DNA of 64,000 nt from Alloalcanivorax dieselolei B5 (GTDB taxonomy: Bacteria; Pseudomonadota; Gammaproteobacteria; Pseudomonadales; Alcanivoracaceae). The notes below the pieces were generated by a model. The model saw only the letters and a program-made list of their open reading frames with translations, ran no database searches and had not been told where the DNA came from. A program made the translations under genes and the position numbers. Within the stretch, counting starts at the first letter, position 1; each line of letters opens with the position of its first letter. The DNA lies in assembly GCF_000300005.1 (NCBI RefSeq), contig NC_018691.1, positions 3,348,001 to 3,412,000 on the forward strand. Direction: 5' to 3'. This document shows positions 1 to 64,000 of this stretch, in pieces.

Positions 1-5
1 GGTGC

Positions 6-47
6 TCATTGCACTTCCCTCATTGCACTACCCTCATCGCACGTCCC
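6..47. repeat. Three tandem 14-bp repeats
   Basis: Three head-to-tail copies of a 14-base unit, TCATTGCACTTCCC, TCATTGCACTACCC and TCATCGCACGTCCC, lie directly after the zrgA stop codon. The array may continue beyond the window edge. No hairpin or known site was recognised in it. Confidence 0.75.
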
Positions 48-48
48 A

Positions 49-594
49 CTATCGCAAGTCCATGGACAACCGGGTGTGGGGCGCCTTCAGGCTGTCAGCA
101 CGGGCGCCCTGATCGGTGACCAGTTGCACTTTGAGCGTGACGCCGTTAAGGAATTCCAGCAACGGCACATCGATCCACGCCAGTTTGTCCGGGTGATCGC
201 AGTGCCAGCGATAGCGCGCTTCGAAGTCGGCATGGCCGCCGTGGTCGTGATCATGACTTTCTTCTCCATGATCATGCTCTTCGGCTTCGGAATCGGAGAG
301 GCCACTGTGCACGCTCTCGCGAGCTACCGTGCAGGCGGCGGCGGGCGCCGGTTCCAGCACATTGGTGCCCTTGCCCAGCCGGGCCAGGGCGTCTTCCACC
401 AGCGCCTTCTGCTCGTCGTCCCTTGGGGCATGTTCGAAACCCACCACGTCCGCGGCCGGCAGCGACAGTTCCACCAGCAGCGTGCCGCCGGCCATAGCCA
501 GGTCCAGGTTGCCTTGTCCGTGCACATGAGGGCCCGCCGCCTGGGCCAACCCCGCCGAAGTGCTCAACGCCATCGCTATCGCCAACCGTCGCAT
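49..594 (-). CDS. zrgA: ZrgA-like (DUF2796) zinc-binding periplasmic protein
   Basis: A 181-residue exported protein. Residues 1-20 form a signal peptide ending AQA-A. A histidine/acid-rich stretch with alternating HDH residues lies at about 107-121, typical of the ZrgA/DUF2796 family, which helps zinc uptake in the periplasm. The start was chosen at the ATG at 594 because a GAGGAG Shine-Dalgarno lies just upstream and the signal peptide begins there; the frame stays open further upstream but without such a signal. It is the last gene of pyrC-cobW-zrgA, 28 bases after cobW, and should share the zinc-responsive promoter at 2753-2771. A different metal is possible, but the context favours zinc. 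Confidence 0.85.
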   Translation of the reverse strand: MRRLAIAMALSTSAGLAQAAGPHVHGQGNLDLAMAGGTLLVELSLPAADVVGFEHAPRDDEQKALVEDALARLGKGTNVLEPAPAAACTVARESVHSGLSDSEAEEHDHGEESHDHDHGGHADFEARYRWHCDHPDKLAWIDVPLLEFLNGVTLKVQLVTDQGARADSLKAPHTRLSMDLR

Positions 595-622
595 GGTGGT
601 GCTCCTCTTCAAATGCGGAATA

Positions 623-1627
623 TCAGTGCCGTATGCGGTCCAGAGCCGTGCGGAACGCCGCCAGACACTGGCCGGGAAAGGCCGGGTCGTCGCCATCGGT
701 AATCAGCACCAGCCGGCTGTCGTCATCATCACCCGGCCACGACGGCAGCGGCGACATCTCCAGCGGCTGGCCACCCACACCTTGGACCAGCAAAGGTCCG
801 TCCAGTTTATCGACAGCCACCAGCGCCTTGAGCCGCACCAAATGCGGTCCACACTGCTCCAGCAGGTCCGCCCACAAGGACTGCAGCGCGAAATAGTCCA
901 CCGCGCCGCGCCAGCGCAGATCTGCGGCGTGGAACCGGTGCCGGCTTGCCAGCGATGCCGCAGCCAGCGGCGGGACGGCGGGGTCGGCCACCGCGCTCAA
1001 TTGCCCGGTGACCCGGCAACGGCGTGGAAAGCCGCGATTCAGCAACGTCGGTTCTACCCGCCCCTGCTCGCTCCACCGCCGTTCGGCGCCGGGGTTCAGC
1101 TCCGCCAGGGCGGCTTCCAGCGGCCCGCGTTGTTCCGCTTCCACCTGATCCGCCTTGGTTAACAAAAGCACATCGGCGGCACGCACCTGCTCAATCACCT
1201 CGGGATGCCGGCTCAACCCCGCCATGCCGGATCGCGCGTCCACCGTGGTGATCACCGATCGCAGCTGGAAATGGCGCCGCAGCCACGGGTCCTGTTCCAA
1301 CACCGAGGTGACGCCGAAGGGATCGGCGGCGCCGGTGGTTTCCACCAGTACCGTGGAAAAGCGCGGCACGTCCCCGGCGGCACGGGCCATGAACAGATTA
1401 CGCAAGGTGGTGCGCAACGAGCCCTGCACCGTGCAGCAAACGCAGCCGCCGGCCAGCAGACTCACCGGCACCGATGTCTCACCCACCAGCGCCTGGTCGA
1501 TGCCCACCTGCCCCAGTTCATTGATGATCACCGCCAGATCATCGCGTCTGGACAGCCAGTGATTCAGCACCGTGGTTTTGCCGCTGCCAAGAAATCCGGT
1601 CAGCACCACCACCGGCAAAAGGGTCAC
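623..1627 (-). CDS. CobW/COG0523 family GTPase, putative zinc metallochaperone
   Basis: A 334-residue G3E GTPase. The P-loop GFLGSGKTT is at residues 11-19 and the metal-binding CxCC motif (GCVCC) at 61-65; a CobW C-terminal domain follows. COG0523 proteins hand metal ions to client enzymes, and the Zur-controlled subgroup delivers zinc during starvation. The start is a GTG at 1625-1627 that overlaps the pyrC stop (GTGA), implying translational coupling. Its neighbours, a zinc-dependent dihydroorotase and a ZrgA-like protein behind a Zur-type palindrome, make zinc the likely metal. Cobalt or nitrile-hydratase chaperones belong to the same family, but no such partner is nearby. Confidence 0.88.
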   Translation of the reverse strand: MTLLPVVVLTGFLGSGKTTVLNHWLSRRDDLAVIINELGQVGIDQALVGETSVPVSLLAGGCVCCTVQGSLRTTLRNLFMARAAGDVPRFSTVLVETTGAADPFGVTSVLEQDPWLRRHFQLRSVITTVDARSGMAGLSRHPEVIEQVRAADVLLLTKADQVEAEQRGPLEAALAELNPGAERRWSEQGRVEPTLLNRGFPRRCRVTGQLSAVADPAVPPLAAASLASRHRFHAADLRWRGAVDYFALQSLWADLLEQCGPHLVRLKALVAVDKLDGPLLVQGVGGQPLEMSPLPSWPGDDDDSRLVLITDGDDPAFPGQCLAAFRTALDRIRH

Positions 1628-2661
1628 GGCGCCACCGACCAGGGCAGCGTTTCACCGGCCAGGAACGGCACCAGTTCCTCTCCCGCGGCCCGCACTTGTT
1701 GCGGCACCGCCCAGGGATCCCTCCGCAACGTGACGGTGTCCGGATTGCGCGGCAGACGATAAAAATCCGCGCCGAAATGGCTGGCGAAACCTTCCAGCTT
1801 GTCCAGCGCGCCGTGGCGCTCCAGGAAAGTGGCGTACAACGGCAAGGCCGCCCGCGCCGAATAACAGCCGGCGCAACCGCAGGCGGCTTCTTTCTTGTCA
1901 CGGGCATGCGGCGCGGAATCGGTACCGAGAAAGAAGCGCGGATGCCCTTCCAGCACCGCTTGTTGAATACGTTCCTGATGGGTCCGGCGCTTGAGCACCG
2001 GCAGACAATAGTTGTGCGGACGCACGCCTCCCACCAGCAGATCGTTGCGGTTCATCATCAGATGCTGCGGCGTCACGGTGGCGGCGGTGGCGTCGCCGGA
2101 TTCCTTGACGAAATCCACCGCTTCGCCGGTGGTGACGTGTTCGAAGACGATACGCAAGGCCGGGAAGCGGCGGCGAATGTCGGTGAGATAACGGTCGATG
2201 AAGACCTTTTCGCGATCGAACACATCGATCTCCGCCTCGGTCACCTCACCGTGCACCAGCAACGGCACATCGTGCTTCTCCATTGCCTCATAGAGATGGG
2301 CGATCCGCGACGGATCGGTAACGCCACTATCCGAGTTGGTGGTGGCGCCGGCGGGGTACAGTTTGAAAGCATGCACAAAACCGCTGGCGGCCGCCCTTTC
2401 CACCTCTTCCACCGGCGTCTGGTCGGTGAGGTAAAGCACCATCAGCGGTTCGAACTCCACGCCGGCGGGAATGTGGGGCACGATGCGCTGACGATAGGCC
2501 TCGGCCTGGGCCACGGTGGTGACCGGTGGGGTCAGGTTGGGCATGACGATGGCGCGGCGGAACACCCGCGCGGTCACCGGCACGGTTTCGGCCAGGATGG
2601 CTCCGTCACGAAAATGCAGATGCCAATCATCGGGGCGGCAAAGTGTCAGGGTATCGGTCAT
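1624..2661 (-). CDS. pyrC: Dihydroorotase (class II, PyrC type)
   Basis: A 345-residue dihydroorotase, which cyclises carbamoyl-aspartate to dihydroorotate in pyrimidine synthesis. It has the E. coli PyrC length and ligands: HLH at 14-16, the lysine that is carbamylated at K100, metal histidines at H137 and H175, and aspartate D248 in GTDSAPH. The start at 2661 gives the family N-terminus; the frame stays open for another 120 codons upstream, which are not plausible coding sequence. It is first in an operon with cobW and zrgA behind a Zur-type palindrome, so it may be a zinc-starvation copy rather than the housekeeping enzyme. Whether a second pyrC exists cannot be seen here. Confidence 0.93.
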   Translation of the reverse strand: MTDTLTLCRPDDWHLHFRDGAILAETVPVTARVFRRAIVMPNLTPPVTTVAQAEAYRQRIVPHIPAGVEFEPLMVLYLTDQTPVEEVERAAASGFVHAFKLYPAGATTNSDSGVTDPSRIAHLYEAMEKHDVPLLVHGEVTEAEIDVFDREKVFIDRYLTDIRRRFPALRIVFEHVTTGEAVDFVKESGDATAATVTPQHLMMNRNDLLVGGVRPHNYCLPVLKRRTHQERIQQAVLEGHPRFFLGTDSAPHARDKKEAACGCAGCYSARAALPLYATFLERHGALDKLEGFASHFGADFYRLPRNPDTVTLRRDPWAVPQQVRAAGEELVPFLAGETLPWSVAP

Positions 2662-2752
2662 AGGAAAACAGTCGGGTCCGGGAAAAGTGCCATGATACGA
2701 AAAACCGCCGGAGCTTGCCCTGAAGAACCGGTTTTCCATGGCATTGCGCCAA

Positions 2753-2771
2753 TTTGTTATAACATAACAAA
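2753..2771. promoter_or_regulatory. Zur-type operator (perfect 19-bp palindrome)
   Basis: TTTGTTATAACATAACAAA is a perfect palindrome (8-bp arms, AAC centre) about 92 bases upstream of the pyrC start. It matches the GTTAT-ATAAC core of gammaproteobacterial Zur boxes. Together with CobW and ZrgA downstream it predicts repression by zinc-loaded Zur and induction in zinc starvation. Confidence 0.75.
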
Positions 2772-2845
2772 ACGAGCACAAATCGCAACCTTTCCGCCCT
2801 GCCCGATATCGCGATTGATCGGAAGCGGATATCTCCATCAAGGCA

Positions 2846-2951
2846 CGGGTCTGCACGGAGGCCTTCCGGGATCGCCGTAAATACATCCCTGTAGGCTCCC
2901 GGTTTGACGTCCCTGTCAAACAGGGTCCCGGAAGGCCTCCGTGCAGACCCG
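2846..2951. repeat. Composite palindromic element 1
   Basis: Perfect 26-bp inverted arms at 2846-2871 and 2926-2951 enclose a GC-rich core. The stretch 2866-2930 is about 65 bases that recur, inverted and diverged, at 3106-3170. The core has its own small hairpin (TTTGAC...GTCAAA). No open reading frame was recognised. The rest of the 770-base gap between pyrC and dctP (2662-3433) holds the Zur box, element 2 and no gene I can support. Confidence 0.85.
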
Positions 2952-3082
2952 TTTCGAGTGAGCCGCAGCGTTCCGGGCTCCAACGACGACGAATCTTTCT
3001 GGACAGGAGAGATGGCTCCCCCACCTCTCCTTAATGGTTTGGCGTCGCTCGTAAGAACGCCCATGCCCGCCGGTTACCTCGA

Positions 3083-3192
3083 AGCGAAGCCGCGTTAGCC
3101 CTTTGTGGGACCCTGTCGAACAGGGACGTTCGACCGGGAGCCTACAGGGACGTATTCACGGCGTTCCCGCAAAGGCCTAACGCGGCTTCGCT
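3083..3192. repeat. Composite palindromic element 2
   Basis: Arms of 23 bp with one mismatch (3083-3105 and 3170-3192) flank a core (3106-3170) that is the inverted counterpart of the core in element 1. The arms are unrelated to those of element 1. The core holds the hairpin CCCTGT-CGA-ACAGGG at 3111-3125. Confidence 0.85.
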
Positions 3193-3433
3193 GTCCAAGA
3201 TGGAGAGTAATGCTGGTCCTTCTATGCCACGATATAAACCCGCCCCCCGTACTGGCCTTGATCGTTTTCGCCAATGGCTTTGTCGGAGCCGGCCATTGTG
3301 GCGGCGCCCCGCCCCTTCAGACTGGAATCAGGCCTGCAGTGGGGAACCTCGCCGTCCGCCGCTCCACACGCTCTGTTCGTCGCCGGAACACCGCCGGGAT
3401 GATCGGAACAATAACAATACCGGAGGCCATGCC

Positions 3434-4525
3434 ATGACGCCTTTTGTTCGTGTTTTGTGCGTTCTTTCCACATTGTCGCTGTGGTGTCTTTCCCCGTCGG
3501 TCCAGGCCGAGCCGAGGACCCTGCATTACGCCACCGCCGTAGCGCCCACCGATCGCCCCAACAATCGGGCCCGGCATTGGTGGGCCGAACAGATCAAGGC
3601 TCGTACCAACGGCGAGATCGAAATCGAAATCCACTGGATGCAGAGTCTGGTGAAATACGCGGATACCGCCCAGGCGATCAGCTCCGGCCTGGCGGATATC
3701 GCCGGGATGACACCGGATTACACCGCCGCCCGTTTTCCGCTCTGGGCGCTGTCACAAACCGAGGTGGGTCCGGGGGATCACTATATCGCCGCCGAGGCGT
3801 GGCGGCGGATGATGGCGAACACGCCCGCTCTCCAGGAAGAACTGCAGCGCAACAACATGGCGTTCATGGCGGTGTACTCCACCGGGCCACGGGTGCTGAT
3901 CAGCAACACCCGGCCCTACCTGACGCCGGAAGACTTCGACGGTGACCGTGTGCGGCTCACGCCGCGCAGCGTGCAGGCGGCGCAGCAGGCGGACTGGGAG
4001 GTGACACCGATCAATCTGACCTTCACCGACATTTACTCCGCCATGGATCGCGGCACCATCAACGGCGCCCAGTCCGCCGCCTATCTGGTGCCGCTGTTCA
4101 AACACCACGAAGTCGCCAAGCACATCGTCGAAACCGGTAACGGCCAAGCCATGATCCTGGAAGCAATGAACCTGGACACCTGGAACAGCCTGACCCCGGA
4201 GCAACAAAAGGTGTTCGAGGAAGTGAACCGGGAACTGGAATTGCGGATGGCGGAAGCTGGCCTGGAAGAGTTGGAACAGGCGCGGGAGATGATTCGGAGC
4301 AACCGCGAATTCCCTACCGAATACCACATTCTCAATGCCCGGCAACGGGCCCAATGGGAAACTGGCTACCTGCCGGTAGAACGCGCCTACGCGGAAAAAA
4401 CCGGCAAGCGCGCACCCCAGGCGGTATCGGTGTTCGAGCGCTTTCAGGAGCGTCTCGGGGAAGTGGCGGCGGAAGTAAAGGAAAGCGGCTACCCCTGGGA
4501 ACGGGATAAGGTGGCGGAACGCTGA
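3434..4525 (+). CDS. TRAP transporter solute-binding protein (DctP type), copy 1
   Basis: A 363-residue periplasmic binding protein of a tripartite TRAP transporter. The signal peptide is at 1-25 (cleavage VQA-EP). DctP hallmarks include MQSLVK after the first lobe, an Arg-containing ligand-binding segment near GPRVLISNTRPY, and SAMDRGTINGAQ in the hinge region. The start at 3434 is supported by GGAGG at 3422-3426. It is followed after 165 bases by a second closely related binding protein and then DctQ and DctM. The substrate is probably an organic acid; the acyl-CoA ligase downstream suggests a carboxylate that is activated with CoA after uptake, but this is inference. Confidence 0.92.
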   Translation: MTPFVRVLCVLSTLSLWCLSPSVQAEPRTLHYATAVAPTDRPNNRARHWWAEQIKARTNGEIEIEIHWMQSLVKYADTAQAISSGLADIAGMTPDYTAARFPLWALSQTEVGPGDHYIAAEAWRRMMANTPALQEELQRNNMAFMAVYSTGPRVLISNTRPYLTPEDFDGDRVRLTPRSVQAAQQADWEVTPINLTFTDIYSAMDRGTINGAQSAAYLVPLFKHHEVAKHIVETGNGQAMILEAMNLDTWNSLTPEQQKVFEEVNRELELRMAEAGLEELEQAREMIRSNREFPTEYHILNARQRAQWETGYLPVERAYAEKTGKRAPQAVSVFERFQERLGEVAAEVKESGYPWERDKVAER

Positions 4526-4641
4526 ACCCGCTGGCGCTTTACGCCAAATCTTTTGTCGCGATAGGTCATTGTTGCCCAACCGGGGGACCGACAGACTGAA
4601 ATTCGAATAGGGCGGCCCGCTGGCCGCCTCTGCCTCGAATG

Positions 4642-4659
4642 TAATGGATCGACCCATTA
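4642..4659. promoter_or_regulatory. Palindrome upstream of second dctP, possible operator
   Basis: TAATGGATCGACCCATTA has 6-bp inverted arms (TAATGG/CCATTA) and ends 31 bases before the second dctP. Its centre, TGGATCGACCCA, matches the LacI-type site TGAATCGATTCA of cluster 2 at 9 of 12 positions. Function is unproven. Confidence 0.35.
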
Positions 4660-4690
4660 AATAAGAATAGTAATAGCGGAGGCCCTACCA

Positions 4691-5782
4691 ATGTCGCTGA
4701 AAAAACATCTGATGGTCGCGGGCGCGGCCATCACTTTCTCCCTCACCAGTGCTCTGGCCGGCGCGGACACCCGTACGCTCCATTACGCCACCCCCGCACC
4801 TCCCACCGACCGCCCCAGCAACGAGGTGCTGCGCTGGTGGACCAATGAGGTCAAGGAACGCACCAACGGCGAAATCGAAATCGAAGTCCACTGGCTGCAA
4901 AGCCTGGTCAAGTACCATGACTCCGCCCAGGCGCTCGGCTCCGGGCTCGCCGACATTTCGCCGATGAACCCGGAGTACGTGGAATCCCGCTTCCCGCTGT
5001 GGACGCTGTCGCAGACCGAAATCGGCTCCGGTGACAATTACATCGCCAATGAAGCCTGGCACCGTGTGCTGGAAAAAACCCCAGCCATGGCCGAGGAACT
5101 GAAGAAAAACAACATGGTGCATCTGATCGCTTACTCCAGCGGTCCGCGCGTCAACGCCAGCACCAGCCGTCCCTATCTGACGCCGGATGACTTCGACGGC
5201 GACAAGGTCCGCATGACACCGAGAGCGGTACAGGCGGCCAAGCAGGCCAATTGGAACGTGACACCGGTGCAGGTGGCATTCGCCGATATCTATTCCGCCA
5301 TGGATCGCGGCACCATCAACGGCGCCCAGACCTACACCTATCTGATGCCTCCCTACAAACACCACGAAGTGGCGAAGTACGCGGTGGAAACCGGTATCGG
5401 CCAGTCCATGGTGGTGGTCAACATGAATCTGGATACCTGGAACAGCCTGACGCCGGAACAACAGCAGGTGTTTGCCGAGTTGAACGATGAGTACCGCACC
5501 CGCATGGCCCGCGCCGGTCTCCAGGAAGCCGAGGATGCGCGTGAGATGATGCGTACCAATAAGGAATTCCCCACCGAATTCCATATCCTCACCCAGGAAC
5601 AGCAAAAAGCCTGGCAAGCCGCCCTGGAACCGGTCGAACGCGCCTACGCGGAAAAACTGGCGAAGCGTGACCCCCGTGCCCTGGAAGTCTTCGAAAGCTT
5701 CCAGAACGAGTTGCGCGCGGTGCAAAAAGAAGTGGCGGATAACGGCTACCCCTGGCAATCCGAAAAAGTCGCCGGGAACTGA
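4691..5782 (+). CDS. TRAP transporter solute-binding protein (DctP type), copy 2
   Basis: A 363-residue DctP-family protein with a signal peptide at about 1-25 and the same landmarks as the previous gene (LQSLVKYHDSAQA, SAMDRGTINGAQ). The two are clearly paralogous along their full length, pointing to local duplication. A GCGGAGG Shine-Dalgarno lies before the ATG. DctQ starts 3 bases after its stop, so this copy is the one translationally tied to the membrane subunits. Two binding proteins for one permease could widen the substrate range. Confidence 0.92.
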   Translation: MSLKKHLMVAGAAITFSLTSALAGADTRTLHYATPAPPTDRPSNEVLRWWTNEVKERTNGEIEIEVHWLQSLVKYHDSAQALGSGLADISPMNPEYVESRFPLWTLSQTEIGSGDNYIANEAWHRVLEKTPAMAEELKKNNMVHLIAYSSGPRVNASTSRPYLTPDDFDGDKVRMTPRAVQAAKQANWNVTPVQVAFADIYSAMDRGTINGAQTYTYLMPPYKHHEVAKYAVETGIGQSMVVVNMNLDTWNSLTPEQQQVFAELNDEYRTRMARAGLQEAEDAREMMRTNKEFPTEFHILTQEQQKAWQAALEPVERAYAEKLAKRDPRALEVFESFQNELRAVQKEVADNGYPWQSEKVAGN

Positions 5783-5785
5783 TCC

Positions 5786-6328
5786 ATGTCTCGAATGCCG
5801 TGGCCCGTTCGTATGATGGACCGGGTGGATCAGGTCCTGGTATGGCTGTCCCAGGCCCTGCTCGCCGCCATGGTCGGCATCACTTTTGTGTCCGTGGTGG
5901 GGCGGAGTTTTTTCCGCAGCCCGGTCCCCGATGATCTGCTGCTTTCGGAAATGCTGATGGTGGCGATCGTGTTCGTGCCACTGAGCTACGTCCAGTCCAT
6001 TCGCGCCCATATCGAAGTCACCGTGCTCACCGATCACCTGCCCCATTGGCTACAGGAAACCCTGGTCTCGCTCGGGTTGATCATCGGCATCGTCATGTTC
6101 GCCTGGATGGCCTGGCTCAGCGCCGGCAAGGCCTGGGAATCCTATGAGTGGGGAGAAATCGCCTATGCCAGCACGCTGGAGTTACCGGAGTGGCCGGTGC
6201 GCGCCTTGATTCCATTGGGCCTGATCTGGTGGTGCGTGCGCATGTTGATTCAACTGCTGATGCCCTGGAACCGCGAGCCGCCGGAGTCCGAGGTGGAACG
6301 CACTTTGCGCGAATCCGAGGACGCCTGA
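5786..6328 (+). CDS. TRAP transporter small membrane subunit (DctQ type)
   Basis: A 180-residue inner-membrane protein with four predicted transmembrane segments, the size and layout of DctQ, which joins DctM to form the membrane part of a sodium-driven TRAP importer. It contains the typical segment around SEMLMVAIVFVPLSYVQ. It begins 3 bases after the second dctP and is followed after 82 bases by dctM. A close paralogue is at 12916-13518. Confidence 0.92.
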   Translation: MSRMPWPVRMMDRVDQVLVWLSQALLAAMVGITFVSVVGRSFFRSPVPDDLLLSEMLMVAIVFVPLSYVQSIRAHIEVTVLTDHLPHWLQETLVSLGLIIGIVMFAWMAWLSAGKAWESYEWGEIAYASTLELPEWPVRALIPLGLIWWCVRMLIQLLMPWNREPPESEVERTLRESEDA

Positions 6329-6410
6329 CTGTTGATTATCGGGATAGCACAGGCCCTCTGAATATTTCGGGCGCATCGCCCCTTCAAGAACGATAACAAC
6401 AGGAGATCCA

Positions 6411-7745
6411 ATGGATCCGGTTACGATCGGCATTGTGGTCACCGTGGTAATGGTGGCCCTGTTATTGCTGCGTATTCCCATTGCCGTGGTTCTGGTCAGT
6501 ACCGGTTATGTCGGCCTGGTACTGGTCATGGCGGTACGCACCGGCGAGTTCGATCTGGCGCGCGGTTTAAGCACCGCCAATCAGTTCCTGTCGGATCTGC
6601 CCTATTCCTCCACCGCGGAATACACCTTCACCACCATTCCCATGTTTCTGTTGATGGGCTATCTGGCCACCGAAGCCGGTTTCACCCGTGATATCTATCA
6701 GACCGCCCGGCTGTGGCTGGCGCGGGTCCCCGGCGGCCTGGCCGTGGCCTCCTCGGTGGGTTGCGCGCTGTTCGCCGCGATCAGCGGATCGAGCCTCGCC
6801 ACCGCCGCCGCCATGGGCCGCATGGCGATTCCGGAAATGCTCAAGCACGGCTACGACAAGCGCCTCGCCACCGGCGTGGTGGCCGCTTCCGGCACCCTTG
6901 GCTCGCTGATTCCGCCCAGCATTCTGATGATCCTGTACGCGGTATTCACCGATCAGTCCATCGCCAAGCTGTTCATCGCCGGCATCATTCCCGGCATTCT
7001 GTCCCTCGGTATTTATGTCGGTTTCGTCATGCTTCGCAGCAAAATGAATCCGGCACTGGCGCCGCCAGTGCCGAAGGTCGATATGGCCGAGAAGATGGCG
7101 GCGCTGAAGAAAAGCTGGAACATGCTGGCATTGATCGCGCTGATCGTGATCGGTCTCTACAGCGGTATTTTCACACCTTCGGAAGCCGGCGCGGTGGGCG
7201 CCGCGGTGGCGTTCCTGATGTGTATCGTCACTCGCCGTCTGGACGGAAAAAAAACCCGCAGCGCCCTGAACGAAACCCTGAAGACCACGTCCATGTTGTT
7301 CGCCGCGGTGATCGGCGCCTACATGGTGACCTCTTTCACCGCCCTCACCGGCATCGCCTCGGAGTTGACCTCCTGGGCCGGCAACCTGGATGTGCCACCG
7401 GTGGTGATCCTGCTGTCGCTGACCGTGCTCTATGTGTTCCTGGGCACCTTCATGGGTTCCATCGAGATCATGCTGCTGACGCTGCCGGTGGTGATCCCGA
7501 TCATCAAGGGGCTGGAATACGACCTGATCTGGTTCGGCATCATCATGATCAAGTATCTGGAAATCGGCATGATCACACCGCCGGTGGGGATCAACTGCTT
7601 CATCATCAAAGGTGTGGTGGGCCGCTCCGTCAGCCTCGGCCAGATCTTCCACGGAGTGACCTGGTTCATCGTCCTCGATGTCATCACCGTCGCCATCCTG
7701 ATCCTGTTCCCGGATCTGGTCACCTTCCTGCCCAACCTCATGTAA
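6411..7745 (+). CDS. TRAP transporter large permease (DctM type)
   Basis: A 444-residue polytopic permease of the DctM family (about 12 membrane segments), which carries the transport pathway. Family signatures include ATAAAMGRMAIPEML and SGTLGSLIPPSILMILYAV around residues 130-180 and ITPPVGINCFIIKG near the C-terminus. An AGGAG ribosome site precedes the ATG. It works with DctQ and the two DctP proteins upstream. Its closest visible relative is the DctM at 13518-14858. Confidence 0.94.
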   Translation: MDPVTIGIVVTVVMVALLLLRIPIAVVLVSTGYVGLVLVMAVRTGEFDLARGLSTANQFLSDLPYSSTAEYTFTTIPMFLLMGYLATEAGFTRDIYQTARLWLARVPGGLAVASSVGCALFAAISGSSLATAAAMGRMAIPEMLKHGYDKRLATGVVAASGTLGSLIPPSILMILYAVFTDQSIAKLFIAGIIPGILSLGIYVGFVMLRSKMNPALAPPVPKVDMAEKMAALKKSWNMLALIALIVIGLYSGIFTPSEAGAVGAAVAFLMCIVTRRLDGKKTRSALNETLKTTSMLFAAVIGAYMVTSFTALTGIASELTSWAGNLDVPPVVILLSLTVLYVFLGTFMGSIEIMLLTLPVVIPIIKGLEYDLIWFGIIMIKYLEIGMITPPVGINCFIIKGVVGRSVSLGQIFHGVTWFIVLDVITVAILILFPDLVTFLPNLM

Positions 7746-7767
7746 CGGTTCCTGGAGAAAATCTCTC

Positions 7768-9321
7768 ATGTACCTCACGCAATCCCTGCACAAGGCCTTG
7801 CAACAATGCCCCGAGCGCACCGCCACCGTTTGCGACGGCCGGCGTCACAGCTACGCCGAGTGGGTCCCGCGGGTGGCCCGGATGGCCGGAGCCCTGCAGG
7901 GACTCGGCGTGGCACCCGGCGACCGCGTCGGTATTCTCGCCCTGGGCTCGGACCGTTACCTGGAAAGCATTTACGGCTGCTGGTGGCGCGGCGCGGTGAT
8001 CAACCCGGTGAACATCCGCTGGAGCCCGAGGGAGATCGCCTACTCTCTGGATGACTGCGGCACCCGGGTGCTGCTGGTGGACCGTAACTTTATTCACATG
8101 GTGCCGCGATTGGGAGAGTTGTCCGAGGCTCTGGAAGAAGTGATCTATCTGGACGACGACGCACCGGCGGATCTCACCGGCTACGAAAGCTGGATCGCCG
8201 ACGCGCCCGAACTGGACGACCAGATCGCCAGTCACCAACAGTTGGCCGCCATTCTATATACCGGCGGCACCACCGGTGCGCCCAAAGGGGTGATGCTCAG
8301 CCATCGCAATTTGTACTCCGGCACCCTGGGTCAGATGGCGGCGGTGCAACGCAGCCGTCATCCGGTGGCGCTGTACTCCTCGCCGTTGTTTCATGTGGCC
8401 GGCATGGCCTCGGTGGTGCAGATCGCGGTGCGCCAGGGCACCCATGTGATTCTGCCGGGATTCGATCCGGCGGTGGTGCTGGACACCATCGAGCGGGAAG
8501 GCGTGGAAGAAACCTTTCTGGTACCGACCATGCTGCGCATGCTGCTGGATCATCCGGACTTCTCCCGGCACGATCTTTCAGCGCTGAAGTACCTTCGCTA
8601 CGGCGCCTCCCCCATGGACGAGGCGCTGTTGCTGCGGGCCATGGAAGTCCTGCCCGGCGCGGAATTCTCGCAGAGCTACGGCATGACCGAGCTGTCGCCG
8701 GTGATTTCGATCCTCAGCGGCTGGCACCACACCGCCGAGGGACGCCGCGCCGGCAAACTCAAGTCCGCCGGCTATCCGCTGCCCAACGCGGAAGTCCGCA
8801 TCGTCGACGAAAACGATAACGACGTGCCGCCGGGCCAGGTGGGCGAAATCATCGCGCGCGGCCCCATGGTCATGGAAGGCTACTGGAACAAGCCGGCACA
8901 GACCGCCGAGGCCCTGCGCAACGGCTGGATGCACACCGGCGATGGCGGCTACATGGACGAGGACGGTTTTATCTACGTGGTCGACCGGATCAAGGACATG
9001 ATCGTCACCGGCGGCGAGAACGTCTATTCCGCGGAAGTGGAAAACGCCCTGCTGAAGCTGCCGGAAGTCGCCCAATGCGCGGTGATCGGCGTACCCGATG
9101 AACGCTGGGGTGAGCGCGTGCATGCGGTGGTGGTAACGGCCCCCGGTCAGCAACTGGACGAGCAGCGCATCGACGCTCACTGCCGTGACCTGATCGCCGG
9201 CTACAAATGCCCCAAGAGCATCGAGTTCCGCGATGCCCTGCCCATGTCCGGCGCCGGCAAGATCCTCAAATACGAGCTGCGCAAACCGTTCTGGGCAGGC
9301 CAACAACGGCGGGTAAGCTGA
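7768..9321 (+). CDS. Acyl-CoA ligase, AMP-dependent synthetase family
   Basis: A 517-residue ANL-family enzyme that activates a carboxylic acid with ATP and CoA. The ATP loop YTGGTTGAPKGVMLSH is at about 164-179, followed by the SYGMTE segment, TGDGGYMDEDGFIYVVDR and the C-terminal catalytic lysine K498 in SGAGKILKYELRK. It starts 22 bases after dctM with a GGAG site, so it is probably co-transcribed with TRAP cluster 1 and acts on the imported acid. Long-chain, medium-chain and aromatic ligases look alike at this level, so the substrate is not assigned. Confidence 0.9.
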   Translation: MYLTQSLHKALQQCPERTATVCDGRRHSYAEWVPRVARMAGALQGLGVAPGDRVGILALGSDRYLESIYGCWWRGAVINPVNIRWSPREIAYSLDDCGTRVLLVDRNFIHMVPRLGELSEALEEVIYLDDDAPADLTGYESWIADAPELDDQIASHQQLAAILYTGGTTGAPKGVMLSHRNLYSGTLGQMAAVQRSRHPVALYSSPLFHVAGMASVVQIAVRQGTHVILPGFDPAVVLDTIEREGVEETFLVPTMLRMLLDHPDFSRHDLSALKYLRYGASPMDEALLLRAMEVLPGAEFSQSYGMTELSPVISILSGWHHTAEGRRAGKLKSAGYPLPNAEVRIVDENDNDVPPGQVGEIIARGPMVMEGYWNKPAQTAEALRNGWMHTGDGGYMDEDGFIYVVDRIKDMIVTGGENVYSAEVENALLKLPEVAQCAVIGVPDERWGERVHAVVVTAPGQQLDEQRIDAHCRDLIAGYKCPKSIEFRDALPMSGAGKILKYELRKPFWAGQQRRVS

Positions 9322-9439
9322 CACCGGATACGATGCCACTCATTTGAGACTCAGGTCACCGTTCCAGAGGGTGCCTTTGAAGACGCCGCACGGGCCGCCT
9401 AAACTTGCGCGTTTTCGACGCGCAAAGGAGAGCCCCCCT

Positions 9440-10012
9440 GTGCAAAAACGCGTACTCATCCCCCTGATCGCCCTCCCTCTGCTCAGCCCGTCCGCTCTGG
9501 CCGAGGATCTGTATCCGCTCGGCAAAGCCGAAGGCGGCACCTGGGAAACCGTGGCTCAGGCCGAAGAAGACAATCGTCTGTCCGTGGCCGCGCTGTCCAC
9601 CGACGGTGAGATGCAAATGATCTTCACCTTCGAGACCATCATCGGCAGCACCGAACAGTTCCTCGGCGTGTTCGATGCGCCGGCGGAAAGCTGTGGTCAG
9701 AACGACGGTAAAACCATGACTCTGAGCGCCCCGGATCCCTCCCGTCTGATGCAGGTGAATGGTCAGGAATTCCCCTCCTCGGAAAATTGCCTGGAGGGCC
9801 ACACCCATTATTCGTTCAAGGGCGTGGACGCCGCTCACGACATCAGCGCGGCGTTGATCGCCGGCAAGCCGGTAACGCTGAGCATCCCCCGCGACGACGG
9901 CCGCAAGGAATACACCTGGGAGCCGGACGGGTTCAAGGCCCTGGCTCAAGAGCGGGTGGAGGAATACGAAGCTGGTTCGCGCTATCAGGCCTATAAAGGC
10001 ATGACCCGCTAA
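9440..10012 (+). CDS. Exported protein of unknown function
   Basis: A 190-residue protein not recognised by family. The GTG start at 9440 was chosen because AAAGGAG lies at 9424-9430 and a signal peptide follows (hydrophobic LIPLIALPLLSPSALA, cleaved near ALA-ED). Two cysteines, in SCGQND and SENCLE, may form a disulfide in the periplasm. The mature part is acidic and mostly beta by composition. It stands alone, 118 bases after the acyl-CoA ligase, and is followed by two hairpins. Confidence 0.7.
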   Translation: MQKRVLIPLIALPLLSPSALAEDLYPLGKAEGGTWETVAQAEEDNRLSVAALSTDGEMQMIFTFETIIGSTEQFLGVFDAPAESCGQNDGKTMTLSAPDPSRLMQVNGQEFPSSENCLEGHTHYSFKGVDAAHDISAALIAGKPVTLSIPRDDGRKEYTWEPDGFKALAQERVEEYEAGSRYQAYKGMTR

Positions 10013-10056
10013 CAACAAAAACGCCTCCGGATCTCCTCCGATCGAGACACCGCACT

Positions 10057-10105
10057 GAGGCCCATCTTATCCGGGCCTCGACGTTCAAGGCCGCTCATTG
10101 CGGCC
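10057..10105 (+). terminator. Two hairpins after the unknown exported protein
   Basis: GAGGCCC (10057-10063) pairs with GGGCCTC (10073-10079), and GGCCGC (10089-10094) pairs with GCGGCC (10100-10105), the latter followed by CTTTC. The T-tract is weak, so termination here is likely but not certain. Nothing else was seen before the operator region at 10230. Confidence 0.5.
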
Positions 10106-10229
10106 CTTTCTCCCCTCCCCCCACTTTCGTGCCGGCAAATGTTCCCGGCAAATCATGCCGTTCCGATCCCCATTTTCCGCTGCTGATCGGCGCCAGCCGG
10201 TGCTCATCATGCATCTTTTGACTCAAAAT

Positions 10230-10241
10230 TGAATCGATTCA
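10230..10241. promoter_or_regulatory. LacI-family operator, site 1
   Basis: TGAATCGATTCA is a perfect 12-bp palindrome with the central CG typical of LacI/GalR-family sites. It lies just upstream of a candidate -35 box and 139 bases before the SDR gene of TRAP cluster 2, which ends in a LacI regulator gene. Confidence 0.7.
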
Positions 10242-10248
10242 TTTTTTA

Positions 10249-10276
10249 TTGACTCCAATAAAAACCATAATATAGG
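10249..10276 (+). promoter_or_regulatory. Candidate sigma-70 promoter of TRAP cluster 2
   Basis: TTGACT (10249-10254), a 16-base spacer and TATAGG (10271-10276) lie in an AT-rich stretch between the two LacI-type operators. This placement, with the second site around +35 to +45, is a classic repression layout. Confidence 0.5.
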
Positions 10277-10317
10277 GTTATTCATTGAAATACTGGAACC
10301 TACCTAAAATCATTTTT

Positions 10318-10329
10318 TGAATCGTTTCA
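10318..10329. promoter_or_regulatory. LacI-family operator, site 2
   Basis: TGAATCGTTTCA differs from site 1 at one base and is centred 88 bases downstream of it, about eight helical turns. The pair flanks the candidate promoter and could support looping by a tetrameric regulator. Confidence 0.65.
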
Positions 10330-10379
10330 TTTTCGTCTCAATGCCAATATTGCCATGCACCGCACAGGAGAGGCTGCCC

Positions 10380-11225
10380 ATGAACATTCCGGAGAGAGAG
10401 ATCAACCCCGTCACGCAGATGTTCGAGGAAGCCATAGGCTTGTCGCCCGGCCGTGGCCGTCTGAGCGGACGGCATGTCCTGGTGATCGGCGCCGGACAGC
10501 GCGACAGCGACGACGAGGAAGTGACGGTCGGCAACGGCAGAGCGATTTCCATTCTCGCCGCCCGTGAAGGCGCCAAGGTGGCCTGCGCGGACATCAATCA
10601 GGCCAGTGTCGAGGACACCGCGCGCCGGGTCCGAGAGGCAGGCGGCCAAGCCAGCGCGCACGTCGTGGATGTGTCCAAGCCGGAACAGGTGATCCAACTC
10701 ATTCATGACGCCAAAGCGGCGCTGGGTGAATTGGACGGGCTGGTGCTGAACGTCGGTATCAGCCATGGCCTGCCTCTTGACAAAATCACGCCGGAAAGCT
10801 GGGACCTCGAGCACGCGGTCAATCTGCGCAGTCATATGCTGGCCTGTCAGACCGCCCTGCCCCTGATGACGGAAGGCGGCGCCGTGGTATTGACTTCCTC
10901 GCTAGCCAGCCAGCGCCCCACGGGCCGCAATCCGGCCTACGAAACGTCGAAAGCCGCACAGCTTTCACTGTGCAAAAGCGTCGCCATGGCCGGGCATGCC
11001 AAGGGCATACGCTGCAACGCGGTCGCCCCTGGATTGATGGACACACCGATGGGAAGAGCGGCCAGCGCAAGGCGTCCCAACCGCGCCGTGACCGTGCCCT
11101 TCGGCCGCCAGGGAACGGGCTGGGAAGTGGCCTATTCCATGCTTTTCCTGCTTTCCCACGAGTCCAGCTACGTCAACGGGCACGCTCTGTTCGTCGATGG
11201 CGGGCTGGGTAACGGCATCTTCTAA
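10380..11225 (+). CDS. Short-chain dehydrogenase/reductase
   Basis: A 281-residue SDR oxidoreductase. The nucleotide loop is atypical: GAG at 37-39 is separated from GNGRA (51-55) by an 11-residue acidic insert, instead of the compact TGxxxGIG. Catalytic N148, S173/S174, Y187 and K191 (YETSK) are present, and FVDGG marks the C-terminus. The start at 10380 follows GAGAGG at a suitable distance. It is the first gene of TRAP cluster 2 and likely oxidises or reduces the imported substrate; the substrate is unknown. The AhpD-like gene follows after 17 bases. Confidence 0.9.
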   Translation: MNIPEREINPVTQMFEEAIGLSPGRGRLSGRHVLVIGAGQRDSDDEEVTVGNGRAISILAAREGAKVACADINQASVEDTARRVREAGGQASAHVVDVSKPEQVIQLIHDAKAALGELDGLVLNVGISHGLPLDKITPESWDLEHAVNLRSHMLACQTALPLMTEGGAVVLTSSLASQRPTGRNPAYETSKAAQLSLCKSVAMAGHAKGIRCNAVAPGLMDTPMGRAASARRPNRAVTVPFGRQGTGWEVAYSMLFLLSHESSYVNGHALFVDGGLGNGIF

Positions 11226-11242
11226 CGATCTGGAGAGAAACA

Positions 11243-11758
11243 ATGGCTCGTATCGATTACAAGAACATGGACGACATCCCCGAAACGCTGCGCGCGATGA
11301 TCGGTTCGCGCCCGCCGCTAAACATCTATCGGATGATCGCCCACGGCGGACCAGCGGCGGAAGGGTTTCTGGCGTTGGGCAGCGCCCTGCTACGCACGGG
11401 CAGCCTCGATCCGCAACTGCGTGAGCTGGTGATTCTGCGCGTGGGCATCCTTTGCCGGGCCGGTTACGAGGTGCATCAGCACAAGCGTCTGGCCGCCAAG
11501 GAAGGGGTTCCCCAGGAAAAAATCAATGCTCTCTATGACGGCCCCGATGCCCCGGTTTTCAACGATGAAGAAAGGGCCGTGCTGCACTACACCGACACCG
11601 TCACCCTCAACACCAAGGCCGGCATCACGGCTTTTCGGCAGATGGAATCGATGATGAGCGAGCAGCAGTTGGTCGAGCTCCACCTGCTCATCGGCTTCTA
11701 CATGATGGTCTCGCGCTTCCTGGAGAATTTCGAGATTGATCTGGAGGGCAATGAATAG
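11243..11758 (+). CDS. Carboxymuconolactone decarboxylase/AhpD-like protein
   Basis: A 171-residue all-helical AhpD-fold protein. The core segment around LVILRVGILCRAGYEVHQH has the family histidine, but the CxxC redox pair of peroxidase-type AhpD is absent: a single cysteine comes earlier and YE occupies the pair's usual place. It is therefore more likely a decarboxylase or lactone/ring enzyme in catabolism than a peroxidase. It sits between the SDR and dctP of cluster 2, with GGAGAG before the ATG. Confidence 0.85.
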   Translation: MARIDYKNMDDIPETLRAMIGSRPPLNIYRMIAHGGPAAEGFLALGSALLRTGSLDPQLRELVILRVGILCRAGYEVHQHKRLAAKEGVPQEKINALYDGPDAPVFNDEERAVLHYTDTVTLNTKAGITAFRQMESMMSEQQLVELHLLIGFYMMVSRFLENFEIDLEGNE

Positions 11759-11816
11759 CGGCCGCCAGGCCGTGTTTCACTGCCATCATCGGCGATAAAA
11801 AAGACAGGTAAAGACC

Positions 11817-12902
11817 ATGATGAAAATGACAAAAACCGGTATCGCAATGGTTTTGGCGCTTTCGACGTTCCTCGCAGGAAACGCTTTCGCGGCGACCAAG
11901 ACGCTCTCGTTCGCCTTGCCCCTGGCTCCCACCGGCAGCCGTGTGCATCAAACCTGGGAATGGTGGGCCGACACCGTCAAGGAAAAGACCGGCGGCTCGG
12001 TGGAGGTGAAGATCTACTACATGCAAAGCCTGGTGAAACTCAAGGATGCCGCTCAGGCGGTCACCGCGGGGATCGCCGATCTCGCTTACATGTCCCCGGC
12101 TTACACGCCGGACAAACTTCCCCTCTGGTACATGGAGAACACTAGGATCGGCTCCAGTGACCCCTACGTGGTGACGGAGGCATTCCGCCGGGTTCGGGAG
12201 AACTTCCCGCCCCTGCGGGAGGAAGAGAAGAAGAACAACATGAAGTATGTGGTGCACCTCTCCAACGGTCCGCAGGTTCTAATCAGTAAAACCCACCCTT
12301 ATACCACCCCCGATGATTTTCAGGGGGACAAGGTGCGCATGCCCGGCACCATGGCCAAAGTTGCCAAAATGGCCGACTGGAAGGTGGACCCGGTGAGCCT
12401 GTATTTCTCCGAGATTTATTCGGCCATGGGCCGGGGCACCATCGACGGCGCCATGACCTATGTACCGCTAATCGGCCCCAACAGCCAGAACGAAGTCAGC
12501 AAGTATGTGGTGGAGCCCAAGGTCGGGCAGAACTCCAACGTGGTGATGATGAATCTCAATTCCTGGCAGCGGCTGAGCGAAAAAGAACAGGCCGTGTTCG
12601 ATGGTCTGCGTACCGAGTTGATGGTGCGCATGGCCAGGGCGGGCATCGAAGACGAAGCGGAGCAACGTGAGCTTCTCAAGAACGATCCCGACAACCCGTT
12701 AATTTTCCAGGAACTCACCCCGGCGCAACGGCAGGCGTGGGAGAAAGGCCTGGCACTGGGCGACGATGAAATGATCAAACAGATGTCGCGCTGGAACCGA
12801 CACGCCGGAGACCTGCACCAGGCTTACAAAGAGGAGATCGAGAAGGTCGCCCGTGAAGTCGAGGCGGAAGGCTACCCCTGGGACCGTCAACGTCCGCAAT
12901 AA
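11817..12902 (+). CDS. TRAP transporter solute-binding protein (DctP type), cluster 2
   Basis: A 361-residue DctP-family binding protein with a signal peptide at 1-25 (AFA-AT). MQSLVKLKDAAQA and SAMGRGTIDGAM are the counterparts of motifs in the cluster 1 proteins, from which it is clearly more distant than they are from each other. DctQ begins 13 bases after its stop. The neighbouring SDR and AhpD-like protein imply a catabolic substrate. Confidence 0.92.
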   Translation: MMKMTKTGIAMVLALSTFLAGNAFAATKTLSFALPLAPTGSRVHQTWEWWADTVKEKTGGSVEVKIYYMQSLVKLKDAAQAVTAGIADLAYMSPAYTPDKLPLWYMENTRIGSSDPYVVTEAFRRVRENFPPLREEEKKNNMKYVVHLSNGPQVLISKTHPYTTPDDFQGDKVRMPGTMAKVAKMADWKVDPVSLYFSEIYSAMGRGTIDGAMTYVPLIGPNSQNEVSKYVVEPKVGQNSNVVMMNLNSWQRLSEKEQAVFDGLRTELMVRMARAGIEDEAEQRELLKNDPDNPLIFQELTPAQRQAWEKGLALGDDEMIKQMSRWNRHAGDLHQAYKEEIEKVAREVEAEGYPWDRQRPQ

Positions 12903-12915
12903 GGAGGGCTCGGTA

Positions 12916-13518
12916 ATGGCGAGCAACAAGTTGGCGGCGACGATCACCACGGCGATGGATCGGATCGACACGATTTTGGTCTTCCTGGCCCAGCTCATAC
13001 TGGCCGCGCTGATGATGCTGACCTTCGTGAATGTGGTTGGCCGGGCGCTGTTTCAGCAATCGCTTCCGGACGGCCTGATTGTCAGCGAAATGATGCTGGT
13101 GGCCATAGTGTTCCTGCCGCTCAGCTATGTGCAATCCATGGGTGCGCATCTGGAAGTGACGGTGTTTACCGACCTGCTGCCCGCCCGTGTCCAAAAGGCG
13201 CTTTTTTGCGCCGGCCTGGCGGCGGGCATCCTGGTGTTCGGGCACATGGCCTGGCTCGGCTGGCTCAGCGCCCACGAGTCGTTCAAGACCGGCGGCTACG
13301 GCTTCAGCGCCATTCTTTATATCCCGGAATGGCCGGCACGCATGTTGATCCCCCTCGGTCTGGGCTGGTGGTGCCTGCGCATGCTGACGCAATTGATCTG
13401 GCCCTCGTCACAACCGGAGCAGGCGGAATCAGAATTGCAGCTGGCCCTGGAAAACGCCGGTCTGGACGATCAGGTGGATCGCTTCGGACGGCGGGATCAG
13501 TCTGGAGATAAACGGTGA
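12916..13518 (+). CDS. TRAP transporter small membrane subunit (DctQ type), cluster 2
   Basis: A 200-residue DctQ-type protein with four membrane segments and the segment SEMMLVAIVFLPLSYVQS. The ATG at 12916 was chosen over an upstream in-frame ATG because AAGGAGG is at 12902-12908. The soluble C-terminal tail is about 20 residues longer than in the cluster 1 copy. Its stop overlaps the dctM start (TGATG). Confidence 0.9.
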   Translation: MASNKLAATITTAMDRIDTILVFLAQLILAALMMLTFVNVVGRALFQQSLPDGLIVSEMMLVAIVFLPLSYVQSMGAHLEVTVFTDLLPARVQKALFCAGLAAGILVFGHMAWLGWLSAHESFKTGGYGFSAILYIPEWPARMLIPLGLGWWCLRMLTQLIWPSSQPEQAESELQLALENAGLDDQVDRFGRRDQSGDKR

Positions 13519-14858
13519 TGGAACCTCAAACGATCGGCATTGTTGTCACCACGTTAATGATTCTGGCCTTGCTGCTGCGTATCCCCATCGCCGTCTCCCT
13601 GGTGGCCGCCGGTTACGGCGGTCTGGTATTGGTGCTCGCCGCCCGGGGCGACGACACCATGATGTTCGCCAGCGCGTTTCAGTCCGCCAACACCTTTCTC
13701 GGAGAGCTGCCCTACTCCAGCACCGCGGAATACACCTTCACCACCATTCCCATGTTTTTGCTGATGGGTTATCTGGCCACGGAAGGCGGCTTCACCCGGG
13801 ACATCTATGCCACCGCGCGCCTGTGGTTGGCACGGATCCCCGGCGGCCTGGCGGTGGCCTCCTCGGTGGGTTGCGCGTTGTTCGCCGCGATCAGCGGTTC
13901 CAGCCTGGCCACGGCGGCGGCGATGGGCAAAATGGCGTTGCCGGAAATGCTCAACTGGAAGTATGACAAGGGCCTGGCCGCCGGCGTGGTGGCTGCCTCC
14001 GGCACTCTCGGATCTTTGATTCCGCCGAGTATCCTGATGATTCTCTACGCAGTGTTCACCGAACAATCCATCGCCAAGCTGTTCGTCGCCGGGGTGATTC
14101 CCGGGCTGCTTTCCCTGGGCATCTATGTGGCAATGGTGATGCTGCGCTGCCGGCTCAACCCGGACCTGGCGCCACCGGTGCCGCGTGTCGGCTTCCGTGA
14201 GAAGATCCATTCCCTGAAGGGTGCCTGGGGCATGATCGTGTTGATCGTGCTGGTGGTGACGGGTCTCTACACCGGGGTGTTCACGCCCACCGAAGCCGGC
14301 GGGGTCGGTTCGTTCGGCGCTTTCCTGCTCTGTCTGTTGAGCCGGCGGATAGGCATGGCCGACGCCTCCAATGCGTTCAAGGAAACCTTGAAAAGCACGT
14401 CTATGCTGTTCGCCGCCATCATCGGCGCCTATATGGTCACCACGTTCACCGCGCTCACCGGCATCGCCGGTGATCTCACCAACTGGGCAGCCGGATTCAA
14501 CGACGTGCCACCCATCGTGATTCTGGTATCGCTGTCACTGCTTTATGTCTTTCTGGGTACCTTCATGGGCGCCATCGAGATCATGCTGCTGACGTTGCCG
14601 GTGGTGGTGCCGATCATCAAGGGGCTGGAATACGACCTGATCTGGTTTGGCATCATCATGATCAAGTATCTGGAAATCGGCCTGATCTCTCCGCCTCTGG
14701 GGATCAACGTCTTTATCATCAAGTCGGTGGCGGGCGACAAGGTGCGGTTGGCACAGATCTTTCGCGGCGTCACCTGGTTCATCGCCATGGACATTCTGAC
14801 CCTGGCCATTCTGATCCTGTTTCCCGAGATCACGTTATACTTGCCCTCCTTGATGTAA
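13518..14858 (+). CDS. TRAP transporter large permease (DctM type), cluster 2
   Basis: A 446-residue DctM permease with about 12 membrane segments, strongly similar to the copy at 6411-7745 (same ATAAAMGKMALPEML and SGTLGSLIPPSILMILYAVF signatures). Start at the ATG at 13518, which overlaps the dctQ stop codon; a GTG one codon earlier is possible. It completes the second TRAP importer and is followed by the LacI-type regulator. Confidence 0.92.
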   Translation: MEPQTIGIVVTTLMILALLLRIPIAVSLVAAGYGGLVLVLAARGDDTMMFASAFQSANTFLGELPYSSTAEYTFTTIPMFLLMGYLATEGGFTRDIYATARLWLARIPGGLAVASSVGCALFAAISGSSLATAAAMGKMALPEMLNWKYDKGLAAGVVAASGTLGSLIPPSILMILYAVFTEQSIAKLFVAGVIPGLLSLGIYVAMVMLRCRLNPDLAPPVPRVGFREKIHSLKGAWGMIVLIVLVVTGLYTGVFTPTEAGGVGSFGAFLLCLLSRRIGMADASNAFKETLKSTSMLFAAIIGAYMVTTFTALTGIAGDLTNWAAGFNDVPPIVILVSLSLLYVFLGTFMGAIEIMLLTLPVVVPIIKGLEYDLIWFGIIMIKYLEIGLISPPLGINVFIIKSVAGDKVRLAQIFRGVTWFIAMDILTLAILILFPEITLYLPSLM

Positions 14859-14892
14859 TCCTCCCCACGGAGCGGCGCGACACGGCGATACC

Positions 14893-14904
14893 TGAAACGA
14901 TACA
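14893..14904. promoter_or_regulatory. LacI-family operator, site 3 (before the regulator gene)
   Basis: TGAAACGATACA matches the reverse complement of site 2 (TGAAACGATTCA) at 11 of 12 positions. It lies 84 bases before the LacI-type gene and suggests autoregulation. Confidence 0.55.
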
Positions 14905-14987
14905 ATCCCAGCGTTCGCACTGCTCCGCGGACCTCACTCTCCGGGTGAGCGAGCAGACAGTCACGGAGAAGAGGGCTCGAAAAACGG

Positions 14988-16022
14988 ATGACGACATCAA
15001 CCATCAAGGACGTCGCGCGCGAGGCGGGGGTTTCCGTGGGCAGCGTGTCCCGCGTTATCAATGGATTGGCGGTCAGCGATACCATGAAACGCAAGGTGGA
15101 CGCCGCCATGGCCAAATTGGGTTACCAACCCAGCGGGCTGGCAAGGAGTCTTCGTACCCGCTCAACCCGCGCCATCGGCTTTTTAGTGACCGATGTGTCC
15201 AACCCCCTCTACGGCGCGATCATCAACGCCGTGGCTTCGCGGCTACGCAGCCGTGGCCTGATGTTGATGCTGGCGAGCTTCGGTGCCGACCAGCCGCAAT
15301 CCGAAATGGAAGCCATCGAGGAATTCAAACGCCGCCGCGTCGATGGTCTGATACTGGCACCGGGCAGTGAAGTCAGCGCGCCGCTGGTCAGCGCCATTGA
15401 ACATTTCGGCGCGCCGGTGGCGGTGATCGGCGGTGACTTCCCTGCTCATATTCCAGCGGTGGCAACGAACTTCCGTAGTGGCGTGCGCAAGGCGACACGT
15501 TATCTGCTGGAATTGGGTCACCAGCGCATTGCCTTGCTGACACCACTGGTGAAACTCTGGCCTGGCAGAGAACGCATCGCCGGGTTCAGAGAGGCGTTCG
15601 AGAAAGCCGGCCTGCCACGGGACAACGCCATTGTCCGTCCCCAGTGGCAGGGCCTGGATGCCGCCGCCGAGGTCAGCTCACTGCTGACACAAGAGCAACC
15701 GCCCACCGCACTCATCGTGCTCGGCACCCGCATTCTCGCCGGCACCTTACGCGCGGTTCGGGAGCAACATCGTTCCATTCCCGATGACCTGTCACTGATC
15801 AGTATCGGCGACAGCGAATGGACTCTGGTGCACGAACCGCCGATCACCACGTTGAAATGGAATGCGGAAGAAGTGGCCTTCGGACTGGTCAATCTGCTGC
15901 TGGCGCAAATGGAGGGACGCCCTCCGGAGGGAGAGAGCAACCGTATCGCGGTTCACACCGATCTGGTGCTGCGGGAGTCTTGCGCGGCGCCGCCAAGGAG
16001 CGAACCGGAGCGGCGGGAATAA
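14988..16022 (+). CDS. LacI-family transcriptional regulator
   Basis: A 344-residue regulator. An N-terminal HTH with hinge helix (TIKDVAREAGVSVGSVSRVI, then LARSLRT) occupies residues 4-60, followed by a periplasmic-binding-protein-like effector domain. It ends TRAP cluster 2, and three similar palindromes (10230, 10318 and 14893) flank the cluster promoter and precede this gene, so it most likely represses the cluster and itself until an imported metabolite binds. Effector unknown. It is convergent with the thiolase gene. Confidence 0.92.
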   Translation: MTTSTIKDVAREAGVSVGSVSRVINGLAVSDTMKRKVDAAMAKLGYQPSGLARSLRTRSTRAIGFLVTDVSNPLYGAIINAVASRLRSRGLMLMLASFGADQPQSEMEAIEEFKRRRVDGLILAPGSEVSAPLVSAIEHFGAPVAVIGGDFPAHIPAVATNFRSGVRKATRYLLELGHQRIALLTPLVKLWPGRERIAGFREAFEKAGLPRDNAIVRPQWQGLDAAAEVSSLLTQEQPPTALIVLGTRILAGTLRAVREQHRSIPDDLSLISIGDSEWTLVHEPPITTLKWNAEEVAFGLVNLLLAQMEGRPPEGESNRIAVHTDLVLRESCAAPPRSEPERRE

Positions 16023-16064
16023 CACGGCAACGACGACGGCCCGCCGCCATCGTTGCCGTTATGA

Positions 16065-17243
16065 TCAGCGTTCCACCGCCAGAGCTACGCCCTGACCGCC
16101 ACCGATACACAGCGTGGCGAGACCGCGTTTGACGTCACGGCGCTGCATTTCATGCAGCAGAGTGACCAGGATTCGGCAGCCGGACGCACCGATCGGGTGG
16201 CCCAGAGCGATGGCGCCACCGTTCACGTTGACCTTCTCCGCGTCCCACTCCAGTTCCTTGCCCACGGACAGCGCCTGGGCGGCGAACGCTTCGTTGGCTT
16301 CGATCAGATCCACCTGATCCAGGGTCCAGCCGGCCCGTTCCAGGCAGCGGCGGGTGGCGGACACCGGCGCGATGCCCATGATCGCCGGATCCACACCGGC
16401 ACTGGCCTGCCCGGCCAGACGCGCGAGGATCGGCAGCCCCAGTTCCCTGGCGCGGGCTTCGCTCATCAACATCACCGCGGCACCACCATCATTCAGCGTG
16501 GAGGCATTACCGGCGGTCACCGTGCCATCCTTCTTGAACGCCGGACGCAGGCCGGCCAGGCTCTCGGCGGTGGTGCCGGCGCGCGGTTGCTCGTCGGTGT
16601 CGAATATCTTCGGGTCGCCCTTGCGCTGGGGAATCGTTACCGGCGTGATCTCGTCCTTGAAGCGGCCGCTTTCGATGGCGGCCAGCGCCTTGGCCTGGCT
16701 GGCGGCGGCGAAGGCGTCCTGCTCCTCCCGGGTAACGCCGTATTTCTCCGCCAGATTCTCGGCGGTGATGCCCATGTGGTAGTCGTTGAAGGCATCCCAC
16801 AGGCCGTCCTGGATCATCGAATCCACCAGCGAGGCGTGCCCCATACGCAGACCGGTGCGGGCCTTGGGCAGCACATAAGGCGCCAAGCTCATGTTTTCCT
16901 GGCCGCCGGCGATGATGATGTCAGCTTCCCCGCAGCGGATTGCCTGGCTGCCCAGGTGCACCGCCTTGAGGCCGGAGCCGCATACCTTGTTGATGGTGAG
17001 CGCCGGCACCTGCTGCGGCAGGCCAGCGTTGATCGCGGTCTGACGCGCCGGGTTCTGGCCGGCACCGGCGGTGAGCACCTGGCCGAGAATCACTTCGCTG
17101 ATTTGATCCGCCGCCACCCCGGTATCCGCCAGCAGTTTGCGCACCACCGCTTCACCCAGGGCGGTGGCGGGCAGATTGGCCAGGGAACCCTGGAAAGCAC
17201 CGACGGCGGTGCGAGTGGCGGCGACGATGACCACGTCTTGCAT
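16065..17243 (-). CDS. Acetyl-CoA C-acetyltransferase (biosynthetic-type thiolase)
   Basis: A 392-residue thiolase, the length of PhaA/AtoB enzymes. The acyl-accepting C88 (INKVCGSG), H349 in GHPIGASG and C379 in CIGGGQG are all present. It condenses two acetyl-CoA or cleaves acetoacetyl-CoA in the cytoplasm. Start at the ATG at 17243; the upstream extension is not conserved in style. It is a single gene between convergent lacI and the co-directional LysR gene. PHB synthesis or ketone-body/fatty-acid degradation cannot be told apart here. Confidence 0.93.
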
Positions 17244-17367
17244 AATCTCTCTCCCAGTCACGCCGGGCCGGACCCGGCGGAATGATGAAAATTGGCCCCG
17301 CATGATAGCTTGATCGGGGCGGCGCGTCCCGCCCGGGACGGCCTCGGGTCCGCAACGGGGTTCAATT

Positions 17368-18213
17368 TCACGATGACCAGTCAGCGCTTTCTGCCGCCAC
17401 CGCTTTTAACACCAGACAAGCGGCATCCAGCAAGGGACCACGTTTTTCCCGGGCATAGGCAAGATAGACGGGATAGGTGAATTCCGGCGCATCGGCGACC
17501 CGCTCCAAGGTGCCCTCCCGCAGATGAGGCTCGGCCACTCGGGTACGGAAATAACCACTGCCGCCTTGCTGCAGCAAAAGCTGGATGGCCAAAGGGCCGA
17601 AATTGGCGGAAATGGAAGCCCGGGCACGTTCCGGCAAGGCCATATCATGTTGCTTGCGGAAATCGGCGCCCCAATCCACATAAACATACGGTTCTTCACT
17701 CTGTGTCGCGCGTACCAGAATCAGCTTCTCCTCCAGCAGTTGCTCTACTTGCATCCCCGGCCAATAGGCCGGTCGGTGCACCAGAGCCGCGTCCAACACT
17801 CCGCGCTCGAGACGTTCATGCAAGGCCTCGCTGTCATGCACTTCAGCGCGAGTAGCCACGGTCGGATGCTGCTGCCGCAAACGGGTAACCCAGTTCAGCA
17901 GCAGCGGGTTCCATAGGCTGGTTTCACCGCCCAGCACAAGCATGTCCTCGGCCCCCTCCGGCAGCGGCAGTTCCCGTCGCGCGGCTTCCCATGTGCGGAC
18001 CAGCTGGCTCGCATGCGGAGTGAAGCGCTCACCATGGGGCGTCAGGCGGGCACCGGCCCGATTACGCACGAACAGGCGACAGCCCAGTTGGCCTTCCAGG
18101 TTATGGATGCGGGCGGTCACCGTGGTCTGAGTGATGTGCAACCGTTCGGCGGCGGCCATGAAACTGCCGGTGCGGACGATCTCCAGAAAGGTGCGGGCCA
18201 GATCGATATCCAT
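17368..18213 (-). CDS. LysR-family transcriptional regulator
   Basis: A 281-residue LysR protein with an N-terminal winged HTH (residues 1-60, [20 protein letters not shown]) and a LysR substrate-binding domain. It is divergent from cysJ, with 104 AT-rich bases between, so control of the sulfite reductase operon is the simplest guess. It does not look like CysB, which is longer and recognisable. The effector is unknown. Confidence 0.88.
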
Positions 18214-18317
18214 GACTTATATCAATTTCTTTAAAGTTAAACCGCATTCTATTTCATTATTCGTATTCAAAACACACACTCATACTGTCGGCCTGATGTT
18301 GAAACACGGAGCCGGAA

Positions 18318-20057
18318 ATGACGGCGCAAGCCACACCGCCCCCTTTTTCCGACCCTCAATGGAGCCAGCTCCGGCAATGGCTGGAGACCCTGGATGAGCG
18401 GCAACGCTGGTGGTTGAGCGGCTATCTCGCTGCCGCCAACAGCGCGCCGGCCGCCGTTGCCGGAACGGAAGGCACCCAGCCGGTACTGATCGGTTACGGC
18501 ACGGAAACCGACAACTGCCGGCATCTGGCGCGGACCTTGAGCGAGCACTGCGGTGACGCCGGCATCGCCACGGAAGTGGTCGATCTGGCCCGTCTGCGCC
18601 CCCGACAGCTGGCGCGCCGGGATCATCTGGTGATCATCACCGCCACCCATGGCGACGGCGATCCGCCGGAACCCATCCAGGACTTTTATCAGGGCCTGAT
18701 GGGTGACGGTGCACCGCAACTGGCGAACCTGAAATTCGCCGTACTGGCCCTGGGCGACAGCAGCTACGAACGCTTCTGTGTCACCGGCCAGGAGTTCGAC
18801 CAGCGTCTGGAGGCCCTCGGTGGTGAACGGCTAATCGCCCGGCAGGACTGTGACGTGGATTTTGAACAGCCAGCCCGGGACTGGATCGCCCGCCTGTTGG
18901 AAAAACTGCCCAAAGCCAACACCACGGACACTGCACAGGGCCCGGCCCGGGCACCCACCTCCAGCCCTCCCAGCTACGACAAACACCATCCACTAACGGT
19001 GGAGGTACTGGTCAACCAGAATCTGAGCGCCGCGGATCGCGCCCAGCCAATACACCATCTGGAACTGGCTCTGGATCAGGCGATTCCGGACCTGTTCCCC
19101 GGCGATGCCGTCGGCATTCTGGCCGACAACCCGCCTGAGCTGGTGGCGGCGGTGCTGGACGCCTGCGAGCTGTCCGGCGAGCAACCGGTGACCGTGAACG
19201 ATGACGCTCAGCCCCTGGTGCAAGCGCTGCGTCAGACGCGGGATCTGACCATCGCCGGCACCAGCTTTCTTGCTTTCTGGGCGGAGCAAAGCCAGGCTCC
19301 GGCCCTGCTCGAACTGTGTCAGGCGGAGAGCCGTCGGCAGCGGGCGTTTCTGCGAGACCATCAACTGCTCGACCTGCTCCACCAGTATCCGGCGCGCCCG
19401 CCGGCACAAGCCCTGGTGGAAGCCCTGCGGCCACTGCAGCCGCGTCTGTACGACGTGGCCAACAGTCTGGCGGTGCTGGACGACGAGCTGCATCTTACCG
19501 TCAAGGCCTTCCACTATCCTTTCCGGGAGCGGCATGAGCAGGGCATCGCCTCCCGATACCTGTTGGACCTACAGCCCGGCGACCCGGTCCGTCTGTATCC
19601 GCACCGCAATGCGCGCTTTCGGCTGCCGGACGACGACGCGCCGCTGATCCTGATCGCCGAGGGTACCGGCATCGCCCCCTATCGCGCCTTCCTGCAAGCC
19701 TTGTCGCAACAATCCCAACGTCCGCCCTGCTGGCTGGTGTTCGCCGAACAGCGCTTCGAGGACGACTTTCTTTATCAACTGGATATTCAGCAGGCCCGCG
19801 CCGACGGTGTGCTGGAACGGGTGGATACCGTGTTTTATCAAGACCAGCCCGGCGCCGGCCTGATCACCCCATTGCTCGACCAGATCGATCGCCTGGGCAC
19901 CTGGATCGACCGGGGCGCACACCTCTACCTGTGCGGCGACAAGGGTCGATTGAGCGACCTTGAGAGCGGACTGAAAACCGCCCTGGACCAGCGCCAGGGA
20001 GACGGCGCCTGGAAACAACTGGGCCGGGAAAAGCGCCTGCACCGCAACCTGTATTGA
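18318..20057 (+). CDS. cysJ: Sulfite reductase flavoprotein subunit
   Basis: A 579-residue diflavin reductase that passes electrons from NADPH through FAD and FMN to the sulfite reductase haemoprotein. A flavodoxin domain begins near residue 53 (FMN loop GTETDN at 61-66), a connecting domain follows, then the FAD motif RLYDVANS at 376-383 (usually RxYS, here D replaces S) and the NADPH site GTGIAPYRAF at 449-458. The C-terminus ends in an aromatic residue (NLY), as in CysJ. It is first in the operon, 10 bases before cysI. Confidence 0.92.
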   Translation: MTAQATPPPFSDPQWSQLRQWLETLDERQRWWLSGYLAAANSAPAAVAGTEGTQPVLIGYGTETDNCRHLARTLSEHCGDAGIATEVVDLARLRPRQLARRDHLVIITATHGDGDPPEPIQDFYQGLMGDGAPQLANLKFAVLALGDSSYERFCVTGQEFDQRLEALGGERLIARQDCDVDFEQPARDWIARLLEKLPKANTTDTAQGPARAPTSSPPSYDKHHPLTVEVLVNQNLSAADRAQPIHHLELALDQAIPDLFPGDAVGILADNPPELVAAVLDACELSGEQPVTVNDDAQPLVQALRQTRDLTIAGTSFLAFWAEQSQAPALLELCQAESRRQRAFLRDHQLLDLLHQYPARPPAQALVEALRPLQPRLYDVANSLAVLDDELHLTVKAFHYPFRERHEQGIASRYLLDLQPGDPVRLYPHRNARFRLPDDDAPLILIAEGTGIAPYRAFLQALSQQSQRPPCWLVFAEQRFEDDFLYQLDIQQARADGVLERVDTVFYQDQPGAGLITPLLDQIDRLGTWIDRGAHLYLCGDKGRLSDLESGLKTALDQRQGDGAWKQLGREKRLHRNLY

Positions 20058-20067
20058 GGAGAGCGTG

Positions 20068-21765
20068 ATGAGCGATCCCCACCCCGATCTCCGTCAGCCG
20101 CTGGAACGACTGAACGAGAACGAACAACTGAAGGCCCGCAGCCGTCACCTTCGCGGTACCATCTCCGAGGGGCTCGACGACCTGCTCACCGGCGCGGTGC
20201 CGGGCGAGGACCCTCTGCTGATGAAGTTTCACGGCATCTATCAGCAGGACGACCGCGACCGCCGCGCTGATCGCCGCCAGCGCCGCCTGGAACCGGCCTA
20301 CCAGTTCATGGTGCGGCTGCGCATCCCCGGCGGCGTGCTGGACAAACACCAATGGCTGGGCCTGGACTGTCTTTCCCGTCTTTACGCCGAACGGGGTCTG
20401 CGCATCACCACTCGTGGCACCCTTCAATTGCATGGTGTGCGCAAACCGCATCTGCGCCCGTTGATCCAGGGGCTGCTCCCATTGGGGCTGGACACCATCG
20501 CCGCCTGCGGCGACGACAGTCGCGGCGTGGTGTGCGGCGCCAATCCGTACTTGTCCCAGGCTCATGAGCGGCTACAGAAACTGGCGCAAATCACCAGCGA
20601 TCGTCTGATTCCGAAAACCGGCGCCTATGCGGACATCTGGTACCGGCAACCGACGCCGGTCCGCGACGACGAGGAGCCGGTCTACGGCGAGTTGTATCTG
20701 CCGCGCAAGTTCAAGGTGGGGTTCGTGCTGCCGCCGGTGAACGACGTCGACATCTATGGCCAGGATCTGGGCTATATCGCGGTGGTGGACAACGGCGATC
20801 TGATCGGCTTCAACGTCTGTGTCGGCGGCGGCATGGGCCAGTTGGACAATCGCGAGGACAGCTATCCCCGTCTGGCGGAGGAAATCGGCTTTATCGACGC
20901 CGATGAAGCGCCCGCTTTCGCCGAACTGGTAATGGGCATCCAACGCGACTTCGGTGATCGGCAGGATCGCCACCGGGCCCGTTTCAAGTACACCCTCGAC
21001 CGTCTCGGCCTGCCCTGGTTCCTGGAAGAATTGGAACGCCATCGTGGTCGCCCGCTGGAGCCGGCCCGCGGCATCCACTTCGAACACAACGGCGACCGAC
21101 TCGGCTGGCAACAGGGCGACGATGGTCTTTGGCACGCCACCCTTTATGTGGAAAGCGGTCGCGTGGACGATGCCCTGCGCACGCAACTGGGCGGTTTTCT
21201 GCAACAGTACGGCGGCCGCCTGCGGCTGACTACCAACCAGAATCTGCAGTTGACCCACATCGAGGAACACGAACTCGAACAGGTACGTTGGCGCCTCGAG
21301 GACCTGGGGCTGGACTGGCGCCTCACCCCGGAGGCCCAGGCGGCTCATACCCTCAGTTGTGTGGCATTGCCCACCTGCGGTCTGGCCATGGCCGAGGCGG
21401 AGCGCTATTTGCCCGAATTGCTGGAACGGTTTCAGCGGCTCAAAGGTCAGTATGGGCTGCGCGAGAAACCCATCACCCTGCGTCTGACCGGCTGCCCCAA
21501 CGGCTGCGCCCGGCCCTATCTGGCCGAGATTGCCCTCACCGGCCGAGCCCCCGGACTGTACAACCTGTATCTGGGCGGCAGCTTTCACGGTGACCGGCTG
21601 GCGCAACTGTACGCCGGCAACGTGGACGAAGAACGCTTCCTCGCGTTGCTCGCGCCTATGCTCGAACGCTATGCCGGCCAACGCCGGGACGGCGAACATT
21701 TCGGCGACTTCCTGCTGCGCAAGCGATTATTGGAAGAACGTCCACTGACTTCCCTCAGCTCCTGA
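20068..21765 (+). CDS. cysI: Sulfite reductase haemoprotein subunit
   Basis: A 565-residue sirohaem protein that reduces sulfite to sulfide with six electrons. The cluster ligands C431, C437, C476 and C480 (C-x5-C and C-x3-C) correspond to those of E. coli CysI. The first repeat carries RITTRGTLQLHGV. ATG 20068 was preferred to a GTG one codon upstream. It forms the assimilatory enzyme with CysJ. The three DsrE-like genes that follow are not part of the usual cys operon and suggest the sulfide may be passed to sulfur carriers. Confidence 0.93.
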   Translation: MSDPHPDLRQPLERLNENEQLKARSRHLRGTISEGLDDLLTGAVPGEDPLLMKFHGIYQQDDRDRRADRRQRRLEPAYQFMVRLRIPGGVLDKHQWLGLDCLSRLYAERGLRITTRGTLQLHGVRKPHLRPLIQGLLPLGLDTIAACGDDSRGVVCGANPYLSQAHERLQKLAQITSDRLIPKTGAYADIWYRQPTPVRDDEEPVYGELYLPRKFKVGFVLPPVNDVDIYGQDLGYIAVVDNGDLIGFNVCVGGGMGQLDNREDSYPRLAEEIGFIDADEAPAFAELVMGIQRDFGDRQDRHRARFKYTLDRLGLPWFLEELERHRGRPLEPARGIHFEHNGDRLGWQQGDDGLWHATLYVESGRVDDALRTQLGGFLQQYGGRLRLTTNQNLQLTHIEEHELEQVRWRLEDLGLDWRLTPEAQAAHTLSCVALPTCGLAMAEAERYLPELLERFQRLKGQYGLREKPITLRLTGCPNGCARPYLAEIALTGRAPGLYNLYLGGSFHGDRLAQLYAGNVDEERFLALLAPMLERYAGQRRDGEHFGDFLLRKRLLEERPLTSLSS

Positions 21766-21779
21766 TCCTGGAGACGCCC

Positions 21780-22106
21780 ATGTCCGACTATCTGTTTATT
21801 CAAAGCCAGGACCCGTTTACCGAGGTCCGTTGCACAGCGCAATACCGATTGGCCCGTCAACTTCTTGAGGCCGGCCATCAGGTGCGCGTTCTATTAGTAC
21901 AAAACGGCGTTGCGCCCGCCCGCCGGGACGCCCGCGACGAGGCCTTCGACGCCCTGATCGCCAGTGGCGTCGCCGTCAGCGCCGATGGTTTTTCGTTGAA
22001 ACAGCGCGAAATCGAAGCGCCGGATTTGAAAGCCGATGTGGCGGTGGGTGACGTCGGCGATGCCGTCGACGCCCTGCTCGCCGGCGCCAAAGTAATCTGG
22101 AACTAG
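21780..22106 (+). CDS. DsrE-family protein 1
   Basis: A 108-residue protein with the DsrE/TusD-like alpha/beta fold: an N-terminal strand YLFIQSQDP, the helix RLARQLLEAGHQVRVLLVQNGV, and a C-terminal segment AVDALLAGAKVIWN. The only cysteine is C18, not at the usual sulfur-carrying place, so it may be a structural partner. It starts 14 bases after cysI with a GGAG site. Two more DsrE-like genes follow, a layout like DsrEFH or TusBCD heteromers. Confidence 0.75.
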   Translation: MSDYLFIQSQDPFTEVRCTAQYRLARQLLEAGHQVRVLLVQNGVAPARRDARDEAFDALIASGVAVSADGFSLKQREIEAPDLKADVAVGDVGDAVDALLAGAKVIWN

Positions 22107-22114
22107 GAGGCTCC

Positions 22115-22528
22115 ATGAGCACCTCGAAAACGCTGACCTTCGCCTTCATGGATCCGCCCTTCGAAAGCGAGCGTACCGTCACCTTCTTTCGCTTACTCGA
22201 CGCGGCTTTGGGACGCGGCGCTTCGGTGCGCATATTCGCTTACGAGGGCGCCGTGGCCCTGGCCTTCGCCAGACAGTCTCCCCACGGCAACGCGGTGCAC
22301 GGCCGTGACGCTGCGGAAGAAGATCATCCGCTGACCCGCGAATGGATCCGTGCTCTGCAGGAAAAAGCCGCCGCCAAAGAGCTGGGTTTCGAATGGATCA
22401 ACTGCGGCCTGTGCGTGGACGAGCGCGGCGTCAATGACGTCATCGACGGTTGCGGCCGGGGCGGACCACCGGACCTGTGGCGCTACGCCAGCGACGCCTT
22501 CAACACCCTGACCATCGGCACGAGGTAA
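22115..22528 (+). CDS. DsrE-family protein 2 (cysteine-bearing)
   Basis: A 137-residue DsrE/DsrF-like protein. It carries NCGLC (C97, C100) and C113, the only clustered cysteines among the three DsrE-like proteins of this operon, so it is the best candidate for the persulfide carrier. It begins 8 bases after the previous gene, with AGGAGG before the ATG. A role in relaying sulfur made by CysJI is inference from the context. Confidence 0.75.
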   Translation: MSTSKTLTFAFMDPPFESERTVTFFRLLDAALGRGASVRIFAYEGAVALAFARQSPHGNAVHGRDAAEEDHPLTREWIRALQEKAAAKELGFEWINCGLCVDERGVNDVIDGCGRGGPPDLWRYASDAFNTLTIGTR

Positions 22529-22533
22529 GCCCC

Positions 22534-22914
22534 ATGAAAGTACTGCAGGTTATCGATCAGGCGTTCCGCACCACGGTGGAAGAGCAGGACGACACCATCC
22601 TCTGGCTGACCCAGTCCATGCGCGGCGCCGGCGGCGATTTGCAGGTGCTGCTTAGCGGTCACGGTGTACAGTACGCGGTACTGCACCAGCGGCAGCCGCC
22701 GCTCACGCTGGGGAGCTGGCAACAAAGCCAGCCGGCGGAACTGCTGCGTGATCTGACCAACCTCACCGAAAGCGGCGTTCCCGTCTATGCGGTGCGCGAG
22801 GATCTGGAAGAACGTGGTCTCGCCCACCTGCCGCTGCAAGCCGGCATCGAGCTGTTGGGCCGGGCCGCGCTGGTGGAGCTGTACGAACAGGTCGATCAAA
22901 TATGGCAGTGGTAA
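22534..22914 (+). CDS. DsrE-family-like protein 3 (cysteine-free)
   Basis: A 126-residue protein with a DsrE/DsrH-like pattern (N-terminal MKVLQVIDQAF, a helix with LWLTQSMRGAGGDLQVLLSG, C-terminal VELYEQVDQIWQW). It has no cysteine, so it cannot itself carry persulfide. ATG 22534 is 5 bases after the preceding stop. Its end overlaps the next gene by 13 bases. Family assignment is weaker than for its two neighbours. Confidence 0.65.
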   Translation: MKVLQVIDQAFRTTVEEQDDTILWLTQSMRGAGGDLQVLLSGHGVQYAVLHQRQPPLTLGSWQQSQPAELLRDLTNLTESGVPVYAVREDLEERGLAHLPLQAGIELLGRAALVELYEQVDQIWQW

Positions 22915-23930
22915 CACCGCCACCGGCACTGCGCACCCCGCTTTGTGATCACTTGGGCTGCACCTTCCCCATCCTGCTGGCCGGCATGGGTGGCGTCGCT
23001 CGCCACCGATTGGCGGCGGCGGTGTGCCGGGCCGGCGGCTTTGGTGTGCTCGGCATGGTGCGCGAGCCGGTGGAACGGATCCGCAATGAAATCCAGGCGC
23101 TGCGACAACTCACCGACAAGCCGTTCGCGGTCAATCTGATTCCCGCGGCCACCGAGCGCGCCCTGCTTCGTCAGCAGGTGCAAATCTGTGTGACCCTTCA
23201 GGTGCCGTTCGTGGTGCTGTTCTGGGATGTGGACAGCGCCCTGATACGCCACCTGACTGGCGAAGGCGTTCGCGTTATTCATCAGGTTGGCAGCCCCTGG
23301 GACGCGGAGCTGGCCATCGACGCCGGCGCCGAGGTGATCATCGCCCAGGGCTGGGAGGCCGGCGGCCATGTCCGCGGCCAGGTCGGTACTCTGAGTCTGC
23401 TGGCCGAGCTGATCCCTTCCTGCCCGGTCCCCGTGGTAGCTTCCGGCGGCATCGCCAATGGCCGGTCACTGGTGGCGGCCCTGGCTCTTGGCGCCCAAGG
23501 CGCCAGCCTGGGCAGTGCCTTCCTTGCCACCGAGGAGGCCAACGCTCACGTTCATCATCAACAGAGACTGATTCAAGCCGGCGCCGACGATACCGTTCAC
23601 TGCCACCACTTCTCCCGCAACTGGCATGAACCCGCTCCGGTGCGAGTGTTGCGCAACCGCGTTACCCGAGGGGAATACGAGGATTTGCGGCATTCGGATA
23701 TTTCCGAGATTATCGGAGAACAGGACGGGCAACCGGTTTACCTGTTCTCCACGGATTCACCGCTGGCGGATGCCCGTGGAGAATTGGATGACATGGCTTT
23801 GTACGCCGGTCAGTCCTGTGGACAGATTCATCAAATGCTAACGGCGGAGCAACGTCTGAACCGCATCATCGAGGAAGCGATGGAGACGCTGGCACGCCTG
23901 GGCGGCGCGGCCACCGCCACGGCTCATTGA
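22902..23930 (+). CDS. Nitronate monooxygenase/2-nitropropane dioxygenase-like flavoprotein
   Basis: A 342-residue TIM-barrel FMN protein of the NMO/enoyl-reductase-like family. Signs are PILLAGMGGVA at the N-terminus, GFGVLGMV, the phosphate-binding AQGWEAGGHVRG and VPVVASGGIANG, then GAQGASLGSAFLAT. It overlaps the third DsrE-like gene by 13 bases, so it belongs to the same operon. A flavin redox role in the sulfur relay is possible, as is detoxification of nitronates; the sequence does not decide. Confidence 0.85.
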   Translation: MAVVTPPPALRTPLCDHLGCTFPILLAGMGGVARHRLAAAVCRAGGFGVLGMVREPVERIRNEIQALRQLTDKPFAVNLIPAATERALLRQQVQICVTLQVPFVVLFWDVDSALIRHLTGEGVRVIHQVGSPWDAELAIDAGAEVIIAQGWEAGGHVRGQVGTLSLLAELIPSCPVPVVASGGIANGRSLVAALALGAQGASLGSAFLATEEANAHVHHQQRLIQAGADDTVHCHHFSRNWHEPAPVRVLRNRVTRGEYEDLRHSDISEIIGEQDGQPVYLFSTDSPLADARGELDDMALYAGQSCGQIHQMLTAEQRLNRIIEEAMETLARLGGAATATAH

Positions 23931-23948
23931 GGTCATCGGGGTTCCATC

Positions 23949-24329
23949 ATGCAACTGCCCTCTCGCATTCAATGCAAACGCGTCTACGACGCCCGGGACG
24001 ACAGCGACGGCTATCGCGCGCTAGTCGATCGCGCCTGGCCGCGGGGCATGAAGAAAGATCACGTGGCCGCCGATCACTGGTTTCGACAGTTGGCCCCTTC
24101 CACCGCGTTGCGCAAATGGTTCGGCCACGACCCACAACGCTGGGAAGAATTTCAGTGCCGTTATCATGAAGAGCTGGAAGCCAATCCGGAACCGGTCGAG
24201 GCTCTGCTCAAGACTTGTGCCGGCCGCCCTCTGACGCTTCTTTACGCCGCCCGCGATACCGAGCACAACAACGCCTTGGCGTTGAAAAACTATCTGGAAG
24301 CCCGTCTGAAAAACAGCCCATCGCGCTAA
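23949..24329 (+). CDS. DUF488 family protein
   Basis: A 126-residue DUF488 protein with the family pattern KRVYDARDDSDGYRALVDRAWPRGMKKD near the start (first half) and TLLYAARDTEHNNALALKNYLE at the end. The biochemical role of the family is unsettled. It begins 18 bases after the NMO-like gene and is likely last in the cysJI operon. It is convergent with cydX. Confidence 0.85.
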   Translation: MQLPSRIQCKRVYDARDDSDGYRALVDRAWPRGMKKDHVAADHWFRQLAPSTALRKWFGHDPQRWEEFQCRYHEELEANPEPVEALLKTCAGRPLTLLYAARDTEHNNALALKNYLEARLKNSPSR

Positions 24330-24340
24330 CCGGTATTCCC

Positions 24341-24354
24341 TTGACCCAGGTCAA
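24341..24354. promoter_or_regulatory. FNR/DNR-type box between convergent genes
   Basis: TTGACCCAGGTCAA is a perfect inverted repeat of FNR/DNR type. A candidate -10 box TAGCCT lies at 24377-24382, the same distance as at the boxes before ubiU and nrdD. On the plus strand no gene follows; transcription would run antisense into cydX and cydB. Confidence 0.6.
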
Positions 24355-24477
24355 GACCGTGGAAACGGTGAACCGGTAGCCTGACTTTGCCGTCGCCGCT
24401 CCCCGTCCCCTGGTTCGCGCTCCGTCCGGTCGTTGGGGGGTACGGCGGCGGCACTTTCCGTTCCCGCTTTCCCCCAA

Positions 24478-24600
24478 TCATCCCTCGTCTTCGGCCTCAC
24501 GGGCCTGTTCGTCCACTTCGGACAGTTCGAACCACATGGCATTGAGGATGGCGAAAGTACAGGCCAGGCCCACGCCGAGAATCCAGCTGAAGTACCACAT
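24478..24600 (-). CDS. cydX: Cytochrome bd oxidase small subunit CydX
   Basis: A 40-residue single-pass membrane peptide reading MWYFSWILGVGLACTFAILN followed by AMWFELSEVDEQ and an acidic tail. This matches CydX, which stabilises the haems of cytochrome bd. It starts 10 bases after the cydB stop. It was found by direct translation of the minus strand, and its position at the end of cydAB supports it. Confidence 0.93.
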   Translation of the reverse strand: MWYFSWILGVGLACTFAILNAMWFELSEVDEQAREAEDEG

Positions 24601-24610
24601 ATTCGTTTCC

Positions 24611-25741
24611 TCAGTACATGTCCTTGTTGACGTCGCTTTCGCGCACCTTGCCCCACAGCACCTTATACACCCAGGCGGTGTACAGCAGGATGATGGGCAG
24701 GAACACCACCGTGGCGAACAGCATCACGCCCAGGGTGTAATGACTGGAGGAGCTGTCCCAGACGGTCAGGCTGTGGCCCGGATCGGTGCTGCTCGGCAGA
24801 ATCACCGGGAACATGGACACCCCCACCGTGGTGATGATGGCGGCCACCGAGAGCTTGGAGCCGAGAAAACTCAAAGCACCCACACGCCAGAACAGTCCCA
24901 TCAACGCCAGCGCGGCGCCGGCGAAACCGGCCAGGGGCACCAGCCATAGAACCGGCTGGGCACGGTAATTGTTCAGCCAGATGCCGGCTTCCGACACCAC
25001 TTCCTTGCGCAATGGATTGCTCGGCCCTTGCGGATCCATTGCCGTGACGATCCGGTAGCCGTCCATGTTGCTGACCCAGAATCCACCAATGGCGAACAGT
25101 ACGATCACGACAACGGCGGCGATCATGCCGTATTTGCGGGCGCGCTCGGCCGGTTCACCATCCGCCTTGATCTGCAGCCAGGTGGCACCGTGAAGCATCA
25201 GCATCGCCAGCGAGACCAGACCACATAGCAAAGCAAACGGATTCAACAGCGCAAAGAAAGAACCGGTATAGAAAGGCCGCAGGCTGCTGTCGAAATGAAA
25301 CGGCACGCCTTGCAGTACATTGCCCACCGCCACACCGAAAATCAACGCCGGCACCACGCCGCTGAAGCACAGTGCCGCGTCCCAACGGGCACGCCAGGCT
25401 GTTTCCTCACGTTTGGAACGGAACTTGAACGCCACCGGCCGGATAATCAGTGCCGACAGAATCAGGAACATGGCCAGATAGAATCCGGAGAAGCTGACCG
25501 CGTAAAGCGCCGGCCAGGCGGCGAAAATGGCGCCGCCGCCGAGGATGAACCAGACCTGATTGCCTTCCCACACCGGCCCCACCGTATTAATCACCTGGCG
25601 GCGCTGGCCATCGCTTCGGGCCACCGCCGGCAATAGCGCCGCCACGCCCATGTCGAAGCCATCGGTGACGGCAAAGGCCACCAGCAGCACGCCGAGCAAG
25701 GCCCACCAGATCAAACGCAACATTTCATAATCGAATATCAT
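24611..25741 (-). CDS. cydB: Cytochrome bd ubiquinol oxidase subunit II
   Basis: A 376-residue membrane protein with about nine helices, the long (E. coli-like) CydB form. The N-terminus IWWALLGVLLVAFAVTDGFDMGV is characteristic. It pairs with CydA and CydX to reduce oxygen with quinol at high affinity. Start at the ATG at 25741; cydA ends 13 bases upstream. Confidence 0.95.
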   Translation of the reverse strand: MIFDYEMLRLIWWALLGVLLVAFAVTDGFDMGVAALLPAVARSDGQRRQVINTVGPVWEGNQVWFILGGGAIFAAWPALYAVSFSGFYLAMFLILSALIIRPVAFKFRSKREETAWRARWDAALCFSGVVPALIFGVAVGNVLQGVPFHFDSSLRPFYTGSFFALLNPFALLCGLVSLAMLMLHGATWLQIKADGEPAERARKYGMIAAVVVIVLFAIGGFWVSNMDGYRIVTAMDPQGPSNPLRKEVVSEAGIWLNNYRAQPVLWLVPLAGFAGAALALMGLFWRVGALSFLGSKLSVAAIITTVGVSMFPVILPSSTDPGHSLTVWDSSSSHYTLGVMLFATVVFLPIILLYTAWVYKVLWGKVRESDVNKDMY

Positions 25742-25754
25742 GGCGTTTCCTCCC

Positions 25755-27335
25755 TCAGTCCTTGGACTTGGCAAAGGCCGGTGACAGGCCGGCATCCAGT
25801 TTGGCGGGATCGTCACCGCTGTCCTCTTCCGGCCCCTGGCGGATGTACTTGAGCATCAGGCGGACCTCGATCACCGCCAGCACCGTGTACAAAATCATGA
25901 AGCCGCCCAGGGAAATGAGAATGTCACTGATGCCGATGGAACTGACGCCAAGGAAAGTAGGTAACACCCCTTCGATGACCCAGGGCTGCCGGCCGTATTC
26001 CGCCACCAGCCAACCCAGCTCCGCGGCGATCCAGGGCAACGGCAAGGTGTAAAAGGACACCCTCAGGAACCAGCGTGGCACCCGGCGACGCAGCGACACC
26101 AGATAGAACGCCAGGCCAAACAGCGCGATCATGTAGAAACCGATGGCCACCATGAAACGGAACGACCAGAACAACGCGAACACATTGGGCAGCGAATCCT
26201 GTACCGCCATGACGATCTGCTGATCGCTGGCATCACGGGGATCCTCCACGTACTTTTTCAACAACAACGCATAGCCCAGATATTCCTGGTTCTGAAGAAA
26301 AGTCTCCCTGGCCTCCGGGTTGGCCTCATCGACCTTCAGGGTTTCCAGCGCGTCGTAGGCCAGCAAACCATCACGGATGTGCATCTCCGAAAGGGCCGCC
26401 AGTTCCGTGATGCCGGGAATCTCCTTGCTGAAGCTGCGCGTGGCGATCAACCCCATGACCCAGGGAATCTTCAACTCATAGTGCGTTTCCTGGGCCTCGC
26501 GGTCCAGAATACCGAACAAGGAAAACGACGCCGGCGCCTCTTCCGTGTGCCACATCCCCTCGATCATCGCCAGTTTCATCTTCTGATTCTCGGTGATGGC
26601 ATAACCGGACTCGTCACCGAGCACCACCACCGACAGCGCCGCCGCCAGTCCGAACGAAGCCGCCACCGTGAAGGAGCGTTTGGCCAGCGCCTTATAACGG
26701 CCACGCAGCAAATAGTAGGCACTGATCGCCAATACGAACACAGCGCCGGTAACGTAACCGGCGGCCACCGTATGAACGAACTTGGCCTGCGCCACCGGAT
26801 TGAAAATCACCGCGGCGAAATCGGTGACTTCCATGCGCATGGTGTCGGGATTGAAAAAGGAGCCCACCGGATTCTGCATCCAGCCATTGGCGATCAGAAT
26901 CCACAACGCCGACAGATTCGACCCCAGGGCCACCAGCCAGGTCACCGCCAGATGCTGGACCTTGCCCAGTTTGTCCCAGCCGAAAAAGAACAGACCGACC
27001 AGCGTGGCTTCGAGGAAAAACGCCATCAGGCCTTCGATCGCCAAAGGCGCGCCGAACACGTCACCGACATAGTGGCTGTAGTAAGCCCAGTTGGTACCGA
27101 ACTGGAACTCCATGACGATACCGGTGGCCACGCCCATGGCGAAGTTGATGCCGAACAGCAACCCCCAGAACTTGGTCATGTCACGCCAGATGGTGCGTCC
27201 GGTCATGACATAGACGCTCTCCATGATGGCTATCATGAAGGACAGTCCCAGAGTCAGAGGTACGAAAAGGAAATGGTACATTGCTGTCAGGGCAAACTGC
27301 GCCCGCGACAACTCAACCAGAGTAGCGTCGATCAT
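25755..27335 (-). CDS. cydA: Cytochrome bd ubiquinol oxidase subunit I
   Basis: A 526-residue haem-bearing subunit. The haem b595 ligand region MYHFLFVPLTLGLS is at about 19-32, and GRQPWVIEGVLPT marks the quinol-loop end. The long Q-loop fits the E. coli type. Start at the ATG at 27335 (MIDATLVELSRAQF). It is first of cydABX and divergent from cydDC, with about 450 bases between. No strong FNR box is seen near its start; a poor match is at 27629-27642. Confidence 0.96.
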   Translation of the reverse strand: MIDATLVELSRAQFALTAMYHFLFVPLTLGLSFMIAIMESVYVMTGRTIWRDMTKFWGLLFGINFAMGVATGIVMEFQFGTNWAYYSHYVGDVFGAPLAIEGLMAFFLEATLVGLFFFGWDKLGKVQHLAVTWLVALGSNLSALWILIANGWMQNPVGSFFNPDTMRMEVTDFAAVIFNPVAQAKFVHTVAAGYVTGAVFVLAISAYYLLRGRYKALAKRSFTVAASFGLAAALSVVVLGDESGYAITENQKMKLAMIEGMWHTEEAPASFSLFGILDREAQETHYELKIPWVMGLIATRSFSKEIPGITELAALSEMHIRDGLLAYDALETLKVDEANPEARETFLQNQEYLGYALLLKKYVEDPRDASDQQIVMAVQDSLPNVFALFWSFRFMVAIGFYMIALFGLAFYLVSLRRRVPRWFLRVSFYTLPLPWIAAELGWLVAEYGRQPWVIEGVLPTFLGVSSIGISDILISLGGFMILYTVLAVIEVRLMLKYIRQGPEEDSGDDPAKLDAGLSPAFAKSKD

Positions 27336-27540
27336 CTGCGTTTCTCCCCTGAATACACATTGGCGGTTCGCCAACCGGATCGGACTCAACCGATCCGCTC
27401 CATCCCATGGAGATATTGACGGCCAGCCATTCCTTGCCTGCAGAAATATCCTGCTGAAGACCCTCCGTGGCCCTCTGTTTACCGGTGCGCGTATACGATG
27501 GAAGCAGCGTTTCCGTGTCGACAAAGAAACGATTCAGGAT

Positions 27541-27565
27541 TAAAAATTGCCGGGCGTAATTTTTA
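27541..27565. promoter_or_regulatory. AT-rich inverted repeat in the cydA-cydD divergent region
   Basis: TAAAAATT (27541-27548) and AATTTTTA (27558-27565) are perfect inverted arms around GCCGGGCGT, about 206 bases upstream of cydA. It could be an operator or an A/T-rich promoter element. The rest of 27336-27788 shows no gene that I can support. Confidence 0.4.
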
Positions 27566-27788
27566 ACGTTGCCCCGCGACGACCCGCAGCGTGGCCACCA
27601 TGTACGGTGGCCATAAAAAATTTGCCAGTTGACTTTCATCCATGCGATTACAGACTGCGGGTGAAAGCCTGAGCAATCGGGTCTACCATTGATCCCCATC
27701 GTTGTTCGCGCTGGTGAAGCCGGGTTCAGCATAGCACCGGCCCTGCCCCTGTTCACGTCGGCGGTCCAGAGAAGAGTTGAAAACCGGC

Positions 27789-29489
27789 ATGCCTATTGAT
27801 TTACATCAAGATTCTCCCGCGGCGTCCGCGGAACCCCCGGCCAGCCCGGGCCTCTGGCTGGATGCACAACGGCAACACGCCAAGAACATGGTGCGCTGGC
27901 TATACCTGAGCGCGCTGGCGGATACGCCGCTGGCGATCATTCAGGCGGGACTGCTGGCCTGGCTCGCCGCTGGTCTGCTCAACAGCGAGCCCTCTTTATG
28001 GCTGCCCGCCTCCCTGCTATTGCTGACGCTGGCGTTGCGGGCCCTGGCCGGAGCCGCCCGCGCCCGATTCAGTGCCGGCGCCGCCGCCGATATCAGCCAG
28101 GCAGTACGCGGCGCCGTGGCGGAGGCATTGTTGCGCGGTGCCGGCGGTACCTTGACCGCGGGGGAAGCCAGCACCGCTTTGCTGGAACAAGCCGGCGCGG
28201 TGGGTCGCTATCACGCCGGTTTCGCGGTGCAACGGCGAGTGGCCAGCGTGGCCACGGTGTTGTTCTTATTGGCCGCGTTCAGCATGGACTGGATCGTTGG
28301 TGTGATCTTCCTGTGTACCGCGCCTTTGATCCCGGTCTTCATGATGCTGGTGGGCAGTGGCGCGCAGCGGGCGGCGGATCGACAGCTGGAAAGTTTGCGC
28401 TTTCTCGGCGGCTATTTTCTCGATCGTCTGCGTGGCGTGCTGACGCTGCGAGCCTTCGCCCGTGAAGCGGCGGAGCAACGGGCAGTGGATACGGTCAACG
28501 GCGAATATCGCAAACGCACCATGAAAGTACTGCGAATCGCTTTTCTTACGTCCGCCGTGCTGGAGCTTTTCGCGGCGCTATCGGTGGCCCTGGTGGCCTT
28601 GTATGTGGGTTTGCACCTGCTCAATTTGATCGCCATCGGTCCCGGTCCCCGGCTCGATTTCGCCACCGGACTTTGGCTATTGCTGCTGGCACCGGAGTTC
28701 TATCAGCCGTTGCGTCAGTTGGCGGCCGGCTATCATGACCGCGCCGCTGCCCGCGCCGCCGCCGAGGTCCTGGCGCCACTGCTTCAGGATAGCGGCGCCA
28801 CCACCGTTTCCGCTGACGTCTCCACCACCGCCACCACGCTGACCCTCGACCAGGTGTCGTTCCGTTACCCTGGCAGCGAGGAAACTCTGCTGCACGACTG
28901 CTCTCTGACCGTAACAGCCGGAGCGTGCCTGGTACTCAGAGGCGACAGTGGCACCGGCAAGAGCACCCTGTTAAAACTGATCGCCGGTCTGCTGGCACCG
29001 GACACCGGCGAGATACGCCATGACGGCCGGCCGGCGCCACTGCTGGCGCAGGCGACCGGCAATCTGGCCTGGGCCGGGCAGCATCCGTGGTTCATCCACG
29101 GCACGGTGGCGGACAATTTGCGGCTGGTCGCCCCGGATGCCGATGACACGGCTTTACATCGAGTACTGGCCGAGTGCGGCCTGGACCACTTGCCCGCCGG
29201 ACTGGACACCGCGCTGGACGAGAACGGCGGCGGTCTTTCCGGCGGGCAAGGCCGCCGATTGGCGCTGGCCCGGGCACTGCTGAGTCCGGCACCACTGCTA
29301 CTGCTCGACGAACCCACCGCGGAGCTGGATGAAACACTGGAGCAAAGCATCATCGCGGCGCTGCGCGCCCGCAAGGGACAACGCACCTTGGTGATCGCCA
29401 CCCATTCCCCGGCGCTCGCCACCCTGGCCGACCAGAGCCTGTGGCTGGGCCCCTCACCCGTGTCCATGGAAGGGCAGGCCCATGGCTGA
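27789..29489 (+). CDS. cydD: Thiol reductant ABC exporter subunit CydD
   Basis: A 566-residue ABC exporter half with an N-terminal membrane domain (about residues 30-320) and a C-terminal ATPase (Walker A GDSGTGKST, signature LSGGQGRR, Walker B LLLLDEPTAELD). CydDC exports glutathione/cysteine and is needed to assemble bd oxidase. The start is uncertain: ATG 27789, a TTG at 27777, or even a later codon. A perfect TTGAT-N4-ATCAA box lies over codons 3-7. It overlaps cydC by 8 bases. Confidence 0.9.
   Translation: MPIDLHQDSPAASAEPPASPGLWLDAQRQHAKNMVRWLYLSALADTPLAIIQAGLLAWLAAGLLNSEPSLWLPASLLLLTLALRALAGAARARFSAGAAADISQAVRGAVAEALLRGAGGTLTAGEASTALLEQAGAVGRYHAGFAVQRRVASVATVLFLLAAFSMDWIVGVIFLCTAPLIPVFMMLVGSGAQRAADRQLESLRFLGGYFLDRLRGVLTLRAFAREAAEQRAVDTVNGEYRKRTMKVLRIAFLTSAVLELFAALSVALVALYVGLHLLNLIAIGPGPRLDFATGLWLLLLAPEFYQPLRQLAAGYHDRAAARAAAEVLAPLLQDSGATTVSADVSTTATTLTLDQVSFRYPGSEETLLHDCSLTVTAGACLVLRGDSGTGKSTLLKLIAGLLAPDTGEIRHDGRPAPLLAQATGNLAWAGQHPWFIHGTVADNLRLVAPDADDTALHRVLAECGLDHLPAGLDTALDENGGGLSGGQGRRLALARALLSPAPLLLLDEPTAELDETLEQSIIAALRARKGQRTLVIATHSPALATLADQSLWLGPSPVSMEGQAHG
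27796..27809. promoter_or_regulatory. Perfect FNR/ANR consensus inside the cydD 5' end
   Basis: TTGATTTACATCAA equals the FNR consensus TTGAT-N4-ATCAA. It covers the first codons of cydD (IDLHQ). No convincing -10 box lies at the class II distance in either direction, so it may be a roadblock site, a sign that cydD starts later, or chance. Confidence 0.5.
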
Positions 29490-31137
29490 TCGCATCACCT
29501 GGCTTCGTCATCAATTCAAAGGGGAAGGCCCGCGACTCCGCAATGCCGGGTTACTGGCACTGATTACCGCTCTTGCCGCCATGGCGCTACTGGGGTTGTC
29601 CGGCTGGTTCATCAGCGCCGCGGCGCTGGCCGGATTGGCCGCCGGCGGCCCGGCGGTGGCGTTCAACCTGCTGGTTCCCAGCGCCGGCATTCGCGCCCTG
29701 GCGGTGGGCCGCACCGTGTCCCGCTATTTCGAGCGGCTGGTAAGCCATGACGCCACCTTCCATGTGATGCAGCGCCTGCGCACGCAATTGTTCGCAGCGA
29801 TTCTGCCGCGCATACCCGGGCCCTTGTCGTCACTGAGCAGCGGCCATTTGCTGGAGCGTCTGCTGGGCGATGTGGAGCGTCTGGAGAACGCCTGGCTCGG
29901 ACAGGGTCAGCCCGCCCTGGTGGCCACCGCCACCGCCGTCGTTTTGCTGCTCGCCGGATTCTGGATCGCCGGACCGGTGGCGGCCCTGGCCATGCTGGCC
30001 GGATTTATCGTGATGTTCCTGCTGCTGCGGCGCTTGTCGAAAGTTTCCACCGAACCACTGGAACAGCGGGCCCGGCAACGCGAGCAACTGCGCGGGGATC
30101 TGGTACAGACTCTCCACGGACTGCCCGATGTGCTCGCCTATGGTCTGCGGCCCTCATTGCTCGAACAGTGGCGCCGCCGCCTGGCCGATCTGGCCGGACT
30201 CGAACATCGACTGGCCTTGCGGCACGCCATCACCCAGACCCTGATCCAGAGTCTGATGCAATGGCTGGCGGTGGCGATGCTGCTGATACTGATCACACCG
30301 GTGCGGCAGGAGATGATCGACGCGCCGATGGCGCTAGCCCTGATGCTGCTGGTATTGGCCGCCGCCGAGGTGACCCTGCCCCTGGCCCAGGCCTGGCAGG
30401 GCTGGCCGGATACCCGCGCCACCGTGACGCGCCTGGACACCCTGACCGGCACGCCGATCCCGCCGCCGGCCGCCTGTGGCAGCGAGATTCCCCGGGCCGA
30501 CGGCCATTTGCGGGTCCGCGGACTGAGTTTCGCCTGGCCGGGTCAGCCAGCATTGTTCAGCGGTCTTGATCTGCAAGCGCGAGCCGGCGTCCCGCTGGCC
30601 ATCGTCGGTCCAAGCGGCAGTGGTAAATCCACTCTGTTGCATTGCCTGATGGGCCTGCAACGGATCAGTGCTGGCGAGATCCGATTCGGCGGTGTCAGCC
30701 AGGAACGGGCGGACAGCGACGCCTGGCGCCAATGTTTCGCCCTGCTGTTACAGCAACAGCAGCTGTTTACCGGCACCCTGAGGGATAATTTGCGTCTGGC
30801 CAGACCGGACGCCAACGACGAGCGCCTCTGGCAAGTGTTGGAACAGGCCCGGCTGGCGGATCTGGTGCGACAACGCGGCGGTCTCGATCATTGGATCGGC
30901 ACCAACGGCATGCACCTCTCCGGCGGGCAGGGACGGCGTTTATCACTGGCCCGGGTGCTGCTGCGGGACAGTCCGGTGATCCTGCTGGACGAGCCCTTCA
31001 CCGGTCTGGAACCGGCCACCGCCGACGCGCTGTTCGACACGCTGCATTCCACCTTGAACGACCGAGTTCTGATCATGGTCACCCATGATCGACGTCACGC
31101 TGAGCGTATGGAGAATCAATTGGTTCTTGACGTCTGA
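29482..31137 (+). CDS. cydC: Thiol reductant ABC exporter subunit CydC
   Basis: A 551-residue partner of CydD with membrane domain (about 15-300) and ATPase (Walker A GPSGSGKST, signature LSGGQGRR, Walker B VILLDEPFTGLE). The heterodimer exports reduced thiols to the periplasm for cytochrome assembly. The ATG overlaps the end of cydD, so translation is probably coupled. It ends 88 bases before ubiU, which has its own anaerobic promoter. Confidence 0.93.
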   Translation: MADRITWLRHQFKGEGPRLRNAGLLALITALAAMALLGLSGWFISAAALAGLAAGGPAVAFNLLVPSAGIRALAVGRTVSRYFERLVSHDATFHVMQRLRTQLFAAILPRIPGPLSSLSSGHLLERLLGDVERLENAWLGQGQPALVATATAVVLLLAGFWIAGPVAALAMLAGFIVMFLLLRRLSKVSTEPLEQRARQREQLRGDLVQTLHGLPDVLAYGLRPSLLEQWRRRLADLAGLEHRLALRHAITQTLIQSLMQWLAVAMLLILITPVRQEMIDAPMALALMLLVLAAAEVTLPLAQAWQGWPDTRATVTRLDTLTGTPIPPPAACGSEIPRADGHLRVRGLSFAWPGQPALFSGLDLQARAGVPLAIVGPSGSGKSTLLHCLMGLQRISAGEIRFGGVSQERADSDAWRQCFALLLQQQQLFTGTLRDNLRLARPDANDERLWQVLEQARLADLVRQRGGLDHWIGTNGMHLSGGQGRRLSLARVLLRDSPVILLDEPFTGLEPATADALFDTLHSTLNDRVLIMVTHDRRHAERMENQLVLDV

Positions 31138-31152
31138 CGTCCGGCCCTCCCT

Positions 31153-31193
31153 TTGACCCAGGTCAGCCCGGTGCGGCCCGGCGGCTTTACCCT
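31153..31193 (+). promoter_or_regulatory. FNR/DNR-type class II promoter of ubiUV
   Basis: The box TTGACCCAGGTCAG (31153-31166) is followed 31 bases later (centre to centre) by a -10 box TACCCT (31188-31193). This predicts transcription start near 31200, just before ubiU. The spacing repeats that at the nrdD promoter. Confidence 0.65.
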
Positions 31194-31225
31194 GACCGCC
31201 CAAAGCATCTGGCAAGGGAGGAGAC

Positions 31226-32233
31226 ATGAACGGTTCCCCGGAACTGGTCTGCCCCGCCGGCAATCTGCCGGCACTGAAAACCGCGGTGGACGAAGGCGCC
31301 AACGCGGTTTACATGGGTTTCAAGGACATCACCAACGCGCGTCGCTTCGCCGGCCTCAACTTCACCCCGGAACGGGCCCGGGAAGGTATCGACTACGCCC
31401 ACCGGCAAGGTTGCCGGGTATTCTGCGCCATCAACACTTATCCGCAAAACGACGGCTGGCCGCTCTGGACCCGGGCCGTGGATCAGGCCGCGGATCTCGG
31501 TGTGGACGCCTTGATTCTGGCGGACCTGGGCTTGCTCGAGTATGCCAGCCGCCGCCACCCGGACCTGCCCCGACATTTGTCCGTGCAGGGCTCCGCCACC
31601 AGCGCCGAGGCCTTGCACTTCTATCATCGCCATTTCGACATTCGCCGCGCGGTGCTGCCCCGGGTGCTGTCACTGGATCAGGTAAAACAACTGGCCGCGG
31701 CTTCGCCGGTGGCCCTGGAAGTGTTCGGCTTCGGCAGCCTGTGCATCATGGTGGAGGGGCGCTGCTATCTTTCCTCTTATCTCACCGGTGAATCCCCCAA
31801 TACCCACGGCGCCTGCTCGCCGGCTGCACACGTGCGCTGGGAAGAACAGGACGGCGGACTCAGCTCCCGTCTCAACGGCGTGCTCATCGACCGTTATGGT
31901 CCTGGCGAACAAGCCGGTTATCCAACCCTGTGCAAGGGCCGCTTCCGGGTCGATGACGAGCTCTATCACGCCATCGAGGAACCCACCAGCCTGAACACGC
32001 TGGAGCTGCTGCCAGAACTGCAAGCCCTCGGCATCGCCGCGGTGAAGATCGAAGGCCGGCAACGCAGTCCCGCCTACGTGCGTGAAGTCACCCGGGTATG
32101 GCGCCAGGCGTTGGACCGTCTCTCCCGGACGCCGTCCACGTTCCAGCCGGATCCAGCCTGGCAACGCGCTCTGGGCAACCTGTCCGAAGGCACCACCACC
32201 ACTCTGGGCGCCTATGAGCGCCGCTGGAAATAG
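31226..32233 (+). CDS. ubiU: Ubiquinone hydroxylation protein UbiU (U32 peptidase-like)
   Basis: A 335-residue U32-family [4Fe-4S] protein. Cysteines C173, C180, C197 and C236 have exactly the spacing of the E. coli UbiU cluster ligands. With UbiV and UbiT it hydroxylates the ubiquinone ring without oxygen. GGGAGG precedes the ATG. It is 11 bases before ubiV and downstream of an FNR/DNR-type promoter, fitting anaerobic expression and the nitrate respiration genes nearby. Older annotation would call it a collagenase-like protease. Confidence 0.94.
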   Translation: MNGSPELVCPAGNLPALKTAVDEGANAVYMGFKDITNARRFAGLNFTPERAREGIDYAHRQGCRVFCAINTYPQNDGWPLWTRAVDQAADLGVDALILADLGLLEYASRRHPDLPRHLSVQGSATSAEALHFYHRHFDIRRAVLPRVLSLDQVKQLAAASPVALEVFGFGSLCIMVEGRCYLSSYLTGESPNTHGACSPAAHVRWEEQDGGLSSRLNGVLIDRYGPGEQAGYPTLCKGRFRVDDELYHAIEEPTSLNTLELLPELQALGIAAVKIEGRQRSPAYVREVTRVWRQALDRLSRTPSTFQPDPAWQRALGNLSEGTTTTLGAYERRWK

Positions 32234-32244
32234 GAGGCATCGGC

Positions 32245-33132
32245 ATGCTGGAACTGGCCCTGGGACCGGTGCCGTTTTATTGGCACCAACGGGACTACGA
32301 GACCTTCTATGAGCACGCGGCGGACTGGCCGGTGGAGCGGATCTATCTGGGTGAGACCGTGTGCGGGCGGCGGCGGGACATGAAACTGGATCACTGGCTC
32401 GGGCTGGCCCGGGAACTGCGCGCGCAGGGCAAGACCGTGGTGCTGGCCTCGCAGACCCTGATCGAGGCTGGTGCCGATCTGCGCGCGCTGCGCCGACTGT
32501 GCGATAACGGCGAACTGCCGGTGGAAGCCAATGACATGAGCGCCGTGCAGTTGCTGAATGAAGCAAGGCTTCCCTTTATCGGCGGCGCGCCTCTCAACCT
32601 CTACAACGTGGAAGCCATCCGTTTGCTGGCCGGTTCCGGTATGCAGCGCTGGCACGCGCCATTGGAGCTGTCCCGGCAGGCGCTCACCGCTCTGCTGACA
32701 GCACTGCGGGAACAGGGTCTGGCTCTGCCGTGCGAGGTCCATGCCTACGGACATCTGGCGCTGGCCTGGTCGGCCCGTTGCTTCACCGCCCGGCGGCGGG
32801 GCCATGCCAAGGACCGCTGCCAGTTTGTCTGCCGGGACGACCCTCAGGGGTTGCCCCTGTTCAGTCAGGACGGTCGAAGACTGTTCACTCTCAATGGCGT
32901 CCAGACCCTCTCCGCCTGGCCCCAGGACCTGCGCAGGGAACTGCCGGTGATGGCTGAAATGGGGATAAGCAGCGCGCGCCTGGTGGTAGCCAACGAGCCC
33001 ATGGCGGACGTGGTGGCGGCTTTTGATCAAGTGCGCCGGGGCCAGCCGGACCACCGGGACCCGCTTGCCCTGGTGGACGAAGCGCGCTGCGACGGCTACT
33101 GGCACGGCGCCCCCGGAATGGACCGTCACTAG
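32245..33132 (+). CDS. ubiV: Ubiquinone hydroxylation protein UbiV (U32 peptidase-like)
   Basis: A 295-residue partner of UbiU. Cysteines C40, C179, C192 and C196 match the spacing of the E. coli UbiV [4Fe-4S] ligands. The UbiUV dimer supplies oxygen-independent hydroxylation in ubiquinone synthesis. AGGAGG lies before the ATG. A 30-bp perfect inverted repeat follows and may end transcription. Confidence 0.94.
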   Translation: MLELALGPVPFYWHQRDYETFYEHAADWPVERIYLGETVCGRRRDMKLDHWLGLARELRAQGKTVVLASQTLIEAGADLRALRRLCDNGELPVEANDMSAVQLLNEARLPFIGGAPLNLYNVEAIRLLAGSGMQRWHAPLELSRQALTALLTALREQGLALPCEVHAYGHLALAWSARCFTARRRGHAKDRCQFVCRDDPQGLPLFSQDGRRLFTLNGVQTLSAWPQDLRRELPVMAEMGISSARLVVANEPMADVVAAFDQVRRGQPDHRDPLALVDEARCDGYWHGAPGMDRH

Positions 33133-33172
33133 CACGCGAATCGCGGCCGTTTCCCACAGGCCGAACCACGAA

Positions 33173-33246
33173 GCCGCTGTAGGAGCCAGCCTTGCTGGCG
33201 AATTTTTTGTGCCCTCTTCGCCAGCAAGGCTGGCTCCTACAGCGGC
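33173..33246. repeat. REP-like perfect palindrome (30-bp arms)
   Basis: Arms 33173-33202 and 33217-33246 are perfectly complementary around a 14-base loop that starts with six T. The arms contain CTGTAGGAGC and TTGCTGGCGAA, the pattern of Pseudomonas-type REP palindromes. It lies between ubiV and the nrdD promoter and may also terminate ubiUV transcription. Confidence 0.9.
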
Positions 33247-33315
33247 CTTGTAGCGACCTCCGATTTCATGTGCCCGAGGTCCGGGCCGCTGGAGCCTCTC
33301 TCACCCTCACTTTCT

Positions 33316-33357
33316 TTGACCCAGATCAGCCCTTTCTCTCGGCCTCACCTTTACGCT
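33316..33357 (+). promoter_or_regulatory. FNR/DNR-type class II promoter of nrdD
   Basis: TTGACCCAGATCAG (33316-33329) is followed 32 bases later (centre to centre) by TACGCT (33352-33357). Both the box and the -10 resemble those before ubiU. It lies 55 bases before the earlier in-frame ATG and predicts anaerobic expression of the class III reductase. Confidence 0.65.
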
Positions 33358-33411
33358 GACCACCATATATTGTGCCAACACAAACAAAACTCACTAAATA
33401 TGGAAATCGCC

Positions 33412-35142
33412 ATGACCACACCCCGCCCGGACAGCACGGTGACGGTGAGCACCACCGTCGAGGAGTACCTCAGTCGCGCCGACTGGCGCGTCCACGCCAA
33501 CGCCAATCAGGGCTATTCCCTGGGCGGGCTGATTCTCAACATCTCCGGCAAGCTGATCGCCAATTACTGGCTCGATCAGGTTTACCCGCCTGAGGTCGGC
33601 AGCGCCCATCGGGAAGGCGATCTGCACCTGCATGATCTGGATATGCTGAGCGGCTACTGTGCCGGCTGGTCCCTGCGCAGCCTGTTGATGGAAGGGTTCA
33701 ACGGCGTCACCGACCGCGCCGAAAGCGGCCCGCCCAAACATCTCTCCAGCGCGCTTGGCCAGATGGTCAATTTCCTTGGCACACTGCAAAACGAATGGGC
33801 TGGCGCCCAGGCCTTCAGTTCCTTCGACACCTATCTGGCACCCTATGTACGCCGTGACAACCTGGACTACCCGGCGATACGGCAAGCCATCCAGGAATTC
33901 ATCTACAACCTCAATGTGCCGTCCCGTTGGGGCAGCCAAACGCCCTTCACAAACCTGACCTTTGATTGGACCTGCCCGGAGGATCTGCGTGAACAGGTAC
34001 CGGTGATCGCCGGCGAGGAGCAGCCGTTCACCTACGGCGAGCTGCAGGCGGAGATGGATCTGATCAACCGCGCCTATCTGGAAGTGATGGAAGCCGGCGA
34101 CCAACGTGGCCGGGTTTTCACTTTCCCGATTCCCACTTACAACATCACCGAGGATTTCGATTGGGACGCGCCCAACACGGAGCGGCTGTTCGCGCTGACC
34201 GCCAAGTATGGCCTGCCCTACTTCCAGAACTTCCTCAATTCCGATCTGCAGCCGCATATGGTGCGTTCCATGTGTTGCCGCTTGCAGTTGGATGTCCGCG
34301 AGCTGCTCAAACGTGGTAACGGCCTGTTCGGCAGTGCCGAGCAGACCGGCTCCGTGGGCGTGGTGACCATCAATTGCGCGCGCCTGGGGCACCGCTTCGC
34401 CGGCGACGAAAGCGGTCTCTACCGGGAGTTGGACCGTCTGCTGGAACTGGGCCGCGACAGTCTGGAAATCAAACGCGACCGTATCCAACGCTGGATGGAC
34501 GCGGGTCTTTATCCGTACACCCGGCGCTATCTGGGCACTTTGCGCAATCATTTCTCCACACTGGGCGTGAACGGTCTCAACGAGATGGTGCGTAATTTCA
34601 CCCACGATCGCCTGGACATCGCCACCGAGCAGGGTCGTGACCTGGCCTTACGCCTGCTGGAGCACGTGCGCGAACGCATGCGTGGTTTCCAGGAAGAGAC
34701 CGGCCATCTGTACAACCTGGAGGCCACCCCGGCGGAAGGCACCACCTACCGCTTCGCCAAGGAAGACGCCCGCCGTTACCCCGACATTCTCCAGGCCGGC
34801 ACCCCCGAGGCCCCCTATTACACCAACTCCAGCCAGTTGCCGGTGGGCCATACCGAGGATCCGTTTGCAGCACTGATCCATCAAGACCCGCTGCAAACCC
34901 GCTATACCGGCGGCACCGTGCTGCATCTGTACATGCGAGAACGGCTTTCCAGCTCCCGCGCCTGCCGCCAGTTGGTACGCACCGCCCTGTCCCGGTTCCG
35001 ACTGCCTTATATAACGGTGACGCCGACCTTTTCCATTTGCCCGGTGCACGGCTACCTGGCTGGAGAACACGAATTCTGCCCGCGCTGCGACGACGCGCTG
35101 CTGGCCCAACAAACAACGGTGAATGACACCCACGTGGCCTGA
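33412..35142 (+). CDS. nrdD: Anaerobic (class III) ribonucleotide reductase, large part lacking the glycyl-radical segment
   Basis: A 576-residue NrdD that reduces ribonucleotides under anaerobic conditions. It keeps the barrel cysteines: C83 (GYCAGWSL) and C288/C289 (SMCCRLQLD), plus a zinc site C543, H546, C556, C559. There is no N-terminal ATP-cone: the core starts at VEEYLSRADWRVHANANQ. It stops soon after the zinc site and lacks the C-terminal RVxGY glycyl-radical segment, which is encoded by the next gene. ATG 33412 was preferred for its GGAA site; ATG 33400 is in frame four codons earlier. An FNR/DNR box at 33316 drives it. Confidence 0.92.
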   Translation: MTTPRPDSTVTVSTTVEEYLSRADWRVHANANQGYSLGGLILNISGKLIANYWLDQVYPPEVGSAHREGDLHLHDLDMLSGYCAGWSLRSLLMEGFNGVTDRAESGPPKHLSSALGQMVNFLGTLQNEWAGAQAFSSFDTYLAPYVRRDNLDYPAIRQAIQEFIYNLNVPSRWGSQTPFTNLTFDWTCPEDLREQVPVIAGEEQPFTYGELQAEMDLINRAYLEVMEAGDQRGRVFTFPIPTYNITEDFDWDAPNTERLFALTAKYGLPYFQNFLNSDLQPHMVRSMCCRLQLDVRELLKRGNGLFGSAEQTGSVGVVTINCARLGHRFAGDESGLYRELDRLLELGRDSLEIKRDRIQRWMDAGLYPYTRRYLGTLRNHFSTLGVNGLNEMVRNFTHDRLDIATEQGRDLALRLLEHVRERMRGFQEETGHLYNLEATPAEGTTYRFAKEDARRYPDILQAGTPEAPYYTNSSQLPVGHTEDPFAALIHQDPLQTRYTGGTVLHLYMRERLSSSRACRQLVRTALSRFRLPYITVTPTFSICPVHGYLAGEHEFCPRCDDALLAQQTTVNDTHVA

Positions 35143-35187
35143 CACTTTCACATTGATTTTTATTCAATCCCAAAAAGGAGACACACC

Positions 35188-35379
35188 ATGAACGCTTCTC
35201 TCTCCACTGCTTCCCTGAATCCCCGTGACACTCTGCCCGAAGAGCAACGCCAGCGCTGCGAAGTCTGGACCCGGGTGATGGGGTATCACCGGCCGGTCAG
35301 CCAGTTCAATCCGGGTAAAAAATCCGAACATCGCCAGCGCCGTCATTTTTGTGAGCAACAGGCTCGGCTGGATGACTGA
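35188..35379 (+). CDS. Separate glycyl-radical C-terminal domain of class III ribonucleotide reductase
   Basis: A 63-residue protein whose middle reads EVWTRVMGYHRPVSQFN followed by GKKSEHRQRRHF. This is the C-terminal glycyl-radical segment of NrdD; G32 in RVMGY is the predicted radical residue. It begins 45 bases after the nrdD stop with a strong AAAAAGGAGA site and has its own 24-residue N-terminal extension, so it is a real separate gene, not a frameshifted tail. Its stop overlaps the nrdG start. A TTGA-N7-TCAA palindrome lies at 35153-35167. It presumably docks on the large NrdD and is activated by NrdG. Confidence 0.88.
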   Translation: MNASLSTASLNPRDTLPEEQRQRCEVWTRVMGYHRPVSQFNPGKKSEHRQRRHFCEQQARLDD

Positions 35380-36082
35380 TGTCGGTTCCGGTCCGGCCCT
35401 GCCGGTGGCGGGGCTGACGCCGCTGACCACACTGGACTATCCGGGCCGGTTGGCGTGCGTGGTCTTCCTTCAAGGTTGCCCGCTGCGCTGCGGCTATTGC
35501 CATAACCCGCACATGATCCCGCCCCGGCGAGGCCAGGTGCGGGAGTGGCGCGAGGTCGAATCCTTTCTTGAAACACGACGAGGTCTGTTGGAGGCGGTGG
35601 TGTTCAGTGGTGGCGAACCCACCCGGCATCCGCACCTGTTACTGGCGATACAGCGAGCCCGTGAGCGAGGGTTCGGCATCGGTCTGCACACCGCCGGCAG
35701 TTACCCCCGACGTCTGAGCACACTGATACCGAATTTGGATTGGGTGGGCCTGGACGTGAAAGGGGGCGCGGCCCAAATCGATCGTATCACCGGGCGCGGC
35801 CGGCAGTGGCGACAGTTGTGCGACAGTCTGGATCAGTTGCTGGCCGCCGATCTGGCATTGGAGTGCCGCACCACCGTGCACTGGCGGGATTTCGATGAGG
35901 CCACCGTGGAACGGCTGGCACGCTGGCTGGCCGCTAAAGGAGTGCGCCACTACGCTCTGCAATGGGCGCGACCACAACAATGCCTGTCACCGTCCTATCA
36001 ACAGCCGTCACCGATAGCCAATCCTTTGCCCGATCTGGCGAAACGGCTACGGCCGTTATTCGAGACACTCAGCGTGCGTTGA
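35372..36082 (+). CDS. nrdG: Anaerobic ribonucleotide reductase activase
   Basis: A 236-residue radical-SAM enzyme with CPLRCGYC (C36, C40, C43) binding the [4Fe-4S] cluster, and FSGGEPT for SAM binding. It makes the glycyl radical on NrdD. ATG 35372 overlaps the stop of the small glycyl-radical gene, implying coupled translation; a GTG at 35351 is an alternative. The tight link fits an activase whose direct target is the small protein. Confidence 0.93.
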   Translation: MTDVGSGPALPVAGLTPLTTLDYPGRLACVVFLQGCPLRCGYCHNPHMIPPRRGQVREWREVESFLETRRGLLEAVVFSGGEPTRHPHLLLAIQRARERGFGIGLHTAGSYPRRLSTLIPNLDWVGLDVKGGAAQIDRITGRGRQWRQLCDSLDQLLAADLALECRTTVHWRDFDEATVERLARWLAAKGVRHYALQWARPQQCLSPSYQQPSPIANPLPDLAKRLRPLFETLSVR

Positions 36083-36117
36083 TAATGGGGATGTGAATTC
36101 AAAGGTCGCCACAAGAG

Positions 36118-36194
36118 CACTGTAGGAGCTTGCCCTGCAAGCGAATGGGTTGTTGGCATAAAAGAATTCGCTTGCAGGGCAAGCTCCTACAGTG
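36118..36194. repeat. REP-like perfect palindrome (29-bp arms)
   Basis: Arms 36118-36146 and 36166-36194 are perfectly complementary. They share CTGTAGGAGC with the palindrome at 33173 but differ inside (TTGCCCTGCAAGCGAA). It lies between the convergent ends of nrdG and ubiT and may terminate both. Confidence 0.9.
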
Positions 36195-36233
36195 GCTTTG
36201 TAATCCTTTCGTAGGAATCAGCCTTGGCAGCGA

Positions 36234-36701
36234 TCAGCGTGTTGCGTACGCCAGTAACCGCAGCCCCTCCCGCACCGGTCCCGGCCAGCGGCTCTGATCC
36301 AGGCCATCGAGCAGATTCTTCACCCACAACCCCAATTCGGTATCCCCTTCCACCAGCAGACGGCGCTGGAAAAACAAAGTGTCCGGGTCCTGCTCTCTGC
36401 CAAGGAGCTGCAAAAACTCACGCCAACCACCACGAATGCACGCCTCGCCGGGGCGTTCGCTTAACCGCAGACGGTTGGCCTGCAGCGTCACGGTAAAACG
36501 CGGCGCGCCGTCGGCCAGATCAAGGGTCAGGTGACGGCCCTGCAACGGTTCGAATTCCCCCGCCGCCAATGGCTCCGCCAACAGACGGTTCATCAGCGGT
36601 TCCAGGAAGGGACGCTTCAGCGGCAACGGAGCATGAGCATCGATATGGCGAAATACCGCCAGCGGCGACGGCGGCCCGGACGGCGTGAAGGGAAAACGCA
36701 T
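36234..36701 (-). CDS. ubiT: Ubiquinone anaerobic biosynthesis accessory factor UbiT (SCP2 domain)
   Basis: A 155-residue SCP2-domain lipid-binding protein. Motifs include LTLDLADGAPRFTVTL and RGGWREFLQLLGREQDPDTLFFQRRLLVEGDTELGL in the middle, as in YhbT/UbiT. It is the anaerobic counterpart of UbiJ and works with UbiU and UbiV, which lie about 3 kb away. It is divergent from narK, with an FNR/DNR box at 36765-36778 shared between them. Confidence 0.92.
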   Translation of the reverse strand: MRFPFTPSGPPSPLAVFRHIDAHAPLPLKRPFLEPLMNRLLAEPLAAGEFEPLQGRHLTLDLADGAPRFTVTLQANRLRLSERPGEACIRGGWREFLQLLGREQDPDTLFFQRRLLVEGDTELGLWVKNLLDGLDQSRWPGPVREGLRLLAYATR

Positions 36702-36764
36702 TGAGCAGTCTCCAGACTGTCATGACAGGAATACCCATACTCCCTGCCATTCATCGGAGAGACG

Positions 36765-36778
36765 TTGACCCTGATCAA
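36765..36778. promoter_or_regulatory. FNR/DNR-type box between ubiT and narK
   Basis: TTGACCCTGATCAA lies 65 bases before narK and 64 bases before ubiT. At the class II distance toward narK the sequence CAGATT (36801-36806) is a weak -10. The central position suits control of both divergent genes. Confidence 0.7.
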
Positions 36779-36842
36779 TACGTCTGATAGCTATTTCTGA
36801 CAGATTGCCACACACGGACGGCCCATACCTCAAGGAGGCACC

Positions 36843-39485
36843 GTGGCATCAACGGAACCGGTCTCACACCCCGGCTCGGGGCAGGCGTTGTTCCTTTCCA
36901 CCCTGGCGTTCACTCTGTGCTTCGCCGTATGGACGCTGTTGTCCATCATCGGCATCCCTCTCAGTAAAGAACTGAATCTGTCGGATACCGAACTGGCCTT
37001 GCTGATCGCGACACCGGTGCTCACCGGCTCGATCAGTCGCCCGGTTCTCGGCATTCTTACCGACCGCTTCGGCGGGCGTCCGGTAATGGGCATCCTGCTG
37101 CTGGTGAGCGCGGGCTGCGTCTACCTTCTGACCCTGGCCCGCAGTTACCCCATGCTGTTGTTGGCGGCACTGGGCCTGGGTCTGGCCGGCGGCGCCTTCG
37201 CCGTGGGCACCGCCTACGTTTCCCGCTGGTTTGGTGGTGACCGTCAGGGCACCGCCCTGGGCGTTTTCGGCGCCGGCAACATGGGCTCGTCGCTGACCAA
37301 CTTCGCCGCGCCTTTACTGCTGGTCGCCCTGGGCTGGCAGGGCACCACCCAGGTGTACGCACTGGTGCTGGCGTTGATGGGTCTTGGCTTCCTGGTGTTC
37401 GCGCGGGATCCGCGACACCCGACGCCGTCCCTTACCTTGAGCCAGCGTCTGGCGCCCATGGCGGACCTCCGGGTATGGCGTTTCTCGCTCTACTATTTCT
37501 TCGTCTTCGGCGCCTTCGTCGCCCTGGCCCTATGGCTGCCCCACTACCTGATGAGGGTCTACGGGGTGAGTCTCACCACCGCCGGCATGATCACCCTTTT
37601 GTTCACCCTGCCCGGCTCCCTGTTCCGCATTCTCGGTGGCTGGCTGTCCGACCGGTACGGTGCGCGCCGGGTGATGTACTGGACCTTCATCGCTTGCCTG
37701 ATCTGCACCTTCCTGCTCAGTTACCCCCCCACCGAATACCGTATCCAGGGCATCGACGGCGAGCTGCGTTTCTCTCTGAATATGGGCCTGCCGCCCTTCG
37801 TGCTGCTGATCATGGTGCTGGGGTTTTTTATGTCCCTGGGCAAGGCGGCGGTATTCAAACACATTCCCACCTACTATCCCGAACACGTGGGTGCCGTGGG
37901 CGGCGTGGTGGGTATGGTCGGCGGCCTCGGCGGCTTCTTCCTGCCACTGACCTTCGGCATGCTCAATGATGTGGTGGGCATCTGGCAGAGCTGTTTCATG
38001 CTGCTGTTCGTGCTGGTGGCAGGAGCGCTGGCGTGGATGCATTACGCCATTATCAAGGCCAACCGGGTGGAATGGACGGAACAGCGCGAAACCGGCGACC
38101 TGCCGGAACTGTCCACCCCAAGCAAACTGGTACTGCAGGACTGGCGGCCGGAGGACACCGATTTCTGGGAACACCAGGGCCGCGCCGTCGCCCGCCGCAA
38201 CCTGTGGATTTCCATTCCCAATCTGGTGCTGGCCTTTTCCGTCTGGATGGTATGGTCGGTGGTGGTGGCGCGGCTGCCGCAAGTGGGCTTCGACTACAGC
38301 GCCAACCAGCTGTTCTGGCTGGCGGCATTACCGGGTCTCTCCGGCGCCACTCTGCGGGTGTTCTACAGTTTCATGGTGCCGATCTTCGGCGGCCGCCGCT
38401 GGACCGCTTTTTCCACCGCGTCACTGTTACTGCCGGCGCTGTGGATCGGCTTCGCGGTACGCAACCCGGACACCCCTTATCTGGTGATGCTGGTACTGGC
38501 TTTGCTGTGCGGTTTCGGCGGCGGCAACTTCGCTTCCAGCATGGCGAACATTTCCTTTTTCTTTCCGAAAAAGGAAAAGGGCGCCGCCATGGGACTCAAC
38601 GCCGGCCTCGGCAACCTGGGCGTGAGCCTGATGCAGTTCCTGGTGCCGCTGGTGATCACCACCGGAGTGTTCGCCTTTGCGGTCGGTGATCCGCAGATGA
38701 CCGCCGACGGCGAACGCCTATGGCTGCAGAACGCCGGCTTCGTCTGGGTGCCCTTCATCGTTGCCGCCACCGTGGCGGCCTGGTTCGGCATGAACGACAT
38801 CGCCAGCGCCAAATCCTCGTTCCAGGATCAGGCGGTGATTTTCCGGCGTAAACACAACTGGCTGATGTGCGTGCTGTACACCGGCACGTTCGGCAGCTTC
38901 ATCGGCTTCGCCGCCGCCTTCCCGTTGCTCAGTTCCCATTTGTTTCCCGAGGTGGACGCTCTCAAGCTGGCGTTCCTCGGTCCGCTGCTCGGTGCGCTGA
39001 GCCGCGCCTTCTCCGGTGGTGTGTCGGACCGGCTCGGCGGTGGCCGCGTCACCTTCTGGGTGTTCGCGGGCATGATCGCCGGCGTGATCGGCCTGCTCTG
39101 GTTCCTAGATCAGCGCGATCAACCCGGCGCCTTCGTCGGCTTCTTCGTCTGTTTCCTCTGGCTGTTTCTGGTCTCCGGGGTGGGCAATTCCAGCACCTTC
39201 CAAATGGTGCCCGCCATCTTCCGCCACGAAGTGGCCCGGCTGATGCCGGACCGGGATGCCCGGGAACAACAACTGGAAAGCGACCGCGAAGCCGCCGCCG
39301 TGGTCGGTTTCACCTCCGCCATCGCCGCCTACGGTGCCTTCTTTATTCCCAAGGCTTTTGGCACGGCCCTGGAGCTCACCGGCGGCGCCGAGCCGGCACT
39401 GTACGGCTTCCTGTTGTTCTATGTCCTGTGTCTGGGACTAACCTGGTTCTATTACACCCGCAAAAAAGCGGTGATTCCCTGTTAG
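36843..39485 (+). CDS. narK: Nitrate/nitrite transporter, NarK1-NarK2 fusion
   Basis: An 880-residue major-facilitator protein made of two complete NarK units. The first (about 1-410) resembles the nitrate/proton symporter type and the second (about 450-880) the nitrate/nitrite antiporter type; a hydrophilic linker near 415-450 joins them. Each half holds nitrate-signature GNxG-type segments (for example GAGNMGSS in the first half and GLGNLGVS in the second). A GTG start follows AAGGAGG. It feeds nitrate to NarGHI directly downstream, with narG starting 11 bases after it. Confidence 0.93.
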   Translation: MASTEPVSHPGSGQALFLSTLAFTLCFAVWTLLSIIGIPLSKELNLSDTELALLIATPVLTGSISRPVLGILTDRFGGRPVMGILLLVSAGCVYLLTLARSYPMLLLAALGLGLAGGAFAVGTAYVSRWFGGDRQGTALGVFGAGNMGSSLTNFAAPLLLVALGWQGTTQVYALVLALMGLGFLVFARDPRHPTPSLTLSQRLAPMADLRVWRFSLYYFFVFGAFVALALWLPHYLMRVYGVSLTTAGMITLLFTLPGSLFRILGGWLSDRYGARRVMYWTFIACLICTFLLSYPPTEYRIQGIDGELRFSLNMGLPPFVLLIMVLGFFMSLGKAAVFKHIPTYYPEHVGAVGGVVGMVGGLGGFFLPLTFGMLNDVVGIWQSCFMLLFVLVAGALAWMHYAIIKANRVEWTEQRETGDLPELSTPSKLVLQDWRPEDTDFWEHQGRAVARRNLWISIPNLVLAFSVWMVWSVVVARLPQVGFDYSANQLFWLAALPGLSGATLRVFYSFMVPIFGGRRWTAFSTASLLLPALWIGFAVRNPDTPYLVMLVLALLCGFGGGNFASSMANISFFFPKKEKGAAMGLNAGLGNLGVSLMQFLVPLVITTGVFAFAVGDPQMTADGERLWLQNAGFVWVPFIVAATVAAWFGMNDIASAKSSFQDQAVIFRRKHNWLMCVLYTGTFGSFIGFAAAFPLLSSHLFPEVDALKLAFLGPLLGALSRAFSGGVSDRLGGGRVTFWVFAGMIAGVIGLLWFLDQRDQPGAFVGFFVCFLWLFLVSGVGNSSTFQMVPAIFRHEVARLMPDRDAREQQLESDREAAAVVGFTSAIAAYGAFFIPKAFGTALELTGGAEPALYGFLLFYVLCLGLTWFYYTRKKAVIPC

Positions 39486-39495
39486 GAGCTACACC

Positions 39496-42400
39496 ATGAG
39501 CCACTTTCTGGATCGCCTGAGGTATCTCGGAAAGAAGCCAACCGAATTTTCCGACCACCATGGTGAAACCCGCGACGAAAACCGGGACTGGGAAGACGGG
39601 TATCGGGCCCGCTGGCAACACGACAGGATCGTGCGGTCCACCCACGGAGTGAACTGTACCGGCTCCTGCAGCTGGAAGATCTACGTGAAAAACGGCCTGG
39701 TGACCTGGGAAACCCAGCAGACCGACTACCCCCGTACCCGCCCGGACCTGCCCAACCACGAGCCCCGGGGCTGCCCCCGCGGCGCCAGTTATTCCTGGTA
39801 TCTGTACAGCGCCAACCGGCTCAAATATCCGCTGGTGCGGCAGTCCCTGTGGCGATTATGGCAAGACGCCCTGGACCAGCACACCGACCCGGTGGACGCC
39901 TGGGCCAGCCTGGTCGAGGATCCGGGCAAGACCGCCCAGTACAAGAAAAACCGGGGCATGGGCGGTTTTGTGCGCGCCGGCTGGGATGACTTGAATACAC
40001 TGATCGCCGCCGCCAACGTCTACACCGCCAAGCAATACGGGCCGGATCGTATCATCGGCTTTTCGCCCATCCCGGCCATGTCCATGGTGTCCTATGCCGC
40101 CGGCGCCCGTTACCTGTCGCTGATCGGCGGTGTCTGCCTGAGCTTCTACGACTGGTACTGCGACCTGCCGCCGGCGTCGCCGCAGACCTGGGGCGAGCAA
40201 ACCGACGTGCCGGAATCCGCGGACTGGTACAACAGCGGCTATATCATCGCCTGGGGTTCCAACGTGCCGCAGACTCGGACACCTGATGCCCACTTCTTCA
40301 CCGAAGTGCGTTACAAGGGCACCAAGACCGTGGCTATCACCCCGGACTACGCGGAGGTGGCCAAGCTCTCCGATGAGTGGCTGAGCGCCAGGCAGGGCAC
40401 CGACGCCGCCCTCGCCTTGGCCATGGGCCACGTGATCCTCAAGGAGTTTCACCTGGTTTCCCCCAGCACCTACTTCACCGACTACGTGCGCCGTTATACC
40501 GACCTGCCCTGTCTGGTGGAACTGGAACGCCGCGACGATGGCCGCTATGTGCCCGGCCGGCAGCTGCGAGCCGGCGACTTCGCCGACAACCTGGGCCAGG
40601 ACAATAATCCGGACTGGAAAACCCTGGTCTGGGATGAGAGCGGAGAGCGGCTGGCGGTACCGCGCGGTTCCATCGGCTTCCGCTGGGGCGAACAGGGCAA
40701 ATGGAATCTGGAGCCTGTTGACGCCGATGGCCAGGAAATCCGGCCCCGACTCAGCCTGGCCGGCGATCACGACCGGGTGGAGAAGGTCGCCTTCCCCTAT
40801 TTCGGCGGCATCCCCCACGAACACTTTCCTCATGTGGAGAATGGCGGCGACGACACCCTCACCCACAGCCTGCCGGTGAAAGTGCTCACCGGCGCTGATG
40901 GCGGCGAGATTCTGGCGGTGACCGTGTTCGATCTGCTGTGCGCCAACTACGGCATCGACCGAGGCCTGGGCGAGGACCAGGGCGCCACCGACTACCAGCA
41001 AATCAAACCCTATACCCCCGCCTGGCAGGAAAAGATCACCGGGGTGCCGGCGGACCAGTGCATCCGCATCGCCCAGGAGTTCGCCAGTAACGCCGACAGG
41101 ACCCGGGGTCGTTCGATGATCATCGTCGGTGCCGGCATGAACCACTGGTACCACATGGACATGAACTACCGGGGTCTGATCAACCTGCTGGTGATGTGCG
41201 GCTGCGTGGGACAAAGCGGCGGCGGCTGGGCTCATTACGTGGGTCAGGAAAAGCTGCGACCGCAAACCGGCTGGCTGCCTCTGGCCTTCGGTCTGGACTG
41301 GTCCCGGCCGCCGCGCCACATGAACGGCACCTCTTTTTTCTACGCCCACTCTTCCCAATGGCGTTACGAAAAACTGGACGTGAAGAGCCTGCTCTCTCCC
41401 CTGGCCAAAGTGGAGGATTACGGCGGCAGCCTGATTGATTTCAATGTGCGCGCCGAACGCATGGGCTGGCTGCCTTCCGCGCCGCAATTGAACACCAATC
41501 CGCTGCGCCTGGCCCAAGCCGCGAAGCAAGCCGGACAAAGCACCGCGGACTACGCGGTATCGCAATTGAAATCCGGCGCGCTGAAGTTCGCCGCCGAGGA
41601 TCCCGATGATCCGCAAAACTTCCCTCGCAATCTGTTCGTGTGGCGCTCAAATCTTCTCGGCAGCTCCGGCAAAGGTCATGAATACATGCTCAAGTACCTG
41701 CTCGGTACCCGCCATGGCATTCAGGGCAAGGACCTTGGCGACGGCGGTGAACGCCCCCGGGAAGTGACCTGGCACGACGACGCACCGGAGGGCAAACTCG
41801 ATCTGTTGGTGACGCTGGATTTCCGCATGTCCACCACCTGCCTGTACTCCGACGTGGTGCTGCCCACCGCCACCTGGTATGAGAAAGACGATCTCAATAC
41901 CTCGGACATGCACCCGTTCATCCACCCGCTCACCGCCGCCACCGATCCGGCCTGGGAGTCACGCAGCGACTGGGATATCTATAAAGGCATCGCCAAAGCC
42001 TTTTCCCAAGTGTGCGAGGGCCATCTGGGCGAGGAAACCGATCTGGTCACCCTGCCGCTGCAGCACGACTCTCCGGCGGAGCTGGCGCAGCCGCAGGTGA
42101 AGGATTGGAAAAAAGACGAATGCGAGCCGGTGCCGGGGGAAACCATGCCCGCGCTGATCGAGGTGCAACGCGATTACCCGGCCACCTACGAACGCTTCAC
42201 CGCCCTGGGCCCGGCACTGGAGAAACTCGGCAATGGCGGTAAGGGCATCAGTTGGAACACGGATAAGGAAGTGGCTTTTCTCGGCCAGCTTAACCGTCGC
42301 AAGACCGCGGGGCCGGCCAAGGATCGGCCGTGCATCGAAACCGCCATTGACGCCGCCGAGGTAGTCCTCAGCCTGGCACCGGAAACCAACGGTCAGGTGG

Positions 42401-43242
42401 CGGTCAAGGCCTGGGAGGCGCTGTCCCGGTTCACCGGCCGCGATCACAGCCACCTTGCCCATCCCAAAGAAGAGGAAAAAATCCGCTTTCGCGATATCGT
42501 CGCCCAACCGCGCAAGATCATTTCCAGCCCGACCTGGTCCGGCCTGGAAGACGAACATGTGTCCTACAACGCCGGCTACACCAACGTGCACGAACTGATT
42601 CCCTGGCGCACGGTGAGCGGTCGTCAGCAGCTTTATCAGGACCACCCCTGGATGCGCGCCTTCGGCGAAAGCCTGCTGGTGTACCGGCCGCCCATCGACA
42701 CCCGCGCCGCCAGCAGCGTCACGCCACCGGCGGACAACGGCTATCCCAGCAAGGCGTTGAACTTCCTGACGCCACACCAGAAATGGGGCATTCATTCCAC
42801 CTACAGTGACAACCTGCTGATGCTGACCCTGAACCGGGGCGGACCGGTGGTGTGGCTGTCGGAATCCGATGCCGCTGATCTGGGCGTGGCCGACAACGAC
42901 TGGATCGAGCTGTACAACGCCAATGGCGCCATCGCCGCCCGAGCGGTGGTCAGCCAGCGGGTAAAACAGGGCATGGTGATGATGTACCACGCCCAGGAAC
43001 GCAACGTGCACGTACCCGGCTCGGAAATCACCGGTACCCGGGGCGGCATCCATAACTCGGTGACCCGGGTCTGCCCCAAACCCACCCACATGATTGGCGG
43101 CTACGCGCAGCTGGCCTACGGATTCAACTACTACGGCACCGTCGGCTCCAACCGTGACGAGTTCGTCATGGTCCGGCGCATGAAACACATCGACTGGCTG
43201 GACGGTGAAGGCCAGGACTTCGTTCAGGAGGCCGCGAAATGA
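39496..43242 (+). CDS. narG: Respiratory nitrate reductase alpha subunit
   Basis: A 1248-residue molybdenum enzyme that reduces nitrate to nitrite at the inner face of the membrane. The FS0 cluster ligands H50, C54, C58 and C93 match E. coli NarG exactly. The molybdenum-aspartate region WGSNVPQTRTPDAHF is present. There is no Tat-type signal for export, so it is the membrane-bound cytoplasmic Nar type. Its stop overlaps narH (ATGA). Confidence 0.97.
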   Translation: MSHFLDRLRYLGKKPTEFSDHHGETRDENRDWEDGYRARWQHDRIVRSTHGVNCTGSCSWKIYVKNGLVTWETQQTDYPRTRPDLPNHEPRGCPRGASYSWYLYSANRLKYPLVRQSLWRLWQDALDQHTDPVDAWASLVEDPGKTAQYKKNRGMGGFVRAGWDDLNTLIAAANVYTAKQYGPDRIIGFSPIPAMSMVSYAAGARYLSLIGGVCLSFYDWYCDLPPASPQTWGEQTDVPESADWYNSGYIIAWGSNVPQTRTPDAHFFTEVRYKGTKTVAITPDYAEVAKLSDEWLSARQGTDAALALAMGHVILKEFHLVSPSTYFTDYVRRYTDLPCLVELERRDDGRYVPGRQLRAGDFADNLGQDNNPDWKTLVWDESGERLAVPRGSIGFRWGEQGKWNLEPVDADGQEIRPRLSLAGDHDRVEKVAFPYFGGIPHEHFPHVENGGDDTLTHSLPVKVLTGADGGEILAVTVFDLLCANYGIDRGLGEDQGATDYQQIKPYTPAWQEKITGVPADQCIRIAQEFASNADRTRGRSMIIVGAGMNHWYHMDMNYRGLINLLVMCGCVGQSGGGWAHYVGQEKLRPQTGWLPLAFGLDWSRPPRHMNGTSFFYAHSSQWRYEKLDVKSLLSPLAKVEDYGGSLIDFNVRAERMGWLPSAPQLNTNPLRLAQAAKQAGQSTADYAVSQLKSGALKFAAEDPDDPQNFPRNLFVWRSNLLGSSGKGHEYMLKYLLGTRHGIQGKDLGDGGERPREVTWHDDAPEGKLDLLVTLDFRMSTTCLYSDVVLPTATWYEKDDLNTSDMHPFIHPLTAATDPAWESRSDWDIYKGIAKAFSQVCEGHLGEETDLVTLPLQHDSPAELAQPQVKDWKKDECEPVPGETMPALIEVQRDYPATYERFTALGPALEKLGNGGKGISWNTDKEVAFLGQLNRRKTAGPAKDRPCIETAIDAAEVVLSLAPETNGQVAVKAWEALSRFTGRDHSHLAHPKEEEKIRFRDIVAQPRKIISSPTWSGLEDEHVSYNAGYTNVHELIPWRTVSGRQQLYQDHPWMRAFGESLLVYRPPIDTRAASSVTPPADNGYPSKALNFLTPHQKWGIHSTYSDNLLMLTLNRGGPVVWLSESDAADLGVADNDWIELYNANGAIAARAVVSQRVKQGMVMMYHAQERNVHVPGSEITGTRGGIHNSVTRVCPKPTHMIGGYAQLAYGFNYYGTVGSNRDEFVMVRRMKHIDWLDGEGQDFVQEAAK

Positions 43243-44795
43243 CTATTCGATCCCAGGTCGGCATGGTTCTCAATCTGGACAAGTGCATTGGCTGCCACAC
43301 CTGCTCGGTGACCTGCAAGAACGTCTGGACCAGCCGCGAGGGCGTGGAATACGCCTGGTTCAACAACGTGGAAACCAAGCCCGGCATTGGCTACCCCAAG
43401 GAATGGGAGAACCAGAACAAATGGAAAGGTGGCTGGCTGCGTCGCAAGGACGGCCGCATCGAACCACGCATCGGAGGCAAGTGGCGGGTGCTGGCCAATC
43501 TGTTCGCCAATCCGGACCTGCCGGAAATCGACGATTACTACGAGCCTTTCGACTTCGACTATGAGCATCTCCACCAGGCCAAGCCTGGCAAGCATCAACC
43601 GGTGGCGCGGCCGCGCTCGCTGATTTCCGGCGAGCGTATGAAGAAGATCGAATGGGGCCCCAACTGGGAGGAGATTCTCGGCACCGAGTTCGCCCGGCGC
43701 CGCAAGGACAGCAACTTCGATCAGATACAAGCGGACATCTACGGGCAGTTTGAAAACACTTTCATGATGTATTTGCCGCGTCTGTGCGAGCACTGTCTCA
43801 ACCCGACCTGCGTGGCTTCCTGTCCCAGCGGTGCCATCTATAAACGTGAGGAGGACGGTATCGTCCTGATCGACCAGGACAAATGCCGGGGCTGGCGCAT
43901 GTGTGTATCCGGCTGCCCGTACAAGAAAATCTATTACAACTGGAAAAGCGGCAAATCGGAAAAATGCATTTTCTGTTTCCCGCGAATCGAGGCCGGAGAG
44001 CCCACCGTGTGTTCGGAAACCTGCGTCGGACGGATCCGTTATCTGGGCGTGCTGCTGTACGACGCGGACCGCATCAAGGAAGTGGCGGAAAGCCCGGATG
44101 AGCGGGATCTGTACCACCGCCAACGGGACATCTTTCTCGATCCCCATGACCCGGACGTTATCGAACGGGCCCGAGCCGATGGCATTCCCGATAACGTGAT
44201 CGCCGCCGCCCAGGCCTCGCCGGTGTACAAGCTGGCAGTGGACTGGCAGCTGGCGCTGCCGCTGCATCCGGAGTATCGCACCCTGCCCATGGTCTGGTAT
44301 GTGCCGCCACTGTCGCCGATCCAGTCCGCCGCCGAGGCGGGCGATCTGGAATTCGACGGTGTGCTGCCTAAGATCGAATCCCTGCGCATCCCGGTTAAGT
44401 ATCTGGCCAATATGCTCACCGCCGGCGAGGAAGAACCGGTGGTGCTGGCGTTGAAGCGGTTACTCGCCATGCGCCTGTATATGCGCGGCAAGCAGGTTGA
44501 TGGCGAAACCGATACCACCGTGCTCGACCAGGTGGGTCTCAGCGAAGCCCAGGTCATGGAAATGTACCGCTATCTGGCCATCGCCAACTACGAAGATCGT
44601 TTTGTCATCCCCACCAGCCATCGCGAACTGGCCCGCGAGGCGTTTCCGGAACGCGGCGGCTGTGGCTTCACCTTCGGCAATGGTTGTCAGGGCGGCGACG
44701 ACGATACCAGTCTGTTCGGCGGGCGCAAGCAGACCGCCACCCTGGTAAAACCGCAGCGTTTCGAACCGGATCAGCAGGAGACCCGTCATGACTGA
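43239..44795 (+). CDS. narH: Respiratory nitrate reductase beta subunit
   Basis: A 518-residue iron-sulfur protein that links NarI haems to NarG. The first cysteine group is CIGCHTCSVTCK (residues 16-27). Further groups include CEHCLNPTCVASCP and CRGWRMCVSGCP, where tryptophan in CRGW marks the [3Fe-4S] centre as in E. coli. It overlaps narG by 4 bases and narJ by 8 bases. Confidence 0.97.
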   Translation: MTIRSQVGMVLNLDKCIGCHTCSVTCKNVWTSREGVEYAWFNNVETKPGIGYPKEWENQNKWKGGWLRRKDGRIEPRIGGKWRVLANLFANPDLPEIDDYYEPFDFDYEHLHQAKPGKHQPVARPRSLISGERMKKIEWGPNWEEILGTEFARRRKDSNFDQIQADIYGQFENTFMMYLPRLCEHCLNPTCVASCPSGAIYKREEDGIVLIDQDKCRGWRMCVSGCPYKKIYYNWKSGKSEKCIFCFPRIEAGEPTVCSETCVGRIRYLGVLLYDADRIKEVAESPDERDLYHRQRDIFLDPHDPDVIERARADGIPDNVIAAAQASPVYKLAVDWQLALPLHPEYRTLPMVWYVPPLSPIQSAAEAGDLEFDGVLPKIESLRIPVKYLANMLTAGEEEPVVLALKRLLAMRLYMRGKQVDGETDTTVLDQVGLSEAQVMEMYRYLAIANYEDRFVIPTSHRELAREAFPERGGCGFTFGNGCQGGDDDTSLFGGRKQTATLVKPQRFEPDQQETRHD

Positions 44796-45546
44796 GATCA
44801 CTCAAAGGAGCCTGCGTGCCCTCGCCCGCCTGCTGGAGTATCCCGAAGCTACTTTGCAACAGGCGACACCGGAGCTGGTCGACGCCCTGAACGCGGAACG
44901 ACGCTGGACCCTGTCGATGCGAGACCGGCTTGGCCAATGGTGCGAACGGATTGGCGCCGCCGATTTGCTGGATCTGCAGGCCGAATACGTGGCCCTGTTC
45001 GACCGTGGCCGCGCTACTTCACTGCTGCTGTTCGAGCATGTCCATGGTGAATCCCGGGACCGGGGCCAGGCCATGGTGGATTTGCTTGATCACTACCGGC
45101 AGGCCGGCTTTCAGTTGGAAGCGCGGGAATTACCCGATTATCTGCCCCTGTTTCTGGAGTTTCTGTCGACCCGCCGGGAAGCGGAAATCGGCCGCTGGCT
45201 CGGTGAAGTCCGCGCCATTCTCGCCCGGCTGGCGGCACGGTTGGAAAGCCGGGAGGCGCCCCAGGCCCTGGCCGTCACCGCTTTGCTGGCTCTGATCGGC
45301 GCGGAATCGGAAATCCAGGCGCATCGGCCCGAGGTATCCCGGGAAGCACCGGACCACACTCCCCAGGCCCTGGACGCGGTGTGGGAAGAGGAAGCGGTGC
45401 GGTTCTCCGCCGAATCCGATCAGGACTGTCAGTTGCAATCCGCCCAAGGCCGTCACCAGACCCGGCAACGGCAACGGGCCGAGGAGCAACCGGTACGTTT
45501 CGTCCCACCCACAGCGGCGGCCGCCAGCGGTCGCGCCAAGGAGTGA
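44788..45546 (+). CDS. narJ: Nitrate reductase molybdenum cofactor assembly chaperone
   Basis: A 252-residue helical chaperone of the NarJ/NarW family that keeps NarG competent for cofactor insertion before docking to NarI. The segment LFEHVHGESRDRGQAMVDLL is the family signature. The C-terminal 60 residues are hydrophilic, glutamine/arginine-rich and look disordered. It overlaps narH by 8 bases; narI follows after 4 bases. Confidence 0.94.
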   Translation: MTEITQRSLRALARLLEYPEATLQQATPELVDALNAERRWTLSMRDRLGQWCERIGAADLLDLQAEYVALFDRGRATSLLLFEHVHGESRDRGQAMVDLLDHYRQAGFQLEARELPDYLPLFLEFLSTRREAEIGRWLGEVRAILARLAARLESREAPQALAVTALLALIGAESEIQAHRPEVSREAPDHTPQALDAVWEEEAVRFSAESDQDCQLQSAQGRHQTRQRQRAEEQPVRFVPPTAAAASGRAKE

Positions 45547-45550
45547 GCTG

Positions 45551-46240
45551 ATGGCATCCTTGTCGCATCATCTGCACATATTGCTGTTCGGCATTTATCC
45601 GTATATCGCCGTCAGCGTGTTTCTGGTGGGTAGCCTGATCCGCTTCGATCATGGCCAGTACACCTGGAAAACCGGCTCCAGCCAGATACTGTCGTCACGG
45701 CACATGCGGCTGGCCAGCAACTGTTTCCACATCGGTATTCTGGTGATTTTCTTCGGCCATCTGGTGGGGCTGCTGACGCCGCACTGGGCCTACGCCTGGA
45801 TTATCAGCGCGGGGGCCAAACAGATCATGGCGATCCTGGTGGGCGGCATCGCCGGCGTGCTCTGTTTTATCGGCGGCGTCATGCTGCTGTGGCGACGCCT
45901 GTTCAATCCACGCGTGCGGGCCAGCTCCAGCGCCATGGATACCTTTATCATCGCTCTGCTGGTGGTACAGGTCACCCTCGGACTGGCCACCATCGGCCCG
46001 GCCCTGGGGCATCTGGACGGCGGTCTGATGCTGCAGCTGGCGCACTGGGCCCAGGCCATCGCTTTCTTCCAGGGTGGCGCCGCCGCTTATCTGGAAGGCG
46101 TGGGCTGGATCTACAAGGTGCACATTTTCATCGGCCTGACGATTTTCCTGGTGTTTCCGTTCAGCCGCCTGGTGCACGTCTGGAGCCTGCCGCTGGGTTA
46201 TCTGTTCCGTCGCTATCAAATCGTCCGCAGGCGGGCCTGA
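45551..46240 (+). CDS. narI: Respiratory nitrate reductase gamma subunit (cytochrome b)
   Basis: A 229-residue membrane dihaem cytochrome b with five helices that oxidises quinol and passes electrons to NarH. Histidines in NCFHIGILVIFFGHLVG and in YKVHIFIGLTIFLVFPFSRLVHVW are the expected haem ligands. It closes the core narGHJI set and lies 3 bases before the ppiC-type gene. Confidence 0.96.
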   Translation: MASLSHHLHILLFGIYPYIAVSVFLVGSLIRFDHGQYTWKTGSSQILSSRHMRLASNCFHIGILVIFFGHLVGLLTPHWAYAWIISAGAKQIMAILVGGIAGVLCFIGGVMLLWRRLFNPRVRASSSAMDTFIIALLVVQVTLGLATIGPALGHLDGGLMLQLAHWAQAIAFFQGGAAAYLEGVGWIYKVHIFIGLTIFLVFPFSRLVHVWSLPLGYLFRRYQIVRRRA

Positions 46241-46243
46241 GCC

Positions 46244-47020
46244 ATGCAACGCATCGATATGGTGGAACGCCCCGGCGGCGGCGTGATTCAGGTTGGCGAG
46301 GCCCTCATCGAGGAGAGCGAGATCGCCCGGGAAACCCAGCACCATCCCGCTGGCGACCTTGATCGGGCCCGGCGACAGGCGGCCAGGGCCCTGGTGATCC
46401 GCCAGTTGCTGTTGCAACGAGCGGCGCAATGCGGGTTGGATCCGACCGATGAAGAAGCCTGCATCAGCGCCCTACTGGAGCAGGACCTACAGGTCCCGGA
46501 GCCGCACCCGGCCGATTGTCAGCGTTATTATCACAGCCACCCGGAGCGCTTCCAAACCCCTCCCGGCTGGCATCTACAACACATCCTTCTGGCCGCCGCC
46601 CCGGACGACGCCCGAGCCCGGGACCGGCAGTACCGTCTGGGACAGAAACTGCTGCGCCAATTGGATGCGTCAGAGCATCGGTTCACGGAACTGGCCCAGC
46701 GCTACTCCGATTGCCCCTCCCGGGACCAGGGCGGCGAACTGGGCTGGCTGGGGCCGGGACAGACCGTCGCCGAGCTGGACCGGGTGCTGGCGCGCCTGCC
46801 GGCAGGGCTGCACGGGAGGCCGCTGGCCAGTCGGTACGGTTGGCATCTGGTACACATCAACGCGTTGCGGCCGGCGCGCCCCCTGCCCTTCGAGCAGGTC
46901 AATGAGCGCGTGCGTCACGAACTGCTCGAACAAGCCAGCCGCCGTGCCCTGCATCAGTATCTGCTGGCGCTGGAAAACGATATCGGCGTTCGCGGATTCC
47001 GCCTCGAGGAGGATTCATGA
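46244..47020 (+). CDS. PpiC/parvulin-type peptidyl-prolyl isomerase of the nar operon
   Basis: A 258-residue protein with a parvulin domain at about 105-205 (GWHLQHILLAA, then RYSDCPSRDQGGELGWLGPG and SRYGWHLVHI). No signal peptide is seen, so it is cytoplasmic. A similar gene follows narI in Pseudomonas nar operons. It probably helps fold nitrate reductase subunits, though this has not been settled. It overlaps the next gene by 4 bases. Confidence 0.88.
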   Translation: MQRIDMVERPGGGVIQVGEALIEESEIARETQHHPAGDLDRARRQAARALVIRQLLLQRAAQCGLDPTDEEACISALLEQDLQVPEPHPADCQRYYHSHPERFQTPPGWHLQHILLAAAPDDARARDRQYRLGQKLLRQLDASEHRFTELAQRYSDCPSRDQGGELGWLGPGQTVAELDRVLARLPAGLHGRPLASRYGWHLVHINALRPARPLPFEQVNERVRHELLEQASRRALHQYLLALENDIGVRGFRLEEDS

Positions 47021-47394
47021 CCGGCCAGCGCTCACGCAAGGCGACTTTGCTGTATTCCTGTTCCGGCTGCTCCGACGTCGCTCAGCTCGCCAACGAAGTG
47101 GCGGTACGCCTGGACCACGCCGGGCACGCCGAAATGTCCTGTATCGCCGGCGTCGGCGGCGGCGTGCCCGGCCTGGTGCGCAAAGCCCGCTCCGGACGGG
47201 TGATCATCGCCATCGACGGCTGCCAGATGCACTGCGCCGAACACTGCCTCAAACGTGCGGATGTGCGACCGGATCACCATGTTCGCCTTTATGAGAAGGG
47301 ACTGCGAAAAAGACGAGGGCGCCGTTACGGCGAGGAGGACATTGAGCAGGTGGTCGATCAGGTCGTCACCCTGATCAATACCCTGGACCATTAA
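47017..47394 (+). CDS. DGC-domain putative zinc-binding protein
   Basis: A 125-residue protein with a CSGCSD motif near residues 15-20, a second cysteine in MSCIAGVGGG, and DGCQMHCAEHC near 67-77, the pattern of the DGC/putative zinc-binding family. Its role is not established; a metal-binding or redox task linked to nitrate reductase is suggested by translational overlap with the PpiC gene and position at the end of the nar operon. It is convergent with the dnr-type gene, 17 bases apart. Confidence 0.8.
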   Translation: MTGQRSRKATLLYSCSGCSDVAQLANEVAVRLDHAGHAEMSCIAGVGGGVPGLVRKARSGRVIIAIDGCQMHCAEHCLKRADVRPDHHVRLYEKGLRKRRGRRYGEEDIEQVVDQVVTLINTLDH

Positions 47395-47411
47395 GACGCG
47401 ACGGGCACGCC

Positions 47412-48164
47412 TTATGAACAGGATCGGTCGCTGAAATTACAACAGCGAAAGAACTGCGAGCCGGCGCAATGGCACTGGGCGTCCGGCAACGGCAAATTGG
47501 CGGCCCGGCACAACTCCGGAGGATCAAGGATTGCCCACTTGCGTCCGCGCCCGCTGATCAAACCGCTCTGGCGAAAACGGGTGAGCAGGCGCGACAGCGT
47601 TTCCGGTGTCACATTCAGTTGTCGCGCCAGAACCTTGGCGCTTACCGGCAACACCACCCAGTGCTCCCTCCGCCACTCGGTCAGCTCCAACAAGTACATC
47701 ACCACCCTTTGGCCGGCATTGGTCACTGTGAGTTGGTCCAATCGATTTACCGCCTGATAAAGCCGGTGGGACATTTCCCCCAGCAATCGCAGGGCAAAAT
47801 CCGGTTGCACCCGGACCAGACTCAGCAATCCATGGCGTGGCAAGCGGATCAACGTACAAGGGCTTTCCGCCTCGGCCGACAGGGGATAGATGCTGGGCTC
47901 GGCGAACATGGCGGTTTCCGCCACCAGGTCCCCCTCACCAACCACCTGAAACACCTTGTCTTCGCCGTCCAGACCGGGCCGATACAAGCGCATGACACCG
48001 CTCGTCATCAGGTAGTAGGCATTGGCCCTCTCACCCACTTCGAACAGATGCCCGCGACCGTCCAGGTTTATCGTCCGGCCTTCCTCGCACAACGTCCCCA
48101 GAGCGCCCTCGTCCAGGGTCGAGAACAGCGTCGCCTTCGCCAACACGTCAATGATCGCTGACAT
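47412..48164 (-). CDS. CRP/FNR-family regulator, DNR type, with cysteine-rich tail
   Basis: A 250-residue regulator: cyclic-nucleotide-binding-like sensor domain (about 10-125), dimer helix, and HTH with recognition helix TPETLSRLL at 186-194, where E188, S191 and R192 fit TTGAT-type sites. It lacks the N-terminal cysteine cluster of FNR, so it belongs with haem/NO-sensing DNR proteins rather than ANR. Odd feature: six cysteines in the last 32 residues (219, 231, 233, 241, 242, 249). It is the likely activator of the TTGAC-N4-TCA boxes in this window. Start at ATG 48164. Confidence 0.88.
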   Translation of the reverse strand: MSAIIDVLAKATLFSTLDEGALGTLCEEGRTINLDGRGHLFEVGERANAYYLMTSGVMRLYRPGLDGEDKVFQVVGEGDLVAETAMFAEPSIYPLSAEAESPCTLIRLPRHGLLSLVRVQPDFALRLLGEMSHRLYQAVNRLDQLTVTNAGQRVVMYLLELTEWRREHWVVLPVSAKVLARQLNVTPETLSRLLTRFRQSGLISGRGRKWAILDPPELCRAANLPLPDAQCHCAGSQFFRCCNFSDRSCS

Positions 48165-48253
48165 CGTCCTCTCTTCTTTGATTATGGTTGACGATCCGCC
48201 GGCATACTGGTCCGGCCCAGGCTTCATTGAACCAAGAAGTGTCTGCGCGGATT

Positions 48254-48267
48254 ATGATGTAACTCAA
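48254..48267 (-). promoter_or_regulatory. Weak FNR/DNR-type box upstream of the dnr-type gene
   Basis: On the minus strand TTGAGTTACATCAT matches TTGAT-N4-ATCAA at 8 of 10 fixed bases. Its centre is 96 bases before the regulator start, compatible with class II activation. Evidence is modest. Confidence 0.35.
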
Positions 48268-48286
48268 TTTCCCGGCCCGCTGGCGC

Positions 48287-48697
48287 TCATGATGGCACGG
48301 CACTATCCTCCGGAGGTCGCGCCTCCCGCAGGGCCAGAACCCGAAAATCACAGCGGCATCCGAACAGGGTCACCGTCACTTCATCACCACAACGGGCACC
48401 CAGTAGAGCGGCGCCCAATGGCGATAGAATCGAAAGGCGGTCTTGCTCGGGTGCGGCGTCGTCCGGCCATACCAATTGAAAGAAACCCTGCTCACCGCTG
48501 AGCAGATCCTCCATCCGCACGATCGTGCCAACGGAAGCGCGTGGCTCTCCATCGGCATGATTCAGTGCTTCCAGCTTGCCGAGCACGGCGCTGATCTCGC
48601 CGGGCCCGGGAGGGAAGCAACAAGGATTTCTCACCGCATATTTGCGAACCATGGGTACGAATCGCCTTTCCAGCCATGAACCACGAACAGGCTTCAT
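48287..48697 (-). CDS. GreA/GreB C-terminal-like (Rnk-type) protein
   Basis: A 136-residue protein whose C-terminal half (ILSPLGAALLGARCGDEVTV and following) is the FKBP-like domain of GreA/GreB and Rnk. The N-terminal coiled coil of Gre factors is missing, as in Rnk, so it may bind RNA polymerase without cleavage activity. It sits upstream of the dnr-type gene on the same strand. The start at 48697 is the first ATG; an internal one at residue 16 is possible. Confidence 0.75.
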   Translation of the reverse strand: MKPVRGSWLERRFVPMVRKYAVRNPCCFPPGPGEISAVLGKLEALNHADGEPRASVGTIVRMEDLLSGEQGFFQLVWPDDAAPEQDRLSILSPLGAALLGARCGDEVTVTLFGCRCDFRVLALREARPPEDSAVPS

Positions 48698-48994
48698 TAG
48701 CGTGCCTCCACGTCATCATGGAAACGTCGGTTAACGACGGATAGTCATCGAGATATCGAAACCAGGTAACGAGATACGCCGGACAGGCCAGTGGCCGCCC
48801 GGCTTAGACCGGAAAGGTCAGAGAGGTAAAACGAAGAATGAGGGTCATTGCCTTGAGCTAATCAGGATTCAGCACCAATAGAAGCTATGACCATAGCCCA
48901 TTGGTGTAATAAGGCAAGCCTCAAAATCGCCGGGAGCGATTTTTCACGTCACCAGAGTGACAGCCCGGAGGGTGCCCGCCATGGACGTTGGGTA
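48698..48994. other. Intergenic region without a supported gene
   Basis: About 300 bases upstream of the Rnk-like gene and downstream of the coiled-coil gene's terminator. It contains one terminator-like hairpin, AAAATCGC-CGGGA-GCGATTTT at 48923-48943 followed by T on the plus strand, which could end a small transcript. No coding frame with a plausible ribosome site was found. Confidence 0.5.
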
Positions 48995-49029
48995 CAAAAA
49001 ACCCCGGCCGCCCAGGACGGCGGCCGGGG
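48995..49029 (-). terminator. Rho-independent terminator of the coiled-coil protein gene
   Basis: An 11-bp GC stem (49002-49012 with 49019-49029, CCCCGGCCGCC arm) and, on the minus strand, a following run of six T (48996-49001). It ends the gene at 49052-49528. Confidence 0.9.
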
Positions 49030-49051
49030 TGATTTATCGGCAGGGGTGCTA

Positions 49052-49528
49052 TCAATCCCAGAATTTGTACCAGGGCTTGCCTTTCTCTTCCGCTTTCACG
49101 CTGGCGTTAGCGTTGGCTTCCGCCTTCACGGAGGCGTTCTCCCGGGCGGCTTCGGCCTTCTTCAGGGCTTCCTCGTGATTGGCTTCGGCCTTGGCTTTGC
49201 CGGCTTCGGCTCGGGCGTTGGCCTCGGCTTTGGTGTCTTGCATGCGATTCTCAGCAGCTTCTTTCCTGGCCTTGGCGTCTTCTACAGCAGCCTCCTTCTC
49301 GGCTTTGGCCTTTTCGACGGTAGACTCGGCCTTGTCCTTGGCGGCATCGCGCTTGTCACGCAGAGCTTTCTCGGCGGCTTTAGCGTCGGCATCCGCTTTC
49401 ACCGCCGCATTGACACCAGCGGCCTCCGCATTTACCACGGCGTTCACGCCGGCGGACAGATCCGCCACGGCCACTTGGCTGCTCAGGGCCGCCGTGGAAG
49501 CCAGTACCAACATCCAGTGCTTTTTCAT
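49052..49528 (-). CDS. Exported alanine/lysine/glutamate-rich coiled-coil protein
   Basis: A 158-residue low-complexity protein. A signal peptide at 1-22 (LVLASTAALSSQVAVA) is followed by a long helix rich in Ala, Lys, Glu and Asp (many KAEAxA repeats), resembling LEA-like or TolA-like spacers, and it ends in KPWYKFWD. No cysteine or catalytic motif is seen. ATG 49528 was chosen for its GAGGAG site and signal peptide. A strong terminator follows. Function unknown; a periplasmic spacer or desiccation/stress role is speculation. Confidence 0.75.
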   Translation of the reverse strand: MKKHWMLVLASTAALSSQVAVADLSAGVNAVVNAEAAGVNAAVKADADAKAAEKALRDKRDAAKDKAESTVEKAKAEKEAAVEDAKARKEAAENRMQDTKAEANARAEAGKAKAEANHEEALKKAEAARENASVKAEANANASVKAEEKGKPWYKFWD

Positions 49529-49800
49529 ATTTCGCTCCTCGTGCAATCTAACGGACTGGAGACGCGACACGTCCCAGATGAAGGCACATTAAATGAGGCA
49601 GCGGGAAGCTCAAGTAACAAAAGGTAAAAGCGGTATTTTTGTATAAAAAAAAGGATCCGCTTCAAAAAATCAAAATTCCCTCATTGGCTTTTACCGCTTT
49701 ATTTTCTGTCTTTCAGACCAATCATAGTAAAACTATTTTCACCAAAACACTTTTAAAACCATCGTCCCAGGTCAACCTCGTTGTTATATTTATCGTCGGC

Positions 49801-50190
49801 TCATATCAACCAGGATCCGGGGTGGTGCCGGACCGCCACACCCACCATATAGAGAAACACCAATACCGCCGCCAGCGCGTACGCTGCCCTTTGCGCCGGC
49901 GAGGTTCCCCTTTTTATCGCCATGGTGCCCAGGCCGATATAAACCAGCAGGGCCACCAGCTTGGCCGCCAGCCAGGGCGTCTGGTGAGGCCAGGCACGCA
50001 GCAGAATCATCAGCGTGACCCCGAAGGTCAGCAACAGCGTGTCCACTATATGGGGAGTAATGCGAACCCAGCGCCGCCGCAGCTGCGGCGATCCGACCAC
50101 CGACCAGCCGGCGCGCAGCACGAACAACCCCAGGCTCAACGCCGCGAAGGTCATGTGCAGGTGCTTGATCAACAGGTAATCCAACATCAT
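49801..50190 (-). CDS. SirB-family membrane protein
   Basis: A 129-residue protein with four membrane segments, matching the SirB/YchQ family: LIKHLHMTFAALSLGLFVLR at the N-terminus and HIVDTLLLTFGVTLMILL in the middle. The role of the family is unknown. It is divergent from the first nsrR gene, 57 bases apart, so it may be under NsrR influence, though no NsrR palindrome was seen there. Two adjacent ATG codons (50190 and 50187) can serve as start. Confidence 0.85.
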   Translation of the reverse strand: MMLDYLLIKHLHMTFAALSLGLFVLRAGWSVVGSPQLRRRWVRITPHIVDTLLLTFGVTLMILLRAWPHQTPWLAAKLVALLVYIGLGTMAIKRGTSPAQRAAYALAAVLVFLYMVGVAVRHHPGSWLI

Positions 50191-50247
50191 TGTGAGACTC
50201 CGTTATACTGCCGGCTAATCCATTGTCCATTGTCTGGAACCGGGACC

Positions 50248-50697
50248 ATGAAGCTGACCCAATACAGTGACTACTCGTTGCGCGTACTGATCTATCTTGG
50301 CCTGCGGGGAGAGGCGCTGAGCACCATCAGCACCATTTCGGAAAGCTATGGCATTTCCCGCAACCATATCGTCAAGGTGGTGCATCAGCTCGGACAACTG
50401 GGCTATGTGGAAACCCTGCGCGGCAAGAACGGCGGCCTGCGCCTGGCCCATCGTCCCGAAGACATCAATGTGGGCGAGGTGGTTCGCTACACCGAGGCCA
50501 ACATGAGCCTGGTGGAGTGCTTCGGGGACCAGAATGCCTGTGTCCTTACCCCCAATTGCGTGCTACGCAGTGCCCTCAGCGAAGCTTTGAACGCGTTCCT
50601 GCATGTTCTTGATGGCTACACTCTGGCCGATCTCATCGAACCGCGTCGGGCGTTGCACAAACGGCTTCTGCCCACCGTCACCGAGCGGAGCGCCTGA
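50248..50697 (+). CDS. nsrR: Rrf2-family regulator, NsrR type, copy 1
   Basis: A 149-residue Rrf2 protein with winged HTH (SYGISRNHIVKVVHQLGQLGYVETLRGKNGG at 33-63, longer than quoted motifs elsewhere) and three cysteines C91, C98 and C104 that would hold the NO-sensitive Fe-S cluster. NsrR represses NO-detoxifying genes until NO damages the cluster. ATG 50248 gives the standard MKLTQYSDYSLRVLIYL start. The frame is open far upstream but there is no gene-like sequence. It faces a second NsrR-type gene tail to tail, 9 bases apart. Confidence 0.9.
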   Translation: MKLTQYSDYSLRVLIYLGLRGEALSTISTISESYGISRNHIVKVVHQLGQLGYVETLRGKNGGLRLAHRPEDINVGEVVRYTEANMSLVECFGDQNACVLTPNCVLRSALSEALNAFLHVLDGYTLADLIEPRRALHKRLLPTVTERSA

Positions 50698-50706
50698 GCC
50701 GGCCCG

Positions 50707-51147
50707 TCAACCAAAGGACGGCGGTTCCAGAATCCGAATCAGTTGCCGGCGCTCACCGCGGACCAGGTCTTCCAGGGTATAGTCGTCCAGCGTTTCCAGA
50801 AACAACCTCAGCCCCTGCTCGAACACCACCCGCAACTGACAGTATGGCGTGATCGCGCAGCGGTCCTCGCCATGAAAACATTCCACCAGAGCCAGGTCCG
50901 GCTCCATATCCCGCACTACCTTGCCCACCCGGATATCCGCCGCCGGGCGAGCCAGACGGACGCCGCCGGTTTGCCCACGCTGGGTCTCCACATAACCCAG
51001 ACGCTGCAGTTGATGCACCACTTTGGTCAGATGGTGGCGGGAAATGCCGTAGGCCCTGGCCATGTCGGCGATGGTCAACCGTCGCGGTTGCAACGCCAGT
51101 TGAATCAGCACGCGCAAAGCATAGTCGGTATAGCGGGTAATCCGCAT
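50707..51147 (-). CDS. Rrf2-family regulator, NsrR type, copy 2
   Basis: A 146-residue paralogue of the previous gene with the same start pattern (MRITRYTDYALRVLIQLAL), HTH and cysteines C90, C97 and C103. Its ATG overlaps the stop of the upstream nnrS gene (ATGA), so it is made from the nnrS transcript and may autoregulate through the palindrome at 52372. Which copy responds to NO, and whether one senses another signal, cannot be read from sequence. Confidence 0.88.
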   Translation of the reverse strand: MRITRYTDYALRVLIQLALQPRRLTIADMARAYGISRHHLTKVVHQLQRLGYVETQRGQTGGVRLARPAADIRVGKVVRDMEPDLALVECFHGEDRCAITPYCQLRVVFEQGLRLFLETLDDYTLEDLVRGERRQLIRILEPPSFG

Positions 51148-52319
51148 CAGCCCGGCCGCCCATCCGCCCTCGGCGCCGCCAGCACCGGGGTATAAAGCCA
51201 CAGGAACAACAACCAAGCCAGCAGCCACAATCCCGCCGCCAGCCACAGCCCCGGCAGCCAGGGCACCATGCCCAGTCCGGCCAGCACCCGGACCAGACCG
51301 GCCGCCAGTATCGCCAGGAATCCCCATCGCATGCCCGGCAACAGACGCATGGGGCGTCCGGTATGCCCCATGGCGACGCGGGTGATCACGCCCAGAATCA
51401 TGGTGCCGATGGCACCGGCGCCCAAGGCATGCACCCAGGCCGTGGGCGCCACCGGCAAGCCGGCCTTGGCCGCGGCCCAGAGCCCGAATCCCAGCACCAC
51501 CCAAAGATGCCCCAGATGCAGAATCCATAGCAGCGGCTCGCGCCGGACCCGCCAACCGGCCCAGCCGGCCAGGCGGACGGCGGCGACCAGTGTCGCCAGC
51601 AGCCCCACCAGAGCCACCGCAAGCCCCCGCCACGCGGTCAATTCCAACACCACCACGGCCAACCCGCAGATCAGACCCGCAATATCCAGCGCCGGACGAC
51701 GCCGGACCCGCTCCGGATCGTCGCCGTGCAGACGCAGCCAGTTGGCGGTGAACGCCGGTGTAATGCGGCCACCCACCATCAGGATCAACAATGCGCCCAA
51801 CAGCACCAACCCATGCAGAAAACGGGGATCCCCGCTCCAATGAAACGCCACATCCAATCCCCACAGGGCGAGCAACACCCCGATCAGGGGCGCTTGGCGC
51901 GCTTGGCGCGCGGACCATACGCGCCTTGCGACGAGCGTCGCCACCACGGGCAGAAAAGCCAGATCCAGCAACACCGCCAGCAGTTGCCAAGCGTCACCCA
52001 ACAACAATCCGAGACGGGCCGACAGCCACAGCCCCCACAAAACCAGCAACGCGCGCCCCGCCACCGGCGCGGTGCCGGTCCAGTTGCACACAGCGGTGAG
52101 CATGAAACCGGCGATGGCCGCGTTAAGCAGCCCCACCGTCATCTCATGTTGATGCCATAGCAACGCCGACATCGCCGGCCCGCCGCCGCCGAGCAACCAC
52201 CACAGCCACAGCGGCAACAACAGCACGGCGGCAACGCCCGTGGAAACGAAGAAAATACGAAACGGGAAAGCGAACAACACCCCCCATGGCCGTCTTGGTG
52301 ATCGCAATGTTTGATCCAT
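51147..52319 (-). CDS. nnrS: NnrS family membrane protein, copy 1
   Basis: A 390-residue polytopic protein (about 12 segments) of the NnrS family, haem-copper membrane proteins that protect against NO stress. The segment LLWHQHEMTVGLLNAAIAGFMLTAVCNWTG is the family N-terminal signature with candidate metal histidines. ATG 52319 was chosen over one at 52346 because GAGGAA lies before it. It overlaps the second nsrR and is divergent from another NnrS-like gene, with an NsrR palindrome between. Confidence 0.9.
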   Translation of the reverse strand: MDQTLRSPRRPWGVLFAFPFRIFFVSTGVAAVLLLPLWLWWLLGGGGPAMSALLWHQHEMTVGLLNAAIAGFMLTAVCNWTGTAPVAGRALLVLWGLWLSARLGLLLGDAWQLLAVLLDLAFLPVVATLVARRVWSARQARQAPLIGVLLALWGLDVAFHWSGDPRFLHGLVLLGALLILMVGGRITPAFTANWLRLHGDDPERVRRRPALDIAGLICGLAVVVLELTAWRGLAVALVGLLATLVAAVRLAGWAGWRVRREPLLWILHLGHLWVVLGFGLWAAAKAGLPVAPTAWVHALGAGAIGTMILGVITRVAMGHTGRPMRLLPGMRWGFLAILAAGLVRVLAGLGMVPWLPGLWLAAGLWLLAWLLFLWLYTPVLAAPRADGRPG

Positions 52320-52371
52320 GACAAGGTTCCTCGATACCACCGGCATGACAGTGGGTGATCATGAGACTTTA

Positions 52372-52390
52372 GATGTATTTTAAATGCATC
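52372..52390. promoter_or_regulatory. NsrR-type operator between the two nnrS genes
   Basis: GATGTATTTTAAATGCATC is a near-perfect palindrome of the NsrR type (GATGYATTT arms around one base). It lies between the divergent nnrS genes, about 53 bases from one start and 21 from the other, so it can control both. Confidence 0.8.
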
Positions 52391-52410
52391 TTTAAAGGAA
52401 ATACCAGTCC

Positions 52411-53511
52411 ATGTCCACTCCTTCCTCTTTCCCACCGCGTAGGCTGCCCTCCTCCCGACTGTTCTTCCCTCTCGCCTGTATCGAGGCTGCGGTGATGGTG
52501 CCGCTTTCCACCTGGGCCCAACTCGATGGCGGCCCCCCAGGCTTGCTGGGTGCCGGTCATGGCATGGAAATGTTGTTCGGGCTGGCGCCGGTGTTGATCG
52601 CCGGCTATCTGCTCGGCCCGCAGACGCCGGCACGGCTATGGGGTCTTACGCTGCTATGGGGTCTGGGCCGCTGGCAAAGGCTGTTTGCCAGCGCGCCGTT
52701 TGTGCTATCCGTCTGGGACTTGCTTACCGGCGTGCTGCTGGCCGCGCTGCTGCTGCCCCGCCTGCGTCACGCCAGGAAATGGCGTAACCGGGTTGGCCTG
52801 GGTCTGGTTCCCTGGTTGTGCCTGACGCCATTGCTGGTGTGGTGGCTGCAGCCCCCCTGGCCGCGCCTGCCCACCGTGATCACCCTCGCCGCGCTACTCG
52901 CCTACATGGGCGGGCGCATCATCGCGCCGTTGGCCGCGGCAGCCTGGCAACAGCAGGGAAAGGTGTTGCGGGCACGGGTGCAGCCACGTCTGGAAGGCCT
53001 GTTACTGATCACCTTCGCACTGGCCTGGGCCAGTGCCTGGCACTACCCCGCGATCACCGGTGTAGTACTGATGGCACTCTGTTCTCTATTGCTGGTGCGC
53101 TTGTGGCGCTGGCGCCTGTGGTCGCTGACCCGGCCGGATCTGTGGTTGCTCGGCCAGGGCTACGGCTGGCTGGGGCTGGGGCTGGGTGGAATGGGGCTTG
53201 CCCTGATCAGCGGCCATGCCATCACCACGCCACTGCACGGTATCACCGTGGGCGCCCTTGGCTCTCTTTCCTGTGGCGTAATGGCCCGTCAGGCCGGGCC
53301 GCGCCATCGCGGCTGGGTTCCGCCGCGCTGCCCGGTCACGGTGGTGATGGTATTGCTGAGCGTCGCAGCACTGGTTCGTTGGGGCGCGGCAATGGCCCCG
53401 TCGTGGCTACTACCGGTAGCCGCGTCCTGCTGGAGTCTCGCCTACCTGATCCTCTTTCTGCTCCTGCTGCGCAGCGGGCCAGGATCATCGAATACGGAAA
53501 ATTCTCCTTAA
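52411..53511 (+). CDS. NnrS family membrane protein, copy 2
   Basis: A 366-residue polytopic protein that resembles NnrS in its helix pattern, with GHGMEMLFGLAPVLIAGYLLG near the start and ALISGHAITTPLHGITVGALG near the end, which hold the likely metal histidines. It is shorter and more diverged than the first copy. It precedes norB, and two NsrR-type palindromes overlap its stop region, so norB may be transcribed separately and with it. Confidence 0.82.
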   Translation: MSTPSSFPPRRLPSSRLFFPLACIEAAVMVPLSTWAQLDGGPPGLLGAGHGMEMLFGLAPVLIAGYLLGPQTPARLWGLTLLWGLGRWQRLFASAPFVLSVWDLLTGVLLAALLLPRLRHARKWRNRVGLGLVPWLCLTPLLVWWLQPPWPRLPTVITLAALLAYMGGRIIAPLAAAAWQQQGKVLRARVQPRLEGLLLITFALAWASAWHYPAITGVVLMALCSLLLVRLWRWRLWSLTRPDLWLLGQGYGWLGLGLGGMGLALISGHAITTPLHGITVGALGSLSCGVMARQAGPRHRGWVPPRCPVTVVMVLLSVAALVRWGAAMAPSWLLPVAASCWSLAYLILFLLLLRSGPGSSNTENSP

Positions 53512-53530
53512 CATGTATTGTGAATGCATC
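53512..53530. promoter_or_regulatory. NsrR-type operator 1 of norB
   Basis: CATGTATTGTGAATGCATC resembles the NsrR palindrome at 52372 at most positions. It starts at the stop codon of the nnrS-like gene and is 25 bases from a second such site. Confidence 0.7.
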
Positions 53531-53536
53531 TTTAAA

Positions 53537-53555
53537 GATATATTTTATATGCACC
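53537..53555. promoter_or_regulatory. NsrR-type operator 2 of norB
   Basis: GATATATTTTATATGCACC is a weaker NsrR-type palindrome in tandem with the one at 53512, 54 bases before the norB start. Tandem sites suggest tight NO-dependent control. Confidence 0.6.
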
Positions 53556-53608
53556 TTTAAGACTTGTTCGCCAACCCCATGCCCATGGATCAACAGGAGG
53601 ACCCGACC

Positions 53609-55882
53609 ATGGCCCACTACCGCAAACTCTGGTGGACGCTGATCGCCGTTCTGGCGGCCACGTTCGCGTTGCTCGGCTACTTCGGTACCGAGGTCTACCG
53701 CAAGGCGCCGCCGATCCCGGATCGGGTGGTGACCGAGGACGGCACCGTACTGATGACCCGGGACGACATTCTCGACGGCCAAACCGCCTGGCAATCCGTG
53801 GGCGGCATGCAATTGGGCTCGATCTGGGGACATGGCGCCTATCAGGCGCCGGACTGGACCGCTGACTGGCTGCACCGGGAATTGATTCATTGGCTGGAGC
53901 TGGCCGCCCAGGAACGTTACGGCCAGTCCTATGACGCCCTGGACAGCGAACATCAGGCGATGCTGCAACGGGCGCTACGCGACGCTTACCGCACCAACAC
54001 CTTCCAGCAGAGTGACGGAACGCTGACGGTCAGCAGCCGGCGTGCCGAAGCCATGGCGCTGACCGCGGACTATTACTCGCGGCTGTTCGGCGACGCGCCG
54101 GAACTGCGCGGCACGCGGCAAAGCTACGCCATGAAGGAAGGCACTCTGCCCAGTGAAAGCCGCCGGCAGGCCCTCACTCAATTCTTCTTCTGGACCGCCT
54201 GGGCGGCGGCCACCGAGCGCCCCGACGGGGACGCCACCTACACCAACAACTGGCCCCACGAGTCGTTGATCGACAATGTCCCCACCGCCGAAAACATCAT
54301 CTGGTCCATCGTCAGCGTCATCCTGCTGATCGCCGGCGTTGGCTTCCTGATCCTGGGCTGGGCCTTCCTCCGTCGCCACGATGAAGACGAGCCACCGGCC
54401 CCCGCCCGCGATCCACTCAGCCTGGTCTCCCTGACGCCGTCGCAAAAGGCATTGGGAAAATACCTGTTCCTGGTGGTGGCACTGTTCGTCTTCCAGGTGT
54501 TCGTCGGCGGCGCGGTTGCCCACTATACGGTGGAGGGCCAGCACTTCTATGGCTTCGAACTGTCTCAGTATTTCCCCTATTCACTGCTGCGCACCTGGCA
54601 CATCCAGAGTGCACTGTTCTGGATCGCCACCGGCTTTCTCGCCGCCGGTCTGTTCCTGGCGCCGATCATCAACGGCGGCAAGGATCCGAAGTTCCAGAAG
54701 CTCGGCGTCGATATTCTGTTCTGGGCGCTGGTGGTGGTGGTGGTCGGCTCCTTCGTCGGCAACTACCTCGCCATCGCCCAGATCATGCCGGAGAACCTGA
54801 ACTTCTGGCTCGGTCATCAGGGCTATGAATACGTGGACCTGGGCCGCCTGTGGCAGATCGGCAAGTTCACCGGCGTCGCCTTCTGGCTGGTATTGATGTT
54901 GCGCGGTATCGGCCCGGCGCTACGCAAGCCCGGCGACAAACATCTGCTGGTACTGCTCACCGCCTCGGTGACCGCCATCGGTCTGTTTTATGGCGCCGGC
55001 TTCTTCTACGGCGAGCGCACCCATCTTTCCATCATGGAGTACTGGCGCTGGTGGATCGTGCATCTGTGGGTGGAAGGGTTCTTCGAGGTGTTCGCCACCA
55101 CCGCTCTGGCCTTCATTTTCTATAACCTGGGGTTGGTATCCCGTACCGTCGCCACCGGCGCCAGCCTGGCTTCCGCGTCCCTGTTCCTGCTCGGCGGCGT
55201 GCCCGGCACTTTCCATCATCTGTATTTCTCCGGGACCACGACTCCGGTAATGGCGGTGGGGGCGACGTTCAGTGCGCTGGAAGTGGTGCCTCTGGTGGTA
55301 CTCGGCTACGAGGCCTGGGAACACAGCAAGCTGCGTGAGCGGGCCCCCTGGATGGATCAGATGAAATGGCCATTGGCCTGTTTCGTGGCGGTGGCGTTCT
55401 GGAACATGCTCGGCGCCGGGGTGTTCGGCTTCATGATCAACCCGCCGATCTCCCTGTACTACATTCAGGGTCTGAACACCACGCCGGTGCACGCCCACGC
55501 CGCCCTGTTCGGTGTTTACGGCTTCCTGGCTCTGGGCTTCACACTGCTGGTGCTGCGCTATATCCGGCCGCACCTGCGGTTCAGTGACCGCCTGATGCGC
55601 AATGGCTTCTGGCTGCTCAATATCGGTCTGGTGCTGATGATCACCACCAGCCTGCTGCCGGTGGGCCTGATCCAGTTCCACGCCAGCGTCAGCGAAGGCA
55701 TGTGGTACGCCCGCAGCGAGGCGTTCATGCAACAAGACCTGCTGCAAACGCTGCGCTGGGTACGCACCTTCGGCGATGTGGTGTTCATCATCGGCGCCCT
55801 GGCGGTGGCCTGGCAGGTAGTCTCCGGGGTGCTGTTCGGCTCCCGCGCCTCTGCCCTGGCGCCGGCGGAGGCCAACGCCTGA
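53609..55882 (+). CDS. norB: Quinol-dependent nitric oxide reductase (qNOR)
   Basis: A 757-residue single-subunit NO reductase that converts NO to N2O using quinol. An N-terminal membrane anchor and periplasmic domain (about 1-220) replace the cytochrome c subunit of cNOR; a 12-helix haem-copper-like core follows, with conserved histidine segments such as HIQSALFWIATGF, HLWVEGFFEVFATT and PGTFHHLYFSG. ATG 53609 follows CAGGAGG at 53594-53600. No nirS or nirK is in the window, so it may serve NO defence or complete denitrification encoded elsewhere. Confidence 0.95.
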   Translation: MAHYRKLWWTLIAVLAATFALLGYFGTEVYRKAPPIPDRVVTEDGTVLMTRDDILDGQTAWQSVGGMQLGSIWGHGAYQAPDWTADWLHRELIHWLELAAQERYGQSYDALDSEHQAMLQRALRDAYRTNTFQQSDGTLTVSSRRAEAMALTADYYSRLFGDAPELRGTRQSYAMKEGTLPSESRRQALTQFFFWTAWAAATERPDGDATYTNNWPHESLIDNVPTAENIIWSIVSVILLIAGVGFLILGWAFLRRHDEDEPPAPARDPLSLVSLTPSQKALGKYLFLVVALFVFQVFVGGAVAHYTVEGQHFYGFELSQYFPYSLLRTWHIQSALFWIATGFLAAGLFLAPIINGGKDPKFQKLGVDILFWALVVVVVGSFVGNYLAIAQIMPENLNFWLGHQGYEYVDLGRLWQIGKFTGVAFWLVLMLRGIGPALRKPGDKHLLVLLTASVTAIGLFYGAGFFYGERTHLSIMEYWRWWIVHLWVEGFFEVFATTALAFIFYNLGLVSRTVATGASLASASLFLLGGVPGTFHHLYFSGTTTPVMAVGATFSALEVVPLVVLGYEAWEHSKLRERAPWMDQMKWPLACFVAVAFWNMLGAGVFGFMINPPISLYYIQGLNTTPVHAHAALFGVYGFLALGFTLLVLRYIRPHLRFSDRLMRNGFWLLNIGLVLMITTSLLPVGLIQFHASVSEGMWYARSEAFMQQDLLQTLRWVRTFGDVVFIIGALAVAWQVVSGVLFGSRASALAPAEANA

Positions 55883-55929
55883 ATCAATGCCTGAGTCGCA
55901 GCCGGTCCCCGGGGAATCGTCTCCGGGGA

Positions 55930-55958
55930 TTGCGACCCCGCCAAGGCTGGGTTAGTCT
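55930..55958 (+). promoter_or_regulatory. Candidate promoter of the DAHP synthase leader
   Basis: TTGCGA (55930-55935), a 17-base spacer and TAGTCT (55953-55958) lie 25 bases before the first leader peptide. A GC hairpin (CCCCGG...CCGGGG, 55907-55928) after norB precedes it. Confidence 0.45.
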
Positions 55959-55982
55959 TCGTCCATTGTTTTGGAGATTCCG

Positions 55983-56090
55983 ATGACCATCGCACGCCCT
56001 GACAACGCTTTACTCACCGCCGGTACTCCGGTGGCGATGGCGTGTGCCGGTTATTTTTACGGGTATTGGTTTAGCCGCTCGAGCGCCTGA
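55983..56090 (+). CDS. Aromatic-rich leader peptide 1 (attenuator)
   Basis: A 35-residue peptide whose residues 24-30 read YFYGYWF: six aromatic residues in seven codons (56052-56072). GGAG lies 7 bases before the ATG. A strong rho-independent terminator follows 50 bases after the stop, with a competing hairpin between. This is the layout of a ribosome-stalling attenuator sensing Phe, Tyr and Trp supply ahead of DAHP synthase. Confidence 0.75.
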   Translation: MTIARPDNALLTAGTPVAMACAGYFYGYWFSRSSA

Positions 56091-56139
56091 GCCCACCCGC
56101 CCAGGCGCCCGGATCCGGGACGCCTGCCAAACCCCTGAA

Positions 56140-56170
56140 CCCCCGGTTGGCTTCCCAACCGGGGGTTTTT
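56140..56170 (+). terminator. Attenuator-type rho-independent terminator
   Basis: CCCCCGGTTGG (56140-56150), loop CTTC and CCAACCGGGGG (56155-56165) form a perfect 11-bp stem followed by TTTTT and further T. The preceding stretch 56101-56128 (CAGGCG...CGCCTG and CCCGGATCCGGG) can form another hairpin, as expected for an attenuator. Confidence 0.9.
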
Positions 56171-56231
56171 CATTTTGGGCACGACACTTTTCACAGACTT
56201 TTTTTCACTGAAAACAGGATGGAGAGACGCC

Positions 56232-56348
56232 ATGAACCGCTATTACCGTAACTTCGCGCTGTTTTGCTACTGGCGATTTAGCGGTGCCGGCCTGACCGCC
56301 GGCCGCCGCCACGACTCGACACCACCATCGACACCCTTGCGCCGATGA
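56232..56348 (+). CDS. Aromatic-rich leader peptide 2
   Basis: A 38-residue peptide starting MNRYYRNFALFCYWRF: seven aromatic residues within the first 16. GGAGAG precedes the ATG at 5 bases. Its stop lies inside an 8-bp stem hairpin (56339-56355, GCGCCGAT/ATCGGCGC) just before the DAHP synthase ribosome site, so it may act on translation initiation rather than termination. It is downstream of the terminator that follows leader 1. Confidence 0.7.
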   Translation: MNRYYRNFALFCYWRFSGAGLTAGRRHDSTPPSTPLRR

Positions 56349-56377
56349 TCGGCGCCTGATTGCTCAAGGAAAGGATT

Positions 56378-57433
56378 ATGAACGCCTCCATCGCCACCCT
56401 GGCCGAAACCGGCGAAGCCCAGGACCAGGAAACCCGCCATCAACGCCTGCCCAGCCCCGTCGCCCTGCGTGAGGCGCTGCCACTGGAAACCGGGTTGCAG
56501 GCTCGCATCCGTCAGCAACGCCAGGCGGTCCGCGCCGTCCTCAACGGCGAAGATGATCGCCTGCTGGTGATCACCGGCCCCTGCTCCCTGCACGACCCCG
56601 AATCCGCCCTCGAATACGGCCAGCGGCTGGCCGGCCTTGCCGAACAGGTGAGCGATTCGTTGCTGCTGGTCATGCGCGCTTACGTGGAGAAGCCACGCAC
56701 CACGGTGGGCTGGAAAGGATTGCTCTACGATCCGCATCTGGATGGCCGCCACGATCTGGCCACCGGGCTGCGTCTGTCCCGGGAGCTGCTGCGCGACCTG
56801 GCGCGACTCGGTCTGCCGCTGGCCACCGAGTTGTTGAACCCGCTGGCCGCCTCCTACCTGAGCGATCTGCTGGCCTGGGCGGCGATCGGCGCACGTACCA
56901 CCGAATCACAGATCCACCGGGAAATGGTCAGCGGCCTGCCGCTGCCGGTGGGCTTCAAGAACGGTACCGACGGCAGCGTCACCGTGGCCCGCGACGCCAT
57001 CGGCGCCGCCGCCCATGGCCACACCCACCTGGGGCTGGACGATCACGGTCATCCGGCCCTGGTACAAACACCGGGCAATGCCGACACACACCTGGTGCTG
57101 CGCGGCGGCCATCAGGGCCCCAACTACCAGGAAGAACAGGTGCTGGCCGCCCGTGACGCTCTGGAAAGCGCCGGCCTCAATCCGCGCCTGGTGGTCGATT
57201 GCAGCCATGCCAACAGCGGCAAGGACCCGGCCCGGCAGCCGCTGGTGCTGGAAGAGGTGCTGCGCCAGCGGCGCCAGGGTGACAGCACGGTGGTCGGGGT
57301 GATGCTGGAAAGCCACCTCAACGGCGGCAACCAGCCCCTTTCCGGATCGCTACGCTACGGCGTTTCCGTCACCGATGCCTGCCTCGGCTGGGCGGACACC
57401 GAGGCGCAGCTGCTCCAGCTCGCCCGGGGGTGA
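56378..57433 (+). CDS. 3-deoxy-7-phosphoheptulonate (DAHP) synthase, class I
   Basis: A 351-residue AroG/AroF/AroH-type enzyme that joins phosphoenolpyruvate and erythrose-4-phosphate, the first step of aromatic amino acid synthesis. ITGPCSLHD near residue 70, RAYVEKPRTTVGWKGL near 105, GFKNGTDG and VDCSHANSGKD are class I marks. ATG 56378 follows AAGGAAAGG. Two aromatic-rich leader peptides and a terminator lie upstream, giving a rationale for regulation by charged tRNA. The last 84 bases overlap the antisense end of the chemoreceptor gene. Confidence 0.95.
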   Translation: MNASIATLAETGEAQDQETRHQRLPSPVALREALPLETGLQARIRQQRQAVRAVLNGEDDRLLVITGPCSLHDPESALEYGQRLAGLAEQVSDSLLLVMRAYVEKPRTTVGWKGLLYDPHLDGRHDLATGLRLSRELLRDLARLGLPLATELLNPLAASYLSDLLAWAAIGARTTESQIHREMVSGLPLPVGFKNGTDGSVTVARDAIGAAAHGHTHLGLDDHGHPALVQTPGNADTHLVLRGGHQGPNYQEEQVLAARDALESAGLNPRLVVDCSHANSGKDPARQPLVLEEVLRQRRQGDSTVVGVMLESHLNGGNQPLSGSLRYGVSVTDACLGWADTEAQLLQLARG

Positions 57434-59002
57434 CACCGGGCCGTCGGACGCCAGGGTGAAGGACGCCACCGCCGCCATCAGCTCATCCGCCTGGCGGCGC
57501 AGATGGTCCGCGTGGTCGGCGGCGCGGGCCACCACCGAGACGTTCTGCTGGGTGACCTGGTCCATCTGCACCACCGCCTCACCAATCTGCTCGATCCCCC
57601 GGGCCTGTTCGGTGGAGGCCACGGCCACATCGTCCATGATGGTGGTGACCCGGGTCACCGCCTCGACGATGTGCTCCATGGTGCCGCCGGCTTTGCCCAC
57701 CAGGGTCACGCCGTCATCCACCTCCACCAGGGCCTGCTCCATACGGGTTTCGATGTCCTTGGCCAGCGTGGCGCTGCGCCGCGCCAGATCCCGCACCTCC
57801 TTGGCCACCACCGCGAAACCGCTGCCCTCTTCCCCGGCCCGGGCCGCCTCCACCGAAGCGTTGAGCGCCAGAATGCTGGTCTGCAAGGCAATCCCCTGAA
57901 TCGCGCTGGTGGTTTCCGCAATCTGGCCAGCGGCGGCCCGCAGGCGCTCCATGCGATCCACCGCCGCGCTCATTACCTCACTGCCCTCGGACGCCACCCG
58001 ATGCGCATCGCGAACCAGGCCATGCCCCTGGCGGGCGTGGTCCTCATTGCGCTGCACCGTGGCGGTAAGCTGTTCCATGCTGGAGGCGGTCTCTTCCAGG
58101 GACGAGGCCAGTTGCTCGAAGCGGGAGGACAAGTTGCCGGTGCCATTGGCGATACCGGCGCTGCCCCGGTGCAGGGACTCGCAGCTTTTGCGCACCCGCC
58201 CCACGATGTTGGCCAGCCCGGATTGCAACGCGCTCAAGCCGGAGTACAACTGGCCGATTTCATTGCCGCCACGACGCTCCAGACGGGCGGACAAATCCCC
58301 TTCGGCGATGCGCTCGAAATGGGTCAGCAAACGTTGCAGCGGCCGGATCACGTTCACCGTTACTCCCCAACGCACCAGCAAAACCAGCAACAACGCCGCC
58401 GCCACGGTCACCGCCAGCACCACCACGCCTTGCCGCACCAATCCCTCGAAGCCCTCGGTAAGGTGCCGGGCGCTCTCCTCCGAAGCGGCCAGGAAAGCGT
58501 CCGCGCCAGTGGCGAAAGCGTAATTCATGTCGCTGACCCGGCCGCGGCCGGAGCGGTAACTGGCGAAGTCCCCTTCCTTGAGTACCGTCAACTGCAGACT
58601 CAGGCCGACGTTGAGCAACGCGTACAACTGCTCGGACAGCGCGTCGATGGCCTCCTGCTGTTGCGGTTGCGGGGGGATTTCCAGAAAGCGCTGGAACGCC
58701 TGGCGGGCGTCCTTCATCAAGGACTCGGCCTCGTCGATCACCGGCTCCGGTTCGTCGAAGGACGGCACGCGGATCAGCTCCGCCGCCCGGTCCATGGCCA
58801 CCTGGGCCTGCAGCAGATCGATGTAGGTGCGGTTCAGGGCGCTGGTCTGGCGGACATGAATCTGCTCCAGGGTACCGAATGCCTGGCGGCTGAAATGGGA
58901 GGCGTACAGGCTCACCCCGCCAAGCACCAGAATCATCACGCTGAAGCCAAGCAGCACCCAGTCCCAACTGCGCTTCACCGTCATGTCATCGAGCCATTTC
59001 AT
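57350..59002 (-). CDS. Methyl-accepting chemotaxis protein
   Basis: A 550-residue chemoreceptor. TM1 is at about 13-34, a helical periplasmic sensor (four-helix-bundle type) at 35-188, TM2 at about 190-212, HAMP at 213-268, and the signalling domain after that with the tip IALQTSILALNASVEAARAGEEGSGFAVVA. The sensed ligand is unknown. Its C-terminal 28 residues are encoded opposite the end of the DAHP synthase gene. The first codons (MKWLDDMTVKR) are preceded by an AGGGGAAAG site. Confidence 0.93.
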   Translation of the reverse strand: MKWLDDMTVKRSWDWVLLGFSVMILVLGGVSLYASHFSRQAFGTLEQIHVRQTSALNRTYIDLLQAQVAMDRAAELIRVPSFDEPEPVIDEAESLMKDARQAFQRFLEIPPQPQQQEAIDALSEQLYALLNVGLSLQLTVLKEGDFASYRSGRGRVSDMNYAFATGADAFLAASEESARHLTEGFEGLVRQGVVVLAVTVAAALLLVLLVRWGVTVNVIRPLQRLLTHFERIAEGDLSARLERRGGNEIGQLYSGLSALQSGLANIVGRVRKSCESLHRGSAGIANGTGNLSSRFEQLASSLEETASSMEQLTATVQRNEDHARQGHGLVRDAHRVASEGSEVMSAAVDRMERLRAAAGQIAETTSAIQGIALQTSILALNASVEAARAGEEGSGFAVVAKEVRDLARRSATLAKDIETRMEQALVEVDDGVTLVGKAGGTMEHIVEAVTRVTTIMDDVAVASTEQARGIEQIGEAVVQMDQVTQQNVSVVARAADHADHLRRQADELMAAVASFTLASDGPVSPPGELEQLRLGVRPAEAGIGDGNAVA

Positions 59003-59194
59003 TCTTTCCCCTTACTTAAAATCCAGGAAGAAGGAAGGATAGAGGCTCAATATGACGGAACGGTAACCGTTGAACCCGACCTCAGCCCCTTTCTGTATGG
59101 AGAGGATCATGGAGAGGACCATGGAGAGAACCGCTGGTACAGAAGGGGCTGCGAAGCCCAGGCTTGATTGGAAACCGGCCCTTTCAGAACTCGT

Positions 59195-59264
59195 GGAGAG
59201 CCGGCGGGCAGCGTTCCAGGACCGTGCTTCTCCCGTGTCCTGGAACGCTGCCCGCCGGCTCTCC
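59195..59264. repeat. Perfect 28-bp inverted repeat
   Basis: Arms 59195-59222 and 59237-59264 are perfectly complementary around a 14-base loop. The arms contain GCCGGCGGGCAGCGTTCCAG and do not match the TGTAGGAGC palindromes. It lies 22 bases after the stop of the cytochrome fusion and may terminate it. Nearby, ATGGAGAGG occurs three times (59097-59133). Confidence 0.9.
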
Positions 59265-59286
59265 TCCCCTGGCAAACAGTGATGCT

Positions 59287-62256
59287 CTACTGACAGGCCC
59301 CCGCATTGGTGTAGCTGTCGTCCACCACGGTATCGATCCATTGGCGCAGCAGGGCCACCGCCTCGTCATCCGCCACGCTGCGCGCGATCGGCGGCATCAT
59401 GCGTTGCGGGTCGTGTTCCGCTTCCATTCGACAGGTGACGATGGAGGCCGCGCTGTTGCCGGGCACCACCACGTGCTGGCGACCGCAGGAGCCGCCGCCA
59501 GTGGCGGTGGGTTTCTTGCAGATACCGTAGCCGGCATCCACATCCCGGAAATGATCCAGATAATAACCCGTGTTGGAAGCAGCGCCCTTGTCGTTGTGGC
59601 AGTGCTGGCAATTGACTTCCATGTAGGCCCGCAACCGCTGCTCGATGTCCGCCGGGGAATGGGCCGCTTCGCCGCCGTCGCCAGCCACGTTCCAATGCGG
59701 TAAACGGGGCACATTGGTGGCCACGCCACGGCTGTCGATCTGCAATTGCGGCGCGCCGGCCAGCAGGCCCTGCTCCACCCAGTATTGCAATTGGTTCACG
59801 CGCGGGAAGCCGCCTTGCCCCTGATCCCCCATGAAGGTGCTTTCCGGTCGGTAGGCCAGATTCAGGTTACGCGGCTTGGGACCGATGGGCGGACTGCCGG
59901 TGGCCTGATCGTCATTGCCATGGCAGGTGATGCACTGGTTGGCATTGGGAATGTTGTAGCGCTCGGTGTCGCCACTGATCACCGCGCCGCTATCCACGTC
60001 ACGGTAGTGCCAGCTCACCGCCCGGGCGCCGCCACCCATGGCCAGCCGGGCCACGCCATCCTCATCCCAGATGTACGGCAAGCCGGCCCAGTAAGCATTG
60101 CCACTGCTGTTTTCCCGTTTGATCAGCAGGCGGGTCTCCACCAGTTGTTCGGTGCCCTGCTCCTCGTCGGTGAAGGCGAAGGTTTTCGCCAGCACCGTTC
60201 CCAACGGGAACTCGATGGCGCCGTTGGGATTGGCGCCGCCCTGACCGTCCTGATACACCGCCTGCTCTCCGGGCGGAATGAACGCCACCCGGTACTTGGT
60301 GGCATAGTCGGAAAACAGCTTGGTATTGAGGGCAAAGGGCACGCCGCCTTCATGGGGCAGGCTGCGCGGATTTGCCGGATCGGCGAACAGGTTGTATTGA
60401 TCCAGGCGCGGACAGTCCACCGCCAGGGCCGGACGATTGATGGCGTTCTGGGCGGTTTCCGCTTCGCACAGGAATTTCACGTATTCCTCGGACACCGCCG
60501 GATCGTGTTCGCCGCTGGGCTCGAACGGCGGAATCGTCACTCTCGGCAGCGGTGCCAGCAGCTTGCCGAAGCGAGCCTGGCAGTCGTGATCTTCCAGCTT
60601 CCGATCGCTGGGCAGGTTCAACAAGCCCTGGATCACCTCCAGCAATTCGGCGGGATCAAGCAGGGACAGGTCCTGCTCGGCCAGAGCCATCACCACTTCG
60701 AGTCCATCGGTACCGTGGAAATTCAGGTACGGCACGCTGTCTTCATCGAATTGGTTGTCATGAATGCACGAACCCCATTGCGGCAGTTTCCGCTGCCCCT
60801 GATCATCGAACTTATAGGCGTTGTAATGGCAGGCCGGATTGGGATGCTGGTTGGTGTGAATCGGCTTGCCGTTTGCATCGGCGGGCACCGGGTCGCCGTT
60901 GGCGTCCACCGGATAGGGACAGTCCGCGTCCAGGTCATCAAGTAAACCATCCCAGATGATGTGCGCGCCGCGGCCGAGATTAAACAGATTGTCCAGACTG
61001 CCGAGCAGTTCGGAAGGATCATTGATGGTCGGCAGATTCTTCAGCCCGATCATCATCGGCAGCAGGGTTTGCACGTCGCCGTTCAGCGCCGCCTCCAGAT
61101 CCGGCGGTGGCAGGCTGTAACCGGAGTTGCGGATAACATTGTCGTGGATGCGCAGCCCTTCGGTATAGGGGTCCAGTTTCTTGTCGGCGGTTTGCCCTGG
61201 ACCGTCGATCAGTTCATAACTGATATAGAGGATAGCCGCGGTGCTGTGATCCTCGAAGACGTTGTCGTAGACCTCGATATTGTCATAGCCCAGGGTAATG
61301 AACCCGACCCCGCGCGGCACCATGGATACCAGGCCGCTGTGGGCAAAGTTGTAGGTGTTGTTGTTGCGGGCCACGTTGTTGACCATCACCGAAGTGTCGC
61401 CGTAGCGAGTGATGTTCTCCAGATCGTAGATGAGGAAGCCGCCGGTATTGCACTCGGCGATGTTGTTGTCGTATTCACCGCCGCGCACGTTCTCGATCTC
61501 GAAACCCATGACGTTATAGGCGGCGCGGCTGTTACGAATAATAGTGGTGTCGGTCTGTCCCACGTAAATGCCGGCATCGGAGGCGCCAATGGATTCCGAG
61601 TCCTCCACCAGAATGTATTCCGATTCCACCGGGTAAATGCCGTAACGGCCACTGCTGGAGCTGGGCTCGTAATCCGGCGTCGGGTCGCCCTCGTTAAGCG
61701 GCGGCGCGGTGCAGGCCACGTGCAGGCGCCCACTGTAATTGGTGGCGGTGATGGGCTCGCCGCCACCGGACCAGATGGCGCGCACCTTGCTCAGGGTGCC
61801 CCACTTCACGCCCTTGAGTTTGAAGGCGTCACCAGGGGAATCGACGATGGTCAGGTCCTTCACCGTGATGCCACGCACATTGAGTGCTTCCAGACCGGTA
61901 ACGTTGACACTGTCGCGGAACGACAACACGGTCTTATCCATGCCGCAGCCCTCGATGGTGACGTCTTCCGTGACCTGGATCAGCAGCCCCTGATCCAGCT
62001 CGAAGAAACCGCACTCGAATTTCAGCACGTCCTTCGGTTTCAGCTGAATCATGGCGTCCACCATGGCCTGGGTGGCGTCTTCGCCCGGCGCTACCGTGAA
62101 CACCCGGCCCTGGCCTTCCGGATCCGGCACTTCACCGCCCGGGTTCTCGCCACCCGGGTTCTCGCCACCAGAGTCCGAGCCGCCGGAACCACCGCAGCCC
62201 GCCAGCACGCCCAGCAGCAAACACAATGACAGCCAACCGATTCCTCGCTCGCACAT
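59287..62256 (-). CDS. Lipoprotein fusing a parallel beta-helix domain to a diheme cytochrome c domain
   Basis: A 989-residue secreted lipoprotein. Lipobox VLAGC with C21 is followed by a Gly/Ser/Pro linker with GGENP repeats. Residues about 50-370 hold a right-handed parallel beta-helix rich in N, D and G (typical IRNSRAAYNVMGFEIENV repeats). The C-terminal third has two haem motifs, CITCH near residue 774 and CQHCH near 882. The two parts resemble the separate neighbouring Shewanella proteins SO2929 and SO2930, here apparently fused. Start at ATG 62256. An electron-transfer or surface role is inferred, not proven. Confidence 0.85.
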   Translation of the reverse strand: MCERGIGWLSLCLLLGVLAGCGGSGGSDSGGENPGGENPGGEVPDPEGQGRVFTVAPGEDATQAMVDAMIQLKPKDVLKFECGFFELDQGLLIQVTEDVTIEGCGMDKTVLSFRDSVNVTGLEALNVRGITVKDLTIVDSPGDAFKLKGVKWGTLSKVRAIWSGGGEPITATNYSGRLHVACTAPPLNEGDPTPDYEPSSSSGRYGIYPVESEYILVEDSESIGASDAGIYVGQTDTTIIRNSRAAYNVMGFEIENVRGGEYDNNIAECNTGGFLIYDLENITRYGDTSVMVNNVARNNNTYNFAHSGLVSMVPRGVGFITLGYDNIEVYDNVFEDHSTAAILYISYELIDGPGQTADKKLDPYTEGLRIHDNVIRNSGYSLPPPDLEAALNGDVQTLLPMMIGLKNLPTINDPSELLGSLDNLFNLGRGAHIIWDGLLDDLDADCPYPVDANGDPVPADANGKPIHTNQHPNPACHYNAYKFDDQGQRKLPQWGSCIHDNQFDEDSVPYLNFHGTDGLEVVMALAEQDLSLLDPAELLEVIQGLLNLPSDRKLEDHDCQARFGKLLAPLPRVTIPPFEPSGEHDPAVSEEYVKFLCEAETAQNAINRPALAVDCPRLDQYNLFADPANPRSLPHEGGVPFALNTKLFSDYATKYRVAFIPPGEQAVYQDGQGGANPNGAIEFPLGTVLAKTFAFTDEEQGTEQLVETRLLIKRENSSGNAYWAGLPYIWDEDGVARLAMGGGARAVSWHYRDVDSGAVISGDTERYNIPNANQCITCHGNDDQATGSPPIGPKPRNLNLAYRPESTFMGDQGQGGFPRVNQLQYWVEQGLLAGAPQLQIDSRGVATNVPRLPHWNVAGDGGEAAHSPADIEQRLRAYMEVNCQHCHNDKGAASNTGYYLDHFRDVDAGYGICKKPTATGGGSCGRQHVVVPGNSAASIVTCRMEAEHDPQRMMPPIARSVADDEAVALLRQWIDTVVDDSYTNAGACQ

Positions 62257-62373
62257 AAGCAGATCCCCTGAATATTGTTGTTCTGGACCCTTACCCCTCA
62301 TTTTTATGTGGGCATTTGGTACGGTTGTACTACGTCAGCCGGTGCAGGAATGTAGTGATATTGTCAACGGAGG

Positions 62374-63600
62374 TTAAAGCGCGTCGGGGGGCTGGGCGGA
62401 AAAGGGTTGTACCGGCCGCCAGTTGCCCTGGCCATCCAGGGTTTGCCGATACTCGAAACCAGACAGGATGCGCTCCGGCAAGTGGCTGGGAAATTCCTCG
62501 AACAGCAGCCCGCGCCAGCCGCCACGCGGCACCCGCACGCTGTAGAGATAGTGGCCGCGCACCGGATCACCGGGGCGGCCCCGCCCGTGGGCGGAGAGCA
62601 CCAGCCAATGCACCTGCGGAATCACCGCCAGCGCTTCACCGATCAAACGCACCCCAGTGGCGTGGGCATGCTCGCGGTGCAGACGCCGTCGGGCGCCATC
62701 GGACAGCCAGGTCACCAGCACCCCGGCACCCTGCGGGTGCGGACGCAATTTGGTATAGGGAAACAGCGCCGGATCCGGCACATCCACTTCCAGAGTCAGG
62801 CTGCGCAGATCGTCACTGAGCTGGAATGCCACCTGAGTCACCCGCGGCCAGGGCACCATGGACAGCCGATGGGCCAGCACGCCTTCCAGGGCCTCGCGCT
62901 GCCCTTGCCGGGCCGCCTGATACAGCCGCCTGAGCCGCTCGAACTGGCCGGCATGCCGATGCAGGCGCTGCAACCAGGCCAGCCGCACCTGCCGTTGCTG
63001 TTCCTGCCACTGCCGCCGCCGGCTTGCCAGACAAGCCCGCCGGCGCGCCGACCAGGCCGCCAGGAACCGCTCCCAGAGCCCGGCCCGGAACGGCAACGTG
63101 GCCGGCTCCGGCTCCTCCGGCGCCATTGGAGAAAGCAGCGGCTGCTCCCCGGGGACAGGGGTGCAATGGTGCAAGGTCACCAACCCTTCCAGCCGTTGCT
63201 GGTGTTGCTGGATTTGCTCATCCACCGACTGACGAACCCCGTCCGGGTCCACCCGTAACAGCAACATCAGCGCCTGAGGGTCCAACGGGCGCTGCTCCCG
63301 GTCCAGCACCTGGATGTTGCCGGTATGTTCGTTGACCAGCAGCGCCGCTACCCGCGACAAGATCTCCAGCTCGCCGTGGCGGAGCCCGCGCCGCACCAGG
63401 GAACGCCGGCTCAACACTGACTTGAGGCGATGGCCATAGCCCCGGTCGGGCACCAGCAAACCGCCTTCGCCGTGCAGGCCAAGACGGTGGGCAACCCGTT
63501 CCGTGGTCTCCGGTGATTCGGGCAGCCCGCTCCAGGCATAGGGCGACGGCGGCCCGAAACCGGGTTCCAGGACTAGGGTGTGGCGCAAACGCTGGGCCAT
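62374..63600 (-). CDS. Protein of unknown function, arginine/glutamine-rich
   Basis: A 408-residue cytoplasmic protein that I do not recognise. There is no signal peptide or membrane segment. The middle (about 160-250) is a very Arg/Gln-rich helical stretch (RRRQWQEQQRQVRLAWLQRL and neighbours), and the C-terminal part has a mixed alpha/beta pattern. ATG 63600 fits the coding character better than the open frame upstream. The codon use is GC-rich like the neighbours. It is 117 bases upstream of the cytochrome fusion on the same strand. Confidence 0.65.
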   Translation of the reverse strand: MAQRLRHTLVLEPGFGPPSPYAWSGLPESPETTERVAHRLGLHGEGGLLVPDRGYGHRLKSVLSRRSLVRRGLRHGELEILSRVAALLVNEHTGNIQVLDREQRPLDPQALMLLLRVDPDGVRQSVDEQIQQHQQRLEGLVTLHHCTPVPGEQPLLSPMAPEEPEPATLPFRAGLWERFLAAWSARRRACLASRRRQWQEQQRQVRLAWLQRLHRHAGQFERLRRLYQAARQGQREALEGVLAHRLSMVPWPRVTQVAFQLSDDLRSLTLEVDVPDPALFPYTKLRPHPQGAGVLVTWLSDGARRRLHREHAHATGVRLIGEALAVIPQVHWLVLSAHGRGRPGDPVRGHYLYSVRVPRGGWRGLLFEEFPSHLPERILSGFEYRQTLDGQGNWRPVQPFSAQPPDAL

Positions 63601-63991
63601 GGCATTACCTCTGGGCGACGATGGACATGGCCGACGCCATGCCACAACCACGAAAGGTAATGCCCGCCCCCCGGACACGCCGGGCGCACCCCGGCCTGGG
63701 CAGGTCGTCCGCCAGAGGCGGATGGTCTGAAGGTTCCCCCAATCACCGGTCACCGGCCACACCGATGAACCCGAAGCAAAGATCCCCATCTCGCCCACCC
63801 CTATCCATCCCCATAGGATAGTTACCCCAGCGACACAGCCCGAAGGCGGCGCGGACATTCCTTTCTTTATTCGATCTCAGAGCCTACTCAGGGTCTTTTT
63901 CCTGACCTGGCGGCACAGGGAGCTGGACAACAATGGCAATGGCAAAATTCGTGACCTGCTCCTGAGCCCCCGCCGGCAAGGAGACCATAAT
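63601..63991. other. Intergenic region at the window end
   Basis: About 390 bases between the unknown protein and the gene cut at the edge. I see no convincing gene, operator or hairpin in it. Confidence 0.4.
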
Positions 63992-64000
63992 ATGTATTCA
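63992..64000 (+). CDS. Possible 5' end of a gene cut by the window edge
   Basis: ATG at 63992 follows AAGGAG at 63978-63983 with a spacing of 8 bases. Only three codons (M-Y-S) are inside the window, so nothing can be said about the product. Confidence 0.35.

What the first reader, a model, noticed from the sequence alone, without database searches (positions are those of the whole stretch)
33412..35379. Split class III ribonucleotide reductase: glycyl-radical domain is a separate 63-residue gene
The large NrdD (576 residues) stops after its zinc site and has no RVxGY segment. The next gene (35188-35379) encodes exactly that segment, RVMGYHRPVSQFN with predicted radical Gly32, behind its own strong ribosome site and with a new N-terminal extension. 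Known NrdD carries both parts in one chain; a free glycyl-radical protein recalls GrcA (YfiD), the spare part for pyruvate formate-lyase. A separate radical subunit could be replaced after oxygen cleavage without remaking the whole enzyme. The palindrome TTGA-N7-TCAA at 35153-35167, between the parts, might give the small gene its own control, though its spacing is one base off the FNR rule.
Basis: partly seen in the sequence, partly recalled or inferred. Interest (0 to 1): 0.75.

Follow-up and report, generated by a model that had tools for sequence, protein, structure and literature searches.

The report
Two-piece anaerobic DNA-building-block enzyme
In this bacterium, and in many others, the oxygen-free enzyme that makes DNA building blocks is encoded as two proteins, a large catalytic one and a tiny one that should carry the reactive radical, and many phages carry the tiny piece alone, possibly to recharge their host's enzyme.

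Summary
The split is real. nrdD ends after its zinc site (35142); the RVMGY glycyl-radical segment is a separate 63-residue gene (35188-35379), overlapped by nrdG2. The genome has no other NrdD and no sign of a class II reductase. It is no accident: 79 of 80 best loci from a species-genome collection have it, as do 30 of 39 NrdD-bearing genomes of the class, though only 19 of 66 in the phylum; stop codon, frame and spacing vary. Cupriavidus necator H16, whose nrdDG is needed for full denitrification, has it. Best explanation: a two-subunit class III reductase with an obligate glycyl-radical subunit. The palindrome between the genes is not a conserved FNR box; one lies upstream of nrdD. My ten literature searches listed no paper that I could see describing this.

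The parts
33316..33329 (+). FNR/ANR/DNR-type box TTGACCCAGATCAG upstream of nrdD (7 of 8 conserved letters of TTGA-N6-TCAA)
   Evidence: best box at least 7 of 8 in 53 of 79 relatives' upstream stretches, 3 of 79 after shuffling single letters; which regulator binds is inferred
33412..35142 (+). nrdD large (catalytic) subunit, 576 aa, ends after the zinc site; no ATP-cone match, no glycyl-radical loop
34270..34281 (+). finger-loop motif MCCR (M287-R290) with the expected thiyl-radical cysteine
   Evidence: invariant in 19 aligned rows; motif class named in PMC9669993 (passages)
35038..35088 (+). zinc-site segment CPVHGYLAGEHEFCPRC (C543, H546, C556, C559); the next residue is Asp
   Evidence: Asp after CPxC in 117 of 117 split rows, copies included; zinc binding inferred from solved NrdD
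35175..35180 (+). ribosome site AAGGAG of the small gene
   Evidence: at least 4 of 6 AGGAGG letters before 118 of 118 small genes, where the start was chosen to favour such a site and ATG
35188..35379 (+). glycyl-radical subunit gene, 63 aa, with docking-like motif LPEEQRQRCEVW and radical loop RVMGYHRPVSQFN
35281..35283 (+). codon of predicted radical Gly32
   Evidence: sequence; by homology to NrdD; the radical itself is inferred
35372..36082 (+). nrdG2 activase (radical SAM, TIGR02495); its likely ATG overlaps the end of the small gene by 8 nt

Best explanation
This is a two-subunit class III ribonucleotide reductase. The large protein keeps the catalytic barrel, the MCCR finger loop and the zinc site; the small protein supplies the glycyl-radical loop. 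NrdG2 puts the radical on Gly32 of the small protein, which sits in the barrel where the C-terminal loop of an ordinary NrdD sits, and the radical then passes to the finger-loop cysteine. SHOWN (by computation): the split, its conservation, absence of any other NrdD or apparent class II enzyme here, operon order with nrdG, and a predicted structure that fits. INFERRED: radical site, docking, activation by NrdG2, and that the subunit can be exchanged (for instance after oxygen damage). The same kind of radical subunit is also carried alone by phages, which I infer recharge or boost the host enzyme with it.
For: Two-piece NRDD match with one copy in a single-contig genome, 99.98% complete. One other reductase large subunit, with a class I small subunit 648 nt downstream, hence class I by inference; yet an anaerobic gene set (UbiU, UbiV, NarK, NarG). 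Split in 79 of 80 genome-contig loci, in 5 of the 5 NrdD genomes among 46 of the family, and in the 14 with nrdD of 25 genomes of the genus around P. nitroreducens (13 with two matches, 1 with a TGA inside; three checked as ORFs). Loop residues R+2, P+3, N+8, G+10, K+11, E+14 and upstream R and C invariant in 104 distinct windows (the R, G and Y/F of RVMGY were partly demanded by the search pattern). Marks tied to the split: Arg 8 residues before RVMGY in 110 of 110 small proteins and in none of the fused sequences printed; Asp after the last zinc Cys in 117 of 117 split rows and in none of 11 fused rows of at least 45% identity. AlphaFold2 model of the in-frame read-through (pLDDT 79.9, pTM 0.82; small part from residue 601 about 72-91, linker disordered) matches NrdD structures over nearly its full length (4u3e_B Z 33.6, 539 aligned, model 2-651 on chain 9-647). 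C. necator H16 pHG1 is split, and PMC2864759 (passage) says NrdDG is essential there for complete denitrification, so a split enzyme works in vivo.
Against: No biochemistry. The model was folded as one chain with a linker and by a program trained on solved structures that include NrdD, so docking is not an independent result; an earlier model on 19 rows was weak (pLDDT 64.1). Placement of the radical segment comes from first and last aligned residues, not measured distances. The Asp mark is not unique: it also follows the zinc Cys in several distant fused NrdDs (L102, L107, L207, L210). Four near relatives are fused. The H16 statement was read in a secondary source, and that passage does not speak of the small gene.
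Confidence: 0.9

Rival explanations
1. The small protein is chiefly a spare part, as GrcA is for pyruvate formate-lyase: it replaces the radical segment after oxygen cleavage.
For: Stand-alone radical segment; oxygen cleaves glycyl radicals (PMC8683613, passages); hosts named among the loci include organisms known as facultative denitrifiers (names, habit recalled); orphan extra copies exist in some genomes.
Against: No intact NrdD in this genome, so it is needed from the start; no match to the GrcA family PF01228. An exchangeable subunit could still serve this end as a second role.
Confidence: 0.2
2. A nonsense mutation, sequencing error or decaying gene.
For: Small ORF is in frame with the large one.
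Against: Split at the same site in 79 of 80 relatives with different stops, frames and spacing; codon differences of the small gene against four relatives are synonymous to nonsynonymous 7 to 2, 2 to 1, 17 to 9 and 19 to 17; own ribosome site.
Confidence: 0.01
3. One chain made by stop-codon read-through, selenocysteine or frameshifting.
For: In-frame TGA here.
Against: 87 of 118 split rows are out of frame and gaps run from -38 to +298 nt; in one genome the small gene lies about 9 kb away (G1079).
Confidence: 0.02
4. The halves are joined by split-intein trans-splicing.
For: Inteins are likely elsewhere in Chromatiaceae NrdD (long in-frame inserts near profile position 157).
Against: The facing ends of the two proteins are mostly short, about 10-25 residues beyond the zinc site and before the ERQRC motif, with no room for intein halves.
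Confidence: 0.01

Closest known systems
Single-chain class III ribonucleotide reductase NrdD (T. maritima 4coi/4u3e, T4, P. copri 8p23), NCBIfam NF006126 (PRK08270)
   Same: Barrel fold, finger loop, zinc site, radical loop sequence, NrdG neighbour
   Different: Radical loop on a separate gene; added residues after the zinc site; LxDxER(Q/T) stretch before the loop
GrcA/YfiD and T4 Y06I, spare parts of pyruvate formate-lyase
   Same: A small free protein with a glycyl-radical loop; T4 shows that a phage can carry one (PMC8683613, passages)
   Different: Other family (PF01228 absent here); here obligate, not a repair copy; the phage orphans found here are NrdD-type
Split class II reductase NrdJa+b of Pseudomonas
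   Same: A C-terminal part of a reductase in its own gene (PMC5704485, passages)
   Different: There the part is a cysteine-rich reducing domain; here it carries the radical
Genes-in-pieces phage reductases (Aeh1 NrdA; fragmented nrdD of phiAS4, Lactococcus phage 949)
   Same: Reductase made of fragments (PMC3653736, passages)
   Different: Those are described as broken by homing endonucleases, introns, inteins or unknown events; this is an old, stable split at a functional joint
Class I reductase with radical subunit NrdB
   Same: Works like it in one respect: radical carried on a second subunit (recalled)
   Different: No homology known to me, no metal; glycyl radical

Membership tests
Class III ribonucleotide reductase (NrdD) | NRDD homology over the barrel | tested here: met
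   PF13597 2-528, 571 bits
Class III ribonucleotide reductase (NrdD) | Finger-loop cysteine motif | tested here: met
   MCCR invariant in 19 rows
Class III ribonucleotide reductase (NrdD) | Glycyl-radical loop in the same chain | tested here: not met
   On a separate 63-aa ORF: a two-subunit variant, not the ordinary form
Class III ribonucleotide reductase (NrdD) | Predicted fold like solved NrdD | tested here: met
   4u3e_B Z 33.6, on a read-through model
Class III ribonucleotide reductase (NrdD) | NrdG activase beside it | tested here: met
   TIGR02495 above its cut-off
Class III ribonucleotide reductase (NrdD) | Glycyl radical and reductase activity | not testable with these tools
   needs EPR and assay
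GrcA spare-part proteins | Gly_radical family PF01228 | tested here: not met
   no match in the genome; NRDD matched instead
GrcA spare-part proteins | Partner enzyme has its own radical segment | tested here: not met
   no intact NrdD in the genome
GrcA spare-part proteins | Restores oxygen-cleaved enzyme | not testable with these tools
   bench test

The most novel reading that the evidence does not exclude
The glycyl-radical segment of class III reductase is a mobile, exchangeable subunit. Bacteria keep it as a separate gene, and many phages, some Mu-like or carrying integrase or reverse transcriptase genes, carry only this gene of about 40-95 codons. Charged by the host's NrdG, it re-activates or boosts the host's own reductase during anaerobic infection. 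These would be the first spare-part proteins for a glycyl-radical enzyme other than pyruvate formate-lyase.
Probability: 0.45. Interest if true: 0.87.

Novelty: new variant of a known kind. Interest (0 to 1): 0.74.

Why it matters
The passages I saw on class III reductase place the radical domain at the C-terminus of one chain. Here it is a separate protein across a large clade that includes named Pseudomonas, Cupriavidus, Halomonas, Rhodobacter and Paracoccus records, so enzyme work on a lone nrdD from such organisms would lack the radical site. It gives a natural system for asking how activases recognise a glycyl-radical domain, and the orphan and phage copies make testable the open question, put in PMC8683613 (passages), whether spare parts exist for glycyl-radical enzymes other than pyruvate formate-lyase.

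Tried and rejected
Rejected: sequencing error or decay, stop read-through/selenocysteine, frameshifting and trans-splicing (see rivals). An FNR site between the genes: not conserved. My own first idea that Asp after the zinc site never occurs in fused NrdD was wrong: it holds for the 11 near fused rows but not for distant ones (L102, L107, L207, L210). A single origin of the split is not settled: the FastTree of 131 rows puts 118 split, 4 fused and 2 unclassified rows in one clade with 100 support, needing 4 changes; a mixture-model tree of 64 hand-chosen rows needs 5, its strong branches force only 2, and a fused NrdD (L356) pairs with split Sulfuricurvum at the base. First structure model on 19 rows was weak (pLDDT 64.1), and a second was made on 112 rows. 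phmmer of the small protein against PDB gave only chance-level hits. Dropped rows: near-duplicates, fragments, rows under 45% identity and two thirds of L156-L183; of 111 viral loci 5 were not classified (no motif or score under 6: L260, L265, L266, L267, L340), and several viral loci are the same contig found by both scans. Wei et al. 2014 is not held and Siedow et al. 1999 was not looked up; either, or RNRdb, may mention the split.

Full report
WHAT IS THERE. The large gene (33412-35142) stops after its zinc site. Fifteen codons further, in the same frame, a 63-residue gene (35188-35379) encodes the missing end of NrdD, and nrdG2 (likely start 35372, end 36082) overlaps it by 8 nt. Pfam NRDD is matched by the two proteins in two adjoining pieces, 2-528 and 531-562. 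The whole genome (4.93 Mb, one contig) has no other NRDD, no PF01228 match, and one class I/II-type large subunit with a class I small subunit 648 nt downstream, so that one is class I by inference. The split enzyme should therefore be its only oxygen-independent reductase. Its neighbours are anaerobic: UbiU/UbiV before, a NarK-family protein and NarG after.

IT IS A CONSERVED SYSTEM. Of the 80 best loci from a collection of 84,980 species' genomes, 79 have the same separate gene; the other (L053) is on a contig that ends 551 nt past nrdD. The nearest of the 80 (99% identical, Alloalcanivorax xenomutans) may be the window's own species. Five of 46 genomes of the family have NrdD, all five split. 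Of 370 genomes of the class 39 match; by my count of the rows, 30 have a separate radical-segment match, 7 a single full-length match, 2 only fragments. In the genus group around P. nitroreducens, 14 of 25 have nrdD: 13 show two matches and one a TGA inside; three were checked as separate ORFs. The split is not the rule everywhere: in an even draw of the phylum 66 of 397 match, and by my count 19 of these 66 are split or have stops inside, most others full-length; in Actinomycetota, of 77 genomes with a match among 246, only the MAG used as centre showed a split one. Across 118 split locus rows (some are copies of one locus) 87 are out of frame, stops are mixed and gaps run from -38 to +298 nt. 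This excludes error, read-through and frameshifting as the general cause. All 118 have a ribosome-like site, but the start was chosen to favour one.

MARKS OF A TWO-PART ENZYME. Before RVMGY the small proteins carry Arg at -8 in 110 of 110 and Leu at -13 in 105 of 110; the Arg is in none of the fused sequences printed. After the last zinc-site cysteine the split large subunits have Asp in 117 of 117 rows; the 11 fused rows of at least 45% identity have Gly, Ala, Asn or Lys, but some distant fused NrdDs also have Asp (L102, L107, L207, L210), so only the Arg/Leu motif is a clean mark. Radical-loop residues outside the search pattern are invariant in 104 distinct windows. An AlphaFold2 model of the read-through frame on 112 rows of relatives (pLDDT 79.9, pTM 0.82, disordered linker) aligns nearly end to end with solved NrdD structures (4u3e_B Z 33.6, model 2-651; 8p2s_B Z 32.8, model 2-647 on chain 85-735), so the small protein appears to lie where NrdD's own radical domain lies. 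It was folded as one chain, so this is consistency, not proof.

IT WORKS IN VIVO. C. necator H16 megaplasmid pHG1 has the same arrangement: large subunit 676 aa, 76.2 kDa by calculation, small subunit 66 aa, nrdG. From memory, the 1999 genetic study gave NrdD as 76.2 kDa, i.e. the large piece alone. The C. [quoted passage not shown] that 5138 is the small gene is inferred. The plasmid gene table already labels the small protein 'nrdD' in many records, so pipelines see it; in the listings of my ten searches and the passages of 15 papers I saw no discussion of it. The library lacks most subscription papers.

EVOLUTION. In a tree of the large subunit the split sequences form one clade with four fused members inside; a better model on fewer rows leaves the base unresolved. 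Acidiphilium and Actinomyces oris fused forms have a joint of 16 residues between the zinc site and RVMGY against 8 in L155 and the other near fused rows, which suggests re-fusion. Separate splits at the same joint occur elsewhere: an E. coli-type NrdD in two genomes of one genus (G1062, G1130) ends after its zinc site and is followed in frame by a 64-codon open stretch with RRITGYLVG, and a viral contig (L264) has the order large, nrdG, radical gene. In G1079 the radical gene lies about 9 kb from nrdD.

ORPHANS AND PHAGES. Extra radical-subunit genes lie away from nrdD in G282 and in genomes G449, G479 and G494 of the family of Marichromatium. G494's plasmid contig has the same length as Allochromatium tepidum pAt1, which carries an orphan, and A. 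vinosum pALVIN01 has one too. One G449 orphan (L213) is letter for letter that of an IMG/VR contig (L325). In G479 one orphan sits between a Mu-type portal gene and a Mu F-like gene, overlapping the former by 4 nt, and another beside phage capsid, Mu Gp36 and virion morphogenesis genes. Two scans of IMG/VR gave 111 loci: 98 without NrdD in the stretch held (75 distinct), 7 with NrdD near, 1 fused, 5 unclassified. I searched 37 whole contigs (16-108 kb): each had one NRDD match, the radical segment alone; they may be fragments. Of 20 neighbour proteins tested from 12 loci, 12 matched phage families with a named role, in 9 loci (portal, minor head, tape measure, amidase, integrase, reverse transcriptase, helicase, replication initiation, tail assembly); 2 matched only unnamed families and 6 nothing. 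Viral orphans keep the Arg (67 of 71) and mostly the Leu (50 of 71) of the docking-like motif. In six Actinomycetota genomes with a full-length NrdD match an orphan of about 106-129 aa (start uncertain) carries an E. coli-type radical segment behind a new N-terminal part; these are the best candidates for true GrcA-like repair parts.

VERDICT. Function of the phage copies is inferred.

Noticed in passing
L216:2554-2805, L217:830-1222 (minus), L214:2609-2995, L232:4004-4246, L274, L276, L327: Some orphan radical subunits carry a Cys/His-rich N-terminal stretch (such as CAH...C..GR...C..GCAAY) that looks like a metal site; the first two lie among Mu-like phage genes.
   Followed up: partly
L221-L226 (G599, G672, G775, G588, G769, G701): Orphan proteins of about 106-129 aa with E. 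coli-type NrdD radical segment and an unknown N-terminal part, in Actinomycetota genomes that also have a full-length NrdD match; one lies beside a methionine sulfoxide reductase gene (L222).
   Followed up: partly
PHROG family phrog_4132: Listed as unknown function; matches the window's small protein (E 3.2e-7), so it probably contains NrdD-type radical segments.
   Followed up: no
Genomes (G441, G448, G455, G481, G494, G511, G512 and others): NrdD interrupted at about profile position 157 by a long in-frame insert, probably an intein.
   Followed up: no
window 33412-35142: NrdD here has no ATP-cone match, while C. necator H16 NrdD has one, so dATP activity control seems lost.
   Followed up: partly
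L227 (G417): 2509-2808 and 3970-4185: Two nearly identical radical-subunit genes follow one nrdD in a Geobacteraceae MAG.
   Followed up: no
G1079 contig C4 (L359): Radical-subunit gene about 9 kb from nrdD on the same strand.
   Followed up: partly
G416 (L086, L134): An Atopobiaceae MAG holds both a fused and a split NrdD; bin contamination not excluded.
   Followed up: no
window 36843-39485: 880-aa transporter whose second half matches NarK, ahead of narG; looks like a fused NarK1-NarK2 pair.
   Followed up: no
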